Shown in pieces: positions 1 to 64,000 of a stretch of DNA of 64,000 bases. The notes under the pieces are model-generated. The model was not told where the DNA came from. It searched no databases and worked only from the letters and a program-made list of their open reading frames with translations. The stretch comes from Roseibium denhamense (GTDB lineage: Bacteria; Pseudomonadota; Alphaproteobacteria; Rhizobiales; Stappiaceae), in contig NZ_SMLZ01000108.1 of NCBI RefSeq assembly GCF_009711415.1, forward strand, positions 125,892 to 189,891, in the 5' to 3' direction. A program made the position numbers and the translations under genes. Position 1 is the stretch's first letter; each line of letters begins with the position of its first letter.

Positions 1-399
1 CTCCTGGCGTTCGCGGATATCTGCAGCCATCAAGCGGGCTTCGATCGGATAGAGCGCGCGCACGATTTTCATCGCCTCGAACAAGCGCTCGTTTTTAACC
101 AGGTCACTGACATCATCGAGACGATCCAGGATTTCCTGGTTCGAAAAGGCGCTCTTCACACTATCCAGGACGACGCAGAACATGTCCCGGGCAGCATTCG
201 TGGCAGCTGGATCAATGATCATGGTCTGCAGGATGAAGTACAGCTGCTTCAGCGGTGTCGTCGCATCCTCGGGCTGGAGCACGTGAGCCTCCAGAAGGAA
301 AACCGCATCGTTCAGCAACTCGATGCTGGTCTTGCGCTCGGCGCGGATAACGGCACCGTTGATGAACAAGCGTTCCCCTGCTTTCAAACCGATTTTCAT
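1..399 (-). CDS. flbT: FlbT, flagellin synthesis post-transcriptional regulator (C-terminus off window)
   Basis: The ATG at 399-397 opens a frame that runs without a stop to the window edge, giving the first 133 residues (MKIGLKAGERLFINGAVIR...). FlbT proteins are about 140-150 residues, so only a short C-terminal piece is missing. In Caulobacter, FlbT binds the 5' leader of flagellin mRNA and destabilises it until the hook is finished; in other alphaproteobacteria it can act positively. The gene lies 4 nt downstream of flaF and is the last visible gene of the flgE-flgK-flgL-flaF-flbT unit. A likely target in this window is the long leader of flaA (12638-12778). Family assignment is by recognition of the N-terminus and by context; the direction of regulation cannot be read from sequence. 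Confidence 0.93.
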   Translation of the reverse strand, partial: MKIGLKAGERLFINGAVIRAERKTSIELLNDAVFLLEAHVLQPEDATTPLKQLYFILQTMIIDPAATNAARDMFCVVLDSVKSAFSNQEILDRLDDVSDLVKNERLFEAMKIVRALYPIEARLMAADIRERQE

Positions 400-403
400 A
401 TGA

Positions 404-754
404 TTAACCGCCTAGACTGTCACGAATGATGGAGTTGATTTGGATGATGTCGGAGAAGTCTTCCTGCTCCCATTGGCGCAGGGCCTCCGCTTCCTTCAAG
501 ACCCAGATCCCGACCGAGATCAGATTGGCCCGCGTTTCGATGGGAAGCTGGTTCTCGTCATCCGCAAGATGCTCCAGGAAGTAACTCCAGAGCCGGCGGG
601 TGTAGAAGATCGCATCAACAGCTTCTGCGGAACGGATCCCCTTTTCTTGAGCAACTTCGAGCTTGCCGATAACGATCGACATGGCTTCGTGTTCATTCAT
701 GCGCTCATCAGTGCAAAGATCGTCCATGATCTCGGCGTAAGACAGATTGTACAT
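404..754 (-). CDS. flaF: FlaF, flagellar biosynthesis regulator / flagellin secretion factor
   Basis: This 116-residue, mostly helical, acidic cytoplasmic protein begins MYNLSYAEIMDD and contains the family's LISVGIWVLKEAE stretch. FlaF is required for flagellin synthesis and export in Caulobacter and works opposite to FlbT. Length is typical. It lies between flgL and flbT in the usual alphaproteobacterial order, which supports the call. A 49-nt gap separates it from flgL and there is no sign of an independent promoter. Confidence 0.93.
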   Translation of the reverse strand: MYNLSYAEIMDDLCTDERMNEHEAMSIVIGKLEVAQEKGIRSAEAVDAIFYTRRLWSYFLEHLADDENQLPIETRANLISVGIWVLKEAEALRQWEQEDFSDIIQINSIIRDSLGG

Positions 755-803
755 GGTCCCTCCATAGACCTTTAGGAAGCAGGAGACCGGGCGTCATGCC
801 GGG

Positions 804-1850
804 TCAGATGTAGTTGAGCAGGCTCAAACCCTGCATCCGTGCAGTCACCGCATAAGTTGTCTCCAGCTGGGTCAATGCAGTATTCAGGCGCACCGACGTC
901 TCCTCGAGATTGACGTTCTCAAGGTTGTTGATCCGCTCATTCAAAATGTCGGTCTGGACCGTCAGGCGTGAGCTCGCGAGCTTGACCTGCTCCTGGACGT
1001 TGCCCATCTTGCCCATCGCGCTCGTGAGGCCATTAATCGCCGCCCCGACCGTCTCGATCGCCTTGTTCACGACGACCTCGTAGGTTTCCTTTGACAGGCT
1101 ATCGACCCCCAGGTCCCCCATCATGGTGTAGACCTTGGCAAGGTCGCGGAACGCCTGTTCATTTGCGCCAACTGACGAGGTAACCGTTTCGCTGGCTGAA
1201 ATCCGGCTTGTGACCTGTGTATCGGAGGCGGTTGACCAGGTTGCCCCCCAGGCCGGATCGGCAAACATCGCATCGAAGTCGCCCGTCAGATAAGCATCCA
1301 TGGCCGCAGGCGTGATCGTCGACACGTTCGGGTCGTTCTGCGTGAAACCAAACTCAGCCAGAAAAGCCGCGTCTGCTGCGACTTTGTTCGGCGATGCAGG
1401 GTCCCTGTAATCAGCGAACGGTTCCTGATCGGAGTTAATCCCGGCAAACAGAAAACTGCCGTTCAACTGGGTGTTCATCCGGGACGTCAGCATTTCCATC
1501 TTGCCGGATGCTTCAGACATGACAATGTCGGCACCAAAGTTGTTCTCTTTGAGCCCCACCAGAGTGGCGAGGAAGCCTTGGGCATCATCAAGAACGTCCT
1601 GCATGGCAGCCTGCGACACATCCATGCGCGCCGCTGTCAAAGCGTTTGTGTCGGTAATGCCGGACAGGAAATGAAATTCAGCGCGAAGGGTTACCGCCTC
1701 GCCTGTTCGCGTGCCCAGATCAAGGCCCACATCGTATTTCCGGCCGGACGACAACTCGACGCCGAGCTTCTTGACCATGAAAGACTGGTCCTGGATGTGG
1801 CGCCGCGATGAATCCGACAAGGACAAGGTTGAGATAAAGGACGTTTTCAT
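804..1850 (-). CDS. flgL: FlgL, hook-filament junction protein
   Basis: The 348-residue protein has flagellin-like ends: an N-terminal helical region starting MKTSFISTLSLSDSSRRH and a C-terminal amphipathic helix with VRLNTALTQLETTYAVTARM. These ends form the coiled D0/D1 core that connects hook and filament. It follows flgK by 5 nt, the usual flgK-flgL pairing. The middle (about residues 140-240) is low in recognisable motifs, as expected for the surface domain. It is exported by the flagellar type III system, so there is no Sec signal. Confidence 0.93.
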   Translation of the reverse strand: MKTSFISTLSLSDSSRRHIQDQSFMVKKLGVELSSGRKYDVGLDLGTRTGEAVTLRAEFHFLSGITDTNALTAARMDVSQAAMQDVLDDAQGFLATLVGLKENNFGADIVMSEASGKMEMLTSRMNTQLNGSFLFAGINSDQEPFADYRDPASPNKVAADAAFLAEFGFTQNDPNVSTITPAAMDAYLTGDFDAMFADPAWGATWSTASDTQVTSRISASETVTSSVGANEQAFRDLAKVYTMMGDLGVDSLSKETYEVVVNKAIETVGAAINGLTSAMGKMGNVQEQVKLASSRLTVQTDILNERINNLENVNLEETSVRLNTALTQLETTYAVTARMQGLSLLNYI

Positions 1851-1855
1851 GGGAG

Positions 1856-3343
1856 TTACCTCGCTGCGGCCAAGAGATCGTCGAGCATGGAGTCGACAGC
1901 TGTGATCAGCCGGGACGCGGCCGCGTAAGCACGTTCAATTTCTAGAAGCAGCGTCATTTCCTCATCGATATTGACGCCGGTTTCGTTGCTGAGATTTTCG
2001 GCCGTCCGGCCAATGATGACCGTCTGGACCTCGACACTGCTGGTCATGGTCTTGCGGTTGCTCTCGAGCCAGCTGACCGAAGAGGCTGCAAATCCGCTCA
2101 GGCTATCGGCCGGGTCAAGCTCCACACCCGCATCAAAGACACGGTCTGTATCAAATGCACTGACGAGTTCCTGAAGCCGGCCGGAAAAGCCCGCCGCGTT
2201 GGTAGGGTTGTAGTCATAGTCAGGGTCAAGCGGGTCCGAGATGCCGCCGTCCCGGATCAGATCGATATTGCCGCCCTGGTCCGGGTCAGCATTGGCGTTG
2301 ACCTCGATTTCCCAGGCAAGACCAACCGACAGCGTACTGGTTGCCGGGACGTTCGGAGCGCCAGACCAGGTGAACAGACCTGCCTGGAACGTGCCCGGCG
2401 TTGTCTGGTTTTCCTCCGCAAAAGCCTCGATCAAACCGCGCGCGACCTCATCCAGCTGGTTTTGATAGGTCACCGCCGTTTCGTCGCGCAACTCCGCCAG
2501 CCCGTGAAGGCGCCCGGAGTTTAGTTCCATGACGGCACCAGGGCCGGCCACCGGAACACCATCAACAAAGACGGCATTGCCAGTGGTTGTCGGATCAAAA
2601 ATAACGGTCGGCGCGAATGAAACGTCACGGGCTGTCGTCTCGAAAAGCGTTACGCCACTATCGGTGTAGACCACGATATCGCCGTCCGCGCGGTTGAGGG
2701 TCGTGATCCCGATTTCTTCAGACAAAGAGAGCAAAACCTGATCGCGGCTGTCGAGTGCATCGGTGACATCGGCGCCCGATTGATTGCCCTTGACGATGAT
2801 GCTGTTGAGGTCTTCCAGCTGGCCAAGCAGCTGGTTGATGCTCTTGACGGATGTCGCCATGTCGCTGTCGGCCGACGCCCTGACGTCCTGAACAATTTCA
2901 GAGCTTGCCCGGAGCGTTTGCGCCATCTCTTTCGAGGTGGTCAAAACGTCCTGTGCCATAACCGAGTTATTGGGATCTGACGCGAAGCTTTGGAGCGACA
3001 GCTTTAACTCACCGAGTTTGGCGGCCGGAGACATCTCCAGCTGGGTATCATTGATGGTCTCCGACATCCGTGTCAGCCCGGCAAGAAGCGCTTCCTGGGA
3101 CGTTCCGACCGAGGTTGATGTCAGCAGCGACGCATAAAGCGAGCTGTCCGTCACCCGGGCAATTCCGTCAATCCGCAGGCCGCCGGATTGACCGGAGGAC
3201 GTATAGGTCTGGCTGAGCAGGACAGATTTTCGGGAATAGCCGGGATCCTGCGCACCAGAAATATTCCTGGCGATCACAGACGATTCCGTCTGGCGGGCAG
3301 ACAGGGCGGACTGGGCCACCTGCAGGGCGACGGACAGGCTCAT
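1856..3343 (-). CDS. flgK: FlgK, hook-associated protein 1
   Basis: This 495-residue junction protein has the FlgK N-terminal signature (MSLSVALQVAQSALSARQTE followed by ARNISGAQDPGYSRK) and the conserved C-terminus in which ETGVNIDEEMTLLLEIERAY is followed by SRLITAVDSMLDDLL. The region between, including DRDQVLLSLSEEIGI-like helix breaks and acidic loops, is the variable exposed domain. It is encoded between flgE (32-nt gap) and flgL (5-nt gap), so it is almost certainly co-transcribed with both. Its length is shorter than enterobacterial FlgK (about 545) but normal for Rhizobiales. Confidence 0.94.
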   Translation of the reverse strand: MSLSVALQVAQSALSARQTESSVIARNISGAQDPGYSRKSVLLSQTYTSSGQSGGLRIDGIARVTDSSLYASLLTSTSVGTSQEALLAGLTRMSETINDTQLEMSPAAKLGELKLSLQSFASDPNNSVMAQDVLTTSKEMAQTLRASSEIVQDVRASADSDMATSVKSINQLLGQLEDLNSIIVKGNQSGADVTDALDSRDQVLLSLSEEIGITTLNRADGDIVVYTDSGVTLFETTARDVSFAPTVIFDPTTTGNAVFVDGVPVAGPGAVMELNSGRLHGLAELRDETAVTYQNQLDEVARGLIEAFAEENQTTPGTFQAGLFTWSGAPNVPATSTLSVGLAWEIEVNANADPDQGGNIDLIRDGGISDPLDPDYDYNPTNAAGFSGRLQELVSAFDTDRVFDAGVELDPADSLSGFAASSVSWLESNRKTMTSSVEVQTVIIGRTAENLSNETGVNIDEEMTLLLEIERAYAAASRLITAVDSMLDDLLAAAR

Positions 3344-3374
3344 GACACTAGTTTCCAGTTCTCATGCTTGTTTG

Positions 3375-4592
3375 TTATCGGACCAGGTTCACGAGTTCCT
3401 GCAGCAGGTCGGACCCCGCCTTGAAGACCTGTGAGTTGGCTGTGTAAGTCCGCTGAGATTCGATCATGGAGGTCAGTTCACTGGCGAGGTCCACGTTGGA
3501 CCCTTCAAGAGCGCCGACCTGCAGATCGCCCAAACCAGCCTCACCGGGAAAACCCACCCGGACGTCGCCTGAGTCAATCGACGGACGGTAGAGGTTGCCG
3601 GACATGGGATCGAGCTTGTCCGGGCTCGGCACATCAGCCAGCGGGATCTTGTAAATGCTGCGGCGATCACCGTTCTCGTAGATCGCATAAAGTGTTCCGT
3701 CATCGCCAAACTCAACGCTCTCAACCGAGCTGGGTGAGTTGCCGTCTGCTTCAACGCTCGTGATAGTGAAGTCCGCATCCAAATGCGTCGATTGACTCAG
3801 ATCGAACGGAACAGTGTTACCGTTGGTGATCGGAACGTTGACCGGCGCAGCGCCGATCATTTGGCCTGTCGCGGTATCGAATTGGAGCGTGATCGGACCA
3901 ACCGGGGCTGTAACATCGCCCGTCACCGTCAGTTCCCATTCGGCGGTTGCCGGGATCGGAACCACACTTGTATCTGTAATCTTCTCATACTCGAAGCGGA
4001 TCTGCTTCTCATTACCAAGGTTGTCATAGACGACAACTGACGTCGAAACGACATCACCAACCGCAGCGCTATCCGGCAAATTGGCATGGAGCGTTCCGGT
4101 GCTGGTTGGAGTTGCCTCCAGCTGGTTCTGGGTAATGTTGACCGGCTGGAGACCACCAAGCCCGTTTGCAACGACAGACGGAGCCGCACCACCGGTGATC
4201 GGGTACCCCTGGAGATAGTAACCAGCTGTATTCACCAGAAATCCATCACCATCCGGCACGAACGATCCTGCGCGTGTCAGCGCCTGCTGAGAACCGGCGC
4301 CCGTGCCATCGGAGACGATGAAGAAGCCGTTTCCGTCGACCGCAAGATCCAGTTTGGAGGTTGTAAAGCTCATCGAGCCCTGGTCGGTGATTGCGTATTT
4401 GGTATGCGCCTGAACACCACCGGAGTTGTACGTACCCGACCCTTGAGACAGGACCATCGACGAAAATTCGGTCTCGGCCCGCTTGTAGCCGGTCGTCCCG
4501 GAATTGGCGATGTTGTCAGCTACTGTGCCGAGCTTGCTCGACTGCGCGTTCATGCCGGACACACCGGTGCGCATAACTCCATAAAGACCCAT
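3375..4592 (-). CDS. flgE: FlgE, flagellar hook protein
   Basis: The 405-residue protein has the rod/hook N-terminal motif (SSKLGTVADNIANSGTTGYK at about residues 19-38) and the C-terminal helix ending TANSQVFKAGSDLLQELVNLVR-like. It polymerises into the hook outside the cell. This is the first gene of a unit running flgE-flgK-flgL-flaF-flbT. The unit is separated from the upstream transglycosylase gene by a strong terminator (4721-4755), and a shared flagellar promoter element lies 50 bp upstream of the ATG (4642-4656). In Sinorhizobium and Brucella relatives a response-regulator gene (rem/ftcR) sits just upstream of flgE; none is present here. Confidence 0.95.
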   Translation of the reverse strand: MGLYGVMRTGVSGMNAQSSKLGTVADNIANSGTTGYKRAETEFSSMVLSQGSGTYNSGGVQAHTKYAITDQGSMSFTTSKLDLAVDGNGFFIVSDGTGAGSQQALTRAGSFVPDGDGFLVNTAGYYLQGYPITGGAAPSVVANGLGGLQPVNITQNQLEATPTSTGTLHANLPDSAAVGDVVSTSVVVYDNLGNEKQIRFEYEKITDTSVVPIPATAEWELTVTGDVTAPVGPITLQFDTATGQMIGAAPVNVPITNGNTVPFDLSQSTHLDADFTITSVEADGNSPSSVESVEFGDDGTLYAIYENGDRRSIYKIPLADVPSPDKLDPMSGNLYRPSIDSGDVRVGFPGEAGLGDLQVGALEGSNVDLASELTSMIESQRTYTANSQVFKAGSDLLQELVNLVR

Positions 4593-4641
4593 GGAACGTC
4601 TCCCGTTTCCAAATCAACTGGAGACAGTCAAACCCACTTAA

Positions 4642-4656
4642 CTTGCGCGAAGCTGT
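4642..4656 (-). promoter_or_regulatory. shared flagellar promoter element upstream of flgE
   Basis: The sequence on the transcribed-direction strand is ACAGCTTCGCGCAAG. It lies 50 bp upstream of the flgE start and matches four other copies upstream of fliF, flaA, motE and flgB. The repeated spacing and the link to transcription-unit starts are seen in sequence. Which factor binds it (Rem/FtcR-type regulator or a sigma factor) is unknown. Confidence 0.6.
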
Positions 4657-4720
4657 CGCTTGAAGATATTTCTTCTTTCATTTCAATTACTTATTTTACT
4701 AAATATTTATCGAAAAAAGA

Positions 4721-4755
4721 AAATTTTACTGCTGGCGAAAAACTTCGCCAGCAGT
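4721..4755 (-). terminator. intrinsic terminator after the lytic transglycosylase gene
   Basis: A perfect 12-bp stem (ACTGCTGGCGAA at 4728-4739 and its complement at 4744-4755) has a 4-nt loop. On the minus strand it is followed by an A/T-rich tract ending in a T run. It ends the fliF-to-transglycosylase unit before flgE. The rest of the 170-bp gap (4593-4720) is AT-rich promoter DNA without a gene. Confidence 0.85.
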
Positions 4756-4761
4756 CTTCGA

Positions 4762-5340
4762 TTAGGCGCTACAGAAATTCTTGGCGTTTGAGGTCCAGTT
4801 CCCAAAACCTGAAGCAACCATGTTCCGTATCACAGTACAAACATATCGTTTTTGTGCCGGATCATTGTTCGGGCCTGCGTGATATCTGGCGACCGCCATG
4901 GTCCACGACCCTTGACGGGCCTTCAGTTCCCGCAGGAACCGCGCCGCGTATTGGACATTTGCCCGTGGCTCGAGCATGTGGTCCACAGACCGGAACTGAT
5001 CCCCATGATAGTAATGATTGATCTGCATGCAGCCGATGTCGATCAGCTTCTTCCCGCTCCGCCGGGCGTCTTCAAAGTCGTTCTTTGCAGCCTGCCGGCT
5101 CGGCGCAAACACCGATTTTCCCTCGATGTTCAACGCATAGGGGTAGAGCGAATTACGGCGGCCCGTCTCGGTCAATCCAACGGCGTAAAGCACACCGAGC
5201 GGTACCCGGTACTTATGAGCTGCCGCAACCATCTCCCGTTCACACACATTCTGGGTTTCCGCATGCGCGGACGGGGAAGAAATCAACGGCAAACTAAAGA
5301 TAGATGCCATCAGACAGGCGGATGCCAGGAGCTTCCTCAT
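4762..5340 (-). CDS. lytic transglycosylase, SLT domain, probably flagellar
   Basis: The 192-residue protein has a Sec signal peptide (residues 1 to about 27, cleavage after SAHA) and a compact SLT fold. Visible signatures are GLTETG with the presumed catalytic Glu at residue 58, DIGCMQIN at about 101-108, and YHAGP near the C-terminus. It should cut peptidoglycan glycan strands in the periplasm, plausibly to let the rod or hook pass, since flgJ-type enzymes are absent from the visible cluster. Its start overlaps the 3' end of fliK by 47 nt; an AAGGA ribosome site precedes the ATG at 5340. It is the last gene of the fliF unit and is followed by a strong terminator. Confidence 0.85.
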   Translation of the reverse strand: MRKLLASACLMASIFSLPLISSPSAHAETQNVCEREMVAAAHKYRVPLGVLYAVGLTETGRRNSLYPYALNIEGKSVFAPSRQAAKNDFEDARRSGKKLIDIGCMQINHYYHGDQFRSVDHMLEPRANVQYAARFLRELKARQGSWTMAVARYHAGPNNDPAQKRYVCTVIRNMVASGFGNWTSNAKNFCSA

Positions 5341-6631
5341 TTCCTTGTCCTTTCGTCATGTCGCTGGATTGGAACGACTGATCGGGCGCTCCATCGCCCT
5401 GATTGCCTTCACCGCGGCCGGATCCGCTCCCATTCGAGTTCTGCTGCTGCGCATCCAACTGGCCGTTGGAGTTCGAGCTGGTCTGGTTTTGAGCCGAACT
5501 GTTGCCGGGCTGTGTGCTGGCTTGAACAATCGTGCTTCGGTCATCCCCGGCCTGGATCGTGATCGTGTCCGCCTTCATGCCAGTTGAGCGCAGCATCTGA
5601 TCGAGCAATTGCCGGTCCTGTTTCAGGAGCTCGGCAGTTTGCGCCTTGCTCGCAACAAGGGACACCTGGACATCGTCGCCAACCATGCGCAGCGACACTT
5701 TCACGGTGCCAAGTTCATGCGGTGTAAGTTGTATGTCGAGCGTCTTCAGCACAGGTCCCTCAGCCTTTGTGGCTAGGACAGTGTCAAACCGGGACGCTGA
5801 CCCTTGAATCTCTTTCAAGGCCGCGGTGATCTGCTCTCCAACCTGCTGCACCGGTGACAGGCGCATGTTGGGCGCAAAATGGGTTTCCTGCCGCAAGACT
5901 TTCACCGTGCCCTGTGCATCTTCAGGCAGCATGGTTCTGGGCGAATGCCCTGTGCCGGATCCCTGAACGGTCTCTGGCTCAACTCCGAACTGGGCAAAAA
6001 GGGACGACGTCCCCACCTTCCCGGCCCCCTCGTTTCCAGCCTGACCGGGCATCTCAAGACTGGATGACTGTGCAGCTTGCTGCGCTTGCGCAAGGGTCCA
6101 GGCCTGCGGCTGTCCCTGTGCAGAAGCGCCGCGATGTGTGGGCGTGCCACCCGGGATCGCGGCCATTGCCGTTTGCAGTGTCAAATTGATCGCGCCTGGA
6201 ACTGCGCCGCTGCGCACCGGGTCGGACGGCGTCTGACCATCTTGCGCCTCAGGGATAGACTGCCCGCCGGTATCCGACGGTTTTGCGAGCGCGTTCTGAG
6301 ACGCCTTTTTCAAGGCGTCGGCAAGATTGGCCGTCGCATAGCGTGCCGGATCGCCGTCGCTGCCGCGCGCTGCTCCAGCCTGGCCGTTGCCTGTGCCCTT
6401 GCCGTCTTTCGCCGTCTCGTCCGCCTCATCACCGGCTGCATTTTCGGAACCGGCCTGCTTTTGAGAGGCTTGCGGACCTGACGTCTCGCCGCCCCGTATT
6501 CCCTGGAGCATTGACTGAAATTTTGCAGCAACATCCTGCGTGCTGTCCGGGGTCTTTCCGCCGCCGGTCCCTTCAACCATCTTGCCGCTGGCAGCGGTGC
6601 TGCGCACCATGGTTTGTGAGGGCATGGTCAT
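5294..6631 (-). CDS. fliK: FliK (MotD), hook-length control protein
   Basis: The 445-residue protein has a long low-complexity Gly/Gln/Ala-rich N-terminal two-thirds and a C-terminal FliK domain at about residues 295-365 with LDIQLTPHELGTVKVSL and the QLLDQMLRSTG helix. FliK measures hook length during export and switches the export gate to filament substrates. The protein formerly called MotD in Sinorhizobium is FliK. The start overlaps motC by 4 nt (ATGA), so translation is coupled. The C-terminal tail is again Gln/Asn/Gly-rich, as usual for the export-disordered ends. Confidence 0.9.
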   Translation of the reverse strand: MTMPSQTMVRSTAASGKMVEGTGGGKTPDSTQDVAAKFQSMLQGIRGGETSGPQASQKQAGSENAAGDEADETAKDGKGTGNGQAGAARGSDGDPARYATANLADALKKASQNALAKPSDTGGQSIPEAQDGQTPSDPVRSGAVPGAINLTLQTAMAAIPGGTPTHRGASAQGQPQAWTLAQAQQAAQSSSLEMPGQAGNEGAGKVGTSSLFAQFGVEPETVQGSGTGHSPRTMLPEDAQGTVKVLRQETHFAPNMRLSPVQQVGEQITAALKEIQGSASRFDTVLATKAEGPVLKTLDIQLTPHELGTVKVSLRMVGDDVQVSLVASKAQTAELLKQDRQLLDQMLRSTGMKADTITIQAGDDRSTIVQASTQPGNSSAQNQTSSNSNGQLDAQQQNSNGSGSGRGEGNQGDGAPDQSFQSSDMTKGQGNEEAPGIRLSDGIYL

Positions 6632-7854
6632 TCTTCTTCTCCCAGCAGCGACAATGATTTTTCTGTGCGGCGCAAGAGGCGCTCCGCCAATTCCATGTCA
6701 TCAGTCAGCCAGTCACGCTCCGGCGGATCCGCCATGTTGATTGCAGTATTGAACTCTCCGATCACACCTGGCGGGGGCCCGGGAAAATGACGGACAGAAT
6801 TGAAAACCGTATAAACCCCGTCCAGGAAGTCACGGTCCTCCGGCGACAACGACGCCGGGTCGATGGACCACAAAAGATCGCGGTTCGCCTGCATCGCCTC
6901 CGGATCCAGCCGGGTGGCAACCCGGTAGATCTTCAGGAGATCGTGCTCTTTCGTGCCCTCAACGGACAGCGCCTTGGCTTCCTCGGTTGCCTTGCGGGCA
7001 ACAACCAGGTTGCCGCCAAGAAGCGCTGAGCGCGCGAGCCGCAAGTATAGTCCCCGTCGTGAATCGGCATCGAATTCGTGCAGCACACCATTCAACAGAG
7101 CAAACTTGTCTTCGCTTTGAACAAAACCGAGCGTATCGAGGGCAATGGCAAAACGTCTGCGGAAATCCCCGGAATAGCTTGAAGATCTGAAACGGCGCAG
7201 ATAGCGGATGCTCAAGACCCGGAACCGTTCGACATCGCCCATCATGCCAGCGACAAACACTTCCCGCCTTAAGGCTGCCTCCTCAACGAGCGTACCCGGC
7301 ATCAACAGGCTGGCCACTTGCAGCAGTCTCATGGCTTTGGCTGGATCCGTCCGCACATAGGGAACGGCTTTCACAAGCGCCACATGCCCACCAAGGCTCG
7401 CCGGCAGGTCGAGCGGGTCAATATCCTCCAGGAGGATACGCATATCCTCCTCCCGCCCCTCGACATAGGCAACGGCCGCTTCCATCAGCGCGCGGTCGAT
7501 TGCGGGAGCCGGGTCAATGGTCAAGAGCTGCCGGACGACTTTCGGATGACCGCCGCTGAGCAGATGGATGACCGCTGCACGCGCATTCCGCGGGTCCTGC
7601 CAGACGTCTGCGGAAAGCGCGGCGAAGTTTTCATCCATTTCACCCAGCAGCTGCCGCTGGGCTTTCATGGCATGCGTGTTTCCCTGCGCGACCTGCTCCT
7701 GAAGCGTCTGCAGGGCGCGGACCTGCGCATAAGGAAGCTGGCTTGACGGAACCCCGGCGCTGGACTGAGCAAAGGCGCCGGTGCTGATTACCGTCAATGC
7801 GGCAAGGGCCACAAACGCTGACCGGACAAACGAGCCGCTAAGGATCCGGATCAT
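6628..7854 (-). CDS. motC: MotC, periplasmic motility protein
   Basis: The 408-residue protein has an N-terminal signal peptide (residues 1 to about 29, ending GAFAQ) and a helical repeat-like body. MotC is found in Rhizobiales, where it binds the periplasmic part of MotB and is needed for torque generation; it requires the chaperone MotE, encoded at 14971-15522. It overlaps motB and fliK by 4 nt each (ATGA junctions), forming a tightly coupled motB-motC-fliK string. No other domain is recognisable. Confidence 0.9.
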   Translation of the reverse strand: MIRILSGSFVRSAFVALAALTVISTGAFAQSSAGVPSSQLPYAQVRALQTLQEQVAQGNTHAMKAQRQLLGEMDENFAALSADVWQDPRNARAAVIHLLSGGHPKVVRQLLTIDPAPAIDRALMEAAVAYVEGREEDMRILLEDIDPLDLPASLGGHVALVKAVPYVRTDPAKAMRLLQVASLLMPGTLVEEAALRREVFVAGMMGDVERFRVLSIRYLRRFRSSSYSGDFRRRFAIALDTLGFVQSEDKFALLNGVLHEFDADSRRGLYLRLARSALLGGNLVVARKATEEAKALSVEGTKEHDLLKIYRVATRLDPEAMQANRDLLWSIDPASLSPEDRDFLDGVYTVFNSVRHFPGPPPGVIGEFNTAINMADPPERDWLTDDMELAERLLRRTEKSLSLLGEEE

Positions 7855-9299
7855 TCGCCTTCTCCTTCCAACAGGTAGATCTCGACCCGTCTGTTCGGAG
7901 CTGCATATGGATCAGCCGGGATCTTGAGATCGCGGTCGGCATAGCCCTCGACCCGGTCAAACCGTTCTTTCGGCACACCGCCCCGGTTCAGCATGTAAAG
8001 TGCCATATGTGCGCGCGCCGTCGACAGCCGCCAATTGTCATAGGTCGTGCTCTTGAACGGGCGCGCATCCGTGTGGCCCTTGATCACAATCCGGCCAGGC
8101 GCATCCGCAACGATCGCAGCAATGTTCTCCAGAAGTTTGACGAGTTCCGGCCGCGGTTCTGCGGACCCGATTGCGAACATTCCAAAGCTTTGATCATCAG
8201 TGAGGCTAATGAGAGCGCCTTCACCTTCGCGGGTGATCGTTATCTGGCTTGCAGTCTGCTCTAGCGCTGTACCGTCGGCGGCCTCAAGAACCTCTTGGAG
8301 CCGGGCAACAAGCATTTCTGCCTGGCTCGGAGCTGCCGCGCCGTCCTCACCGGTTGCCTCAGCGCCCGCTGCCAGAGAGCCGGACACATGAGCGATAATG
8401 GCTTCGTCGGCCTCCAGTTCCTCCTCGGTGGAGCCTGAGTCCATATAGGCATAGTCCGTTGGCCCGGCCCCGCTGTTTGTCCGGTCGCCGGTGCCATTGG
8501 CGGCACTCAGGCTGGAGCCATCGTCCTGGGACGCCGGGGTGTCAAACGGAGCTCCCCAGGCGTTTTCCCCGGCAAGATCAACGTCGCTCGGTCCACGGCC
8601 AGACTCATCGACCGGGTCAGCACCGGCATCCGGCAATCCGGCCGAAACCGTTTCCGAACCGTCCACGCCGCGCCCAGGACGGAACTGCCAGTAGAGCGGA
8701 TCAAACGGATCCCGGTAAGCCTGCCCGCCTTGCGATCCCTCATGCTTTTGCAGGCCCGTGCCGATACCGGTTGGATTGTCCTGTGTCGAGGCCACCACGC
8801 GGATTTTCTCAGAAAGCGTGTCAAGAACCGCATAGGGGTCTGAGAACAGGATAGATTCTGAATGGATCTGCGTGAACTGGCCGGCATCATTGACGCCGCC
8901 TGTTTGCGGCGTTTCCTGAACTTCCTGTGCTCTGTGACCGCTTTCGTGCCCATCGCCAAAGTTCGCATCCTGATCGACCGGCTCTTCGGAGCCACCTAGC
9001 TTGCCAGTGAAGAGTTTGGTGCCGTTTTCGTTGGTATCGCCGTTGATCTGGGGGTCGTTCAACCCCTTCCGGTTCGGTGCCGTCGAGGCCAGCTTGACCG
9101 GATTGAAGTACTGCGCAACCCCGCGCCGGACGCTGTCATCGGTCACGTTGATCAGCCACATGACCAGAAAAAACGCCATTAGCGCGGTCATAAAATCCGC
9201 ATAAGCGATTTTCCAGACACCATGTGTCTGATCCGTGTCTTCCCAGCTGTTCTTGCGGCGGACAATTACGATTTCATTTGGAACGCCATCCAGCATCAT
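7851..9299 (-). CDS. motB: MotB, flagellar stator protein
   Basis: The 482-residue protein has a single transmembrane helix at about residues 31-50 containing the stator signature IAYADFMTALMAFFLVMW; Asp35 is the proton-carrying residue. A long acidic and Gly-rich linker (about 70-320) is followed by a C-terminal OmpA-type peptidoglycan-binding domain with IVIKGHTDARPF, NWRLSTARA and NRRVEIYLL. It forms the stator with MotA, which is not in this window. The long linker is typical of Rhizobiales MotB, where MotC docks. Translation is coupled at both ends by 4-nt overlaps. Confidence 0.95.
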   Translation of the reverse strand: MMLDGVPNEIVIVRRKNSWEDTDQTHGVWKIAYADFMTALMAFFLVMWLINVTDDSVRRGVAQYFNPVKLASTAPNRKGLNDPQINGDTNENGTKLFTGKLGGSEEPVDQDANFGDGHESGHRAQEVQETPQTGGVNDAGQFTQIHSESILFSDPYAVLDTLSEKIRVVASTQDNPTGIGTGLQKHEGSQGGQAYRDPFDPLYWQFRPGRGVDGSETVSAGLPDAGADPVDESGRGPSDVDLAGENAWGAPFDTPASQDDGSSLSAANGTGDRTNSGAGPTDYAYMDSGSTEEELEADEAIIAHVSGSLAAGAEATGEDGAAAPSQAEMLVARLQEVLEAADGTALEQTASQITITREGEGALISLTDDQSFGMFAIGSAEPRPELVKLLENIAAIVADAPGRIVIKGHTDARPFKSTTYDNWRLSTARAHMALYMLNRGGVPKERFDRVEGYADRDLKIPADPYAAPNRRVEIYLLEGEGE

Positions 9300-9934
9300 T
9301 CAGTGTCCTTCTGAAGGGTTTCCAATTGGCCAAGCCATTGCTGCAGCCGGGTTTCAATGGTGGTTTCGTCCAGCAATGCCTTCAGCTCAACCTGGTCGGC
9401 GATCTGCGTTTCAATCCGGTCCCTCATGGTCGGAAGGAGCTCCAGCACCTGGTTCACCAGGCTTTCCGGCCCGCGCAAACGGATGAGTTTACCGTCCGCA
9501 TCTTCAGCAAGCTGACGAAGATTGTCGGCAAAGGCCGCGACAAGCTGCTGGGTGATCCGGTCTTCCAAAAACGGGGTCAGGATCTTGGCCAGCGAGTAGG
9601 ACACCCGGTGTTCGATAACGTTCAAACACCCTTCGATCGCAGCGCTCACATTGGCCGATTCCCGCATGTCAAAGCGAAGACGTTCGTCCTCCAGCAGCTT
9701 TTCATTCGTTTCCCGTTCCTGCTGCAACAAGGCTTCGTAATGGGCTTTGGTGTTTGCAATACCCTCCGCCAGACCGCGGTCATACTCGGCCTGCCTCAGC
9801 TCTTCCTCGCTCGGCTCATGATGAGGTTCTTCGATAGGCTCAATCACATCCACAAGAGCCGCGTCATAGGCTCCCATCGACTTGAACTTTGGAACGGACA
9901 GGACCGGGATATGGTTCGCAGCTGACATCGCCAT
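9296..9934 (-). CDS. fliH: FliH-like flagellar export regulator
   Basis: The 212-residue protein is charged and largely coiled-coil. A long Glu/Arg-rich helix at about residues 48-100 is followed by a globular C-terminal part (LAKILTPFLEDRITQQLVA...). This is the layout of FliH, the regulator of the export ATPase FliI. Sequence similarity to canonical FliH is weak in Rhizobiales, so the call rests on size, helix pattern and position between fliF and motB. The start codon overlaps the fliF stop by one base (TAATG), and it overlaps motB by 4 nt. Confidence 0.7.
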   Translation of the reverse strand: MAMSAANHIPVLSVPKFKSMGAYDAALVDVIEPIEEPHHEPSEEELRQAEYDRGLAEGIANTKAHYEALLQQERETNEKLLEDERLRFDMRESANVSAAIEGCLNVIEHRVSYSLAKILTPFLEDRITQQLVAAFADNLRQLAEDADGKLIRLRGPESLVNQVLELLPTMRDRIETQIADQVELKALLDETTIETRLQQWLGQLETLQKDTE

Positions 9935-11580
9935 TACACGCGCTCCGATTCATACAGCCACTGGCGCAGGATTGCGGCAGATTGCGCTTCGTTGAATTCC
10001 AGCAGGGATTCCAGCTTCCGCAGCGCAGACTGATTGCGCTTGCTGTTGAGGTCCTGGAGCATGTCGGAGTGGTCCGGCGGGATCAGGAATGCCTGTTCCC
10101 CCTCGGCCGGCTCCACAGGCACATCGGCGCCCTCCGGCAGCATGCCGAGTTCAGCCATCTCTGCCTGCTGATTGGTCACTTGCGGCACCAGTGCGGCAAC
10201 CGCGGGACGCAGACCGAACCAGATCACCAGCATGGACACGATCAGGATAGCCAGGGCATTGATGATATTGCCGGATTGACGCAACAAGTATTCGGTGACG
10301 CTGATCGGCGGGATCGGGGAAAGGTCGCGGCCACCATCGACAAAGTCGACAACTGAGACCTTTACGTTGTCACCGCGGCCCTCTTCCACACCCGCCGACG
10401 ATGCGACAAGAGCCTGGATTTCTTCCAGCTGTTCATCGATCTGTGCCTGTGTGGGTTCACCGCCCAAGGAGGCTGCCAGGCGGCTCTTGTCGACGAGAAC
10501 GGCAATGGACAATCGCTCGACACGGTAGCCGTCTTGCGATGTTTCGATCCGCGTGGATGAAATCTCGTAGTTTACGGTTTCCTCACGGCGTTCATTTTCT
10601 TCAGATGACCGCTCGCCCTCACCCGCCTGAACGTCTTCTTCGGGCAGGTTCTGCTCCACGGTCGTCGGCGCCGCGTTGCTGGAGTTCTGGGCATTTTCGT
10701 TTTCACGAATGGTGCGGACCGACCGTTCGATCCGTGAATCCGGATCGAAGATCGTCTCGGCAATCATCTTCCGGTCAGTGTTCAGATCGGCAGCGACGCT
10801 TACCTGGAAGTTCTCGAGACCGAGATATGGGGTCAGGGTCTTACGGATGTTTTCTTGGATCCGGTTACTGACAGCCGTTTCGAGCGACGCCATTTGGCCG
10901 GCCGCGGCTTTTGTCGGATCTTCCCCGGCCGCAAGAATGCCGCCGGACGTATCCAGAACCGTAACCTTGCTCGCGTCCATGCCCGGCACGCCGGCTGCAA
11001 CGAGATGGCGGATGGCATCAGCCGTCCGGATATCATCTGGAACATCCGACCGGATCACAACCGACGCAGACGGCGGCTGTTGATCCCGTCTGAAGGAACC
11101 CTTCTCAGGCAACACGATATGAACACGCGCGGCCCGGATCCCCTTCATCAGTTGGATGGTGCGCGCAAGCTCACCCTCCAGAGCCCTTACACGGGTGACT
11201 TCCTGCATGAAGGACGTGAGACCCAGCGACCCCAAGTCATCGAACAATTCGTAACCGGAGTTTGCACCGCGCGGCAGGCCTTTTTCGGCAAGCAGCATAC
11301 GCGCCCGCGCGGTTTGGGCATGGTTGACCATGACCGCCGTGCCGTCCGCATTGATGTCGAACTGAATTCCGGCATCGCGGAGCGCGGACCCGATACGGGT
11401 GACGTCTTCTCCGGTCAGTCCGGTGTAGAGCGCGGTCTGCTCAGGACGGCTGAGATAAAAGGCCCCCGCGCCAACGGTTGCAATTGTGGCGAGTCCGATC
11501 AAGGCGAGCGCGACCAAACGTCGGACGCCCAATTCCATCAGATTTGCCCAGAGTTTTTCGGCGTGTTCACGGCCCGGCAT
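9934..11580 (-). CDS. fliF: FliF, flagellar MS-ring protein
   Basis: The protein has a transmembrane helix at about residues 22-43, the YscJ/FliF periplasmic domain (PEQTALYTGLTGEDVTRI through GSFRRDQQPPSASVV), an acidic Glu-rich loop near 295-330, and a second membrane helix near 440-465 before a cytoplasmic tail that binds FliG. I chose the ATG at 11580 (MPGREHAEKLW), giving 548 residues; an in-frame ATG at 11595 would add five. The 11580 start places the shared flagellar promoter element 55 bp upstream, close to the spacing of its other copies. It is the first gene of the unit that runs through fliH, motB, motC and fliK. Confidence 0.95.
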   Translation of the reverse strand: MPGREHAEKLWANLMELGVRRLVALALIGLATIATVGAGAFYLSRPEQTALYTGLTGEDVTRIGSALRDAGIQFDINADGTAVMVNHAQTARARMLLAEKGLPRGANSGYELFDDLGSLGLTSFMQEVTRVRALEGELARTIQLMKGIRAARVHIVLPEKGSFRRDQQPPSASVVIRSDVPDDIRTADAIRHLVAAGVPGMDASKVTVLDTSGGILAAGEDPTKAAAGQMASLETAVSNRIQENIRKTLTPYLGLENFQVSVAADLNTDRKMIAETIFDPDSRIERSVRTIRENENAQNSSNAAPTTVEQNLPEEDVQAGEGERSSEENERREETVNYEISSTRIETSQDGYRVERLSIAVLVDKSRLAASLGGEPTQAQIDEQLEEIQALVASSAGVEEGRGDNVKVSVVDFVDGGRDLSPIPPISVTEYLLRQSGNIINALAILIVSMLVIWFGLRPAVAALVPQVTNQQAEMAELGMLPEGADVPVEPAEGEQAFLIPPDHSDMLQDLNSKRNQSALRKLESLLEFNEAQSAAILRQWLYESERV

Positions 11581-11634
11581 GCATAACCCCTTCATGCACG
11601 TAACGATTTCTTCGGGCCACTATCGGATTTGGAG

Positions 11635-11649
11635 CTTGCGCGAGCCTGT
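11635..11649 (-). promoter_or_regulatory. shared flagellar promoter element upstream of fliF
   Basis: Reads ACAGGCTCGCGCAAG in the direction of transcription, 55 bp upstream of the chosen fliF start. It differs from the consensus only at the base pair in the GGCTC segment. The gap 11596-11671 otherwise holds only this promoter region. Confidence 0.6.
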
Positions 11650-11671
11650 TATTGGAGCGCCTTCGCGGGGC

Positions 11672-11707
11672 AAAAAAGAAAAAGACCGCGCCCCGGAGGG
11701 CGCGGTC
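11672..11707 (-). terminator. intrinsic terminator of flaA
   Basis: A perfect 10-bp GC-rich stem (11684-11693 with 11698-11707, 4-nt loop) is followed on the minus strand by a long T-rich tract (T5 C T6). It lies 24 bp past the flagellin stop codon and separates flaA from the fliF promoter. Confidence 0.9.
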
Positions 11708-11731
11708 CTCTCATCCAGTAATCCGGTTGGA

Positions 11732-12637
11732 TTAACGGAACAGGGACAGAATGTTCTGAGAACCCTGGTTCGCGATGGACAGAGCCTGAATGCCGAGCTG
11801 CTGCTGTGTCTGCAGAGCCTGAAGGCGGGTGGACTCTTTGTTCATGTCAGCGTCAACCAACTGACCGATACCGCGGTCGATGGCATCCCGCAGGCCAGAC
11901 ACAAAGTCAGACTGCGTATCAACACGCTTCTTGACCGAACCCAGAACAGTCGCGGAGTCTGTGATTTCCACAAGAGCCTCGTCAACGTCAGCAATCATAC
12001 CTTCCAGCGTGGTGATGTCCGCAGCAGAGTCGGTCAACGCGCTGATGTCGAGTGCGAAGACAGTGTTACCGTTGGTCTGGGCGTTACCCAGGATACCGCC
12101 GGTACCAGTGCCAGTCGCGTCGAACAGCTGAGTGGTGTTGATGTTGATGTCAGTGGTCTGGATGGAGATCGCACCCGCAGTGTCACGGATGAACGAGCTT
12201 ACGACAGACTTGTTGGTGACGGAACCGTCATGAGCAAGCCAGTTTTCACCGTTGAAGTTAGCAGATTCAGCGATGGAAAGCAGGTTTTCCTGAAGACGCG
12301 CGATTTCAGTCTGGATCTGACCTTTGTCAACGCCGGGCTGGCGAGCAGCGGTCAGTTTCGCTTTGATCTGGTTGACCGTGTCTACAGTGGACTCCATCGA
12401 GGTGTACATGACGTCGATGGTTGCCGCACCAAGGCCAAGAGCGTCTTCAACAGCGCCCAGAGCCATGTTGTCAGAACGCATGGTTGTTGCGATTGACCAG
12501 TATGCAGCGTTGTCCTCTGCACCACCAACGCGGTAGCCAGTGGAAATACGGTCCTGCGTTTCAGCAAGAGCGTTGTTGGTGCTCCGCAGGGTCTGCAAGG
12601 CAGTCATTGCGGCGGCGTTAGTCATCAAGCTAGACAT
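11732..12637 (-). CDS. flaA: flagellin
   Basis: The 301-residue protein has a flagellin N-terminal D0/D1 segment (MSSLMTNAAAMTALQTLRST, then QDRISTGYRV) and C-terminal helices (DADMNKESTRLQALQTQQQL and SLFR at the end). The central surface part (about 150-200) is short, so the filament subunit lacks large D2/D3 domains, as in many alphaproteobacteria. It is monocistronic: a strong terminator follows, and the upstream region has its own promoter element 141 bp from the start. This unusually long leader is a plausible site for control by FlbT. Only one flagellin gene is in the window; relatives often have several. Confidence 0.95.
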   Translation of the reverse strand: MSSLMTNAAAMTALQTLRSTNNALAETQDRISTGYRVGGAEDNAAYWSIATTMRSDNMALGAVEDALGLGAATIDVMYTSMESTVDTVNQIKAKLTAARQPGVDKGQIQTEIARLQENLLSIAESANFNGENWLAHDGSVTNKSVVSSFIRDTAGAISIQTTDININTTQLFDATGTGTGGILGNAQTNGNTVFALDISALTDSAADITTLEGMIADVDEALVEITDSATVLGSVKKRVDTQSDFVSGLRDAIDRGIGQLVDADMNKESTRLQALQTQQQLGIQALSIANQGSQNILSLFR

Positions 12638-12777
12638 AGTATGTCCCTTTCAAATCTTTAGTGATGTGATGATGGGACATTCCGGATTTTCACCGGGACG
12701 GCGGGGCAGCGTCATGCCTTTGAACCATTTGTGGTTGGGCTCAACCCGTCGTGTGATTTGAAAGGTAGATCACAAAC
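12638..12777 (-). promoter_or_regulatory. long untranslated leader of flaA
   Basis: About 140 bp lie between the promoter element (12778-12792) and the flaA ATG without an ORF; an AAGGGAC ribosome site is just before the ATG. The other four copies of the element sit only about 50 bp from their genes. Long flagellin leaders are the target of FlbT in Caulobacter, so this is inferred to be a regulatory 5' UTR. Confidence 0.45.
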
Positions 12778-12792
12778 CTTGCGCGAAGCTTA
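12778..12792 (-). promoter_or_regulatory. shared flagellar promoter element upstream of flaA
   Basis: Reads TAAGCTTCGCGCAAG in the direction of transcription and shares the GCTTCGCGCAAG core with the flgE copy. It is the only copy whose first bases (TA in place of AC) deviate. Confidence 0.5.
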
Positions 12793-12863
12793 CGGGAATT
12801 CATTAAAATTGAATCTCAAACCCATTTACCTTTAGTGCATTGATATTATTCGATCTTTTCCGA

Positions 12864-12896
12864 AAAAGAACCGCGAGAAACTGAAGTTTCCGCGGT
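12864..12896 (-). terminator. second terminator-like hairpin downstream of fliP
   Basis: A stem of 12 bp with one bulged A (ACCGCG-GAAACT against AGTTTC-CGCGGT, 12870-12896) is followed on the minus strand by TTCTTTTTC. It lies about 70 bp past the first fliP terminator and could be a backup that insulates flaA. Confidence 0.55.
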
Positions 12897-12938
12897 CTTC
12901 CAAGATCCACCCGCAGCCGGTTTTTTCCGCCTGGATAA

Positions 12939-12965
12939 CAAAAAAGCGGCGCCTGTGGCGCCGCT
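12939..12965 (-). terminator. intrinsic terminator of the motE-flgH-fliL-fliP unit
   Basis: A perfect 9-bp stem AGCGGCGCC (12945-12953 with 12957-12965, 3-nt loop) is followed on the minus strand by six T. It starts 33 bp after the fliP stop. Confidence 0.9.
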
Positions 12966-12998
12966 CCTCCAAACTATTCGACCGGTTACCGCACGTCG

Positions 12999-13742
12999 TC
13001 AGAAAAACGAACGCACCAGGCTCCCGACAAGAAGGTTCCAGCCATCTATCAAGACAAAGAACAGTGCCTTGAAGGGAAGTGAGATCACCGTTGGCGGCAG
13101 CATCATCATGCCCATGGACATTGTGATGGTGGCCACGATCATATCGATCACGAGAAATGGCAGCGCGATCAAAAAACCGATCTCAAACCCACGCCTGAGT
13201 TCAGAGATCATGAAAGCGGGGATCAGCACCCTGAGCTCCACTTCTTCAGGAGCCTCCGCTTCGGCCGTCGTCACACGCCCAGCCGCCAGATCATCGAACA
13301 GCACGAGATCCTTTTCACGAACCTGGCTCAGCATGAACTCGCGGAATGGTTCCGTAATCCGCTCATAGGCCTGCTCTTCCGTGATCTCGTTATTCATCAG
13401 AGGCTGGATACCATCCTGCCATGCTTTGTCGAATGTCGGTGCCATGACGTAGAAGGTCATGAACAGCGCCAGTGAGATCAGGATCAGGTTGCCCGGCGTT
13501 GTTTGCAAACCGATACCGGACCGCAAGAACGAAAACGCAATCACGAACCGGATGAAACTGGTTGTCATGATCAAGATGCCAGGTGCCAGTGACAGCACCG
13601 TCAGCAGCATGATCATCTGGATAATCCGGCCGCTGGCACTGCCCTCGCCTGCTGGCAAAAGCTCGGTCAGATCCGGAACCTGGGCTGCAGCCGTACCGGT
13701 CAGCAGCACCAGTGCTAAGAAAGTAAGAAGCGCACGGATCAT
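12999..13742 (-). CDS. fliP: FliP, flagellar export gate membrane protein
   Basis: The 247-residue protein has a cleavable signal sequence (residues 1 to about 20, GTAAAQ) and four hydrophobic segments, with family motifs FIRFVIAFSFLRSG-like after the second segment, PALMNNE-like at about 130, and LIALPFLVIDMIVATITMSMG near 195-215. FliP forms the core of the type III export pore with FliQ and FliR, which are outside the window. The ATG overlaps the fliL stop by 4 nt. It ends the unit, followed by one clear and one probable terminator. Confidence 0.96.
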   Translation of the reverse strand: MIRALLTFLALVLLTGTAAAQVPDLTELLPAGEGSASGRIIQMIMLLTVLSLAPGILIMTTSFIRFVIAFSFLRSGIGLQTTPGNLILISLALFMTFYVMAPTFDKAWQDGIQPLMNNEITEEQAYERITEPFREFMLSQVREKDLVLFDDLAAGRVTTAEAEAPEEVELRVLIPAFMISELRRGFEIGFLIALPFLVIDMIVATITMSMGMMMLPPTVISLPFKALFFVLIDGWNLLVGSLVRSFF

Positions 13743-14239
13743 TGGATAACGACCGACTCCAGAATTACCTCATGGACCTTTCCGTTGGTGCGGGTCTTGG
13801 CCCGTTCCGTCAGATCCTCGCGAAGGTGCTGCAAGCCGATGCCGCCCTCCAGATGGGCAAGGGTCAATGTCCGCATGTAGCTCATGAAGTCGTCTTCGAT
13901 CTTCTTCTTCAAGACCGCCGTTCCCTCATCCACTTCCGTGTCAAACAGGATGGATGCCTGAACCCGTATCCAGGTTTCCTTGGGCGATGACAGGTTCGTC
14001 ACGATTGGCTCCAGGCTCTGCAACCGTGTGGACGGTGCAAAGGGAAGCGTGTTCGTGAATTCCTGCTGCTGGCGTAAGCGGCCATGCATCTCGGCTTCGG
14101 TGAAATCCATGATGTACTTTGCAAGGCCCGCGCCGGTGCCTGCACCGATCAAGCCAATCAGCAGCAAGGCCCCGAAGAACCCGTTGTTCCGGGTTGGCGG
14201 AGCACTCTCGCGGGTATGCACTTCAACGATATTGGACAT
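13739..14239 (-). CDS. fliL: FliL, flagellar basal body-associated protein
   Basis: The 166-residue single-span protein has a short cytoplasmic N-terminus, a Gly/Ala/Leu-rich membrane helix at about residues 20-42, and a periplasmic FliL domain containing LSSPKETWIRVQASILFDTE and FMSYMRTLTLAHLEGG. FliL sits near the stator and supports torque. It is coupled to fliP (ATGA overlap) and lies 27 bp from flgH. Confidence 0.93.
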   Translation of the reverse strand: MSNIVEVHTRESAPPTRNNGFFGALLLIGLIGAGTGAGLAKYIMDFTEAEMHGRLRQQQEFTNTLPFAPSTRLQSLEPIVTNLSSPKETWIRVQASILFDTEVDEGTAVLKKKIEDDFMSYMRTLTLAHLEGGIGLQHLREDLTERAKTRTNGKVHEVILESVVIQ

Positions 14240-14266
14240 AGCTTGCCTTCTTTGTCCCTGCCGCCG

Positions 14267-14971
14267 TCAGTAGGGTGTCACGATGTCGAAGATCTGCTGG
14301 CCCCAGCCAGGCTGCTGAACTTCGGAGATACGGCCGCGGCCCCCATAGGAAATTCTGGCTTCCGCGATCTTGTCGTATGGGATCGTGTTGTTCGCCTGAA
14401 TGTCGCGTGGCCGTACGATGCCGGCGATCTGGAGGATCCGCATTTCGTAATTGACGCGCACTTCCTGCGAACCGGAAACAACGAGATTTCCGTTTGGAAG
14501 ACGATCGGTGACGACAGCTGCAATCGAGAGCCGGATCTCTTCCGACCGGTCGATGGATCCCGAGCCCGCAGATGCTGAGCCAGAATCCAGGCCGAGATCT
14601 GCGTCGCCGGAGGTTGTGTCCCCGTCGATGCCGCCGCTGAAGGATCCGCCGATACCGATATCGGATGTCCGCCGCCGATCTGAAGAATTATCCAGCGTCG
14701 CTTCATCATCGATCTGGATGGTGACGGTCAGCACATCACCGATCTTTCTGGCGCGCGGGTCGGAGAAGAAATTCTCGCGGCCGGACATCCAGAGCGAGTT
14801 GTAATCCTTCACGCCGCCAGGAGCGAACGTGCTGAGCGGATAAACAGCGGTCTGATTGGACGCAAGTCCGTACCCGACCGGAGACATCTCAGGCGCTTTA
14901 CCAAGATCTTCGAACTGGTTGGCGCAGCCGGCCAGGACGAGCGCGCCCAGGGAAACGACAAAAGCACGCAT
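14267..14971 (-). CDS. flgH: FlgH, flagellar L-ring lipoprotein
   Basis: The 234-residue protein has a lipoprotein signal with lipobox LVLAGC, lipidated Cys at residue 16. The FlgH core follows: SLWMSGRENFFSDPRARKIGDVLTV, IRLSIAAVVTDRLPNGNLVV and the C-terminal FDIVTPY. It forms the outer-membrane bushing around the rod. The start codon overlaps the motE stop (TAATG), indicating coupling. Confidence 0.96.
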   Translation of the reverse strand: MRAFVVSLGALVLAGCANQFEDLGKAPEMSPVGYGLASNQTAVYPLSTFAPGGVKDYNSLWMSGRENFFSDPRARKIGDVLTVTIQIDDEATLDNSSDRRRTSDIGIGGSFSGGIDGDTTSGDADLGLDSGSASAGSGSIDRSEEIRLSIAAVVTDRLPNGNLVVSGSQEVRVNYEMRILQIAGIVRPRDIQANNTIPYDKIAEARISYGGRGRISEVQQPGWGQQIFDIVTPY

Positions 14972-15522
14972 TAAAAACTCCGCTGTTCGACCGGCCCGGT
15001 CAGGCCCATCATGGATTGTGTCAATTGGGCGGCGCGCGCCGGTTCCATTTCATCGAGAATGGCACTGGCAATCCGCGCTTTCAGTTTGAGCAGAACACCA
15101 ACCGCCGCTTCCTCATCGGTGGTCGACAGCTGCGCTGCGGCGGCTTCAGGCCGCATGCGTCCGATGATCGTGACCACTTGATCTTCCACTTCGTTGAGAA
15201 GTTTCTCGCGGCGCTCTACCCACTTTTCGAATTCTTTTTCCTTGCGCTGCAATTCTGAAATCCGCGACCGCAAACGTGCTTCAAGGCTGATCAGCTTCCA
15301 CGTCTGCCACTCGATCCGGGCCTCGGACGCCGCTTCCGCGATGTTCTTGCAATAGAGTTCGCTGTCACGGGGAGGCAGCTCCGCATCCGGAGTAATCGCG
15401 GTCGTCATGACCGGCTTCGGGCGAACCGGCGGTGTTTGGGCCGACGCCTCAAAAGCGAAAAATGCAGAAACTGCCATCGCAAAAATGCCTGCGGCGCAGC
15501 TCTGCTGCAAAGACATGGGCAT
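14971..15522 (-). CDS. motE: MotE, chaperone of MotC
   Basis: The 183-residue exported protein starts at the ATG at 15522 (MPMSLQQSCAAGIFAM), which gives a proper signal peptide ending SAQ. A longer frame upstream would read through the flgI terminator and promoter region and is unlikely. A Lys/Glu-rich coiled coil (about residues 85-115) is followed by a MgtE_N-like helical tail (AAVGVLLKLKARIASAILDEM). In Sinorhizobium MotE stabilises MotC in the periplasm. A shared flagellar promoter element lies 52 bp upstream, so this is the first gene of motE-flgH-fliL-fliP. Confidence 0.85.
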   Translation of the reverse strand: MPMSLQQSCAAGIFAMAVSAFFAFEASAQTPPVRPKPVMTTAITPDAELPPRDSELYCKNIAEAASEARIEWQTWKLISLEARLRSRISELQRKEKEFEKWVERREKLLNEVEDQVVTIIGRMRPEAAAAQLSTTDEEAAVGVLLKLKARIASAILDEMEPARAAQLTQSMMGLTGPVEQRSF

Positions 15523-15573
15523 TGCGTGCCATCCCTTTCGTTGACCTGTTTGAAAGGACAATCGCTGATCGAG

Positions 15574-15588
15574 CTTGCGTGAGGCTGT
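15574..15588 (-). promoter_or_regulatory. shared flagellar promoter element upstream of motE
   Basis: Reads ACAGCCTCACGCAAG in the direction of transcription, 52 bp before the motE start and just past the flgI terminator. One base differs from the consensus ACAGCCTCGCGCAAG. Confidence 0.6.
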
Positions 15589-15605
15589 TGGAGACGGCAC
15601 GAACG

Positions 15606-15633
15606 GAAAAAGCGCCGCAGATCCTGCGGCGCT
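15606..15633 (-). terminator. intrinsic terminator after flgI
   Basis: A perfect 10-bp stem AGCGCCGCAG (15611-15620 with 15624-15633, loop of 3) is followed on the minus strand by T4-5. It splits flgB...flgI from motE...fliP. Confidence 0.85.
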
Positions 15634-15659
15634 TTCAATTGGAATGGACCGAATTTGCC

Positions 15660-16760
15660 TTACTGAACCACGAGCTCTGCCTGCAAGGCACCGGCTGTCT
15701 TGATGGCTTGGAGGATCGCAATGATCCCGGTGGGGCGGAGACCGATCCTGTTAAGGCCCCTCACGAGCGTCGGCAGATCCGTACCGCCGACCACCGCGAG
15801 CTGACCACCAGTCTCCTGGGCATCGACATAGGTGCGCGGAACAACGACGGTTTCACCGTTTTGAGAGAACGGAGACGGCTGAGACACTTCAGGTGCCTCG
15901 GTGATCCGCACCGTCAGATTGCCATGCGTGATCGCAACCGTTGAGATTTGGACATCCTTGCCGATGACGACTGTACCCGTACGTTCGTCAATGACTACCC
16001 GCGCGGTCTGATCCGGCCGGACCCTTATGGATTCGATCTCCGCGATAAAACGGGTGATGCTTAGGTCTTTCGGCGGCGTCAAATCAACCGTCCGGTAGTC
16101 ACGCTCCTGCGCAACCTTCACGCCGTAGCGCTCGCGTGTGTAGATGTTGATGGCATCTGTAATGCGGATGGCCGTCTTGAAGTCCGGGTTGGACAGTTCA
16201 AGAACAAGATCCGGTATCTGCGAGAACCGCGCCGGCAGGTCGCGCTCAATCAAGCCGCCATTTGCGATCCGGCCAACCGTTGGAATGCCCTGCGTGAGGC
16301 TTTCTGCCTGGCCGAGTTCAGCGAAACCAGAGACGGCAACCGGCCCCTGAGCCACAGCGTATATCTGCCCGTCGGCCCCCAAGAGCGGGGTTGCAACCAG
16401 CGTTCCCCCCGCAAGGGATGTGGCATCTCCAAGAGACGATACGCTCACGTCAATCGTTGACCCCTTGCCGATAAAGGACGGCATCTCGGCGGTCACGACA
16501 ACGGCTGCAACGTTCCGGGTTCGCAGGCGCGTATCGCGCACATTCACCCCGAGGCTGTCCAGCATGGATGTCAGGGATTGCTCGGTGAACGGCGAGTTCC
16601 GCATCGTGTCACCGGAGCCTTTCAAGCCGATCACCAGACCGTACCCGACCAGCTGATTGTCGCGCACGCCCTGCAAGCTTGCAATATCCTTGATCCGGAC
16701 CATTGCCGAGGTGGGCGTTGCCATCAGCAACACAAGAAAACAGACAAGTAACCGGGTCAT
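15660..16760 (-). CDS. flgI: FlgI, flagellar P-ring protein
   Basis: The 366-residue protein begins at the ATG at 16760 (MTRLLVCFLVLLMATPTSA), which provides a signal peptide. Extending to 16814 would add a non-signal-like 18 residues. P-ring signatures are present: RIKDIASLQGVRDNQLVGYG, GLKGSGDT, and the C-terminal LPTLVRGLNRIGLRPTGIIA with AILQAIKTAGAL. It assembles around the rod in the peptidoglycan layer, with FlgA as chaperone. The gene follows flgA by 4 nt and ends the flgB unit at a strong terminator. Confidence 0.96.
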   Translation of the reverse strand: MTRLLVCFLVLLMATPTSAMVRIKDIASLQGVRDNQLVGYGLVIGLKGSGDTMRNSPFTEQSLTSMLDSLGVNVRDTRLRTRNVAAVVVTAEMPSFIGKGSTIDVSVSSLGDATSLAGGTLVATPLLGADGQIYAVAQGPVAVSGFAELGQAESLTQGIPTVGRIANGGLIERDLPARFSQIPDLVLELSNPDFKTAIRITDAINIYTRERYGVKVAQERDYRTVDLTPPKDLSITRFIAEIESIRVRPDQTARVVIDERTGTVVIGKDVQISTVAITHGNLTVRITEAPEVSQPSPFSQNGETVVVPRTYVDAQETGGQLAVVGGTDLPTLVRGLNRIGLRPTGIIAILQAIKTAGALQAELVVQ

Positions 16761-16764
16761 AAAA

Positions 16765-17226
16765 TCAATTCTCCACACGGATCGAACCGTCATTTTGAAC
16801 CCGGCCTGAAACAACCAAACCGCTGTCTATGTTGCGCACACGGACGAAACTGCCGGCGCCGCCATTCTGCAGAGCCTCGACCTGCATGATGATGATCAGA
16901 CCCTGCTCTTGGAAGACGAGGCGCGCAGGCTCTCCCCTCTTCACGAGCATCGGTTTGTCGACCGCATTCAGGGGCACCGGTTGCCCCGGCAGCAAAGTGC
17001 GCTTGGCCACCATTCCCGTGATTTGGCCGCGATCTGTCACGACGGCGAATTGGGTCGCGGTGCGGCTTGGAAACCGGCGGTCCACAAGGTCCCGATGATC
17101 GATTTCATCACCGGGATGGATCGTCTGCTTGGGGACGGGAAGATTGATGCTTGCCGCTTTGACAGGCTGCGCCCCAAGCAGAAGGGCTGTCGCAACGAAT
17201 AATGCTTTTGGCAACCAGGCCATCAT
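16765..17226 (-). CDS. flgA: FlgA, P-ring assembly chaperone
   Basis: The start at 17226 (MMAWLPKALFVATALLLGAQ) gives a 153-residue precursor with a signal peptide; a longer frame would run into flgG. The SAF/FlgA domain shows IHPGDEIDHRDLVDRRF, a conserved Thr/Gln region, AKRTLLPGQPVPLNAV and the C-terminal VSGRVQNDGSIRVEN. FlgA helps FlgI polymerise in the periplasm. It lies directly between flgG and flgI, 16 nt and 4 nt away. Two adjacent ATGs (17226 and 17223) cannot be told apart. Confidence 0.9.
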   Translation of the reverse strand: MMAWLPKALFVATALLLGAQPVKAASINLPVPKQTIHPGDEIDHRDLVDRRFPSRTATQFAVVTDRGQITGMVAKRTLLPGQPVPLNAVDKPMLVKRGEPARLVFQEQGLIIIMQVEALQNGGAGSFVRVRNIDSGLVVSGRVQNDGSIRVEN

Positions 17227-17242
17227 CTCACGCCCCCAACTG

Positions 17243-18031
17243 TTACCGGATACCGTTCGTGACCGTACCGGCCATTTCATCGGCGGCTTTCATCACCTTG
17301 GAGTTCATCTCATAGCCGCGCTGGGCAGAGATCAGGGCGGTGATTTCCTTCACCGGATCAACGTTGGATGTCTCCAGATATCCCTGGCGGACTATGCCGA
17401 AACCGGGGTCGCCCGGCACACCCGCGACCGGAACACCAGAAGCCGGTGTTTCGCGGAACAAATTGCCGCCAACGGCCTCAAGACCCACGTCATTTGCGAA
17501 ATTCGCGAGCGTCAGCTGGCCAAGATCACGGGGTTCCAACTCGCCATCAACCTTGGCATAGACTTCGCCGGATTCGTTGATGACGATTTCAATCGTCTCG
17601 TCCGGAACGATAATGGCCGGTTCAACCGCATATCCGTCGATGGTCACCAGGCGTCCGTCCGCGTTCTTGTTGAAGGAGCCCGCCCGTGTGTAAAGCGTAT
17701 CCCCGTCCGGTCCGGTGATTTCAAACCAGCCGCGTCCATCAAGTGCCACGTCAAACTGGTTGCCGGTGTTGTTCAGCGGGCCCTGGACATGAAGCTTGCG
17801 AATGCCGGCGGTGCGGACACCGAGACCGAGTTGGGCGCCTTCCGGAACCGGGTCTTCGCCGCCCCGGTTCGGGACACCCTGCAGCCTTTCGGCCTGATAA
17901 AGAAGGTCCGAGAATTCGGCCTGCGCCCGCTTAAAGGACGTGGTGTTCATGTTTGCGATGTTGTTAGCAACGACTTCAACATTCAGCTGCTGGGCGCTCA
18001 TGCCGGTCGCGGCGATAGCTAGGGCTTTCAT
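17243..18031 (-). CDS. flgG: FlgG, distal rod protein
   Basis: The 262-residue protein carries the rod N-terminal motif [20 protein letters not shown], the central [20 protein letters not shown] segment common to FlgF/FlgG/FlgE, and the C-terminal [20 protein letters not shown]. Length and the SFKRAQAEF insert match FlgG rather than FlgF. It follows fliE by 48 nt in the flgB-flgC-fliE-flgG-flgA-flgI unit. Confidence 0.96.
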
Positions 18032-18079
18032 CTCGGTCTCCTGATTGGTCCGGGCGTGAAATCAGATCGGGCAAGGGGC

Positions 18080-18415
18080 CTAGATCGTCATCCGGCTGAT
18101 TTCCTGATAAGCGGTCACCACCTTGTCGCGGATGGCAATCGCGGTCTGAAGCGTCTGTTCCGCAGACATCACCGCCTCAACCACCTGCTGGACGGATGCT
18201 TGTCCATCGACACCAGCGATTGATGTTGCTTCACCCTGCTTGATCCGGTCGATCGCACTTTGTGATACTTCCGCCATCGCATCGGAAAAGCTGACTTGCG
18301 CCGCCGCCTCTGTCCCGTTCAGGTCCGGGGTTCCGGCCGAGTAACGGGTGGTGGAAGTGGATTTCAAAATCCCATCGGTCGAAGACGCAGACAGCGCCGA
18401 AATCTCGTTGATCAT
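18080..18415 (-). CDS. fliE: FliE, rod-MS ring junction protein
   Basis: The 111-residue protein is exported by the flagellar type III system. The C-terminal half carries the family pattern VSFSDAMAEVSQSAIDRIKQGE and AVMSAEQTLQTAIAIRDKVV, and it ends AYQEISRMTI, typical of FliE (AYqEIMrMqI). It is placed 2 nt after flgC, the usual flgB-flgC-fliE order. Confidence 0.95.
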   Translation of the reverse strand: MINEISALSASSTDGILKSTSTTRYSAGTPDLNGTEAAAQVSFSDAMAEVSQSAIDRIKQGEATSIAGVDGQASVQQVVEAVMSAEQTLQTAIAIRDKVVTAYQEISRMTI

Positions 18416-18417
18416 GA

Positions 18418-18831
18418 TTACTGCCTCAGAAGATCGATGTTGCGCATGACCATCTCGCGGGCCTGCGTCATGACTTTTAGGTTGGCTTCGTAGGAACGAT
18501 TGGTCTCGCGCATATCCGCCAGTTCGATGAGCGTGTTGACGTTCGGCATCTTCACATAGCCATCAACATCGGCGGCCGGATGCCCTGGATCGTATTCGAC
18601 TGTGAACGCCGCCTTGTCCTCGCCGATCCCCTTTACGGACACTAGGTTGGCCTGATGGGCCCGGCTGAACTCGCTTTCAAAGGTGATGGTCTTGCGCTTG
18701 TAGGGGTCATCTCCGGCGGCTTCACCGGTGGACCGCGCGTTGGCGAGGTTTTCCGACACGACGCGCAGCCGTTCGGACTGGGCCTGAAGGCCTGAGGCCG
18801 AAATCTTGAGGGTTGCTGCTAACGGATCCAT
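18418..18831 (-). CDS. flgC: FlgC, proximal rod protein
   Basis: The 137-residue rod subunit starts [20 protein letters not shown] and has the [18 protein letters not shown] motif and the C-terminal [20 protein letters not shown] pattern. Length is normal. It follows flgB by 19 nt and precedes fliE by 2 nt. Confidence 0.96.
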
Positions 18832-18850
18832 GGGACGGTTTCCCTTATTG

Positions 18851-19231
18851 TCACGGTTTGACGGAGGCCAAGTACATCTTGTGGAACGACTTGATGATGC
18901 TCGCGTTCAGAGCATGATCGCGGGCGACCTCGCCGGATTTCACAAGTTCCTGCTCAAGGCTGACGGAGTTGCCGGAATGGGTCACGGTCCAGCTGTCGGA
19001 CTTTTCGACCTCGGATTGCCTGGCAACTTCAGTCTGCTGGCCAAGGTGAGAGCCATGGGTAGCGGTCATGGCCAAATTGGTCTTGCTGATGACCGAAACA
19101 AACGGCTCGACATCTTTTGCGCGGAAAGCAGGCGTGTTGGAGTTCGCGATGTTTTCAGCGATTGCCGCCTGGCGCACAGAGAGCCATTCGTTGTTACTCG
19201 ATACAAGTTTGTTCAGGAACACAGGTTCCAT
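18851..19231 (-). CDS. flgB: FlgB, proximal rod protein
   Basis: The 126-residue rod subunit has the motif [20 protein letters not shown] and RAKDVEPF near its N-terminus, and a C-terminal helix ([15 protein letters not shown]). It is the first gene of the rod operon. An AGGAGG ribosome site is directly upstream, and the shared flagellar promoter element lies 49 bp from the ATG. Confidence 0.95.
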
Positions 19232-19279
19232 CGAAAACCTCCTGTCAGCTAGGGTCGCCCAACTTTCTAGTGGTCCAAG

Positions 19280-19294
19280 CTTGTCCGAGGCTGT
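19280..19294 (-). promoter_or_regulatory. shared flagellar promoter element upstream of flgB
   Basis: Reads ACAGCCTCGGACAAG in the direction of transcription, 49 bp before flgB. It is the most divergent copy in the GCGC part but matches fully in ACAGCCTC and CAAG. The remainder of the 300-bp divergent gap (19295-19532) shows no gene; it must also hold the promoter of the plus-strand gene. Confidence 0.55.
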
Positions 19295-19532
19295 TCAGGA
19301 TCGAGGCCGGACGTTGGGAGCATTGGGCGCTTTATAAAAGGCGCCCTAGCATGCGCGATCACTGCACAATCGATCCGCTTTCGGCGGCAAACCCGGTCCG
19401 ATTCCCCCCCCCTGATCTGGACGACGCAAGGTCCACACAACCTTCACAGTGCATTCATTAATCGACGTGCCGCCGGCCTGGTTCCGGCTGCTCCCGCGTC
19501 TTTGATCAAGACGAGCCTCACCGGAGACCGGA

Positions 19533-20060
19533 ATGAAACAGCCGCTGCGTACGAGTTCTCTATCAAACCGCACGCACGCGGAAACAGATCCTGGCCTGGC
19601 CTCATCAATACGGTGGTCCCGCGCTATGGCATTTTGCTTGATTTCGGGCGCCGCGCTTTTTCATGCAAGCAGCGCGTCCGCTCAGCCCATCGATTGCGCA
19701 GCCTATGCAACAGCTTATGCGAACCAGCACATAGATCCGGATCCAACGGATCTGCCCATGGTCGACAATGCCATGCGCGGTGCCGTTGCCGGGGGCGCAT
19801 GGGCCGGGGAAAGCGGCGCCCGGCGTGGCGCAATCGCAGGCGGTGCCCTATCTGTTTTAGATGATCTCGGCAGTTATCCCGCAGGCTGGCGCGGCTTGTA
19901 CGACATGGCTTACCGGCTCTGCCGACAGGAGCAGTCACCGGTCACCCACCGCCCGTCAACGCTGGGAGATCCGAGCCATATGCCGGGCCGGGCATTTGAC
20001 CGCCATACGGCACCGGCAATGCCGCCGCTGCAACTTGCGCCGCCAAGGCCAAACCAATGA
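19533..20060 (+). CDS. exported glycine-rich protein of unknown function
   Basis: I do not recognise a named family. The 175-residue frame has a GGAG ribosome site 9 nt before the ATG at 19533; an alternative ATG at 19626 would give a conventional short signal peptide (MAFCLISGAALFHASSASA). After the signal, cysteines occur at the start (DCAAYATAY) and later (RLCRQE). A run of small residues (MRGAVAGGAWAGESGARRGA and IAGGALSVL) resembles a glycine-zipper segment that may insert in or associate with membranes. The C-terminus is Pro-rich. It lies divergent to the flgB unit and 7 nt before a PilZ gene, so the two are probably co-transcribed. Confidence 0.6.
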   Translation: MKQPLRTSSLSNRTHAETDPGLASSIRWSRAMAFCLISGAALFHASSASAQPIDCAAYATAYANQHIDPDPTDLPMVDNAMRGAVAGGAWAGESGARRGAIAGGALSVLDDLGSYPAGWRGLYDMAYRLCRQEQSPVTHRPSTLGDPSHMPGRAFDRHTAPAMPPLQLAPPRPNQ

Positions 20061-20067
20061 GGACATG

Positions 20068-20436
20068 ATGTTTTCATTTATCAAATCAAAGCAAACCGAG
20101 TTCACCCAGGCCGTTCAAAGGCGCATCCATCCCCGCCAGCGCACACGCTTGCGTCCGGCGAAACTTGCCAACCTTAACAACGAGTTCATCTGCGACTGCT
20201 CCATCCGGGACATTTCTGATGGCGGGCTTCGAATCCTGTTAAACCAAGATACCGACCTGCCGAACGAGTTCTACGTATTCGATGTAGTTCATCGCAACGT
20301 TTCGGAAGTCGAACTGTGCTGGCGCAAGGAGCTGGATGCCGGCGTTCAATTCGTGGTCCCGCCCGCGAACATCCGCCACTTCAGCAATACGGGCCTTCAG
20401 CGTCTTGCCCAGCGCCTTTATGCAATGGACGATTAA
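20068..20436 (+). CDS. PilZ-domain protein, putative cyclic-di-GMP receptor
   Basis: The 122-residue protein has the two PilZ motifs: an Arg-rich R-H-P-R-Q-R-T-R segment (about residues 18-26, RxxxR type) and DISDGGLRILL (about 49-59, [D/N]-x-S-x-x-G type). Cyclic-di-GMP would bind between them. A single-domain PilZ protein next to a flagellar cluster suggests control of motility, which is inference. Two ATGs are possible (20065, 20068); the GAGG at 20059-20062 favours 20068. A longer frame to 19861 overlaps the upstream gene and is not used. Confidence 0.8.
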   Translation: MFSFIKSKQTEFTQAVQRRIHPRQRTRLRPAKLANLNNEFICDCSIRDISDGGLRILLNQDTDLPNEFYVFDVVHRNVSEVELCWRKELDAGVQFVVPPANIRHFSNTGLQRLAQRLYAMDD

Positions 20437-20456
20437 AGCGCCGGTCTGAAGGCGCT
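20437..20456 (-). terminator. weak bidirectional hairpin between PilZ gene and hydrolase gene
   Basis: A 6-bp stem AGCGCC/GGCGCT with an 8-nt loop lies in the 34-bp convergent gap. On the minus strand it is followed by TTTAAT. The stem is short, so termination is only plausible. Confidence 0.4.
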
Positions 20457-20470
20457 CTCATTGGACATGT

Positions 20471-21280
20471 TTAGTCGCCGATCAGCGCGGCCATAAGCTC
20501 GCTGCTGGGGTCCTTGAGCCCATCAATGACGTTGAAATGATGCTTTCCGGCCTCTTTGTGAAACGCAACCGTGGGCCAAGCCTTCGCAAGCACTTGCGAT
20601 TGGCGCAGGAATTCCGGCCGCTCATCGCTGCCCACCCAGGCAACAACCCGGCAGTCATGGGAAGGTCTTAAAAGCGCCGGGCTCTCTGCAATCGCATCCG
20701 ATTCGCTCATTGCGAACGCGTCATTCATCTTCGTGTTCAAAAGCGGCCGCAGATCGTGCAGTCCGCTGATGGAAACAACCGCTTCAATCCGGCTCCGGAT
20801 CTCGTCTGAAAGCGGTGACCCCTCGCAAATCATCCGTGTCACCAGATGGCCGCCCGCTGAATGGCCAGCAAGGTGAATGGGCCCCTCCACCCTTTCCGCA
20901 GCCTTTTGAATGGCCGCGCCGATCTGACAGGTGATATCGGAAATCCTGACTTGGGGCGCCAGATCATATCCTGGAAGACAGACCGACCAGCCTTTGCCCA
21001 GCGCTCCAGTAGCAAAGTGCGACCAATCGGATTTGCCAAACCGCAGCCAATAGCCGCCATGCACAAACACGACCAAACCCTTCGGGCGCTGCTCAGGATG
21101 GAACATGTCAAGACGCTGGCGGTCACTCGGCCCATAGTGGATGTCGAGGTCTTTCTTGATCCAGCTGGTACGGAACGCCTCTGCTTCTTTCGGCCATGTT
21201 GCGACAAAGGCATCCGCGCCTTCTATGTGGTCCGCGTTGGCATAGGCATCATCCCAGTCTGTGATCGCAGGCGCGTTCAT
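20471..21280 (-). CDS. alpha/beta hydrolase, kynurenine-formamidase-like
   Basis: The start at 21280 (MNAPAITDWDDAYANADHIE) is preceded by an AAGGGA-type ribosome site and gives 269 residues. Signatures are the oxyanion-hole HGGYW (about residue 75), the nucleophile elbow GHSAGG (Ser about 141), an Asp in the AWVGSDERPEF region, and a late His (KHHFNVID). The HGGYW plus GHSAGG pattern matches arylformamidase/esterase relatives. Substrate is unknown. It is divergent from an acyl-adenylating enzyme (155-bp gap), which hints at a shared pathway, but nothing tryptophan-related is nearby. Confidence 0.75.
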   Translation of the reverse strand: MNAPAITDWDDAYANADHIEGADAFVATWPKEAEAFRTSWIKKDLDIHYGPSDRQRLDMFHPEQRPKGLVVFVHGGYWLRFGKSDWSHFATGALGKGWSVCLPGYDLAPQVRISDITCQIGAAIQKAAERVEGPIHLAGHSAGGHLVTRMICEGSPLSDEIRSRIEAVVSISGLHDLRPLLNTKMNDAFAMSESDAIAESPALLRPSHDCRVVAWVGSDERPEFLRQSQVLAKAWPTVAFHKEAGKHHFNVIDGLKDPSSELMAALIGD

Positions 21281-21434
21281 TTTCCATCCCTTTTGTTGTT
21301 TGACATGGCGCGGACATTGGCATGATTTGCAGGCGATTGGGAGATCCCCGTTGCCGCGTAATTGCCTTGTCAAATCAGAGCCTGCCGTCCTACCTTTTGG
21401 CAAAACAAGTCACGGGTAAGGAAACCGCATCACC

Positions 21435-23012
21435 ATGCAGCGCCGATCAAACCGCGTCGCCAATCTGGCGCATTTTCTGACGAAGAATGCGGCCCGCTGG
21501 CCACAAAGGCCGGCCATCCATTGGGGCGATGCGACATGGTCCTGGAAAGACCTGGATGAACGCGTATCGGCATTTGCCAACGCGCTGGCAGCTGATTTTG
21601 GCATCGGCAAGGGAGACCGGGTGCTTGTTCAGGCGCAAAATTCCAACCAGATGATCGAAGTCATGCTGGCTGCGTTCCGTTTGGGGGCAGTCTGGGTGCC
21701 CTGCAATTTCCGCCAAGCCCCCGGCGAAACAGCATATGCGTCGGAAAAGGCCAACGCGGAGATCCTTGTCTGCGACAGCGCCTTTGCCGATCAGGCAGCG
21801 GCGGTCAGAGCGGCCCGCCCGGACATGTCCGGGATCGTCACGATTGGCGAAAGTGCTTTCGGCACATCCTACGAAGACCTGATCCGCAGGCATATGGGGC
21901 GCAGTGTTGCCAATGCTCCGGTCGATCATACCGATCCTTGCTGGCTGTTTTTCACCTCCGGGTCGACCGGCCGGCCGAAAGCTGTGGTGCTCACCCACGG
22001 CCAGATCGGGTTTGTCGCCGTCAACTACATGAACGACCTGCTGCCTGGAACCAGTGAGCAAGATGCGTCGCTGGTGATTGCGCCTTTGTCGCATGGCGCC
22101 GGACTGCAGCTGATCGCCCAGCTGTCCTGCGGGGCCGCCCACGTCCTGATGCCGGACGGCGGATTTTCACCGGCAGAAGCCTTCCGTCTGTTCGAGAAAT
22201 ACAAGGTGAGCAACCTCTTCACAGTGCCAACGATCGTAAAAAGGCTTGTCGAAGACCCTTCGGCCGACAGGTTCGATCATTCCAGCCTGCGTCATGTGAT
22301 CTACGCCGGCGCACCGATGTACCGGGAAGATCAGAAGCTGGCGCTCCAAAAACTGGGACCGGTGCTGGTCCAGTATTACGGGCTTGGCGAAGTCACCGGG
22401 AACATAACGGTTCACAGGGCCTGTGATCACTCGGTTGAAGATGGACCGGCCGCCAAAGTGGGCACTTGCGGCACGGAGCGGACCGGGATCGAGGTGTCCA
22501 TTCAGGACGATGATGGAACGATCTTGCCCCCGCATGAAACCGGCGAGGTCTGCGTGATCGGGTCGGCGGTGTGTTCCGGTTATCTGGACGATGAAGACGC
22601 CAATGCCAAATCCTTCCGCAACGGCTGGTTCCGGACCGGCGATATCGGCCACATGGATGAAGAGCGGTTTCTCTATCTCACAGGGCGTGCCTCGGACATG
22701 TATATCTCCGGCGGATCAAATGTGTATCCGAAGGAAGTGGAAGAGGTTCTTTTGACCCATCCGGCCGTCTCAGAAGTCGCCATTATCGGCATTCCGGACC
22801 CGCAATGGGGCGAAGTTGGATTGGCCGTCTGTGTCCCGGCCACTGGCGAAACTGCGGATGCGGCCGAGTTGTCGGACTTTCTGTCCGGCAAGGTGTCCCG
22901 CTACAAGATGCCCGCGCGGTATCTCTTTATCGACGAAATGCCGACCAGTGCCTATGGCAAGATCACCAAGAAGCTGGTTCGCGAAACGCTAGAGGCCAAA
23001 GGGCTTCTATGA
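21435..23012 (+). CDS. AMP-dependent acyl-CoA synthetase / adenylate-forming ligase
   Basis: The 525-residue enzyme has all core motifs of the ANL superfamily: the P-loop-like FFTSGSTGRPKAVVLTHG (about residues 174-191), YYGLGEVTGN (about 314-323), WFRTGDIGHMDEERFLYLTG (about 398-417), SGGSNVYPKEVEE, and the C-terminal catalytic Lys in YGKITKKL. It should activate a carboxylic acid with ATP and transfer it to CoA. The Tyr-Gly-Leu-Gly-Glu version of A5 is slightly unusual (Y-G-x-T/S-E is common). Specificity cannot be read. The stop overlaps the next gene by 4 nt (ATGA), so the two proteins are made together. Confidence 0.9.
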   Translation: MQRRSNRVANLAHFLTKNAARWPQRPAIHWGDATWSWKDLDERVSAFANALAADFGIGKGDRVLVQAQNSNQMIEVMLAAFRLGAVWVPCNFRQAPGETAYASEKANAEILVCDSAFADQAAAVRAARPDMSGIVTIGESAFGTSYEDLIRRHMGRSVANAPVDHTDPCWLFFTSGSTGRPKAVVLTHGQIGFVAVNYMNDLLPGTSEQDASLVIAPLSHGAGLQLIAQLSCGAAHVLMPDGGFSPAEAFRLFEKYKVSNLFTVPTIVKRLVEDPSADRFDHSSLRHVIYAGAPMYREDQKLALQKLGPVLVQYYGLGEVTGNITVHRACDHSVEDGPAAKVGTCGTERTGIEVSIQDDDGTILPPHETGEVCVIGSAVCSGYLDDEDANAKSFRNGWFRTGDIGHMDEERFLYLTGRASDMYISGGSNVYPKEVEEVLLTHPAVSEVAIIGIPDPQWGEVGLAVCVPATGETADAAELSDFLSGKVSRYKMPARYLFIDEMPTSAYGKITKKLVRETLEAKGLL

Positions 23013-23884
23013 GACGTCCAGCGCCGCAAAACCTGGAGCAGATCCGCCATCCCGGACCAAGGGCTGACAACCGGACACCTTTCGCACTCTGTCATGCAAC
23101 ATCCTGCAAGATCGCTCTTCCGGGCAAGCAACCGCTACTACAAGAAATTGGAACATGGGCGGAAACCCATGAATACACATCTGCAGTGCTGGACCTCTCC
23201 GAGACGGTCCTCGGCGCCTTTTCCTATGTCATGCCGGATTGCCCGGTAGATGACCGCCATGCTGCCTGGTACAGCGACATCCACCAATGTGACGGCGCAC
23301 GTCTAAAAGAAGCCGTGGCCATTATCGGGTGGAAGGATGGCAGTTGGTTTGCCCATCTTCACGCCTATTGGACAAATGCCACTTCACAGTGCTTCGGGCA
23401 TTTGCTGCCCGAGACTCTAATGCTGGATGCACCGTTTGAAGGCAGCGGATACGGTCTCAAAGGGGCGCGCTTCGAGGTTGCTCCCGATCCGGAAACGGAG
23501 TTCTCTCTGTTCCGGGTCAAAGAAGACAGCACCTATCCATTGCCGGCCAGCCCGAATGCGCTGATCACGACGCTGGCGCCGTTTGAAGACATCACGGAAG
23601 GTGTCCGGCATCTCTGCTCCGCGTTCGTGGTACCCTCCGCCCATGTCGCCGGGCTCGGCAGCCTCGCAGGCGCCCGGTTTCTGGATGGTCCACCGATGAC
23701 GGGGCTTATTTCGGAAATCCTGCTGAGGCCCGGCCAGTGCAGGGTCACTGATGACACTGACCGTCTGGTCGTCCGCGGCATCGATCTGACCGGGACACAT
23801 GTTCAAGGAACACTTGCCGCCGGTGACGCACCGACTTTGATCACGAATGAGCTGCTGTTGGTGTCAGATACAAAGATACCTTGA
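23009..23884 (+). CDS. protein with two PPC/DUF296-like halves
   Basis: Starting at the coupled ATG at 23009 the protein has 291 residues. The first half ends with KDGSWFAHLHAYWTN then FGHLLPETLMLD, matching the His-x-His and G-H-L signature of PPC (DUF296) domains. The second half (from about residue 190) has an EDITEGVRHLCSAFVVPSAH segment, similar to the domain's helix, then GTHVQGTL and ITNELLLV, a degenerate copy that has lost some His residues. PPC proteins form trimers and bind metal or nucleotides; their role in bacteria is poorly known. Coupling to the adenylating enzyme is the strongest functional hint. The stop TGA abuts the stop of the convergent downstream gene. Confidence 0.6.
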   Translation: MRRPAPQNLEQIRHPGPRADNRTPFALCHATSCKIALPGKQPLLQEIGTWAETHEYTSAVLDLSETVLGAFSYVMPDCPVDDRHAAWYSDIHQCDGARLKEAVAIIGWKDGSWFAHLHAYWTNATSQCFGHLLPETLMLDAPFEGSGYGLKGARFEVAPDPETEFSLFRVKEDSTYPLPASPNALITTLAPFEDITEGVRHLCSAFVVPSAHVAGLGSLAGARFLDGPPMTGLISEILLRPGQCRVTDDTDRLVVRGIDLTGTHVQGTLAAGDAPTLITNELLLVSDTKIP

Positions 23885-24913
23885 TCACCGCACGCCCCAG
23901 GTATCGCCAAGCTTGTAGCCTTCCGGCCAGGGGTCGTCCGGATCCAGCATGTGCTGATGCGTACCGGTTACCCAGCCCCGCCCGCCAATCTCCGGAACAA
24001 TCGCCGGCTGATCGCCAACAGTTTCCGTCCTAACGATCCTGCCGGTGAAGCGGGATCCAATGATGGATTCGGCCTCAAAGGTTTCGCCAACCTGCATCTG
24101 CCCTTTTGCCGCCATCAGCGCCATGCGCGCGGACACAGCTGTGCCCGTCGGAGACCGGTCAATTTTCCCTGGTTGGATGGCGACCGCCGACCGACCGGCC
24201 CATCCTTGCTCCGTTCGTGTCATCGGACCGCAAAACGCACAAAAGGAAATGTGTGTCCAATCCGTATTGACCGGGTGCCGGAACCCGATCTGCTCATTCG
24301 CCGCATCCGTTATGCGCACGCCAAGGCGCGCAAGATCAGCTGCCTCTTTGGTCTCAATCGCAAATCCCAGGGCCGCAGCATCCACCACCACAAAACTGTC
24401 ACCGCCATAGGCCGTATCGACACGGATGGTCCCGATGCCCTCGACTTCCAGAGGAACATCGAGCCGGTCGGCAAAGCTGGGCAGGTTCTGAACGAACACG
24501 CGCTCCGCTTTTCCATTGCGGCAGTTCACCCGCACCCGCACCAGACCACCCGGCGCTTCCAAGACCAGGTTCGTGACCGGTTCGTGCATGGGAAGAATGC
24601 CGCTGTCCAGCAACACGGTCGCCACACAAATCGAGTTCGAGCCGGACATGGGCGGTGTGTCTTCCGGTTCCATGATGATGAATGCGGCATCAGCGTCCGG
24701 GTGCTTGGGCGGAACCAAGAGGTTCACATGCCGGAAAACGCCGCCACGCGGCTCGTTCAGGACAAAATTGCGCACGCTTTTATCGCGCGCGATGTGAGTG
24801 CGTTGTTCCCACAGCGTTGCGCCGGGCGGCGGCGCAACGCCGCCGACGATAACATCACCGACCTCGCCTTCGGCATGACAGGAGACAACATGAATGACCT
24901 TGGTACTGCGCAT
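23885..24913 (-). CDS. proline racemase family enzyme, trans-3-hydroxyproline dehydratase-like, Ser/Thr active site
   Basis: The ATG at 24913 gives 342 residues of the proline racemase fold. The two catalytic positions are seen as PMSGSNSI (Ser where proline racemase has Cys in M-C-G-H) and DRSPTGTA (Thr where Cys is in D-R-S-P-C-G-T). Known pairs in the family are Cys/Cys (racemase, epimerase), Ser/Cys and Cys/Thr (trans-3-hydroxy-L-proline dehydratase), so the loss of both Cys is notable. Thr at the second position points to dehydratase rather than epimerase chemistry, if active. It is the last gene of the hydroxyproline operon, 26 nt after the dehydrogenase. Conserved [12 protein letters not shown] and QPGKIDRS confirm the family. 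Confidence 0.75.
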
Positions 24914-24939
24914 TTGCTCCTCACACGCTTGGCGCCACT

Positions 24940-26202
24940 TTAGAACCGCGTTCCCGACAATGGCTTGAGGTCGATTGAAGGCGCTCTGTCCTGCGCAAGC
25001 TCGGCAACAAGCCGGCCCGTCCCTGCCGATTGGGTGAGCCCAAGATGGCCGTGTCCAAAGGCGTAGATGACCCTGGGATCTGCGCTGGCCCGGCTGATGA
25101 CCGGAAGACTGTCCGGAAGGGACGGCCGGTAGCCCATCCATTCCGTCCCGCCCTCAGCTTCCAGCCCGGGCAAAAAGCTCTTCGCCTTCTCCAAGAGCGC
25201 TTTTGACCGTTTGTAATTGGGGGGCAGCTTGAGCCCGCCGAGTTCAACCGCTCCGCCGATGCGCACGCCACCCTTGTTGCGGCTTGCGACAAAACCGTGA
25301 TCGGAAAAGGTCAAATGGGTGCGGATATCAAAAGCCCCTTGCGGAAGCGTGGTGTTGTAGCCCCGCTCCGTTTCCAGCGGGATCGTGTCACCGATGGTTT
25401 TCGCAAGCTGATGTGACCAGGCGCCTGCGCACACAACCACCTGGCGCGCCAGCACCCTCTTACCCTTGCATTGCAGGGCAATCCCGTCTTCCCCGGGAGC
25501 CAGTTTTTGAACCTCTTCCTCGATAAATCCGCCACCCCGGCTCAGGAAAATGCCAGTCAGATGGCGGAGCCAAGCCGCGGGGTCAATTGTGTTCATCCAG
25601 TCAGGAGTGAATACCGCATGGGTAAATTGGTCCGACAATCCGGGCTGAATGTCCGCTATGGCACCATGGCTCTCCAGGACCTCAAAGCGGATCCCATGTT
25701 CGGTTTTCGCCTTGCGTGCAGGCAAATCCGCCTCAAAGCTGCGGCGGCCTTCAAAAAGCTGCAACTGCCCTTCCCGGCACATCAACTCTTCGCCGCCCAC
25801 CGTTTTGATCAGGTCCTCCAGAGCCGTCTGCGTGAGGCGCATCAACTCGGCCTGGTGTTGAATGGACGCCCTGTACCGGTCCGGCCAGCTGGCCCGCCAA
25901 AACCGCAACATCCATGGCGCAATCTTCAGGGCATAACTTGGCGGAACCGCTAAAGGTCCGAGCGGATCGAGAAGCCATTTCGGCGCTTTCAACATGATAC
26001 CGGGGGCCGCAAGCGGCATAACTTCGGTAAAGGCAAACGCACCGGCGTTGCCCTCGGAGGTTTTCAAACCGTCCTCGGCGCGGTCGATGATCACAACTTT
26101 TCGGCCAGCCTCCTGAAGGGCAAGCGCGGAACAAATCCCGAGGACGCCCCCACCGACAATGGCAACATCTTCTTTGTGCGGTCCTTCTTGAGACTGCGTC
26201 AT
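24940..26202 (-). CDS. FAD-dependent D-amino-acid dehydrogenase, probable cis-4-hydroxy-D-proline dehydrogenase
   Basis: The 420-residue DadA/DAO-type protein has an N-terminal FAD-binding motif [20 protein letters not shown] with acidic end VVIID, an ATG motif VVVCAGAWS at about residue 255, and the C-terminal [14 protein letters not shown] plus [19 protein letters not shown] seen in D-amino acid dehydrogenases. It should oxidise cis-4-hydroxy-D-proline (the epimerase product) to pyrroline-4-hydroxy-2-carboxylate. The ATG overlaps the epimerase stop by 4 nt. Substrate is inferred from the neighbours. Confidence 0.85.
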
Positions 26203-27131
26203 GCGGTAAACCCGGACCGGTAAGGATCTGCGGGGGCAAAAATCAGATTGGCCTCTGACGTGACAAACGCCTGCCCAGTGATCGTCGGGATAACGCCGCC
26301 TTGCTCGCCCTTTTGGTAGCTCAGGCGGTAGGTGCTCCCGATAATGCTCTCCTGCACATAGTCTGTTTCCGGCGCCAAAAGCCCGTCGCCTGCAAGGCAG
26401 GCAAGCTTTGCAGATGAACCGGTGCCACAGGGAGACCGGTCAAAGGCTCCGCCCGGACACAGGACAAAGTTTCGGCTGTCGGCACTTGGGTTCTTCGCTG
26501 GACCGGAAAGCTCGATATGGTCGATCCAGGCCCCTACCTCTCCGGTAACACCCGCTTCTTCCAGCGCTTTCCGCAAGGTCAGAGTAAAATCGGTCAGAGC
26601 GCGGACATTTTCCAGTTCCAGGGGAACCGGGCTGTCTTTCATCAGGAAGAACCAGTTGCCGCCCCAGGCGACATCACCGGCCACCGGACCGAAACCCGGC
26701 ACATCAACCGCGATATCCTTGTGCAGCCGGTAGCTTTCGACATTCACAATGGACGCGGTATTGGCATCCGCCAGATGAACTTCGACAATCCCGACGGGTG
26801 TTTCAATCCGGTGGCGGCCAAGCTCAATCCGGCCGAGATGGTGAAGCGTTGCAGCCAGCCCGATCGTTGCGTGCCCGCACATTCCAAGACATTGCAATGT
26901 GTTGAAGTAAATCACGGCGGCAGCGCAGTCCGGGCGCGACGGCGGCAGCAAGAGCGCCCCAACCATTGCCTCATGGCCGCGCGGTTCATTGACCACAGCT
27001 CCAAAAAAATCAATGTGGTCTTGCTCGAGCCGGCGCACCTTGTCTGCAAGGCTGCCCTCGCCAAGGTCCGGGCCGCCCTCGATCACGACACGTGTCGGCT
27101 CGCCCGCCGTATGACTGTCAATCACCCGCAT
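26199..27131 (-). CDS. 4-hydroxyproline 2-epimerase
   Basis: The start at 27131 (MRVIDSHTAGEPTRVVIEGG) gives 310 residues. Both catalytic Cys are present: CLGMCGHATIG at about residues 80-90 and AFDRSPCGTGSSAKL at about 228-242. The N-terminal SHTAGEPTR and central GGNWFF are typical of hydroxyproline epimerases, which convert trans-4-hydroxy-L-proline to cis-4-hydroxy-D-proline. It overlaps the upstream DapA-like gene by 10 nt and the downstream dehydrogenase by 4 nt. Proline racemase would be the alternative, but the operon argues for hydroxyproline. Confidence 0.88.
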   Translation of the reverse strand: MRVIDSHTAGEPTRVVIEGGPDLGEGSLADKVRRLEQDHIDFFGAVVNEPRGHEAMVGALLLPPSRPDCAAAVIYFNTLQCLGMCGHATIGLAATLHHLGRIELGRHRIETPVGIVEVHLADANTASIVNVESYRLHKDIAVDVPGFGPVAGDVAWGGNWFFLMKDSPVPLELENVRALTDFTLTLRKALEEAGVTGEVGAWIDHIELSGPAKNPSADSRNFVLCPGGAFDRSPCGTGSSAKLACLAGDGLLAPETDYVQESIIGSTYRLSYQKGEQGGVIPTITGQAFVTSEANLIFAPADPYRSGFTA

Positions 27132-28081
27132 TCGGCAACAACACCCCCTTGCATTGACCAATCCGCATACCAGGACCGGAACAGCTGATACTGATCTTCA
27201 ACATACCGTTGCTGGGCCGGACTAAGGGAATCGGTCTCGTTGAAATGATGACGGTAGGCGTCTTCGCCATTCAACACCATGAGATGTTTGTAATAGAGAA
27301 CGAGATCGGGGCCCTCATCAAAACTGGACAATACGGCCAGGGCCTCTTCCAGTTCACGTGCCTTGGCACGGGCTCCGACATGTCCTTCTGCTGCCTTTTG
27401 GCAAAGCTTGACCAGATGCAGCACCTCTTTCGGCAAGGCATTACCTATCCCGGTGATTGCACCGGTTGCCCCGCAATTGACAAAGCCATGAAAGACGGCT
27501 GTATCGACGCCGACCATCAAGGTTACATCATCCTCCTGGGAGGTGATGTTTTCAGCGGCATAGCGCAGGTCGTCCGGCCCGCCGAACTCCTTGAAGCCGA
27601 CCAGATTTTTGAACCTGGACCGCAACTCGAAAAAAAGATCCGCACGGGTCGCAAAGCCATAATACGGGCTGTTGTAAATTACTGCGGGCAGATCCGGTGC
27701 GGCCGATAAAACCGCGCTGAAGTGATCACGCTGCGCGGCAAGCGAACTCCCTCGGGATAATACCCGGGGGATCACCATAAGCCCGCGCGCTCCAACTTTT
27801 TGCGCATGCGCCGCGTGCGCCGCTGCGGACTTGGTGTTTATCGCACCGGTGCCAACCACAACCGGAACACCGGCGACAACAAGCCGCTCGACCCCCTCCA
27901 TCCGCTCTTCATCGCTCAGGAGCGGCCAATCGCCCATGGATCCACAATAGATAACAGCGGACATTCCCTGCGCGATCAGCTCTTCGCCTTTTTGAACAAG
28001 CGCGCCAAAATCCGGCCGACGGTCTGAATCGCACGGGGTCATCAAAGCCGGCATACATCCGGAAAACACGCTTGTCGTCAT
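27122..28081 (-). CDS. DapA-family aldolase, probable pyrroline-4-hydroxy-2-carboxylate deaminase
   Basis: The start at 28081 (MTTSVFSGCMPALMTPCDSD) has a GAGGA ribosome site and gives 319 residues. DHDPS-family features are the (beta/alpha)8 barrel, GSMGDWPLLSDEER in place of G-T-T-G-E, the Tyr of YNSPYYGF (about 142), and the Schiff-base Lys in NLVGFKEFGG (about 171). In hydroxyproline degradation a DapA-like enzyme turns pyrroline-4-hydroxy-2-carboxylate into 2-oxoglutarate semialdehyde and ammonia; being first in an operon with the epimerase and dehydrogenase fits this. The semialdehyde dehydrogenase and transporter are not in the window. Confidence 0.83.
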   Translation of the reverse strand: MTTSVFSGCMPALMTPCDSDRRPDFGALVQKGEELIAQGMSAVIYCGSMGDWPLLSDEERMEGVERLVVAGVPVVVGTGAINTKSAAAHAAHAQKVGARGLMVIPRVLSRGSSLAAQRDHFSAVLSAAPDLPAVIYNSPYYGFATRADLFFELRSRFKNLVGFKEFGGPDDLRYAAENITSQEDDVTLMVGVDTAVFHGFVNCGATGAITGIGNALPKEVLHLVKLCQKAAEGHVGARAKARELEEALAVLSSFDEGPDLVLYYKHLMVLNGEDAYRHHFNETDSLSPAQQRYVEDQYQLFRSWYADWSMQGGVVAECG

Positions 28082-28331
28082 TGCCTTATCCTCTTCAAAA
28101 CCGGCCCTTGGCCGCAAATGCTCTTTTTGCGTGATCACGCCCACGCTTGCCGGAAAACGCCGAGCGTGCGGGCCCTTTGCGGGCCGGCACGCCTGTCCGC
28201 TCCGGGACGGACAGGACCCCATCGGAAAACCACTGCAGGTCCGGCACCGGGAGGCCAACACCACTATTGCAACGCCAAGCGACCACCTGCCACGCACCGG
28301 AATTCCTTCCCTCACAAATCGCTATCTCATT

Positions 28332-28348
28332 TTGGATCCAATATCCAA
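28332..28348. promoter_or_regulatory. inverted repeat, candidate operator of the GntR-type regulator
   Basis: TTGGAT at 28332-28337 and ATCCAA at 28343-28348 are separated by 5 bp. The repeat is in the divergent gap between the hydroxyproline operon and its presumed regulator, 77 bp before the regulator ATG, in an AT-rich stretch. A symmetric 6-5-6 site suits a GntR dimer. Binding is inferred. Confidence 0.4.
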
Positions 28349-28424
28349 TATTAAATTATCAATGCCGGAAACTCCTTTCGCAGGAAGCTGCTTTCGCCTA
28401 AAACAACAGCAACAAGGGCATGGC

Positions 28425-29099
28425 ATGATGAAGTTGAAATCTATGGACATTTCGGCGACTGCGTCAGCGTCGTCGATCATATTCGACGCCCTTCGCAAGG
28501 CGATAATCGAAGGACAGTTCCAGGAAGGCGAACCTTTGCGTCAGGACGAAATCGCAAAGCTGTTCAACACAAGCCGCATTCCCGTCCGCGAAGCCATCTC
28601 CCGGCTGGAGGAGCACGGGCTGGTCACCACCCAGCGCTACAAGGGAGCGGTTGTCGCCACCCTCTCACCGGCGGAAACCGCTGAGATATTCGACCTGAGA
28701 GCCTTGCTCGAACCGGACATTATCCGAAATGCCGTGCCCAATATGACCACAGACCTCCTGGCCGATGCCCGCCAAAAATGTGCCGCCTTTTCCATCTCTG
28801 ACGATCCAATGACCTGGGGCGATCTGAACCGGGATTTTCACGAGACACTTTATGCGGCGAGCACCCTCTCCTACTTCAAGGACGTTGCCGCAAATGCGCT
28901 GGACCGTGTCGAGCGCCAAATCCGGGCACAGCTCCTGCTGACTGATGGCATGGCGCGCGCAGAGGCGGAGCATGTTGCAATCCTCGATGCCTGCGCGGCG
29001 GCGGATGCAGACCGCGCCGCGGACCTAACCCGCGCGCATATCCTGGGCGCAAAAACATCCCTTCTGCGAAAGCTGGCGGAAGGCCGGGACGGAGCTTGA
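28425..29099 (+). CDS. GntR family regulator, FCD subfamily
   Basis: The 224-residue regulator starts at one of two ATGs at 28425/28428 (MMKLKSMDISATASASSIIF). The winged helix-turn-helix (about residues 17-80) shows QDEIAKLFNTSRIPVREAIS, the GntR recognition pattern. The FCD ligand domain follows, with Asp/His metal-ligand positions visible in DLNRDFHETLYAA and a later AEHVAILDAC. It is divergent from the hydroxyproline operon and most likely represses it in the absence of hydroxyproline or an intermediate. A longer upstream frame from 28131 lacks a ribosome site and is not used. Confidence 0.88.
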   Translation: MMKLKSMDISATASASSIIFDALRKAIIEGQFQEGEPLRQDEIAKLFNTSRIPVREAISRLEEHGLVTTQRYKGAVVATLSPAETAEIFDLRALLEPDIIRNAVPNMTTDLLADARQKCAAFSISDDPMTWGDLNRDFHETLYAASTLSYFKDVAANALDRVERQIRAQLLLTDGMARAEAEHVAILDACAAADADRAADLTRAHILGAKTSLLRKLAEGRDGA

Positions 29100-29245
29100 T
29101 CAAGCCCTTCCACCTCAACTGACCTGCGAATGCATTGATATTGCGGAATCAGACACGGATGAAGACTTCGGCAGCTTCTAAATTGGTCTGAACGGAACGC
29201 ACGGTTTTAAACGGCCTGTCTACGTGCGGACAAATCCAGAAACGA

Positions 29246-29260
29246 GAACAGTAAGAGAAC
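29246..29260 (+). promoter_or_regulatory. SOS box 1 upstream of lexA
   Basis: GAAC at 29246-29249 and GAAC at 29257-29260 are separated by 7 bp, a perfect match to the alphaproteobacterial LexA site GAAC-N7-GAAC. It lies about 10 bp upstream of the likely -35 of lexA. Confidence 0.8.
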
Positions 29261-29268
29261 GTTTACCC

Positions 29269-29297
29269 TTGCAGAACACAATAAGAACAGGTAGTGT
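29269..29297 (+). promoter_or_regulatory. lexA promoter with embedded SOS box 2
   Basis: A -35-like TTGCAG (29269-29274) and -10-like TAGTGT (29292-29297) are 17 bp apart. The second perfect GAAC-N7-GAAC site (29274-29288) sits between them, so LexA would block polymerase directly. A third, imperfect GTTC-N7-GTTT follows at 29297-29311. Confidence 0.75.
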
Positions 29298-29346
29298 GTT
29301 CTTGATTTGTTTCACAAGCGCCGCGAGCGCGAGAGGATCTGCAGCA

Positions 29347-30057
29347 ATGTTGACGCGCAAGCAGTACGAACTGCTCATGTTCATCCATGAAAGACTCAAG
29401 GAAACAGGCGTTCCGCCGTCCTTCGATGAGATGAAGGAAGCGCTGGATCTCAGATCCAAGTCCGGAATTCACCGGCTGATAACGGCGCTGGAGGAGCGCG
29501 GCTTCATCCGCCGTCTTCCGAACCGGGCTAGGGCGATGGAAGTTGTCCGCCTCCCCGATTCGATTGCGCCGGGTCTTGGCGCGCCGCGCCCGCGTGGCAG
29601 CTTTTCCCCTGAGGTCATCGAGGGCTCGCTCGGAAAACCGGAGCCCGCTAAACCGGCCCCTGAGCCGGAGACCAGCGGCATTGAAATTCCGGTCATGGGA
29701 CGCATTGCTGCGGGCGTGCCGATCGAGGCCATTCAGACCCACAGCCACTCGATCACGGTTCCGCCGGAGCTGCTTGGCAAAGGCGAACATTACGCTCTTG
29801 AAGTGCGCGGCGACTCCATGATCGAGGCAGGTATTCTGGATGGCGACACGGTGCTCATCCGGCGCACAAGCACCGCGGACAGCGGCGACATTGTTGTCGC
29901 ACTCGTGGATGACGAGGAAGCCACATTGAAGCGGCTGCGCAAAAAAGGTGCTTCAATCGCGCTGGAAGCGGCAAATCCGGCTTATGAGACCCGCATTTTT
30001 GGGCCGGGCCGGGTGCGCGTCCAGGGGCGCCTTGTGGCGCTGTTCCGGCAATATTGA
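29347..30057 (+). CDS. lexA: LexA, SOS repressor and autoprotease
   Basis: The start at 29347 ([20 protein letters not shown]) gives 236 residues. The N-terminal winged helix (about 1-65) includes [22 protein letters not shown] Pro-rich hinge leads to the cleavage site Ala-Gly in GRIAAGVP (about residue 119-120). The Ser of GDSM (about 157) and the Lys in EEATLKRL (about 195) form the Ser-Lys dyad. Two SOS boxes in its own promoter show autoregulation. The same box also occurs before a small ORF upstream of dnaE at 63461-63475. Confidence 0.97.
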
Positions 30058-30327
30058 CGTGACTGGGTCCGGCGCGGGCAGCAGCTGGATCAAATGATGC
30101 GGTAGATGGAGCGGCGGACCCGGCCTGTGTCCCGAAAGACCGGGGAGGCGCTAACCCCAAGCGCTGAAGTCGGCAGGGGACCGAATACGGACTGATCGCC
30201 TCGACCAAAAGACGCGTTAATGCAGGGCCGGTGCCCCCGGGTCAGAAACGCCGTATGCCAGAAGAGTTATGGGTCTTTGGGTGCTCAAGCGAATTACCGC
30301 TGCTCTGTCACGCGGCGATGCTTGATT
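30058..30327. other. convergent gap between lexA and comEC
   Basis: The 270 bp between the ends of lexA and comEC have no convincing ORF, tRNA or intrinsic terminator. It is GC-rich with several short complementary runs (around 30130-30180), which is not enough to call an RNA gene. Confidence 0.5.
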
Positions 30328-32790
30328 TCAATAGGCGGTAGACGGGCTGGCATCTTTACCGCGTTCACGCAAAAAAGCGGCGATTTGTTCACGCAAGCTC
30401 CTGTTGGTGACAGTGCCGTCCTTGTGCCAGGGCCGCTTTGGCGCTGACAAGGCAAAGCGCATCTTTGAGATATTTGACCGACCCCTGTTTGCGTCAGACA
30501 CGCGTTCCTTCACCGGTTCGGTTTTGGCAGCAGACCGCGCTTGCATTTGTTCGGACGGACCGTATTGACCGCGGTCCGGCCGCGCCAGCCAGATCGAAAT
30601 TGCTCCTTTTTCCCGCCGGAAAGGCCCATCAAAAACAAGCGCAGGGCAATTTTGCGGAGCGATCAGATCGGTCACGATCAAATCGGCACGATGACAATCC
30701 TCCCGAAGGGCTTCCGCAGTCTTTGGCTGAGAAATCAGGAGGTGGCTGCCGCCCCCGCCCACCGGAATGCTCTGGTGCGCAGAGTAAGCTGCCGTAATGC
30801 AGCCGCTTGCATCACATTTCCGCTGAGGCGATTTCATCTTGCGCGATTTGATCGTTTGCACACGTGATCCATCAGCCTGCAGCCAGACATCAGAAACAAA
30901 GGAAGAGCGGCTGTCCGACAATTTCAGAACCCCTTCTGAATCCCGTGCGGCAAGGCGCATACCGGTATCACTGATTTGAACGTCCGGAGGCCGGTGATCC
31001 CACAAGACCGCAGCTGCTGCGACAAACGGCCCGACGGCCAGCACGCGCCAGCGCCCTTGCGCCAGCAGCCCCAGAAACAAGCCGGTCATGAGCCAGAGCG
31101 TGGCGAACGCCGGCAGGTTTCCGATGGCACCGCTTCCCGCACTCAACGCGGCGGTGAACGCTGCGATCTCCATAAGGACCTCAAGAGCAAACGCCATGAC
31201 AGCTAACGGCAGGCTGGCGAGCCCGAATGGCATCAAAACAAGGGCAAGCACTCCCATCGGCATGACAATGAGCGAGAATACGGGCATCCCGAGCAGGTTG
31301 CCGATCAATCCGTAAGGTGCTATCCGCCCAAAATGATAGGCCCCAATGATCCCGGTGGCCAGGCCAGCAACGGCGGCTGTCACGATAAGCCCTGCGGCCC
31401 ATTTGCCGCAAAAGCGGATCACTTGTACGGGCAGCCCATGGGGCCGCCGGTTCCGCAGACGCTCGGAGGAGCGGTCGCGCCAGCCATCATAAACAGCAAC
31501 AAGGCACACCACGGCGGCAAAAGACATTTGAAAGCCTGGGTGAAACAAGCGCTCGGGCGCAAGGAGCAGCAAAAACAGCGCCGCCAAGGCCACGCTGCGA
31601 AGCGTGAGGCCACGCCGGCCGGCCACCACGCCCAGAAAGACCAGTGCGATCATGAGAAACGACCGCTGGGTCGCCACCGACGCCCCAGAAATGACAAGAT
31701 AAAAGACCGCAGCTGCCAATGCGGCTATGGCCGCCAGTTTGTGGATCGGCCATCGCACCGCAACCGGACCGATTGCGGCAAACACAAACAGGAGCACGCT
31801 GTAAGCGCCCCCTGCGAACAGCGCCATATGAAGACCCGATATGGCCAGGATATGGGCAAGTCCGGCAGCCCTGAGATCTTCTTCTTCCTGATCGCTAATG
31901 CCGTTCCGGTCTCCCACCAGAAGGGCGACAGCAAGTGCGGAGGATGGCCCTTCCTTGAGGCTCTCCCGGATTTGGCCGCTCAAGTACTGGCGAAACCGGT
32001 CAACCTTTCCGGCCAGATATATGCCCGTCGTTACGTCTTCGGCGGGAACCTTTCTGGGCGGACCATAGCTGTATCCGGTTGCCCCAAGCGTCTGGAAAAA
32101 AGCACGGAAGGAAAAGTCATATCCGCCCGGCATGACCGGTCCGGATGGCGGAAAAAGCCGGGCGCGGAGTGAGATCGTCTCGCCAACGGAATGAGTGCTT
32201 GCAGGCGGGACCCGGATACGGACTTTTTCGGGAAACCTGAGCGCTGCCGCCGGCACTTTGTTAATGGCCTCGACTTTAAGAACAAGGCGCGGGCCAGACA
32301 CCCCGGCCTGACTACTGAGGACGGTTCCAACAAGCGCCGCGGTGACCGGCTCTGCAAGTTTTGGCCCGGCAACGAGATCCGACCGCAAAGCCCCCGCGCA
32401 CACGCCTCCGAGTAAGGTCAACACCAGAAGAAGAGCCAGTGACCGCCCGTATCCGCAGAAATAGGCGGTTCCAGCGATTGCCGCCATCAAGGCTGCCACC
32501 GCCAGCCAGAGCGGTTCCTGCGGCAGAACCGCATAAAGGCCTATGCCGCCGCAGTAAGAAAAGGCGAGGCACAGCAAGCCTTTTTGATCCCAGAAGGCCT
32601 CCCGATCCCGCCCGGTCTGCACACTTTCCGCGCCCGTGCGCCCCGGCAGGAACCGGTCGATTGGTGAACGGGCTCGGGACCGGCCCTCAAAGGCGCCCGC
32701 AGGACCGGATATTTCAGTTGATTCAGAAAGGGGCTGGCCGTTGCGCGCACGGTTTATACGATCCACAGGCTGGGTGTTTGTCCCTCCCAT
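30328..32790 (-). CDS. comEC: ComEC/Rec2 family DNA-uptake channel protein
   Basis: The 820-residue polytopic membrane protein has an N-terminal extension, three early membrane helices (about 90-150), a DUF4131/OB-like segment (about 160-260) and the Competence domain with GLAHILAISGLHMALFAGGA (about 310-330) plus six or more helices to about 610. The C-terminal part is short and lacks the HxHxDH metallo-beta-lactamase nuclease motif of Bacillus ComEC; only a degenerate remnant remains. ComEC moves single-stranded DNA across the inner membrane. It is divergent from gltX by 141 bp. Whether natural transformation is functional is unknown. Confidence 0.85.
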   Translation of the reverse strand: MGGTNTQPVDRINRARNGQPLSESTEISGPAGAFEGRSRARSPIDRFLPGRTGAESVQTGRDREAFWDQKGLLCLAFSYCGGIGLYAVLPQEPLWLAVAALMAAIAGTAYFCGYGRSLALLLVLTLLGGVCAGALRSDLVAGPKLAEPVTAALVGTVLSSQAGVSGPRLVLKVEAINKVPAAALRFPEKVRIRVPPASTHSVGETISLRARLFPPSGPVMPGGYDFSFRAFFQTLGATGYSYGPPRKVPAEDVTTGIYLAGKVDRFRQYLSGQIRESLKEGPSSALAVALLVGDRNGISDQEEEDLRAAGLAHILAISGLHMALFAGGAYSVLLFVFAAIGPVAVRWPIHKLAAIAALAAAVFYLVISGASVATQRSFLMIALVFLGVVAGRRGLTLRSVALAALFLLLLAPERLFHPGFQMSFAAVVCLVAVYDGWRDRSSERLRNRRPHGLPVQVIRFCGKWAAGLIVTAAVAGLATGIIGAYHFGRIAPYGLIGNLLGMPVFSLIVMPMGVLALVLMPFGLASLPLAVMAFALEVLMEIAAFTAALSAGSGAIGNLPAFATLWLMTGLFLGLLAQGRWRVLAVGPFVAAAAVLWDHRPPDVQISDTGMRLAARDSEGVLKLSDSRSSFVSDVWLQADGSRVQTIKSRKMKSPQRKCDASGCITAAYSAHQSIPVGGGGSHLLISQPKTAEALREDCHRADLIVTDLIAPQNCPALVFDGPFRREKGAISIWLARPDRGQYGPSEQMQARSAAKTEPVKERVSDANRGRSNISKMRFALSAPKRPWHKDGTVTNRSLREQIAAFLRERGKDASPSTAY

Positions 32791-32931
32791 CCCCTAGCCT
32801 TTCTGCCCGCGCCTTGACGAAAGGCGGAGCCCCCTATTTTGCCGCGTCAAAGCCTGTGCTAAGACCGCGCCACATCCCGAAGCGGCGCGTTAACAGCCCC
32901 GCTATTCTGACAGAGACAATCAAAAAGAACC

Positions 32932-34362
32932 ATGGCTAAAGACATCGTTACGCGCTTCGCGCCCTCTCCGACCGGCTTCCTTCACATTGGCGGCGCCCGC
33001 ACAGCCTTGTTCAACTGGCTGTTCGCCAAACATGCCGGCGGCAAGATGTTGCTCCGGATCGAGGATACCGACCGCGCTCGGTCCACACAGGAAGCCGTTG
33101 ACGCCATCATGGACGGTTTGTCCTGGTTGGGGCTGGATTGGGATGGCGAGCCGATCTCCCAGTTTTCGAGACTTGACCGCCACAAAGAGGCCGTGGAAGC
33201 GATGCTCGCAAACGGGTCGGCCTACCGGTGCTATTCCACACCGGAAGAAGTCGATGCCATGCGTGAAAAGGCGCGCGCGGAGGGGCGCCCGCCCCGGTAT
33301 GACGGAACGTGGCGCAACAAGGATGCTTCGGAAGCACCGGACGGGGTCGACCCGGTTATCCGCTTGAAAGCACCGGAAGACGGGGAAACCGTCGTTGATG
33401 ACATGGTGCAGGGCCGTGTGGTCATTCCGAACAAGGATCTTGACGACTTCGTACTGATGCGCTCCGACGGGACACCCACCTACATGCTGGCGGTCGTTGT
33501 CGATGATCACGATATGGCCGTGACTCATATTATCAGAGGCGTCGATCACCTGACCAACGCGGCGCGGCAGACCCTGATTTTCAAGGCCCTCGGCTGGGAC
33601 GTGCCGGCCATGGCGCATATTCCCCTGATCCATGGACCGGATGGTGCAAAACTGTCCAAACGCCATGGTGCGACCGGCGCCGAGGCCTACCGGGCCATGG
33701 GGTATCTGCCCCAGGCCATGCGCAACTACCTTGCACGCCTAGGCTGGAGCCATGGCGACGAGGAGATCATGGCGCTCAGTGACATGATCAAGTGGTTCGG
33801 GATGGATGCGGTTGGCCAGTCGGCTGCAAGGTTCGACTTCAAGAAACTGGAAAACCTGAACGGCCACTACATGCGGGCGACGGAAGATGCCGAGCTTCTG
33901 GACCACTGGAAGGTTTACTTGGCCCATGCCGACGGCGGCAAGGATGTGCTTGCATGGATGGCGGACGCCAAAAATGCTGCAACTGCGCTCACCGCCCTGC
34001 CCGGCCTCAAGGAACGCGCCAAGACGCTGGTCGAACTGACCGAAAGCGCTTCCTATCTGTGGCGGCCGCGCCCGCTCGACACAGACGAGAAGGCCGACAA
34101 AATCCTGAACGATGACGCCAAGGCCATTCTGGGTGACCTTCATGCAGTTCTGGAAGGTGTTTCCGGTTGGGCTGCGGAGCCTCTTGAAACGGCAGTCAAA
34201 GCCTATGCGGAGCAAAAAGAGCTGAAGCTGGGAAAAGTCGCCCAGCCGCTGCGCGCCGCCCTCACCGGCCGCGGTACGTCTCCGGGTATTTATGACGTTC
34301 TGATTGCACTGGGGCGTGATGAATCTCTTGCCCGCATCCACGATCAGGCCGCCAAATCCTGA
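32932..34362 (+). CDS. gltX: glutamyl-tRNA synthetase
   Basis: The 476-residue class I synthetase has [20 protein letters not shown] (HIGH motif, about residues 8-27) and the KLSKRHG motif (KMSKS equivalent, about 240). It charges tRNA-Glu; alphaproteobacteria often have a second GltX, and one is commonly non-discriminating (also charging tRNA-Gln). Length is normal. It precedes gltA after a hairpin terminator, in the order lexA-comEC-gltX-gltA common in Rhizobiales. Confidence 0.97.
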
Positions 34363-34393
34363 AGTTATCCAGACGGTGAAGACGGCAAAAAAC

Positions 34394-34432
34394 GAGGCCT
34401 GGTATGACGTTTACGTCAAACCCGGCCTCTTT
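34394..34432 (+). terminator. probable terminator after gltX
   Basis: A long imperfect hairpin pairs GAGGCC (34394-34399) with GGCCTC (34424-34429) and has an inner TGACG/CGTCA arm. It is followed by only TTT, so it may be a partial terminator. The rest of 34433-34589 is the gltA promoter region. Confidence 0.55.
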
Positions 34433-34589
34433 GACCAAAGCGGTATGCCCGCCTGCTTGCGGCAGTGCGGCAAATGGGATAGGCAAGACGCGACCATTCC
34501 TCCAGCGCCGACCGGCTTTGTGGATCGGGTCTTCTTCTAAGGCCTGCCGTCCGGCGGTGCGATTGGATAACAAACAGGGGGTTTTCTGA

Positions 34590-35882
34590 ATGGCCGACAA
34601 CAACGCCAAGCTCCACGTTGGAAGCGGTGATCACGCTTTTAACGTCCTTGACGGATCCATCGGACCGTCGGTTGTGAACATCTCATCCCTTTACAAGGAT
34701 ACCGGGATGTTCACCTACGACCCGGGCTTCACCTCAACCGCGTCCTGCGAATCCAAAATCACTTACATCGACGGCGACGAAGGCACGCTCCTCTACCGGG
34801 GCTACCCGATCGAACAACTCGCCGACCATGGTGATTTCCTCGAAACTTGTTATCTGCTGCTTTATGGCGAGCTGCCGACGAAAGCTCAAAAAGACGACTT
34901 CGTAAATCGTGTGACCTATCACACGATGATCCATGAGCAGATGAACCGCTTCTTCGCCGGCTTCCGCCGCGACGCCCACCCGATGGCCATCATGTGCGGC
35001 ACCGTTGGCGCCCTGTCTGCGTTCTATCACGACAGCACGGACATCACCGACCCGCATCAGCGCATGGTCGCCTCCCTGCGGATGATTGCGAAGATGCCGA
35101 CGATCGCTGCCATGGCCTATAAATACCACGTTGGCCAGCCTTTCGTTTACCCGCGCAACAACCTCGACTACTCATCGAACTTCCTGCATATGTGCTTTGC
35201 GGTTCCTTGCGAGGAATACAAGGTAAACCCGGTCCTCGCGCGCGCCATGGACCGCATCTTTATTCTTCATGCAGATCATGAGCAGAACGCATCCACATCA
35301 ACCGTCCGCCTGGCCGGTTCGTCGGGGGCGAACCCGTTTGCCTGCATTGCAGCAGGCATTGCCTGCCTTTGGGGCCCTGCACATGGCGGCGCCAACGAAG
35401 CGGCCCTAAGCATGCTTGCCGAGATTGGCTCCGTTGACCAGATCCCGGAATATGTGGCCCGTGCGAAAGACAAGAACGACCCGTTCCGCCTGATGGGCTT
35501 CGGCCACCGCGTGTACAAGAACTACGATCCGCGTGCCAAGATCATGCAGAAGACCTGTCACGAGGTTCTGGGCGAGCTCGGCATCAAGGATGATCCGCTG
35601 CTCGACATCGCGATGGAACTTGAGAAGATCGCTTTGAACGACGAGTACTTCATCGAGAAGAAGCTCTATCCGAATATCGATTTCTACTCGGGCATCACCC
35701 TGCGTGCGCTCGGTTTCCCGACCAACATGTTTACCGTGCTGTTCGCACTTGCACGGACTGTTGGCTGGATCGCACAGTGGAAGGAAATGGTGGAAGATCC
35801 GTCCCAGCGTATCGGCCGCCCGCGTCAGCTGTATACCGGAGCAACCCGCCGCGACTATACGCCGATCGATCAGCGGCGCTAA
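34590..35882 (+). CDS. gltA: citrate synthase (type II, hexameric)
   Basis: The 430-residue enzyme condenses oxaloacetate and acetyl-CoA. Motifs: [20 protein letters not shown] with the first catalytic His, [12 protein letters not shown] with the second, [14 protein letters not shown], and NIDFYSGI with a conserved Asp/Phe region. The N-terminal domain (residues 1-60) is typical of the Gram-negative NADH-sensitive type. An AGGGGG ribosome site precedes the ATG. A strong terminator follows. Confidence 0.98.
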
Positions 35883-35907
35883 GCGCCGCAAATCTTCTGA
35901 TTTTGCC

Positions 35908-35936
35908 AAACCCCGGATCATTGATCCGGGGTTTTT
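35908..35936 (+). terminator. intrinsic terminator of gltA
   Basis: A perfect 10-bp stem CCCCGGATCA (35911-35920 with 35922-35931) is flanked by A3 and T5, so it may work in both directions. Confidence 0.9.
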
Positions 35937-36086
35937 CGTTTCTCGATCAGAGCGGACCAACTCGCATTTGCTTTACCGCGCCCGCGACCAGCACATGAAC
36001 CCCAGCGCTGCCGGACCGGATTGAAGGCCTTTGTGTTTCCAGCATATTGTGGCTAGCTGACGATTTAAGATCGCATGGGAGGGCAA

Positions 36087-37385
36087 ATGGAGCCGCTTTG
36101 GTCACGTACGGCCGTTGAGCTTGCGGAGCAGATCCGGACCGGACAGACGACCGCTGTGGCCGTTGTGGAAGCATGTCTGGAACGCATTCGGTCCCTCGAA
36201 CCCGTCATCAACGCCTGGGAGTATCTCGATCCTGAAGCGGCTCTGGCGCAGGCCCGCCAATGTGACCAATCCGCTCCTGCGGGTCCGCTTCATGGGGTAC
36301 CGGTGGCGGTGAAGGACATCTTCGATACCTTTGACATGCCGACGGCTTACGGATCCTCGATTTACGCCGGGCATCGCCCGCAGACAGACGCCGAGAGCGT
36401 TGCGCGTCTGCGCGCTGCTGGGGCTGTCATTCTGGGAAAAACGGTAACGACCGAATTCGCAACGTTCTGTCCGGGAAAAACGTCGAACCCGCACAATCCG
36501 GCGCACACACCGGGTGGATCTTCCAGCGGATCCGCGGCCGCCGTCGCGGCCAGGATGGTGCCTCTGGCCTATGGTAGCCAGACCGTGGGGTCCGTTGTCC
36601 GGCCGGCGTCGTTCAACGGTGTTACCGGATTAAAAGCCGATTATGGACGGTTTAGCCTGAACGGGGTGAAGCCTCTGGCTCCGGCCCTGGACACGCTGGG
36701 CTTCTTTGCCCGGCGCGTTGACGATATTGCGCTGATCCTGAATGCGCTGGAGGGAAAAACGGCTGCGAGCCCGGAGCCAAAAGGGCTCCCGAACCCGAAA
36801 GTGGCGGTCATTCGAACGGCACATTGGGAAACAGCCGATCTAGCCAGCAAGCGGGCGCTGGAGGCCACGATGGACCGGCTGTCCAACGCAGGCGCAGTTG
36901 TGAGCGAACCGGACCTCCCACCGGACTTTGCAGATCTTGCCGACGTGCAAAACACGTTCTTCACTGCCGGCGCTGCACATAGCCTGAAAACAGAGTGGCA
37001 GGATCATCGGGACGAACTCAGTCCGCAGCTCCAAACGGTCATTTTGGAGGGGTTGCAGCAAAACAAGGCTGACCTTGCCGCTGCCGAAGAGGTTGCAGCG
37101 CGCTGCCGCCGCCACATGGACACACTGTTTGGCGGCACCGATTTCATCATCGCGCCAGCCGCTGTTGGCGAAGCTCCTGAAGGCCTTGAGAAAACCGGCG
37201 ATCCGCTTTTCAGCCGGATGTGGACGGTGCTGCACGGCCCCTGCATCTCCCTACCCGGTTTTAAGGGCGACACAGGCTTGCCTGTCGGTGTTCAATTGAT
37301 CGGCAAACGGGGCGGCGATGAAACCCTGCTTCGCTGGGCACGTTGGGTTGAGAATCTCCTGCCCGAACCGGACTGGCCGGATTGA
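36087..37385 (+). CDS. amidase signature family protein
   Basis: Start at 36087 (MEPLWSRTAVELAEQI) is chosen because GGGAGGG lies just upstream; an in-frame ATG at 36075 would add four residues. The 432-residue protein has the Ser-cisSer-Lys triad: Lys in GVPVAVKDIFDTF (about 75), and the Gly/Ser-rich TPGGSSSGSAAAVAARM plus YGSQTVGSVVRPASFNGVTG carrying the two Ser (about 150-175). Family members hydrolyse amides, carbamates or allophanate, or act in tRNA amidation; the lack of GatB/GatC neighbours argues for a catabolic amidase. Substrate unknown. It lies in the segment between gltA and lpxB. Confidence 0.85.
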   Translation: MEPLWSRTAVELAEQIRTGQTTAVAVVEACLERIRSLEPVINAWEYLDPEAALAQARQCDQSAPAGPLHGVPVAVKDIFDTFDMPTAYGSSIYAGHRPQTDAESVARLRAAGAVILGKTVTTEFATFCPGKTSNPHNPAHTPGGSSSGSAAAVAARMVPLAYGSQTVGSVVRPASFNGVTGLKADYGRFSLNGVKPLAPALDTLGFFARRVDDIALILNALEGKTAASPEPKGLPNPKVAVIRTAHWETADLASKRALEATMDRLSNAGAVVSEPDLPPDFADLADVQNTFFTAGAAHSLKTEWQDHRDELSPQLQTVILEGLQQNKADLAAAEEVAARCRRHMDTLFGGTDFIIAPAAVGEAPEGLEKTGDPLFSRMWTVLHGPCISLPGFKGDTGLPVGVQLIGKRGGDETLLRWARWVENLLPEPDWPD

Positions 37386-37449
37386 AGCAGGCGGATGTCT
37401 CTAACTGAGTCACTTCGTTGCGAAAGCACGCTTATTGACCCGCCATCGT

Positions 37450-37478
37450 CACCTCAAACGAATTGGTTTGGCGAGGTG
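37450..37478. repeat. inverted repeat upstream of the IlvD/Edd dehydratase gene
   Basis: CACCTC (37450-37455) plus AAAC pair with GTTT and GAGGTG (37473-37478) around a 6-bp centre, with 3 unpaired bases on one side. It lies in the 267-bp gap after the amidase and may be an operator or a weak transcript hairpin; no T run follows. The rest of the gap contains no gene. Confidence 0.3.
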
Positions 37479-37652
37479 TTGAGGAGTTCCCAGGTCATTT
37501 TGCATTGTTCAGGCTGACGCTGCGCAACCCCGGCTGCCGATTCCCTGTTGAAATTGTGACAGTGTCGATTACAAGCATAAACACCCCGTAGCTATCCAGG
37601 GATAGGGACAAAGACACGCGCGGGGGGACGCGCAATAAACAAGAAGTGACAC

Positions 37653-39506
37653 ATGACCAAATCGAGAATTGTCCTGATTGACCGCCACCCGGGCCGGTCC
37701 GCACAAACGATTGGAGTCGCGCGGGAGCTGGGAACCGATCCTGCGCTGATCCACGAACCTTCGGTTGGCGTTGTCGGGACCAAAGGCGACAGTCAGTGCT
37801 ATCTCGGCGTTGCCCGGAAAGTGGACGCCATTCACGAACATCTGAAATCGCGGATTGGGAGCGGGGACGGCCAGCTGAAGTACAGGCTCGTCCAGCCGGA
37901 GTACACAATCGCGACCTCCGACGGAATCCGCAATGGCACTCGCGAAATGCGCTATTCGCTCATCGGCCGTGAAGTGACCAATGATGGCCTGTGTGAGCAC
38001 CTCGAGGCCTCCGGTCTTGCCGGAACCATCGCGGTTGTTGCGTGCGACAAGCCACCGGTCGGGACCATGGCGGCCGTATTGGAGCACAACGAACCGGCCA
38101 TCATCATGTCGGACGGCACGATCCGCCCCGGCAAGGACCCGGAAACGGGCGAGATGCTGGACATCGTCAGCGCCTACCAGGTTGCAGCCCACCCGGACGA
38201 AGCGGTCCGGAACCGCATTGCCTGCAACGCCTGCCCTGGCATTGGCAGCTGCGGCGGCATGTTCACCTACAACACCATGCAGACCTTCATCGGTGTGGTC
38301 GGCCTGCAACCGCTCCACATGGTTGCCCCGCCCTCCGATGATCCGCGCCGCCTCGAAGAATTCCCGCAGCAGCTGGTCTCCTACCTTGCGGCGATGATGG
38401 AAAAGGGCCTTAAGCCGCGCGATATCGTGAAGCGCGATTCCCTGCGGAATGCGATCATTGTCGCCATGGCAATTGGCGGATCCACAAACGTTGTTCTGCA
38501 CGTTCCGGAAATCGCCCGGGCTGCCGGTTATGAGCATTTCTGGCGCGATGTGATGACCCCGGAAGAGTTCAATCACCTGTCACAGCATGTGGTGCCGGTT
38601 CTGACCAATGCGCGACCCTATGGCAAATACTCGATGCTCGACATCGACCGGGTCGGCGGCGTTCAGGTCATCGTCAAGGAACTTCTGGATGCAGGCCTGT
38701 TGAATGGCGACATGATGACCTGCACCGGGCGCACACTGGCCGAACAAGTGTCGGATCTGAATGCCGCTGCGCCTGATGGCGACGTCATCCATACGGTTGC
38801 CGATCCCTTCAAGCCGACCGGCGGGCTCCGCATGCTCGGCGGGAACCTGTCTCCGGACTTCTCGGCAATCCTGAAGCTTGCCGGCGTTGAGGGCGGATTG
38901 GAAGACAATCTGTTCAAAGGCCGGGCGCGCGTGTTCGAACGCGAAGCCGGTCTGATCCAGGCGCTCGACGAAGCACCGGACAGCTTCCAGGACCATGACA
39001 TGGTCATCGTGCGCTACGATGGGCCAAGCGGCGGTCCAGGCATGCCGGAAATGCTCGATCCGACCTCGCGCATCACGACCTTGTGCCGTGAGCGCGGCAT
39101 CGTGATTGCTCTCATGACGGATGCACGCTTCTCGGGCGGCTCAGTCGGTCTGGTGATTGGTCACGTGGGTCCGGAAGCCGCCCTTGGCGGGCCGATAGCC
39201 TTTGTTGAAGATGGCGACGAGATCATCGTTGATCTCAACACAAACACCGTGAACTGCCCGGCGCTTGACGACGCAGCAACTCTGTCCGCGCGCAAGGCGG
39301 TCTGGGAAAAGGCTGTTGCCGACAATGGCGGCATTCATCCGAATTGCGGCACGGCGGACACCCGGTTGCTTCATCGCGCAAGGCATACCGCTGTTCCGGC
39401 AGTGCGCGGCGGCGGCCTGCATCCGAACCGCGAAGTCTGGGTGCGCGATCTGCGTCCGGCCGAGAAGTCGGGTTTTGAACCGCGCAACCGTCACCGGCAG
39501 GGATAG
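37653..39506 (+). CDS. IlvD/Edd family dehydratase of unknown substrate
   Basis: The 617-residue protein has the three Cys expected to hold the Fe-S cluster: Cys in GTKGDSQCYLG (about 49), Cys-Asp-Lys in VACDKPPVG (about 130, the Lys is carbamylated in relatives), and Cys in GIGSCGGMFTYNTM (about 203). The C-terminal domain has TDARFSGGSVGLVIGHVGPE with the catalytic Ser, then GGPIAFVEDGDEI. It removes water from a dihydroxy acid or sugar acid. N-terminus and C-terminal tail differ from canonical IlvD (no A-C-N-V-H region), so a sugar-acid dehydratase is as likely as branched-chain amino acid synthesis. No sugar pathway genes adjoin it. Confidence 0.8.
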   Translation: MTKSRIVLIDRHPGRSAQTIGVARELGTDPALIHEPSVGVVGTKGDSQCYLGVARKVDAIHEHLKSRIGSGDGQLKYRLVQPEYTIATSDGIRNGTREMRYSLIGREVTNDGLCEHLEASGLAGTIAVVACDKPPVGTMAAVLEHNEPAIIMSDGTIRPGKDPETGEMLDIVSAYQVAAHPDEAVRNRIACNACPGIGSCGGMFTYNTMQTFIGVVGLQPLHMVAPPSDDPRRLEEFPQQLVSYLAAMMEKGLKPRDIVKRDSLRNAIIVAMAIGGSTNVVLHVPEIARAAGYEHFWRDVMTPEEFNHLSQHVVPVLTNARPYGKYSMLDIDRVGGVQVIVKELLDAGLLNGDMMTCTGRTLAEQVSDLNAAAPDGDVIHTVADPFKPTGGLRMLGGNLSPDFSAILKLAGVEGGLEDNLFKGRARVFEREAGLIQALDEAPDSFQDHDMVIVRYDGPSGGPGMPEMLDPTSRITTLCRERGIVIALMTDARFSGGSVGLVIGHVGPEAALGGPIAFVEDGDEIIVDLNTNTVNCPALDDAATLSARKAVWEKAVADNGGIHPNCGTADTRLLHRARHTAVPAVRGGGLHPNREVWVRDLRPAEKSGFEPRNRHRQG

Positions 39507-39553
39507 AACCAACCGACCGGGATGCCGATGAAAAGGCGGACCTTCGGATTACC

Positions 39554-39585
39554 AAAAAAGGCGGCGCCAACGCGCCGCCTTTTTT
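39554..39585. terminator. bidirectional terminator between dehydratase and DJ-1 genes
   Basis: A perfect 8-bp GC stem GGCGGCGC/GCGCCGCC is flanked by A6 and T6 and has a 4-nt loop. It sits between convergent genes and should end both transcripts. Confidence 0.93.
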
Positions 39586-39603
39586 CCGTCTCCGGCAGTG
39601 CCT

Positions 39604-40299
39604 TTAGCCCAGTGCCTTCAGCATGTCGTGGGCAACAGCTTCGGAGCTTGCCGGGTTCTGGCCGGTGAAGAGGTTTCCGTCCTGGACGGAAAAGGATGCC
39701 CAGCTGTCTGCGCGCTCATAATGCCCGCCCTTACCTTTCAGCTCGTCCTCAAGCAAGAACGGAACGATGTTTGTCAGGCCAACCGCATCTTCCTCATCAT
39801 TGCTGAACCCTGCAACTTTCCGGCCCTGAACCAAAGGCGCACCGTCTGATGTCTTGGCGTTCAGGAGAACGGCTGGTGCATGGCAGACCGCGCCAACAGG
39901 GCGTCCGGCATTGAACAAAGCCTCAATCAGGCCAATGGATGTCTTATCGCCTGTCAGATCCCACAAGGGACCGTGGCCGCCCGGATAAAACACGGCATCG
40001 AACTCGTCCGGATTGACATCCGATAGGACCACGGTCGAAGCGAGCTGATCTTGGGCGTCCTTGTCCGCATCGAAACGGCGGGTGGCGTCGGTTGCGGCCG
40101 ATGGGTCGGAGCTCTTCGGATCAATTGGCGGCTGGCCGCCTTTCAGCGATGCAAGCGTGATGGCCGCCCCTGCGTCCTTGAACACATAGTAGGGCGCGGC
40201 AAACTCCTCGACCCAGAACCCGGTTTTCTCGCCTGTAGTTCCCAAATCTTCGTGACTGGTCAGAACCATCAGGATCTTCGGACCGGTTGTGTTCGGCAT
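39604..40299 (-). CDS. DJ-1/PfpI family protein, Hsp31-like
   Basis: The 231-residue protein has the class I glutamine amidotransferase-like fold with the DJ-1 elbow VGAVCHAPAVLL (Cys about 137), the Glu in EKTGFWVEEFAAPY (about 28), and FYPGGHGPLWDL. The long form with an extra GFSNDEEDAVG segment matches Hsp31-like glyoxalase III / deglycase proteins, which detoxify methylglyoxal or protect proteins. It is divergent from a LysR gene with a shared 128-bp control region, so it is probably that regulator's target. Confidence 0.85.
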   Translation of the reverse strand: MPNTTGPKILMVLTSHEDLGTTGEKTGFWVEEFAAPYYVFKDAGAAITLASLKGGQPPIDPKSSDPSAATDATRRFDADKDAQDQLASTVVLSDVNPDEFDAVFYPGGHGPLWDLTGDKTSIGLIEALFNAGRPVGAVCHAPAVLLNAKTSDGAPLVQGRKVAGFSNDEEDAVGLTNIVPFLLEDELKGKGGHYERADSWASFSVQDGNLFTGQNPASSEAVAHDMLKALG

Positions 40300-40359
40300 A
40301 TCTGTCTCCTTGGGTTTTAAATACCGGCAAAACGCCGGGAGCCCTGGAGGTAGTTTGCT

Positions 40360-40393
40360 TGATCCAACTTTCCAACGGGGAGATATTGGATCA
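40360..40393. promoter_or_regulatory. long-spaced inverted repeat in the divergent DJ-1/LysR control region
   Basis: TGATCCAA (40360-40367) and its exact complement TTGGATCA (40386-40393) are separated by 18 bp. It lies midway in the divergent gap. The spacing, about two helical turns between arm starts, is compatible with two LysR dimers or a bent complex. A TATAAT at 40400-40405 lies just after it on the plus strand, without a good -35. Confidence 0.45.
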
Positions 40394-40427
40394 TACTGTT
40401 ATAATTTTTAGAACAATAGGGTCTTTC

Positions 40428-41321
40428 ATGGATGTGTCCATCGAACAACTGAAAAGCCTTATGGTGTTCGCACAGGTGGTCAATCGCGGTACCTTCAGTG
40501 CCGCAGGCAAACACCTTGGCCTGTCCAGAGCCGTCGTCAGCTATCACATCAAGAAGCTGGAGACCCTCTATGGTCTGAAACTCCTGAACCGTTCGACGCG
40601 CAGGTTAAGCGTGACGGAGGCCGGACAGCAGCTTTACACGCATTGCGAAACCATCCTGCGGGAAGCACAAGCCGCGCAACATGTGGTGGAGAGGTTCAAG
40701 CATGAGCCGGAGGGGTCCTTACGCATTTCCTGTCCGGTCAGCATGGGGTTGGGACGCATGGTGCCTATCTTCAGCGCGTTCCGGAAAGCCTATCCAAAGA
40801 TCAAGCTGAGTATCGATTTCACCGATGAGGTGGTCGATATCCTGAAGGGCGGCTATGACATTGCGTTCCGGGGCGGACGGCTCGAAAACTCAGATCTTCA
40901 AGCAACCAAACTCGCCACCCTGCACACCTGTCTTTGCGGGTCGCCCGGCTATCTGAACACATCATCCAGGCCAAAGACAATCGACGATCTGCAGCAGCAT
41001 GAGTGGGTTGTCTATGAGCGGGCCCGGGAGATCGAGTTCACCCTTGAAAACGGACAATCGGTGCATTTCGAACCGTCCGGATCAATCGCAACCAACAATG
41101 CGGCAGCACGCACCGCATTTGTAGAGGCCGGTCTCGGTCTTGGGCGTATTCCCGCTTACGACGCCCTGCCCCGGATCGAGGATGGCAGGCTTGAAGCGGT
41201 TCTTCCAGATATCAAACTGCTGCCAATCGCGTTTTATGGCGTATTTCCGCCCGGCGCTTCGATGTCCAAAAACCTACGGCTTTTGCTGGACTTCTCAAAG
41301 CAGTCCCTTGCACAGAACTGA
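40428..41321 (+). CDS. LysR family transcriptional regulator
   Basis: Start at 40428 (MDVSIEQLKSLMVFAQVVNR) with AGGG upstream gives 297 residues. The N-terminal helix-turn-helix is GTFSAAGKHLGLSRAVVSYH followed by IKKLE (about residues 17-42). The effector domain shows LRISCPVSMGLG, IKLSIDFTDEVVDIL and AFVEAGLGLGRIPAYD. The closest style is the group with D-L-x-x-E-G-Y-D-I-A-F-R, here LKGGYDIAFRGG. It probably controls the DJ-1 gene and itself; the inducer may be an aldehyde or oxidant (inference). Confidence 0.9.
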   Translation: MDVSIEQLKSLMVFAQVVNRGTFSAAGKHLGLSRAVVSYHIKKLETLYGLKLLNRSTRRLSVTEAGQQLYTHCETILREAQAAQHVVERFKHEPEGSLRISCPVSMGLGRMVPIFSAFRKAYPKIKLSIDFTDEVVDILKGGYDIAFRGGRLENSDLQATKLATLHTCLCGSPGYLNTSSRPKTIDDLQQHEWVVYERAREIEFTLENGQSVHFEPSGSIATNNAAARTAFVEAGLGLGRIPAYDALPRIEDGRLEAVLPDIKLLPIAFYGVFPPGASMSKNLRLLLDFSKQSLAQN

Positions 41322-41771
41322 ATCGCCCCCTCTGGCCTGCGCTCGCCCACGGGTAAATTTGCATAACTGCAAAGGGCTCGAAAAAATTGACAAGGCTGAT
41401 TACGAGCTGTCTTTGGATGAATTGCACGCATCGATTGACGCAGCGGAACAGAAAGAGGTGCAAGTCATCTTTTTTCCCGATCTGCGTCATATCGGAAATT
41501 TTCCCCACCAAGCAGCTTAACCAAAATATATTGTGACTATTTCTCGCGCTAAGTTCGCCTCTTGATTCTAATGTCAAAACGAATCTAAAAAAACACCCTA
41601 TTTTTAACGATGCATGTTAGAGTATAAATTCATATTTATTACATATCTACTATAAATATTGAAAATTAATAAAATTGAATTGATCATTTACAAATAATAA
41701 GGATACCTATTCTATATATTTACCTCAGAAACAACAGATGCTGTACCTACTCTGCTTCCTGAGGGTTTGAA
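41322..41771. other. 450-bp gap before the chemoreceptor gene, with very AT-rich half
   Basis: The first part (to 41520) holds an open frame without a usable ATG, which could encode LEKIDKADYELSLDELHASI followed by DAAEQKEVQV; it may be a gene remnant or chance. From about 41570 to 41760 the DNA is strikingly AT-rich: 41581-41700 has 22 G/C in 120 (about 18%), against well over 50% in the neighbours. Such DNA is typical of strong promoters bound by silencing proteins or of acquired segments. I see no tRNA or insertion sequence. Confidence 0.6.
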
Positions 41772-44198
41772 ATGAAATTTCCGAACGTTGCTTCCGACCT
41801 GAAACTTGGCAAAAAAATCGGCGGCAGTTTCGCAACTGTTGTGGCCTTGACCACCCTAGCAGGTGGTGTTGGCGCCTATAGCGTCCTGACCCTGGCCGAG
41901 CGGATGGACGTCGCGCGCCAATCAACATCGGCAATCGCTCAACTGCAAAACCTTGCCGGAAAACGCGAAGAATTCCTTTCGAGCGGCGACCTTTCGAGCG
42001 CGCAGACGGCAATCTCGGAGATTGATACCCTATCTGCCGAGTTAAATTCGTTGAATGCCCAACTGAACGGCGACCCGGTTGCGCAGACCCGGGTGACCGA
42101 CGCCATGGCAGCCGTGAACGAGTTCAGAACAATATTTGAAAGCACCGTTACGCTGTCCGGCGCCCAGGATGACAAGCAACAGAGGCTCGAGGCGGCGCTT
42201 ATGCGCCTTCGGCAACTTTCAGCAGAGATCCTGGACGAGGCAGAAAAGGCGCGCGCTGAATTTCAGCAGCAAGATACATTGGCCCGTGAAACCATTTATC
42301 TCGCCAATAAGCTCGGCCAATCGGCAGGCGGTATTCAGGAAGAGGCCCTGACACTTCAAAATCTGTTCAATGAATCGACGAACAGCACCCCCAAGCTCGA
42401 AGAAGTGAAGACCCGGATGGCAGCGCTTGTGCCTCAAGCCAAGCAGATGACCTCAAACAGTTTTCAAGGCATCGACAAGAACGTTGTCGAGTTGATTGCC
42501 AGCAAGACCGAGGAGATCGCGGTCCAGATCGACAAACTGTCGACCACCAAGGACTACATTGAGATCTTTGATTTGCGCGATGCGGCAAAAGCCGGCTTTG
42601 AAGAACTGGTGACTGCAACGAAGAACATCCGCACACAGGCCAACAAGGCGACCGATCAAGCCTATGGCGATGCGGCGGCCATCAACGAGAACTTCGCAAC
42701 TGCAAACCTGATCGCCAGCAAGGCGCTGAAGCTTGAGGGGAACGCATCAGCGGTCAGCGCTGCCACGCTTCAGTTTTCGATAAAACCTGATGCGGCGGCG
42801 CAGGATGCGGTCAAGGCCGGATTGGCTGGCCTTCAGTCCATTGACTCCGATCTCATGATGGAAACCTTTGCCTTTCCAGTTATCGCAGAAAAGCTTGGCG
42901 GGGTCTCGGATGCGATTTCGGAGTTCGACAGCATCTTTTCGGAATATGCCGAGGGGCGTTACGCACTTGATCAGGAGATCGCCAGTCTGAAGGCCCTGTC
43001 TGGCGCCGTTCAGGCAGACATTACAGCGATTTCAGATGATCAAAGTGCCACAGCACAGCAATCAAGCAAAAATGCCTTGAGCACCATCACGATTGCCGTT
43101 CTCACAGCCTTGGGCGCCGGTATCGGATTGGCGCTTGCGCTCAACTTTGCGGTCACCCGTCCGTTGCGCAGAACCACGGAAACCATGTCACGGCTTGCGG
43201 AGGGCGACACCGATGTTGACATCGACGGCACACACCGCGGCGATGAAATCGGAGACATGAGCCGCACCCTTCAGGTGTTCCGCGATAATGCCGTGGAGCG
43301 CGTGCGCCTCCAATCGGAAACAGAGCGGGGCCAGGAGCGCCGGGCAGAACGCCAGGCTCAAATCGAGGCACTCATTTCGGACTTCCGGGAAAAGGCGACA
43401 GGTGTCTTGAGCTCGGTTGATGAAACCGCGCATACACTGGATGGCACTGCGCAGAGCCTCAGCGCGATTGCAAGCCAGAACTCCAGCCTTGCCGAAAGCA
43501 CATACGGCGTCACGGACGAAGCAACGCAGAATGTGGAAACGGTTGCAAGCGCGGCGGAAGAACTGGCGGCTTCAATCCAGGAAATTTCCCGCCAGGTGAG
43601 CCAGACAACACAAGTCGTCAGCCGTGCGACCGAAGGCACACAGGTCACCAATGAGAAGGTTCAAAGCCTGTCGTCCGCAGCCACCAAAATCGGTGAAGTG
43701 GTGACCTTGATCCAGGCAATTGCCGAACAGACCAACCTACTTGCGCTGAATGCAACGATCGAGGCAGCCCGTGCGGGAGAAGCCGGGAAAGGCTTTGCGG
43801 TGGTCGCAGCCGAGGTAAAGGAACTGGCCACCCAGACATCCAAAGCCACGGAAGAAATCTCGTCTCAGATTTCCGCTATCCAGGGATCGACGCAAGAGGC
43901 CGTCGATGCAATCGAAAACATCACCCGGACCATGGAAGAGGTCAACGAATACACCTCAACAATTGCCGCAGCCGTCGAACAGCAAGGGGCGGCGACCAAT
44001 GAGATCTCGGTGAATGTTCAAAAAGCAGCGGAGGGAACCGGTGCGGTCAAGACCAATATGTCGGAACTGTCGCAGGCCGTCGGACAAACCAGCGATTCTG
44101 CCACTCTCGTGCTGAGCGCTTCCGGCGAGTTGTCGCAAAAAACCGATCACCTGAAGCAGGAAGTCGCCCATTTTCTGGATAATGTTGCGAACGCCTAG
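41772..44198 (+). CDS. methyl-accepting chemotaxis protein with large periplasmic helical domain
   Basis: The 808-residue receptor has a first membrane helix (about residues 20-42), a roughly 390-residue periplasmic segment predicted almost wholly helical (rich in Ala, Gln, Glu, Lys), the second helix [20 protein letters not shown] (about 438-458), a HAMP domain ([20 protein letters not shown]...), and a signalling domain whose tip reads [20 protein letters not shown] (about 655-675) and [18 protein letters not shown]. The periplasmic size suits a double four-helix (HBM-like) sensor rather than a simple 4HB. No CheR/CheB pentapeptide is at the C-terminus. It stands alone, away from che genes. 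Confidence 0.92.
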
Positions 44199-44227
44199 CG
44201 CTGAACCAAGGTGAGATAAAGCACGAT

Positions 44228-44249
44228 AAAGGGGCCGCACGGCCCCTTT
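44228..44249. terminator. terminator between the chemoreceptor gene and lpxB
   Basis: A perfect 10-bp stem AAAGGGGCCG/CGGCCCCTTT around CA is followed on the plus strand by ATTTTG. It lies between convergent genes and probably serves the chemoreceptor; T-richness on the minus side is poor. Confidence 0.75.
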
Positions 44250-44273
44250 ATTTTGAGCTTCAGCGCCCTTTTG

Positions 44274-45464
44274 TCATGCCTTCTTCCGGGTTTCCAGCAC
44301 ACCAAGCACAACATCCGCTGCCGCAGCGCTCTGACTGTATCCCTCCGGCAAGCGCATCACTTCTTCAAGGCGTGACAGCTCCTTGAGTTGCGCCGTTCTT
44401 TCAGCACTGTCTGTGAGAAGTGATGTCAAATGGGCTGCAAGCACCGGGGGCTGAACGTCATCGTCCAGGAACTCCGGGATCGCCTTTGCCTCGAGTATGA
44501 TGTTTGGAAGAACAAAAGACTCAACGCTTGCAAACTTGAAGAGCCGGTTGAGCTCCTTGAGCCGCCGGAAGAACCAGTCCACCTTGTAGGCAACCACCAT
44601 GGGAACGCCCGCAAGTGCCAGCTCCAGCGTCACTGTGCCGGATGCTGCTAGCGCCGCATGCGCCTTGTGAAAGGCGTGCCGCTTGGCCTCCAAACCGGCC
44701 ACGACGTCCGGCTTGACCCGCCATGTCTCAGCTGCCGATCGAATACGGTCTTCAAGATGCGGAACGGCGGGCAGCACAACCTTGAGGTCAGGATTGCCTT
44801 CTGCGGCCAGCGCTACGGTTTCCCCGAATACATCCATTAACCGGTCGATCTCGCTGCCGCGGCTGCCGGGAAGCACCAGCAAGGTTTTTTGATCCGCCGA
44901 AACCGGAAGCCTTTCCCCCGGTGCGGGCCGGAGATCGTCCACCATCTCACTCAAAGGATGGCCGACGTAATGGGTTCGCGGGCCCGATAGTCTTTCATGC
45001 ACACCGGGCTCAAACGGGAGCAAGGCAAGCAGTTCGTCTACATAGACGCTCATTTTTCGTGCCCGGCCCGGCCGCCAGGCCCAGACGGATGGCGATACGT
45101 ATCCGACAACCGGAATATGCGGTGCGCGTTTGCGCACGCGTTTGGCAACATTGTGGGTGAAATCCGGGCTATCGATGATGATGAGCACGTCAGGATCGGC
45201 CGCAATCACAGCATCAACTGTCTGATAGACCCGCCGGATGATCAGCGGCAACCGGGCCAAGACCGCGCTTAAGCCCATCACCGACACATCGGACATGTCG
45301 AAGAAGCTGGTCAACCCAAGTGCCGTCATGCGCTCTGCGCCGACGCCGCAATATCTGACACCCTCGCCAAGGCGGACATTCAGAGCCTTGATCAGCTCCG
45401 CGCCCAACTGATCACCGGACTCTTCGCCAGCGACAATACAGACCACCGGAGCTGGAGCGTTCAT
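44274..45464 (-). CDS. lpxB: lipid-A-disaccharide synthase LpxB
   Basis: The 396-residue peripheral membrane GT-B enzyme joins UDP-diacylglucosamine and lipid X. Motifs: CIVAGEESGDQLGAELIKAL at the N-terminus, VGYVSPSVWAWRPGR (about 120-134), VLPGSRGSEI (about 190-199), and ASGTVTLELALAGVPMVVAY (about 278-297). Its ATG overlaps the lpxI stop by 4 nt. It is the last gene of the lipid A group. Confidence 0.97.
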   Translation of the reverse strand: MNAPAPVVCIVAGEESGDQLGAELIKALNVRLGEGVRYCGVGAERMTALGLTSFFDMSDVSVMGLSAVLARLPLIIRRVYQTVDAVIAADPDVLIIIDSPDFTHNVAKRVRKRAPHIPVVGYVSPSVWAWRPGRARKMSVYVDELLALLPFEPGVHERLSGPRTHYVGHPLSEMVDDLRPAPGERLPVSADQKTLLVLPGSRGSEIDRLMDVFGETVALAAEGNPDLKVVLPAVPHLEDRIRSAAETWRVKPDVVAGLEAKRHAFHKAHAALAASGTVTLELALAGVPMVVAYKVDWFFRRLKELNRLFKFASVESFVLPNIILEAKAIPEFLDDDVQPPVLAAHLTSLLTDSAERTAQLKELSRLEEVMRLPEGYSQSAAAADVVLGVLETRKKA

Positions 45465-46339
45465 CTGTCACCGGGCTCCGCAGGGGGCGACCGGTCGATC
45501 CCGACAATGAAGAGGCCCGCCTTGTCGGCCTTGGCAAGGGTCTCCTCCTTATCCGCGATCAATCCCCCGCCAGCCTCAATAGCGATGCCGGACAAGCCAG
45601 CTGCAAGAGCAAGTTCGACGGTCCTCGGACCAACAGTCGGCAAATCCACCCGAAGATCCTGCGACGGCTTTGCCGCTTTGACCAGAACCCCTGCACGGCC
45701 CTTGGAGCGAACTCTTCCTGTTTGGCGCAAATCGGCGCATCTTTGAAGCATCGCATCCGTCCCTTCGGCGCCCTCCAGCGCGATGACCCGGTTGCCGACG
45801 GCAACCGCCGCCTGTCCGATATCGAGTTCGCCGAGACGGTCTGTTGCTCTCAGCGCAAGCTCCAGATCGCTCCAATCCGTATCCGCCGGCTGGACATTGC
45901 CCAAAACACCGCTGCTGGCCAGAAGCCCAGGTGCAACATCCTTTATCCCAACCACCTGATATCCTTCATCTTCAAACAGGCGAATAACCTTCGTCAGCAA
46001 GCTGTCATCGCCGCCGGCAAGCGCGCGAATGATCGTTGGGAGCCGTTTCAAGGTTCCAAGGTCGCCAAGGACAGCGCTGAAGTCTGGCCGTTTAGCAACG
46101 CCGCCGATCAGAAGGATCTCCCGGCAGCCGTTTTTCTTCAAGAATGCATATAGGCGCCCAATTTCGCCCCAGCCGAGTTCCGCAGACGCCCGTTTCCGGG
46201 TCCGCTCATCGGCTTCGCCTTTAATCGCAATCACCAGGGCCGCGCGGCCCGCCCGCTCAAGCTCGGCAAGCGCCTGCAACGGCAGCTGGCCGTTCCCCGC
46301 GATCAGAGCAACGGGCGTGCTGTCACCGGAAGAGGCCAT
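45461..46339 (-). CDS. lpxI: UDP-2,3-diacylglucosamine diphosphatase LpxI
   Basis: The ATG at 46339 (MASSGDSTPVALIAGNGQLP) gives 292 residues, normal for LpxI; extending to a TTG at 46399 would overlap lpxA by 44 nt. Family features: ALIAGNGQLPLQALAELERA, GEIGRLYAFLKKNGCREILL, and the C-terminal ALAAGLSGIAIEAGGGLIAD. LpxI (DUF1009) replaces LpxH in alphaproteobacteria, cleaving UDP-diacylglucosamine to lipid X. Its position between lpxA and lpxB confirms the call. Confidence 0.95.
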   Translation of the reverse strand: MASSGDSTPVALIAGNGQLPLQALAELERAGRAALVIAIKGEADERTRKRASAELGWGEIGRLYAFLKKNGCREILLIGGVAKRPDFSAVLGDLGTLKRLPTIIRALAGGDDSLLTKVIRLFEDEGYQVVGIKDVAPGLLASSGVLGNVQPADTDWSDLELALRATDRLGELDIGQAAVAVGNRVIALEGAEGTDAMLQRCADLRQTGRVRSKGRAGVLVKAAKPSQDLRVDLPTVGPRTVELALAAGLSGIAIEAGGGLIADKEETLAKADKAGLFIVGIDRSPPAEPGDR

Positions 46340-46355
46340 AGCGTTGGCCACCGCC

Positions 46356-47150
46356 CTACTCGCTTCGCGGCGTGCAGTAACGGCCGTCTGCCTTTTCAAG
46401 GATGAAATCCGTTACCAGTTTGACGAGAGGCTGATCATCCGTCGCAGCCGCGATGGCCTCGGCACGGGTTCTGAGCGTTCCTTCACCGCTTTCAAACAGC
46501 TCCCGGTATGCCGCCCTCAAGGCATGGATCTGCTCGCGCGGAAAGTTTGCCCGCTTCAGGCCAACAAGATTTAGACCTTCCAGGCTTGCCCGGTTGCCGG
46601 TAACCATTCCAAACGGAATCAAATCGTTCTCCAGGCCCGCCATGCCGCCAACGAACGCGTTTCGCCCGATCCGGGTAAACTGAATAACGGCGGAGCCGCC
46701 GCCGAAGATCACATGATCTCCCACTGTCACGTGCCCGGCGATCATGACATTGTTCGACAGGATAACACCATCCCCAAGGTGGCTATCATGTCCGACATGG
46801 GAGTTGGCAAGAAACGCACAGCGGTTGCCGACCGTCGTTGACGATCCGCCGCCCTCTGTCCCGGCATTCATTGTGACACCCTCACGGATCATGCAGTCTT
46901 CGCCGATCCGCAATGTCGCGTGCTCGCCGCGGTACTTCAGGTCCTGAGCCTGGTGGCCGATTGAGGCGAACGGAAAAATCTGCGTGCGGTCCCCGATATG
47001 GGTATCCCCAGCCACCACCGCATGTGATTTGAGAACAACACCGTTCCCAAGAACAACATCACTGCCGACATGGCAAAACGGCCCGATTTGGGCGCCTTCA
47101 CCGATACGCGCACCGTCTTCAATGATCGCTGTTGGATGTATCTCGGTCAT
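46356..47150 (-). CDS. lpxA: UDP-N-acetylglucosamine acyltransferase LpxA
   Basis: The 264-residue left-handed beta-helix has many hexapeptide repeats from MTEIHPTAIIEDGARIGEGA on. The catalytic His is in LANSHVGHDSHLGDG (about 125). A helical C-terminal domain follows (LKRANFPREQIHALRAAYRE). It performs the first step of lipid A synthesis. It lies 6 nt after fabZ and 16 nt before lpxI. Confidence 0.97.
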   Translation of the reverse strand: MTEIHPTAIIEDGARIGEGAQIGPFCHVGSDVVLGNGVVLKSHAVVAGDTHIGDRTQIFPFASIGHQAQDLKYRGEHATLRIGEDCMIREGVTMNAGTEGGGSSTTVGNRCAFLANSHVGHDSHLGDGVILSNNVMIAGHVTVGDHVIFGGGSAVIQFTRIGRNAFVGGMAGLENDLIPFGMVTGNRASLEGLNLVGLKRANFPREQIHALRAAYRELFESGEGTLRTRAEAIAAATDDQPLVKLVTDFILEKADGRYCTPRSE

Positions 47151-47156
47151 CTCGCC

Positions 47157-47621
47157 TCACGCATCTATCAACATGGCGCTGACTTCAGCTTCCGCGACCT
47201 TGGCACCATCCACCAGAGCCACGGCATCGAACTTCCAGATATTCGACCGCTGTTTGATTTTCTTCACGTGAAAATGCACTTGATCGCCAGGCTCTACCGG
47301 TTTCCGGAATTTCGCCTTGTCGATTGTCATAAAATAGACGAGCTGGGGAGGCGCATCATCGCCGCGCGCGTGCACACACAAAGCTCCCGCTGTCTGCGCC
47401 ATTGCCTCAATCAGCAAAACACCTGGAAAAATTGGCCGCTCGGGAAAGTGTCCGGTGAATTGCGGCTCGTTGATCGTGACATTCTTGATGCCGACACAGC
47501 TGTTGTCGCCATCCATGTCTACAATCTTGTCGATCAGCAAAAAAGGATAACGATGCGGCAGCAGTTTCATGATCCGCATGATGTCGGCGCTGCCGAGTGT
47601 TGTCTTTTCTGTTTCTTCCAT
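47157..47621 (-). CDS. fabZ: 3-hydroxyacyl-ACP dehydratase FabZ
   Basis: The ATG at 47621 ([20 protein letters not shown]) gives 154 residues; a TTG at 47642 is the alternative. The hot-dog fold has [14 protein letters not shown] with the catalytic His and [20 protein letters not shown] with the Glu. It dehydrates 3-hydroxyacyl-ACP in fatty acid synthesis and competes with LpxA/LpxD for substrate, hence its conserved place between lpxD and lpxA. Confidence 0.97.
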
Positions 47622-47670
47622 GAACCGCCCCTTGGCCGTCAAAGCCCAAAAGTACTTTCTCGTTTAGCTC

Positions 47671-48708
47671 TTAAGACCCGCTACCGCGTTCTGCCAGTTT
47701 TCTCAAGGTCGCAACCTCGCGGAACCACTGTTTTACGGGTTTTGCGGGCGCACCGCCGTAACGGCCACCAGGGGCAAGGTCTTCACTCACCACACTCACA
47801 GCTGCCACTTGCGCGCCCATACCGATACGCACATGTCCGCGGACACCGGTCTGCCCGCCAATTGCGACAAAATCTTCGAGGGTACAACTGCCCGACAATC
47901 CGACCTGCGACACCAGCACGCAATGACGGCCAATGACGACATTATGTCCAATCTGCACCTGATTATCGATCTTCGTGCCTTCGCCAATGATGGTATCGCG
48001 ATTTGCGCCCCGGTCGATGGTCGTATTCGCCCCGATTTCCACATCATCCTGGATGATGACACGGCCGATCTGCGGCACCTTCAGATGCCCTTGCGGCCCC
48101 ATCGCGTAACCGAACCCATCCTGGCCGCAACACACACCCGGATGGAGATAGACCCGATTTCCTAGCACGGAATGCTGAACGGTCGCATTCGGTCCGATCA
48201 CGCAATCCCGGCCAATGCGGACACCATTCGCGATCACTGCGTTGGCCCGGATAACAGTTCCCGCCCCGACCTCGGCTTTCGCACCGATCACCGCGCCCGG
48301 CTCAACTGTTACGCCATCTTCCAGAACAGCTGTAGGATCAACGAATGCCGATGCCGCAATACCTTTCGGCCCTTCTTGAACCGGCACCATTGCGCCTGGG
48401 TAGAGTTTTGCCAGGACCTTGCCCCAGGACCGGTACGCATCCGCACACACCAGAACGGCTACCCCGTCCGGCACCTTGTCCTTGTGGCGTTTACCTACCA
48501 AACAGGCGGCCGCTCGGGTCTTCGATAGCTGGTCGAGATAAGCTGTATTGTCAAAGAACACCAGACTTCCCGGAGTTGCGTCCTCCAGGGGCGCAACTGC
48601 AGTCAGTTCCAAAGCTTCGTCGCCGCGAACCAGCTCCGCTTCTGCCCAAGCCACCACATCCGTCAAACGTACATGCGCTGGAAACTCAAAAAATCCCGGA
48701 TCTGACAT
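47671..48708 (-). CDS. lpxD: UDP-3-O-acylglucosamine N-acyltransferase LpxD
   Basis: Start at 48708 (MSDPGFFEFPAHVRLTDVVA) gives 345 residues; longer frames run through the bamA terminator. The N-terminal uridine-binding domain (about 1-100) is followed by hexapeptide repeats and the catalytic His in QIGHNVVIGRHC (about 246). The third acyl step of lipid A is its role. The bamA terminator just upstream implies a partly separate promoter in 48709-48747 or readthrough. Confidence 0.96.
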   Translation of the reverse strand: MSDPGFFEFPAHVRLTDVVAWAEAELVRGDEALELTAVAPLEDATPGSLVFFDNTAYLDQLSKTRAAACLVGKRHKDKVPDGVAVLVCADAYRSWGKVLAKLYPGAMVPVQEGPKGIAASAFVDPTAVLEDGVTVEPGAVIGAKAEVGAGTVIRANAVIANGVRIGRDCVIGPNATVQHSVLGNRVYLHPGVCCGQDGFGYAMGPQGHLKVPQIGRVIIQDDVEIGANTTIDRGANRDTIIGEGTKIDNQVQIGHNVVIGRHCVLVSQVGLSGSCTLEDFVAIGGQTGVRGHVRIGMGAQVAAVSVVSEDLAPGGRYGGAPAKPVKQWFREVATLRKLAERGSGS

Positions 48709-48747
48709 AAGTTTGGAGCCCTTTTCATGGAGCCGGTCTGCGCCCAA

Positions 48748-48779
48748 CAAAAACGGCCGCCGTTGGACCGGCGGCCGTT
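48748..48779 (-). terminator. intrinsic terminator of bamA
   Basis: An 11-bp perfect stem AACGGCCGCCG (48752-48762 with 48769-48779, 6-nt loop) is followed on the minus strand by a short T run. It begins 24 bp after the bamA stop. Confidence 0.8.
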
Positions 48780-48802
48780 CTTTTAACTCAAGACGCCCTG
48801 AT

Positions 48803-51184
48803 TTAGAAGCGCGTCCCGCCACTCAGCCGGAAGACCTGTGTCTTGTCGGCATCTTCCTTGGCAAGCGGGTAAGCAAAGTCTGCCCGGAGCGGCCCGAATG
48901 GCGATTGCCAGCGGATCCCGGCACCAACCGAAGCCCGGATCGCAAGATCGTTGGACTCTACCGTGCTGGTGCCACCTTCAACAAGGTTCACTAGATCGCT
49001 GTCTGCGTCCCACAGTGAGCCAGCGTCAGCAAAAACCGCTCCACTCAAGCCGAACTCCTTGGGAAGGACTGGGAACGGAAACTGTGTCTCAGCAGATGCA
49101 GCAAAGTAGAAGCGGCCACCCAGCGCATCATCGGTAGCAGAGTCCCGAGGTCCGATACCCTGGTTCTCAAAACCCCGAACAAGATTACCACCAAGCATGA
49201 ACTGCTCGGACACCCGAAGACGTTCATCACCAAGAGCCATGATGTTGCCGCCACGAACCGACAAGCTTCCTACAACACCGTAGTCTGCAAGGATTTCCTT
49301 GTAAGCACGCGCTTGAGCTTCGGTTTTGACGTAGTAGCTGTCACCACCAACGCCGGCAAACTGCTGTTCGAATGAGAGGTAGTAACCATCCGTCGGGTTA
49401 ATGAAGCGGTCTAGCGTGTTGTACTTGAGCTCATAACCGACCAGAGACGTCAGATAGGTTCCGAGCGAGTCACAAACAGCAAGCGAAAGTTCACTGGTGT
49501 CACAGTTGTTGATGCCCGTGGAGTTCCCGTCCGGATCTTCATTGTCTTCCTGGAAGATGTTGTAGAACAGACGCAGTGTCAGCTCGTCTTCCCGCAACGG
49601 CAAGGTGAATCCGAAGCCGCCGCCAGTGACTTTCTGATCGAACGAGCGATAGTCGTTTGCGTCATTCACCCTGCGATAAAGATCCAGGTCCAAGGCGATC
49701 CGGCGCCCCATGAAGAACGGCTCGATGAACCGGAACTCGTACTTCTGCGAGTCAGCACCTCCGCCTGCGCCAAGTTTGACGAATTGACCGCGGCCGAGGA
49801 AGTTCTTCTCTGTGATGGATACATCACCGACAATACCATCCACGGTCGAGTAACCGACACCAAAGGAGAGCTCGCCTGTCGGCTTTTCTTCTACCCGGAC
49901 GTTGACAATCACGCGGTCCGGCGCACTGCCCTGCTGGGTCGTCACGTCAACCCGCTCGAAGTACCCAAGGTTCCGCAGGCGGCGGGTCGCCTTATCTACG
50001 AGCGCCCGGTTAAACGCATCACCTTCGGCGATATCGAACTCGCGCCGGATGACATATTCCCTCGTCCGGTCGTTACCGATCACGTTCATTCGCTCAATGT
50101 AGGTACGCGCGCCCTCTTCGACGTAGTAGATCAAAGAGATTGTGTTGTCGTCGTAGTTCCGGGCTCCACGCGGACGAACGCGGGCGAATGCATACCCCTC
50201 TTCGGACACACGGAGGGTGATATCCTCTACGGTCTGCTCAACCCGCAGAGAGTTGAATGTCTGACCTGGGCGGGTCCGCAAAAGTTTGCGAAGCTCCTCA
50301 GGGTCGACGTCCGAAATCGTGGACACGACTTCAACATCGCCAATTTCGTACTTCTCGCCCTCATCTACAGTGAAGGTGACGTAAAAGATGTTTTGTTCAC
50401 GATCGAGGTCTGCACTGACAGACACGATCCGGAAATCAGCGTAACCCTTGCGGTTGTAGTACTGACGCAGGAGCTCTTCGTCTGCCGCAAGACGATCAGG
50501 ATCGTAGGTGTCTGTGCTGCGCAGCCAGCTCAACAAGCCGCTTTCGCGCGTCCGGATCACATCCCGCAACCGGCCGTCACTGAAAGCGCTGTTTCCGATG
50601 AAGCTGATACGCTCAACGCCGGTTTTCTGGCCTTCATTGATTTCGAAAACCAGATCGACGCGCCCTTGGCCGCGATCAATGATTTTCGGCTCGACGGAGG
50701 CACCAAAACGGCCGCTGCGGCGATACGATTCCAGAATGTTCTGGACGTCCGTCTGGACACGGGCGCGGGACAGGCTTGTACGCGGCTGCGAACGGACAGC
50801 CGTTCCAAGCGCATCATCCTTGATCCGGCGGTTACCTTCAAAAGAGACACGATTGATGATCGGGCTTTCAGACACCGTGACGATAACCGTGCTACCGCGC
50901 GGGGTAATTTCGACGGTTTCGAACAGCCCGGTCGCATAAAGCGCCTTCAGCGACTCATCGACATCAAAAGCGCTGTAGGAACGCCCAGGCACGATGGTCA
51001 TGTAGCCAATCACTGTATCGGCATCAATTCGGCTGGTTCCGCGCACCTCAATATTGCGTGCGACCGCGGCCTCAGCTTGTGTGGCACCGCCCACAGGACC
51101 GAAGCTGGCCGGCAGCAGGGAACCGGTGGAAAAAACGGCAGCCGCCAACAGTACGGCCTTAGTAAGTCTCTGCAATCGCTGCAT
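48803..51184 (-). CDS. bamA: outer membrane protein assembly factor BamA
   Basis: The 793-residue precursor has a signal peptide (cleavage near AEAA, about residue 40), five POTRA domains (from RNIEVRGTSRIDADTVIGYM to about 420) and a 16-strand beta-barrel with the FKFGAGYSTVDG-like start and IRASVGAGIRWQSPFGPLRA near the end. The last residue is Phe (SGGTRF), as needed for barrel insertion. The VRGFENQG motif of the L6 loop is at about 668. It folds outer-membrane proteins. It follows rseP by 171 bp. Confidence 0.97.
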   Translation of the reverse strand: MQRLQRLTKAVLLAAAVFSTGSLLPASFGPVGGATQAEAAVARNIEVRGTSRIDADTVIGYMTIVPGRSYSAFDVDESLKALYATGLFETVEITPRGSTVIVTVSESPIINRVSFEGNRRIKDDALGTAVRSQPRTSLSRARVQTDVQNILESYRRSGRFGASVEPKIIDRGQGRVDLVFEINEGQKTGVERISFIGNSAFSDGRLRDVIRTRESGLLSWLRSTDTYDPDRLAADEELLRQYYNRKGYADFRIVSVSADLDREQNIFYVTFTVDEGEKYEIGDVEVVSTISDVDPEELRKLLRTRPGQTFNSLRVEQTVEDITLRVSEEGYAFARVRPRGARNYDDNTISLIYYVEEGARTYIERMNVIGNDRTREYVIRREFDIAEGDAFNRALVDKATRRLRNLGYFERVDVTTQQGSAPDRVIVNVRVEEKPTGELSFGVGYSTVDGIVGDVSITEKNFLGRGQFVKLGAGGGADSQKYEFRFIEPFFMGRRIALDLDLYRRVNDANDYRSFDQKVTGGGFGFTLPLREDELTLRLFYNIFQEDNEDPDGNSTGINNCDTSELSLAVCDSLGTYLTSLVGYELKYNTLDRFINPTDGYYLSFEQQFAGVGGDSYYVKTEAQARAYKEILADYGVVGSLSVRGGNIMALGDERLRVSEQFMLGGNLVRGFENQGIGPRDSATDDALGGRFYFAASAETQFPFPVLPKEFGLSGAVFADAGSLWDADSDLVNLVEGGTSTVESNDLAIRASVGAGIRWQSPFGPLRADFAYPLAKEDADKTQVFRLSGGTRF

Positions 51185-51355
51185 TAGTGCGCTATGCCTT
51201 TTTTATAAACACCCCTTCCGGACCCCTGCATACCCCCTGCAGAATCCCAGAAACCGATCAACGTTTTATAGGTTTTTACCGATAACGCAACCGCCCCAAT
51301 CGACTGAAAGCGATTTATTCTGAAGACGTTGCGTCAATGTCACGTCCCTTGTTTT

Positions 51356-52492
51356 CTAGAGGCTCACAAGCCGCCAGATGTCGTTCCAAGTAGCAAAAAC
51401 CATCATTGCCAGAACAAGACAGATTCCAATCTGGAATCCAATCTCCTGAACACGCTCGCTCAGCGGTTTTCCACGTACTGCTTCGGCCGCATAGAAAACG
51501 AGATGGCCGCCATCCAATACCGGAATCGGCAAAAGATTTATGAACCCGATCGAAACAGACAAAAACCCCGCGAGGTGAATCAGCTCAATCAGGCCGAATT
51601 GTGCCACCGTGCCGGACACCTGTGCGATCTGGACAGGGCCGCCAAGCTGTGTCGGCGACTGAATGCCGGAGAACATCTCCCCGATAAACGCAATCGTGTC
51701 GTAGATGATCTTGTAGGTCCGCTCCACGCCTGCTCCGACAGCCTCGACCGGCCCCAGACGGCGGACCACCTGATTGCTTTCAGAGCGTGATATCTCCACG
51801 CCGATACGCGGCTCTTTGAATTCGATGCCAAGCGTATTTTGGTCCGTGACATAAACAGGTGTCACAGTTGTTTCGACACGCTGTCCATCGCGGTCAAGGC
51901 CGAGGATAAGAGGTTCGTGCGGGTTGCGCCGGACTGTCCATTTCAGATCATCAAAATAGGAGATCGGTTTGCTGTTGATCGATAGGATCAGGTCGCCTTC
52001 CTTGATGTCAGCGCTTGCGGCCGCAGAATCTTCAACGATGCCAGAAACATATGGAAGCAGCTCAGGTTTGCCGTGAGCCATGTAGATGGACGCGAAAATG
52101 GCAATCGCGAGGATAAAGTTCGCGATCGGGCCCGCAGCAACAATCGCAGCGCGCTGCCAAACCGGCTTGGCGACAAAAGCGGTTTTTCGTTCCTCCGCGC
52201 TCATCTGAGCAATGCGTTCCCGGTCCGGAACGCTGGCGGCGTTCTCGTCACCCGCAAATTTTACATATCCACCAAGCGGGATAAGCGAAATTTTCCAACG
52301 CGTCCCTTTGCTGTCGTTCCAGCCGATAAGTTCCTTGCCGAAGCCGATTGAAAACGCATCCACCTTTACGTTGCACCACCTGGCAACCGCAAAGTGGCCG
52401 AGCTCGTGGAAGAAAACCACGATGGTCAGCACGAACAGGAAGGGGATGAGATATTCGCTGAACAGGGCGTAGGGAGAAAGAAGGAATTCCAT
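51356..52492 (-). CDS. rseP: RseP, site-2 intramembrane metalloprotease
   Basis: The 378-residue membrane protease has the zinc motif HELGH in VVFFHELGHFAVARW (about residues 25-39), one PDZ domain in the middle (about 125-210, SADIKEGDLILSINSKPISY), and the second metal-ligand motif NLLPIPVLDGGHLV (about 319-332). It cleaves anti-sigma factors and signal-peptide remnants. E. coli RseP has two PDZ domains and 450 residues; the one-PDZ form is usual in alphaproteobacteria. Confidence 0.95.
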   Translation of the reverse strand: MEFLLSPYALFSEYLIPFLFVLTIVVFFHELGHFAVARWCNVKVDAFSIGFGKELIGWNDSKGTRWKISLIPLGGYVKFAGDENAASVPDRERIAQMSAEERKTAFVAKPVWQRAAIVAAGPIANFILAIAIFASIYMAHGKPELLPYVSGIVEDSAAASADIKEGDLILSINSKPISYFDDLKWTVRRNPHEPLILGLDRDGQRVETTVTPVYVTDQNTLGIEFKEPRIGVEISRSESNQVVRRLGPVEAVGAGVERTYKIIYDTIAFIGEMFSGIQSPTQLGGPVQIAQVSGTVAQFGLIELIHLAGFLSVSIGFINLLPIPVLDGGHLVFYAAEAVRGKPLSERVQEIGFQIGICLVLAMMVFATWNDIWRLVSL

Positions 52493-52599
52493 TAGAAGCG
52501 ATATTCCTTAAGCGCGTGGTGAACCTGCACCTTACAAACAAGACAATTACGGCGCGTTAATGGTGGACAGCCAGTTCCGCGCCAACGGAAACCTAGAGA

Positions 52600-53814
52600 C
52601 TACCGGGACGATATCCAGTCAGAGGCAAATTTGCGGGCATCGGCGTCCAATGCAAGCACGCCATCAATGTCCATGCTGCCCTTGAGCCGACCGTCGCGAT
52701 CAAATCGCTCCAGCACGGCGCCTATCACATCCGGAATGCCCGGATACCCGATCCGTCCTTCCAAAAACGCCGCAACGGCCACCTCATCGGCCGCATTCAG
52801 AACCGCTGGTGCACCGCCGCCAGTTTCCAGCGCCTGCATGGCAAGTTTGAACGCCGGAAACCGCTGTGTATCAGGGGTCGCAAAAGTCAGAGTTCCAAGA
52901 GCTGCCAGATCGAGCCTTTCGACCGGCACCGGCATGCGCTTTGGATAGGACAGGCAATGCGCAATCGGCGTACGCATGTCCGGGTGGCCCAGCTGCGCCA
53001 GAAGCGAGCCGTCTTTGTATTGAACAAGTCCATGAACGGCAGATTGAGGGTGGACGAGGACATCAAGCTGATCCCTCCGGACCGGGAAAAGATGAAAGGC
53101 CTCGATGACTTCAAAACCCTTGTTCATCAGGGTCGCACTGTCGATCGAGATCCTGGCCCCCATGTCCCAATTCGGATGCTTGAGCGCCTGTGCCGGTGTG
53201 ACAGTTGCCATTTGCTCAAGCGGCAACTCACGAAACGGACCGCCGGAAGCTGTCAGAATGACTTTCTCAACCTGATCTGCCTGGTTTGTTTCGAAAACCT
53301 GAAAAATCGCATTGTGTTCGCTATCGACAGGGAGCAGTTCCGCGCCCTGATCACGGATAGCGGCCATGAACAGGTCACCCGCACAAACAAGGCACTCCTT
53401 GTTCGCCAGCGCGATTCTGCGGCCCGGTTTCACGGCCGCCAATGTCGGCACAAGCCCGGCCGCACCGACAATCGCGCCCACGACAATATCCGTATCGCGG
53501 TCAACAGCTTCAAGGACCGCAGAAGACCCGGCTGCAACGTCGACCGGCTGCCCCGACAACCGTGCCTTCAAGTCCGGTAAATTGCCATCGTCGGCAAGAA
53601 CGGCGCAGTCCGCGCGAAGGCGGACTGCAAGATCCGCCAAGACGTCTGCATTCTGGTTCGCAACAAGGGCGACCACATCAAACTGGTCAGGGTTCCGTTC
53701 GATAATATCGGCAACGCTGAGGCCTATGGACCCCGTCGCTCCCAAAACTGTGATACGCGTCTTTTGGCCGGTCTCCCGGCTCTGTCCGTCCGGCATGTGC
53801 ATCTGCTGGTCCAT
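52600..53814 (-). CDS. dxr: 1-deoxy-D-xylulose 5-phosphate reductoisomerase
   Basis: The 404-residue MEP pathway enzyme has the NADPH motif LGATGSIGLSVADI (about 24-37), ALANKECLVCAGDLF (about 140), the metal ligands in LLPVDSEHNAIFQ (about 160-172) and LTASGGPFRELPL. It forms the second step of isoprenoid synthesis and supplies UppS, encoded just upstream. The gap to rseP is 107 bp with no feature; its start is 1 nt past the cdsA stop. Confidence 0.97.
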   Translation of the reverse strand: MDQQMHMPDGQSRETGQKTRITVLGATGSIGLSVADIIERNPDQFDVVALVANQNADVLADLAVRLRADCAVLADDGNLPDLKARLSGQPVDVAAGSSAVLEAVDRDTDIVVGAIVGAAGLVPTLAAVKPGRRIALANKECLVCAGDLFMAAIRDQGAELLPVDSEHNAIFQVFETNQADQVEKVILTASGGPFRELPLEQMATVTPAQALKHPNWDMGARISIDSATLMNKGFEVIEAFHLFPVRRDQLDVLVHPQSAVHGLVQYKDGSLLAQLGHPDMRTPIAHCLSYPKRMPVPVERLDLAALGTLTFATPDTQRFPAFKLAMQALETGGGAPAVLNAADEVAVAAFLEGRIGYPGIPDVIGAVLERFDRDGRLKGSMDIDGVLALDADARKFASDWISSR

Positions 53815-53815
53815 G

Positions 53816-54676
53816 TTACATCAATCCCAGCCCGGCAATCGGATCGGATAGACTTCCTCCAAGGATGAGACCGAGGATCACCGCGAAGATGGCTGCGGCC
53901 ACAAGCCCGTCTATGCGGTCCATGATACCGCCATGCCCTGGTATAAGCCGACTGGAATCTTTGACTGAAAAGCGGCGCTTGATCGCAGACTCAAGCAAGT
54001 CCCCGCCCTGGGACACAACGGAAAGCACGGCTGACAGAAGCGCCCAGCTCGCCAGATTGACGGCACCGAACGCTGATGCGATTGCGGTGCCCAGAACGAC
54101 GGAAAACACCAGGCCGCCCATGGCACCCGACCAGGTCTTTTTCGGAGAAACCCGCACCCAGAGCTTTGGGCCACCAACGAAACGGCCAACGAAATAGGCA
54201 AAGATGTCCGTTGCCCAAACCACGATCAGCAGGAAGAAGGCAAATAGGAGCCCGTTTGACCCCGTTCTTATTGTCAGGAGAGCAATCAGCGCCAATCCGG
54301 AGAACAAGATTCCCTCACCGGCCCATCGGCCGCTGCGGGATAATCCCGTTCCCAGGGCAGCAAATGCCGCGGCAACTGCTACGGCGGCCAATCCATATTC
54401 AACCGCCCCCAGAACATGAGCAACCAACACAGCGACGAGCGCGCCGTATCCGGCAATAGCAACCGTTGATGTCTTTCCCGTACCTGTGATGGTAAGCCAC
54501 TCCCAAAGGAACAGCGCCACCGCAACCAGGATCAAAAGGGAATAAGGCAAGCCGCCCCAGTAGGTGACGAACAGGACTGTTGGCCCAAGCACAACAGCGG
54601 AAAGCAACCGCAAGCGCAGATCTGACATTTTTTTCTGGCTGGAAGCGCTTTCGGCCATCACATCATCAACGTTCAC
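53816..54676 (-). CDS. cdsA: phosphatidate cytidylyltransferase CdsA
   Basis: The 286-residue membrane protein has about seven hydrophobic segments and the C-terminal signature SAIKRRFSVKDSSRLIPGHG followed by GIMDRIDGLVAA. VSPKKTWSGAMGGL precedes it. It makes CDP-diacylglycerol. The start is GTG at 54676, overlapping the uppS stop by 4 nt (GTGA); an ATG at 54658 is a second option. Confidence 0.95.
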   Translation of the reverse strand: MNVDDVMAESASSQKKMSDLRLRLLSAVVLGPTVLFVTYWGGLPYSLLILVAVALFLWEWLTITGTGKTSTVAIAGYGALVAVLVAHVLGAVEYGLAAVAVAAAFAALGTGLSRSGRWAGEGILFSGLALIALLTIRTGSNGLLFAFFLLIVVWATDIFAYFVGRFVGGPKLWVRVSPKKTWSGAMGGLVFSVVLGTAIASAFGAVNLASWALLSAVLSVVSQGGDLLESAIKRRFSVKDSSRLIPGHGGIMDRIDGLVAAAIFAVILGLILGGSLSDPIAGLGLM

Positions 54677-55440
54677 AGCGAGCCGGAATCAAGACCGCCA
54701 AACCGGCGCTCCCGATCACTGTAGGACGCGATTGCCTCGTCAAAAGCGGTCTCGTCGAAATCCGGCCAATAGCGGTCGGAGAAGAAGAACTCAGAATAAG
54801 CTGCCTGCCACAGAAGGAAATTCGACAGGCGCATTTCGCCGCTCGTGCGGATGATCAGATCAGGATCCGGAAGCCCGCCCGTATCCAGAGCCTCGGAGAC
54901 CGAGTCTTCCGAAATCTGGTCGATCCTCAGTTCTCCGGACTGCACCTTTGCGCTGATCCGCTGGATCGAGCGCACAAGCTCGGAACGGGCGCCGTAGTTG
55001 AAGGCAATCACAAGCTCCAGGCCGGTGTTTGACACCGTCAGCTCTTCAGCTTCTTCAAGAAGTTTGAGAATTCCCGGTTCAAGGTTGGACCGTTCGCCAA
55101 TCACCCGGATACGGACATTGGCTTCGTGCAGTTCACTCAGATCACGCTGTACAAAGCGGCGCAACAGCCCCATCAGGAAGGTGACTTCCGTTTCCGGGCG
55201 CCGCCAGTTCTCAGACGAGAAGCTGAAGACAGTGACCACTTCAATACCGATTTTGCCGGCATAGCGAATGGTCCGGCGGAGCGCTTCCAGCCCCTGCCGG
55301 TGACCTTCCGTGCGGGGCAGACCGCGCGCTGTGGCCCAGCGGCCATTGCCGTCCATGATAAGAGCAACGTGACGCGGAAACCGCGCCACAGCCCCCTCTG
55401 CAACTGGCAAATGCGTCTTTCGGTCTGGTCTGACGTTCAT
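54673..55440 (-). CDS. uppS: undecaprenyl diphosphate synthase
   Basis: Start at 55440 (MNVRPDRKTHLPVAEGAVAR) gives 255 residues; a TTG at 55452 would add four. cis-Prenyltransferase motifs: HVALIMDGNGRWATARGLPR with the catalytic Asp (about 33), VTVFSFSSENWRRP, and RTSGEMRLSNFLLWQAAYSE (about 203-222) followed by FFFSDRYWPDFD. It makes the C55 carrier for cell wall and LPS. Confidence 0.97.
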   Translation of the reverse strand: MNVRPDRKTHLPVAEGAVARFPRHVALIMDGNGRWATARGLPRTEGHRQGLEALRRTIRYAGKIGIEVVTVFSFSSENWRRPETEVTFLMGLLRRFVQRDLSELHEANVRIRVIGERSNLEPGILKLLEEAEELTVSNTGLELVIAFNYGARSELVRSIQRISAKVQSGELRIDQISEDSVSEALDTGGLPDPDLIIRTSGEMRLSNFLLWQAAYSEFFFSDRYWPDFDETAFDEAIASYSDRERRFGGLDSGSL

Positions 55441-55473
55441 CAGTCTCCCCAAAGCTCCAAAAAATCGCCGGTC

Positions 55474-56037
55474 TTAGACCTGAGAGATTTCCTGCTCTTT
55501 CTTTTCAAGCATCGCGTCGACTTCCGAAATCATCTGGTCGGTCAGCTTCTGCACTTCGTCAGACGCAACGCGGCTGTCATCTTGGGAGATGTCACCGTCT
55601 TTTTCCGCCTTTTTCGCGGCGTCCATACCATCGCGGCGCACGTGGCGGATCGCCACCTTGGCCTGCTCGGCGTATTTATGAGCAACCTTGATCAATTCCT
55701 GGCGGCGTTCCTGGTTCAGTTCCGGGATCGGAAGACGCAGCAACTGGCCGTCAACGACCGGGTTGAGGCCAAGGTTTGATTCGCGGATGGCTTTTTCCAC
55801 CGCCGACACCATGCCCTTGTCCCAGACTTGAACAGCCACCATGCGCGGCTCGGGCACAGATACCGTACCAACCTGGTTGAGCGGCATTTGCTGTCCATAA
55901 GCATCGACGGTGATCGGGTCCATCATGCTGGCGGACGCGCGGCCAGTGCGCAGGCCGGCAAAGTCAGTCTTCAATACAGACAGAGCCCCTTGCATGCGGC
56001 GCTTCAAGTCATCCAGGTCGACACCTTCAACCGACAT
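55474..56037 (-). CDS. frr: ribosome recycling factor
   Basis: Start at 56037 ([20 protein letters not shown]) gives 187 residues, the usual length. Motifs: [20 protein letters not shown] and [20 protein letters not shown], then the helical return [16 protein letters not shown]. It splits post-termination ribosomes with EF-G. It lies 33 nt before uppS and 110 nt after pyrH. Confidence 0.98.
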
Positions 56038-56147
56038 AATTTCCTCACTGTTCTTATGTGCGTGGCTTAAAAGAAATTCGGCGCGCGCCAACATGGCACA
56101 AACGCACCGAAAAACAAGAGCTTCAACCGCGAACCGGTGCGATTACG

Positions 56148-56867
56148 TCAGTCACTCACAACCGTGTAGGTGCCGGTTTCCTGCAGGACGCTGACCAGTG
56201 CGCCCGGAGTGTGAATGGAGAACACGATGACCGGTATGGAGTTGTCGCGCGCCAGTGCGATAGCTGTTGTATCCATCACCTTCAAATTGCGGGTAATGAC
56301 TTCCTCGTAGTTGAGGGTCTCATAGCGTTCCGCATCCGGGTTCGACTTCGGATCGTCGGAGTAGACACCATCCACCTGGGTGCCCTTCAAGAAGGCGTCA
56401 CACTTCATTTCAGCAGCCCGGAGAGCCGCACCGCTATCTGTGGTGAAGAACGGGTTCCCGGTGCCGCCCGCAAAGATGATCACATCACCATCTTCCATGT
56501 ACCGGTCGGCGACACGCTGGGAAAATGTTTCGCAAATGGAGGGAACCGAAACCGCCGATAAAACGCGGGCATTCACTTTCAGGCGCCGCAGGGAATCAGC
56601 CAGTGTCAGGCTGTTCATGATGGTGGCGAGCATGCCCATATGGTCGCCCGTGACCCGGTTCCCGCCCTTGGCGGCAACCGCAACGCCGCGGAAGATGTTG
56701 CCGCCGCCAACGACAACACCGACCTGCGCGCCAAGCGCGACTGCGTCGGCGATTTCCTTGGCAATCCGTTGCACGATCGCAGGATCAATTCCAAATGCCT
56801 GCGAGCCCATTAAAGCCTCACCTGACAGTTTCAAAAGAATCCGCTTCCAGCGCAATGGATTGGTCAT
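56148..56867 (-). CDS. pyrH: UMP kinase
   Basis: The 239-residue amino acid kinase-fold enzyme shows RILLKLSGEALMG at the start, VGVVVGGGNIFRGVA (about 50-64), the GDHMGMLATIMNSLTLAD helix and FAGGTGNPFFTTDSGAALRA (about 131-150). It phosphorylates UMP. The gene lies after the tsf terminator, so it likely has a promoter in 56868-56900 or is reached by readthrough. Confidence 0.98.
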   Translation of the reverse strand: MTNPLRWKRILLKLSGEALMGSQAFGIDPAIVQRIAKEIADAVALGAQVGVVVGGGNIFRGVAVAAKGGNRVTGDHMGMLATIMNSLTLADSLRRLKVNARVLSAVSVPSICETFSQRVADRYMEDGDVIIFAGGTGNPFFTTDSGAALRAAEMKCDAFLKGTQVDGVYSDDPKSNPDAERYETLNYEEVITRNLKVMDTTAIALARDNSIPVIVFSIHTPGALVSVLQETGTYTVVSD

Positions 56868-56900
56868 GGGCTCACCTTATCAAAAAATGTCTCTCTATAA

Positions 56901-56925
56901 AAAAAGCGCCGGACTGGCCGGCGCT
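56901..56925 (-). terminator. intrinsic terminator of tsf
   Basis: An 8-bp stem AGCGCCGG (56905-56912 with 56918-56925) has A5 and T5 on its sides. It begins 14 bp after tsf. Confidence 0.88.
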
Positions 56926-56938
56926 TTTTCGAAGAGGC

Positions 56939-57856
56939 TTACTGCCCGGTGGCTGCTGCCACCTCCGCGGCGAAGTCCTGTTCTTCCTTTTCGATCCCCT
57001 CGCCGAGAGCGAAGCGAACAAAGCCGGTCAGCTTCACATCGGTTCCAAGCTCTTTACCAAGAGCTTCGACCGCTTGTTCGACCGTTTGATCCGGATTGAT
57101 CACGAAAGCCTGTTTGACCAGCGTGACTTCCTCGTAGAACTTGCGCAGACGGCCTTCGACCATCTTCTCAATGATGTTCTCCGGCTTGCCGGACTCACGC
57201 GCCTGTTCAACAAAGACCTGCTTTTCACGCTCGACAACAGCTGCGTCCAGCTCTTCGGTGTTCAGAGCCAGCGGGCTGGTTGCTGCAACGTGCATGGCAA
57301 TCTGGCGGCCAAGGCCGTTCAGCTTGTCTTTGTCGCCGGAAGATTCCAGGGCAACAAGCACACCGATCTTGCCCAGACCGTCTTTAACAGCACCGTGAAC
57401 ATAGGATGCAACAACACCCTCATTGACACCAAGAACCGCAGTGCGGCGCAGGGTCATGTTCTCACCGATGGTCGCAATCGCATCTGTGATTGCGTCGGAT
57501 ACCGGCTTGCCGCCAAGAGTGGCCGCAGAAACGGCTTCAACGGAACCGTCGGTGCCCACGGCAACCTCGGCAACGCTGGAAACCAGCTCCTGGAAGCCTT
57601 CGTTGCGCGCAACGAAGTCGGTTTCGGAGTTCAGCTCGATAACAGCCGCTTTCGCGCCGTCCGACGCTACACCGACAAGGCCTTCAGCCGCAACGCGGCC
57701 TGCCTTTTTCGCAGCCTTGGCAAGGCCTTTGGTGCGCAGCCAGTCAACAGCCGCTTCCATATCACCGCCAGATTCGTTCAAAGCGGTTTTGCAGTCCATC
57801 ATGCCAGCGCCGGATTTCTCACGGAGCTCTTTTACCATCGCAGCGGTAATGCTCAT
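56939..57856 (-). CDS. tsf: elongation factor Ts
   Basis: Start at 57856 ([20 protein letters not shown]) gives 305 residues. The UBA-like N-terminal domain ([20 protein letters not shown]) and the core motif [20 protein letters not shown] (about 75-94) are clear, with [16 protein letters not shown] further on. It exchanges nucleotide on EF-Tu. It follows rpsB in the classical order. Confidence 0.98.
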
Positions 57857-57965
57857 CGATTGCCTCGTGGATGGGGGTTTCAGATAAGGCACGGTTTAGC
57901 CGATGGCTATCCGCGCCTTTATGACGGGAACGCAACAAAATGCGGCCCATCTGGCGAAAGTCACA

Positions 57966-57992
57966 TAAAACTGCCGCCCTTGCAGGCGGCAG
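57966..57992 (-). terminator. terminator or attenuator between rpsB and tsf
   Basis: An 8-bp stem CTGCCGCC/GGCGGCAG (57971-57978 with 57985-57992) with a 6-nt loop is followed on the minus strand by TTTTATG. In many bacteria rpsB and tsf share a transcript with such a partial terminator between them. Confidence 0.75.
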
Positions 57993-58003
57993 CTTCAAAG
58001 ATC

Positions 58004-58819
58004 TTAGGCTTCAGCGGCGACCGGAGCGGCTTCTGCTGGAGCTTCAGCGGCTGCCTCACCCGCATCAGCAAGTGCTTCTTCAACCGGAGCCTCTTCCGAT
58101 GCGCCGACATCCATGCCAGCAGCGCCCTGTGCACGGGAGATCCCGTCAATTGCAGCGCGGGCAATCAGGTCGCAGTAGAGCGAAATCGCACGGCCGGCAT
58201 CGTCGTTGCCCGGAACCGGGTACGTAATGCCATCCGGGTTGGAGTTGCTGTCCAGGATCGCTGCGACCGGGATACCCAGACGGCGCGCTTCCTGAATGGC
58301 AATTGCTTCACGGTTTGTGTCGATGACAAAGATAAGGTCCGGAATACCGCCCATATCCTTGATACCGCCCAGGTTCCGCTCAAGCTTCTCTCGCTCGCGG
58401 TCCATGAACAAACGCTCTTTTTTGGTCAGAGCGTTTGCAGCGTCAGAGCCGAGCGTTTCTTCGAGCTTGCGCAGGCGCTGAATGGACTGCGAAATGGTTT
58501 TCCAGTTGGTCAGCATGCCGCCGAGCCAGCGTGCGTTCACGAAGTACTGCGCGGAGTTGCGTGCAGAAGACGCAACAGCTTCCTGTGCCTGGCGCTTCGT
58601 GCCAACGATCAGAACACGGCCGCCGCCGGCGACTGTGTCGGACACGGCTTTCAACGCCTGGTGCAGAAGCGGAACGGTCTGGGACAGGTCCATGATGTGA
58701 ACATCGTTGCGTACACCAAAGATGTACTGACCCATGCGCGGGTTCCAACGGTGTTTCTGGTGACCGAAGTGAACGCCAGCTTCCAAGAGCTGACGCATTG
58801 TGAAATCGGGCAATGCCAT
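58004..58819 (-). CDS. rpsB: 30S ribosomal protein S2
   Basis: Start at 58819 ([20 protein letters not shown]) gives 271 residues. Hallmarks: [40 protein letters not shown], and [20 protein letters not shown]-like. The last 35 or so residues form an acidic Ala/Glu-rich tail ([20 protein letters not shown]), a common alphaproteobacterial extension absent from E. coli S2. An AGGAG ribosome site precedes the ATG. A strong promoter lies 129 bp upstream. Confidence 0.98.
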
Positions 58820-58947
58820 ACCCTTAAACTCCTGATTTTTCCGGTTTAACCTCCGCAAGAGGGTTTGGGCCGGAGGATCATCTCCCGTCGGCCACCGGAT
58901 GGATCCCGATAAGCTCGGTTTCCGCCCCTTGCGTGTGGAATGGGCGC

Positions 58948-58976
58948 CTTATAGTTGGGAAGAAATTTTATTTCAA
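58948..58976 (-). promoter_or_regulatory. sigma-70-type promoter of rpsB-tsf
   Basis: TTGAAA (58971-58976) and TATAAG (58948-58953) are 17 bp apart on the minus strand. This leaves a leader of roughly 120 nt before rpsB, where S2 autoregulation could act (inference). No other gene lies in 58820-59089. Confidence 0.7.
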
Positions 58977-59089
58977 GAGCCGGGCGCCGGTTTTCTGCGC
59001 AGAAAATGCCAATGTTTGCCCGACCCTACAGCGGCAGGAGCCTGACTGCCGGGCAACTATGTCTCTGTCATGTTGCCCCGAACAGACTG

Positions 59090-59539
59090 CTACCGGCCTT
59101 CAAGTATTGATTCTGCCTCTGCATAGCACGGTTTGCTGATGCTATTTGACCGCGCATAAAGGCAAGCCAGAACCCGCTCCGTTCCGGACCCAGCGCTTTG
59201 GCATTGCGCCTTGATATCCGTCCCGCAAACTTGCTGGAGTTTGGCGGCGCGGTCGCTCCCCTGGAGGGAGTTCAGGCTGGCGGGAAGCATCTTTTTGAAC
59301 GTGGCGCTGCTGGTGACCTTCGCAAGTTCCGGCTTGCAAGTGCCGGATACCTTTGTGTCATGGGCAAACAGGCAGGCGGACAGCCGGCCCCTGCCCTCCT
59401 TTACACCGCTGCACAGGGTTTCCAGATCGGTCTTGCAGGCCGCCATAAAGGCATTGGAATGTGCCGGACCAACCGAACCGGCCGATGTCAACAAACCGGC
59501 CGCTATAATAACGGCGGCAAACCTTAAAAAACGGACCAT
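59090..59539 (-). CDS. secreted protein with two Cys-rich GLG1-type repeats
   Basis: The 149-residue precursor has a signal peptide (residues 1 to about 28, GPAHS). The mature part shows two repeats of the Cys-rich (GLG1/ESL-1) type: first CKTDLETLCSGV then RLSACLFAH with a Cys at TCKPEL, and again CGTDIKAQCQSAG then RVLACLYAR with SKPCYAE. Each repeat has four Cys, eight in total, so disulfides in the periplasm are expected. The function in bacteria is unknown. It sits between rpsB and dnaE, facing the same way, with an AAGG ribosome site. Confidence 0.75.
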   Translation of the reverse strand: MVRFLRFAAVIIAAGLLTSAGSVGPAHSNAFMAACKTDLETLCSGVKEGRGRLSACLFAHDTKVSGTCKPELAKVTSSATFKKMLPASLNSLQGSDRAAKLQQVCGTDIKAQCQSAGSGTERVLACLYARSNSISKPCYAEAESILEGR

Positions 59540-59650
59540 GTCATTTCACCTTGAAGGAGGCCGCCCGACCCACTTGCAAGAATAGATTACATGCTTCCGT
59601 TTCGGAAGGAAAAATCGCGACGGCTTGTTGTAAGGCCCCCGGGCCGCGGA

Positions 59651-62600
59651 TCACGCCATCTGGACATCCGTGACACCAGGCACGGCTTTAAGCGCTCCGG
59701 CAATTTCGGGCGACAGGCGGAAGCGGCCCGGCAGCTTGACCTCAACTTCCCGTGCACCGCTCTCCAGAAGCACAATGACCGTGACCTCGCCTTCCCCGCG
59801 CATTTGAAGATGTTTGGCAAGGCTGGCAATCGGACGTTCATCCCGGACGAAAACACGCATGCTCTTCTGCAAACGCGCCGCCACCTTGTCGATCGGGTCA
59901 ACCTGTTCGATCCGCAAGGACGGCTCGTCATCGCGCATGTCCGCGCCCACAAGCACGACCACAGACCTGCCGGTCTGCAAAACATCCCGGAACTGCTCCA
60001 GCTTCTCCCGGAAGAGCAAGGCTTCGTATTGCCCGGTCGCATCGGACAAACGCGCGATCCCCATCCGCGTTCCGGACTTGGTCTTGCGCTCCTGCATGGA
60101 GACAACCGTTCCGGCAAGACGGCCGTGCGAGGCGCCTTTCTTGACCGCCTCGGCAAACTGGGTCCAGGGCTGCGCACGCATCTTCTTCAAGACACTGGCA
60201 TATTCATCGATCGGGTGCGCAGACAGATAAAAGCCGATGGCCGAATGCTCACGCTGGAGCTTTTCCTCCGACGTCCAGCCATGGACCTCGTCCAGCTGAA
60301 GCGGTTCTTCGCTGTCGCTGCCACCAAAAAGTTCGTCCTGTCCGACACTGCGGTTTTCCTCGGTGCGTTGGGCAAGACCCATGATCCGGTCCAGCCCCTC
60401 GAAAACCCTGGCCCGGTTGGGTTCCAATTCATCGAAAGCACCGGCGGCCACCAGGTTTTCAAGCGTCCGCTTGTTCAGCGCCCGTGGAGAGATCCGCCGG
60501 GCGAAATCGCCAAGGCTCTTGAAGGGGCGGTCCCCGCGCACCTCCACAATGTGTTCCACCGCCTGTTCGCCAACCCCCTTGATCGCGCCCATGGCGTAGA
60601 GGATTTTGCCGTCAGCCACATCGAAATAGACCTGCCCCCGGTTGATGGACGGCGGCACAATCTCAATACCCATGCGGCGGGCTTCCTGGCGGAAGTCACC
60701 CAGCTTGTCCGTGTTGCCCAAATCAAGCGTCATGGACGCTGCCATGAATTCGACAGGGTGGTTCGCCTTCAGCCAGGCCGTGTGATAGGACACGAGTGCA
60801 TAGGCGGCCGCGTGGGATTTGTTGAAGCCGTAATTGGCGAATTTCGCCACAAGGTCGAAAATCGTTCCGGCTTGATCCTTCTTAATGCCCCGCTCAACCG
60901 CACCGTCCACGAAGCGGGCGCGCTGCACCTCCATCTCGGCTGCAATCTTCTTACCCATCGCCCGGCGCAAGAGATCCGCTTCGCCGAGTGAATAGCCGGA
61001 CAAAACCTGTGCGATCTGCATCACCTGTTCCTGGTAGACGATAATGCCGTTCGTCTCCATCAGGATCGGCTCCAGCAGCGGATGAAGGCAATCCGCTTCC
61101 TGTTCACCGTGCTTGACCGCGTTGTAGATCGGGATGTTTTCCATCGGACCCGGACGGTACAGCGCCACCAGGGCAATGATGTCTTCGAACCGGTCCGGCT
61201 TCATGCCGGCAACCGCCCGGCGCATGCCCTGGCTTTCCAGCTGGAACACGCCGAAGGTCTCGGCCTTGGCAAGAAGCTCGTAGGTCTTCACGTCATCAAT
61301 CGGCAGCCCGGCAACATCGATCTTTTCGCCGCGCCGTTCGATCAGCTTCACCGCCGTATCGATCACGGTCAGGGTCTTGAGGCCCAGAAAGTCGAATTTC
61401 ACCAGCCCGGCATCTTCAACCATCTTCATGTTGAACTGGGCAACGGGCATGTCCGAGCGCGGATCGCGGTAGAGCGGCACAAGTTGTTCAAGCGGCCGGT
61501 CCCCGATGACGACACCGGCCGCGTGGGTCGACGCATGCCGGTAAAGCCCCTCCAGCTTCTGCGCCATGGTCAGCAGCCTGTCGACAATCTCTTCTTCCTT
61601 TGCCGCCTCGCGAAGGCGCGGCTCATCATCCAGCGCCTGGCCCAGGGTGACCGGATTGGCCGGATTGGCCGGGACGAGCTTGCAGAGCCGGTCCACCTGG
61701 CCGTAGGGCATTTGAAGCACACGGCCCACATCCCGGAGCACAGCCCGCGCCTGCAGGGATCCAAAGGTGATGATCTGGGCGACCTGCTGGCGGCCGTATT
61801 TTTCCTGAACGTAGCGGATCACTTCTTCGCGCCGGCTCTGGCAGAAGTCGATGTCGAAATCCGGCATGGACACACGTTCCGGATTCAAAAACCGCTCAAA
61901 CAGAAGCGAAAACCGCATCGGATCAAGATCGGTGATCGTCAGCGCCCAGGCAACGAGCGAGCCCGCCCCCGAACCGCGGCCCGGACCGACGGGAATATCG
62001 TGATCCTTCGCCCATTTGATGAAGTCGGCAACGATAAGGAAGTAACCGGGAAACTTCATCCGCTCGATAATACCGGTCTCATAGTCGAGCCGATCCCAGT
62101 AATCTTTCTCCTCCAGACCTGGCGCAAGACCGTGCTTGTCCAGCCGGTCCTGGAGCCCTTCCCTTGCCTGGCGCAACAGCTCTGCGGCCTCGGCCTTTTC
62201 CGCTTCTTCCGGGTCGGCGTCCGCCCCGGCAAAGCGCGGGAGGATCGGCGCCCGGCGCAGCGGCCGGAACGAGCAGCGACGTGCGATCTCAACGGTTGAG
62301 GCAAGTGCTTCGGGAAGATCAGCAAAAAGCGCGCACATTTCCGCGCGAGACTTGAAGTAATGCTCCGGCGTCAAACGGCGCCGGTCGTCCTCGATCAGGA
62401 CCCTGCCTTCGGAAATGCAAATGAGCGCATCGTGCGCTTCGTAATCCTCCCGTTTTGGAAAGAACGCCTCATTGGTCGCAACAAGTGGCAGCCCCGCGCC
62501 ATAGGCAAGCTCCAAAAAGGCGGCTTCGGTCTTTTTCTCCGCCTCCATTCCGTGCCGTTGAATCTCGACATAACACCGGCCCGGGAAAGCTCCGGCCAAA

Positions 62601-63136
62601 CGCTGCAGGCGTTGAGCTGCAAGATCCTTGCGCCCGGCAAGCAGAGCCGCCACCAAAGGGCCGCCGACACCGCCGGTCAACAGGATGACGTCTTCTGCCT
62701 TGGACAGGAGATACGCTGCACCCACATGAGGGCGTAAACCAGTGTCCGTATCAAGAAAGGCCCGGGAACTGAGTTCCATGAGATTGCCGTAGCCAATTTC
62801 GGACATGGCAATGAGGACAACATCCGCCAGCGCAGGCTCGCCCCTGCGGCCGGTGTCCAGCCCATCATCAAACGCAACGGAAAGCTGGCAGGCGGTTATC
62901 GGCTGAATTCCGGCGCCCCAGGCTTTCGAGGAAAACTCCTGGGCGCCGAAGAGATTGTTCGTATCCGCGACCGCCAATGCCGGCTGTTCATCCGCCTTCG
63001 CCAGATCAAGAAGCTTCTTGATCGGCAAAGCCCCCTCGAGCAGCGAGAGCGCCGAGTGCACTCGCAGATGAACAAAGCCCGGCCCGTTGTTTACGGCCCT
63101 GCCCTGCATCTGATCGGTCAAACTGGCGTCGGTCAT
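59651..63136 (-). CDS. dnaE: DNA polymerase III alpha subunit
   Basis: The 1161-residue replicative polymerase has an N-terminal PHP domain (FVHLRVHSALSLLEGALPIK; the usual H-L-H is H-L-R here), the palm with catalytic Asp in RVSMPDFDIDFCQSRREEVI (about 425-444), VGPGRGSGAGSLVAWAL just before, the fingers SHAAAYALVSYHTAWLKANH, HhH around ALNKRTLENLVAAGAFDELE and a C-terminal OB domain. It lies downstream of a short SOS-type promoter and a 32-codon ORF; the intervening 187 bp (63137-63323) has no other feature I can support. The H-to-R change in the PHP site suggests loss of metal-dependent proofreading there. Confidence 0.97.
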   Translation of the reverse strand: MTDASLTDQMQGRAVNNGPGFVHLRVHSALSLLEGALPIKKLLDLAKADEQPALAVADTNNLFGAQEFSSKAWGAGIQPITACQLSVAFDDGLDTGRRGEPALADVVLIAMSEIGYGNLMELSSRAFLDTDTGLRPHVGAAYLLSKAEDVILLTGGVGGPLVAALLAGRKDLAAQRLQRLAGAFPGRCYVEIQRHGMEAEKKTEAAFLELAYGAGLPLVATNEAFFPKREDYEAHDALICISEGRVLIEDDRRRLTPEHYFKSRAEMCALFADLPEALASTVEIARRCSFRPLRRAPILPRFAGADADPEEAEKAEAAELLRQAREGLQDRLDKHGLAPGLEEKDYWDRLDYETGIIERMKFPGYFLIVADFIKWAKDHDIPVGPGRGSGAGSLVAWALTITDLDPMRFSLLFERFLNPERVSMPDFDIDFCQSRREEVIRYVQEKYGRQQVAQIITFGSLQARAVLRDVGRVLQMPYGQVDRLCKLVPANPANPVTLGQALDDEPRLREAAKEEEIVDRLLTMAQKLEGLYRHASTHAAGVVIGDRPLEQLVPLYRDPRSDMPVAQFNMKMVEDAGLVKFDFLGLKTLTVIDTAVKLIERRGEKIDVAGLPIDDVKTYELLAKAETFGVFQLESQGMRRAVAGMKPDRFEDIIALVALYRPGPMENIPIYNAVKHGEQEADCLHPLLEPILMETNGIIVYQEQVMQIAQVLSGYSLGEADLLRRAMGKKIAAEMEVQRARFVDGAVERGIKKDQAGTIFDLVAKFANYGFNKSHAAAYALVSYHTAWLKANHPVEFMAASMTLDLGNTDKLGDFRQEARRMGIEIVPPSINRGQVYFDVADGKILYAMGAIKGVGEQAVEHIVEVRGDRPFKSLGDFARRISPRALNKRTLENLVAAGAFDELEPNRARVFEGLDRIMGLAQRTEENRSVGQDELFGGSDSEEPLQLDEVHGWTSEEKLQREHSAIGFYLSAHPIDEYASVLKKMRAQPWTQFAEAVKKGASHGRLAGTVVSMQERKTKSGTRMGIARLSDATGQYEALLFREKLEQFRDVLQTGRSVVVLVGADMRDDEPSLRIEQVDPIDKVAARLQKSMRVFVRDERPIASLAKHLQMRGEGEVTVIVLLESGAREVEVKLPGRFRLSPEIAGALKAVPGVTDVQMA

Positions 63137-63323
63137 GGCAGCCCCCGGAGCGGTCTTGGAATCAGAGCGCAGTGAACCGCGAACCGCATTATGTGTCGAG
63201 AGACCGCGCGTTGCCGGGCCGAGTTGTCACCGGTCTTCTTGTCACAGCACCCGCTCCCCCGGACAAAAGGGCGGAACGCCAAAACTGCATGACAGCCCCT
63301 GGCGCCGCCGCTTAGGACAATGG

Positions 63324-63422
63324 TCAGCCAACGGCCAGAAGCACATCACCCCAAACGGCAAGCGTCGTGCAAAAGCAAACGATGGATCCCAGAGCGGCAA
63401 AATCACGAGCGATATGAAACAT
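63324..63422 (-). CDS. 32-residue single-span membrane peptide, candidate SidA-like SOS division inhibitor
   Basis: The ATG at 63422-63420 opens 32 codons ending TGA at 63324-63326. GGAG lies 6 nt before the ATG, an ideal ribosome site. The peptide begins MFHIARDF, continues with one hydrophobic helix (about residues 8-24, with Cys16 and Cys18), then W-G-D-V-L and a hydrophobic tail ending AVG. A perfect LexA box lies 39-53 bp upstream inside a plausible promoter. In Caulobacter, SidA is a 29-residue inner-membrane peptide induced by SOS that blocks division through FtsW/FtsN; I recall it being near dnaE but cannot confirm here. Same strand and upstream of dnaE. Function is inference from size, topology and regulation. 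Confidence 0.6.
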   Translation of the reverse strand: MFHIARDFAALGSIVCFCTTLAVWGDVLLAVG

Positions 63423-63460
63423 GACAGTCTCCAGCCAATTTCCTTACGTCAGGCGATTTT

Positions 63461-63475
63461 GTTCCATATACGTTC
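63461..63475 (-). promoter_or_regulatory. SOS (LexA) box in promoter of the 32-residue ORF and dnaE
   Basis: On the minus strand GAAC-GTATATG-GAAC is a perfect GAAC-N7-GAAC site. It lies between a possible -35 CTTGCA and -10 CAAAAT, 18 bp apart, so it would overlap RNA polymerase, as in the lexA promoter of this window. It is downstream of the lolD stop, thus not a lolD control site. The rest of 63476-63593 shows nothing further. Confidence 0.75.
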
Positions 63476-63593
63476 TCATTGCAAGCACTTTTTGTTCCTC
63501 TTGCCTTTGATAATTGACACCCCGCGGAATTCTGGCTGTTTTTGGTTTGTTCCGGTTCCACTGCGGCCGTTGCGATAGGCTGCAGCCGGGATC

Positions 63594-64000
63594 TCAAAGA
63601 TCTTTGACAAGGCCGTCCTGCAGCGTGATCGCCCGGTCCATGCGTCCGGCAAGATCAAGATTGTGCGTCGCGAACAAGGTTGCCACACCGGAGGCCCGCA
63701 CAAGCGCCGACAATGCATCGAACACGTAGGTCGCCGTGACCGGATCAAGGTTTCCGGTCGGCTCGTCCAGAAGCAGGATCCGGGGCGCATTTGCCACGGC
63801 CCGCGCGACGGCAACCCGCTGCTGTTCGCCGCCCGACAGCTCTGACGGACGGTGCTTGCCGCGTTCGCCAAGGCGCATGTAGGCCAGCAACTCATCGGCC
63901 CGGTCCGCGGCGACCTTTTTTGAAAGTCCCCGGATCATCTGCGGCATCATGATGTTTTCCTGTGCCGTGAACTCCGGCAGCAGATGATGGAACTGATAGA
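63594..64000 (-). CDS. lolD: LolD-type ABC transporter ATPase, C-terminal part (N-terminus off window)
   Basis: The visible 135 residues contain the Q-loop region [19 protein letters not shown], the ABC signature [20 protein letters not shown], Walker [14 protein letters not shown] and the switch His in [14 protein letters not shown]. The [10 protein letters not shown] segment is typical of LolD (lipoprotein release from the inner membrane, with LolC/E). The Walker A motif is off the window. An in-frame ATG at 63950 is internal. Confidence 0.92.

What the first reader, a model, noticed from the sequence alone, without database searches (positions are those of the whole stretch)
63324..63475. 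SOS-controlled 32-residue membrane peptide between lolD and dnaE: a SidA-like division inhibitor
The peptide ORF (63422 to 63324, minus strand) is too short for normal gene callers but has an ideal GGAG ribosome site, a single hydrophobic span and a perfect GAAC-N7-GAAC LexA box between plausible -35 and -10 elements, 39 bp upstream. Combined, these match the Caulobacter SidA pattern (29 residues, one span, SOS-induced, blocks FtsW/FtsN). If right, the same control would link dnaE transcription to DNA damage.
Basis: partly seen in the sequence, partly recalled or inferred. Interest (0 to 1): 0.88.

Follow-up and report, generated by a model that had tools for sequence, protein, structure and literature searches.

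The report
SidA-like SOS division-inhibitor peptide
A 32-amino-acid membrane peptide encoded just before a DNA polymerase gene in an alphaproteobacterium looks like a distant relative of SidA, the peptide that stops Caulobacter cells dividing when their DNA is damaged.

Summary
The box alone is at chance level (136 in the genome; reversed control 221), but conservation is decisive. All 45 genomes searched in the genus (Roseibium by its named relatives) carry the ORF upstream of dnaE, with ATG, Shine-Dalgarno-type motif and the box 51-61 nt before the start (38 exact, 7 with one mismatch). dN/dS is about 0.12. The box fills the 17-nt spacer of a conserved TTGCAA/CATANT promoter. The arrangement recurs in 46 of 51 more distant, mostly Hyphomicrobiales loci and 30 of 30 chosen Caulobacteraceae. 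The Caulobacter peptide there matches NCBI's curated SidA model (NF033228, E 2e-20). Stappiaceae and Caulobacteraceae profiles align in register from Met1, above all 300 shuffled controls. The peptide is most likely a distant SidA orthologue, missed by the curated model. Division inhibition, action on FtsW and induction of dnaE are inferred, not shown. Paper listings showed no report of SidA outside Caulobacter relatives; the original SidA paper was not held.

The parts
63324..63422 (-). 32-codon ORF, single hydrophobic span, SidA-like peptide
   Evidence: conserved in 45 of 45 genus genomes; dN/dS 0.115
63429..63432 (-). Shine-Dalgarno GGAG
   Evidence: a Shine-Dalgarno-type motif in 45 of 45
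63461..63475 (-). LexA box GAACGTATATGGAAC
   Evidence: exact in 38 of 45 genus genomes, one mismatch in 7
63479..63484 (-). -35 element TTGCAA
   Evidence: TTG in 100%, C, A, A in 95, 95 and 93% of 45 genomes
63456..63461 (-). -10 element CAAAAT (genus consensus CATANT), 17 nt from the -35; overlaps the last base of the box
63490..63497 (-). GAACAAAA, a third GAAC half-site beginning exactly 22 bp upstream of the box
   Evidence: invariant in 45 of 45 genus genomes
59651..63136 (-). dnaE, DNA polymerase III alpha subunit, downstream gene
63594..64000 (-). lolD-like ABC ATPase (cut by the window end), upstream gene
29347..30057 (+). lexA, the regulator that reads this box type
29246..29260 (+). 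LexA box upstream of lexA
29274..29288 (+). second LexA box upstream of lexA

Best explanation
The ORF is a real gene: a distant orthologue of Caulobacter sidA. In undamaged cells LexA sits on the GAAC-N7-GAAC box, which fills the -35/-10 spacer, and blocks transcription (inferred from the box and its conservation). After DNA damage LexA is cleaved and a 32-residue inner-membrane peptide is made. By analogy with SidA it would bind the late divisome (FtsW, with FtsN/FtsI) and hold off constriction until repair. Shown here: gene reality, conservation, promoter and box architecture, homology to SidA, shared position before dnaE. Inferred: induction, membrane insertion, target and division arrest.
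For: 45 of 45 genus genomes keep ATG, 32 codons (33 in one), a Shine-Dalgarno-type motif and the box; dN/dS 0.115 against 1.5 and 2.2 in the other forward frames. The peptide stands before dnaE in 29 of 29 named Stappiaceae-like loci (many are the same genomes as the 45), 46 of 51 more distant loci and 30 of 30 chosen Caulobacteraceae. The Caulobacter member is SidA by NF033228. Profile alignment score 22.3 against a maximum of 16.5 in 300 column shuffles. Two of nine Stappiaceae peptides scanned hit NF033228 at E 0.003-0.006 over residues 1-17. SidA: 29 aa, inner membrane, SOS-induced, acts through FtsW (PMC4211646, passages). In 80 class genomes an exact box predicts a short hydrophobic ORF: 13 of 14 against 2 of 66, p 5e-12.
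Against: The window peptide itself hits no NCBIfam or Pfam model and shares only 8 of 29 positions with Caulobacter SidA ungapped. The profile similarity is confined to 18 columns at the N-terminal end and hhalign gives 75%, not more. Of the 14 box-positive class genomes the family HMM recognises only 4 at E<=0.01 and 8 at E<=1, so the others resemble SidA in anatomy only. Roseibium FtsW keeps A31 (its A31K change blocks SidA only) but carries L at position 145, the residue whose F145L change suppresses SidA in Caulobacter, and S at 246. No expression or phenotype data were available.
Confidence: 0.8

Rival explanations
1. A TisB/DinQ-type SOS peptide: same control and size, but it lowers membrane potential and slows growth rather than targeting the divisome.
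For: Short, hydrophobic, LexA-boxed; DinQ is such a peptide in E. coli (PMC3567139, listing and abstract start; TisB is recalled).
Against: Profile similarity to SidA and the shared dnaE locus. No Rfam family matched around it, so no known antisense regulator was seen; novel ones were not tested.
Confidence: 0.1
2. A leader ORF whose translation regulates dnaE downstream; the peptide itself has no function in trans.
For: Upstream of dnaE in every genus and Caulobacteraceae genome examined; gap only 35 nt in the Caulobacter genome G563.
Against: The amino-acid sequence is under purifying selection; the gap to the dnaE start nearest the conserved FVHLR motif varies from 155 to 403 nt in the genus; the Caulobacter member works as a protein (PMC4211646).
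Confidence: 0.06
3. A chance ORF beside a chance box.
For: The box pattern alone is at background in window and genome.
Against: 45 of 45 conservation, dN/dS, and recurrence across families.
Confidence: 0.01

Closest known systems
SidA of Caulobacter crescentus (NCBIfam NF033228)
   Same: 29-32 aa, one hydrophobic span, arginine 6 followed by an acidic residue 7, LexA box shortly before the start (29-65 nt from box start to ATG in the 30 Caulobacteraceae, 51-61 in the genus), upstream of dnaE on the same strand; N-terminal half aligns without gaps.
   Different: Window peptide is 3 residues longer, has Trp at 24 rather than 19, no hit to NF033228, 8 of 29 identical positions, wider gap to dnaE (187 nt; 35 nt in G563).
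DidA of Caulobacter
   Same: Small single-span, damage-induced division inhibitor (PMC4211646, passages).
   Different: 71 aa, SOS-independent, binds FtsN.
YneA (Bacillus) and SosA (Staphylococcus)
   Same: SOS-induced small division inhibitors (titles and abstract starts).
   Different: No sequence comparison was made; different phylum.
DinQ / TisB (E. coli)
   Same: SOS-controlled single-span peptides.
   Different: Membrane-acting and RNA-regulated; DinQ from the abstract start, TisB recalled.

Membership tests
SidA equivalog (NF033228) | Score above the curated cut-off of 35 bits | tested here: not met
   Window peptide: 0 families; 2 of 9 other Stappiaceae peptides match, at 17.4 and 16.5 bits; the tenth peptide scanned (L105) does not.
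Wider SidA homology group (defined here) | Profile similarity to SidA beyond composition | tested here: met
   hhalign score 22.3 against at most 16.5 in 300 column shuffles. Stappiaceae HMM against 30 Caulobacteraceae loci: 21 match lines at E<=1 (2 at <=0.01) on the dnaE strand, 0 on the other.
Wider SidA homology group (defined here) | LexA box directly upstream | tested here: met
Wider SidA homology group (defined here) | Gene lies upstream of dnaE, same strand | tested here: met
Wider SidA homology group (defined here) | Single hydrophobic span, about 30 residues | tested here: met
   By inspection of the sequence; hydropathy was computed for relatives. No topology program or assay.
SidA function | RecA/LexA-dependent induction | not testable with these tools
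   No expression data.
SidA function | Inhibits division through FtsW | not testable with these tools
   FtsW residues that matter in Caulobacter are mixed: A31 kept, F145 is L, A246 is S.

The most novel reading that the evidence does not exclude
SidA is not a Caulobacter peculiarity but the only named member of an old SOS module of Alphaproteobacteria: one LexA-controlled promoter before dnaE makes an unrecognised membrane peptide that holds the divisome and, by read-through, also raises the replicative polymerase after damage.
Probability: 0.4. Interest if true: 0.8.

Novelty: new member of a known kind. Interest (0 to 1): 0.68.

Why it matters
How alphaproteobacteria other than Caulobacter stop dividing when DNA is damaged is, to my knowledge, largely open. 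This gives a specific candidate gene with its promoter, in a group whose members outside Caulobacteraceae did not reach the cut-off of any curated family model in the scans made here, at one fixed place in the genome in Stappiaceae, other Hyphomicrobiales and Caulobacteraceae, with look-alikes in several further families. Each can be tested by deletion. It also raises the question of whether the replicative polymerase shares the SOS promoter.

Tried and rejected
Box as evidence by itself: rejected, it is at background. Direct match of the window peptide to curated families: none. FtsW suppressor positions as a test of a shared target: mixed, not used as support. Class-wide HMM search: 139 of 385 genomes have a match at E<=1, most of it noise. 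The 8 best hits (E<=3.9e-4) all lie directly before dnaE, but peptides from 7 of those 8 genomes were rows of the query alignment; only G409 was independent. Weaker hits before dnaE (G095, G229, G089, G156, G168; E 0.004 to 0.46) are mixed with hits elsewhere (from E 0.001). Known RNA: no Rfam match at 62900-63800. Terminator before dnaE: none found by a simple scan, which also missed the promoter, so it says little. Reverse frame 1 of the ORF also shows a low dN/dS (0.23), which I attribute to its degenerate positions coinciding with those of the coding frame. Synonymous sites are near saturation (pS 0.66), so 0.115 is approximate; the one 33-codon sequence (G030) was left out of that count.

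Samples. Class: 80 of the 359 genomes with a DnaE match (of 385 searched) were taken, chosen by hand at about one per family from the places listed; 3 of the 80 stretches are short because of contig ends. The 51 distant loci (L098-L148): 43 found by rule, 3 more by HMM (L111, L128, L146), 3 cut off (L126, L141, L143), 2 without (L140, L144); where several ORFs fitted, the rule took the one with the best box, so the box counts there lean upward, and the HMM was trained partly on these peptides. Caulobacteraceae: 30 genomes chosen by me from the 249; the pattern used was written; 3 of the 30 peptides (L293, L301, L303) lack a Shine-Dalgarno motif by my rule, and an upstream ABC-ATPase motif was seen in only 21 of 30.

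Full report
What was checked. The ORF, its ribosome site and the box are present at the stated coordinates. The exact box pattern is not rare: 136 in the genome, with 221 for the pattern read backwards, and 5 in the window against 2.24 expected. Taken alone the box proves nothing. It does look like the box type of this genome: two exact copies stand upstream of its lexA, which lies in the same window (29347-30057). The two candidate boxes upstream of recA each have one mismatch.

Conservation in the genus. A whole-genome search with the 32 residues found a match at E 1.7e-6 or better in each of the 45 genomes of the genus, and at E<=1 in 80 of 87 genomes of the family. Named relatives point to Roseibium/Labrenzia, family Stappiaceae. 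In the stretch before dnaE the peptide was found in 45 of 45. All 45 start with ATG, 44 have 32 codons and one has 33, all 45 have a Shine-Dalgarno-type motif, and the box is exact in 38 and off by one base in 7, 51-61 nt from box start to ATG. The best box was picked among 115 positions, so a one-mismatch box has a few per cent chance per genome. Among 44 distinct 32-codon sequences pN is 0.160 and pS 0.657, dN/dS 0.115; frames +1 and +2 give 1.53 and 2.24; the reverse frames 1.43, 0.23 and 5.10.

Promoter. Aligned on the box, the 45 genomes share TTGCAA (TTG invariant) beginning nine bases before the box and CATANT starting at its last base, with a 17-nt spacer that the box fills. A LexA dimer there would cover the promoter (inference). 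A further GAACAAAA, invariant in all 45, begins exactly 22 bp before the box.

Beyond the genus. Of the 80 named loci, all 29 Stappiaceae-like ones (L069-L097; many are the same genomes as the 45) show the peptide. Of the 51 others, mostly titled as Hyphomicrobiales families, 43 were found by rule (ORF of 25-40 codons, Shine-Dalgarno motif, hydrophobic; best box exact in 39, one mismatch in 3, two in 1) and 3 more by HMM; 3 are cut off by contig ends and 2 lack it. In 80 class genomes, about one per family, 14 have an exact box within 700 nt before dnaE. A short hydrophobic ORF with a Shine-Dalgarno motif was found in 13 of these 14 and in 2 of the other 66 (Fisher p 4.5e-12). Those ORF criteria did not use the box. 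The family HMM, trained without these genomes, recognises 4 of the 14 at E<=0.01 and 8 at E<=1, with one hit among the rest and none on the opposite strand. So in several families the likeness to SidA is of anatomy, not yet of sequence. 64 of the 80 have neither box nor ORF.

Caulobacter. I found the genus by its beta clamp: three genomes are printed as 100% identical to the chain of PDB 5wce (that 5wce is Caulobacter is recalled). In 30 of 30 Caulobacteraceae genomes chosen, a 29-31-residue peptide stands before dnaE; the best box within 90 nt is exact in 25 and one base off in 5; 27 of 30 have a Shine-Dalgarno motif by my rule. Peptides of the closest genomes match NF033228, cell division inhibitor SidA, at 72 bits against a cut-off of 35; a more distant family member (G149) scores 20.5, below the cut-off. 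This confirms the identity of the gene and supports the genus. It agrees with print: sidA is CCNA_02004 (PMC10769358, one passage) and dnaE is CC1926 (PMC1839093, table passage).

Homology of the window peptide to SidA. The window peptide itself hits no NCBIfam or Pfam model. A Stappiaceae HMM finds the Caulobacteraceae peptides weakly but only on the dnaE strand: 21 match lines at E<=1, 2 at E<=0.01, none on the opposite strand; against the 51 distant loci it gives 43 lines at E<=1 and 28 at E<=0.01, with 1 and 0 on the opposite strand. Profile-profile alignment gives 75% probability, score 22.3 over 18 ungapped columns from Met1; 300 column shuffles reach at most 16.5. Two of nine further Stappiaceae peptides hit NF033228 at E 0.003 and 0.006 over residues 1-17, below its cut-off. 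In the 54-member alignment, which holds 12 Caulobacteraceae peptides, 15 members match NF033228 at E<=10. Ungapped identity between the window peptide and the SidA of G563 is 8 of 29. Together with the shared locus and promoter, I read this as orthology with strong divergence in the second half. Curated membership is not met.

Mechanism. PMC4211646 (passages read) reports that SidA is a 29-residue inner-membrane protein, SOS-induced, that interacts with FtsW and FtsN and blocks division without dismantling the divisome; FtsW(A31K) suppresses SidA but not DidA, while F145L and A246T suppress both. The window's genome has one match to the FtsW/RodA family. It keeps A31 but has L at 145 and S at 246. 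The L at 145 equals a suppressor change, so either the contact differs or the context compensates; this is a point against a strictly conserved mode.

dnaE. From the peptide stop to the dnaE start at 63136 there are 187 nt. Measured instead to the possible start nearest the conserved FVHLR motif, the gap is 214 nt here, 155-403 nt in the genus (median 215) and 19-248 nt in Caulobacteraceae (median 35, and 35 in G563). No terminator-like site was found. The main text of a Caulobacter SOS-regulon paper does not mention dnaE (PMC12700426; tables not seen). Co-transcription is plausible, most so in Caulobacter, and untested.

Print. The searches for SidA with SOS, LexA, Rhizobi-, Brucella, Caulobacterales or homologs, and one for LexA with dnaE in Sinorhizobium, listed no paper whose title or abstract start concerns SidA outside Caulobacter. 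Six papers were opened, as passages only; PMC10291797, which holds the word, was not opened. The original SidA paper and the LexA-regulon comparison of 2004 were not held, so earlier mention there cannot be excluded.

Noticed in passing
window 63490-63497: A third GAAC half-site (GAACAAAA), invariant in 45 of 45 genus genomes, begins exactly 22 bp before the box, so GAAC occurs at -22, 0 and +11; the -11 place is taken up by the -35 region.
   Followed up: partly
L104, L113, L115, L119, L137 and others: Many of the distant loci, Xanthobacteraceae/Bradyrhizobium types among them, have two LexA boxes back to back, GAAC-N7-GAAC-N3-GTTC-N7-GTTC, before the peptide.
   Followed up: no
window 29246-29312: lexA in the same window has two exact boxes upstream and a third, inverted one with a single mismatch.
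   Followed up: partly
L149 (recA locus of the own genome): No exact GAAC-N7-GAAC box in the recA locus, only two with one mismatch within 600 nt upstream.
   Followed up: no
L308 (FtsW of the own genome): This FtsW naturally carries Leu where Caulobacter F145L suppresses SidA and DidA.
   Followed up: no
L140 and L144: Two of the distant loci have neither the peptide nor an exact box before dnaE; possible losses.
   Followed up: no
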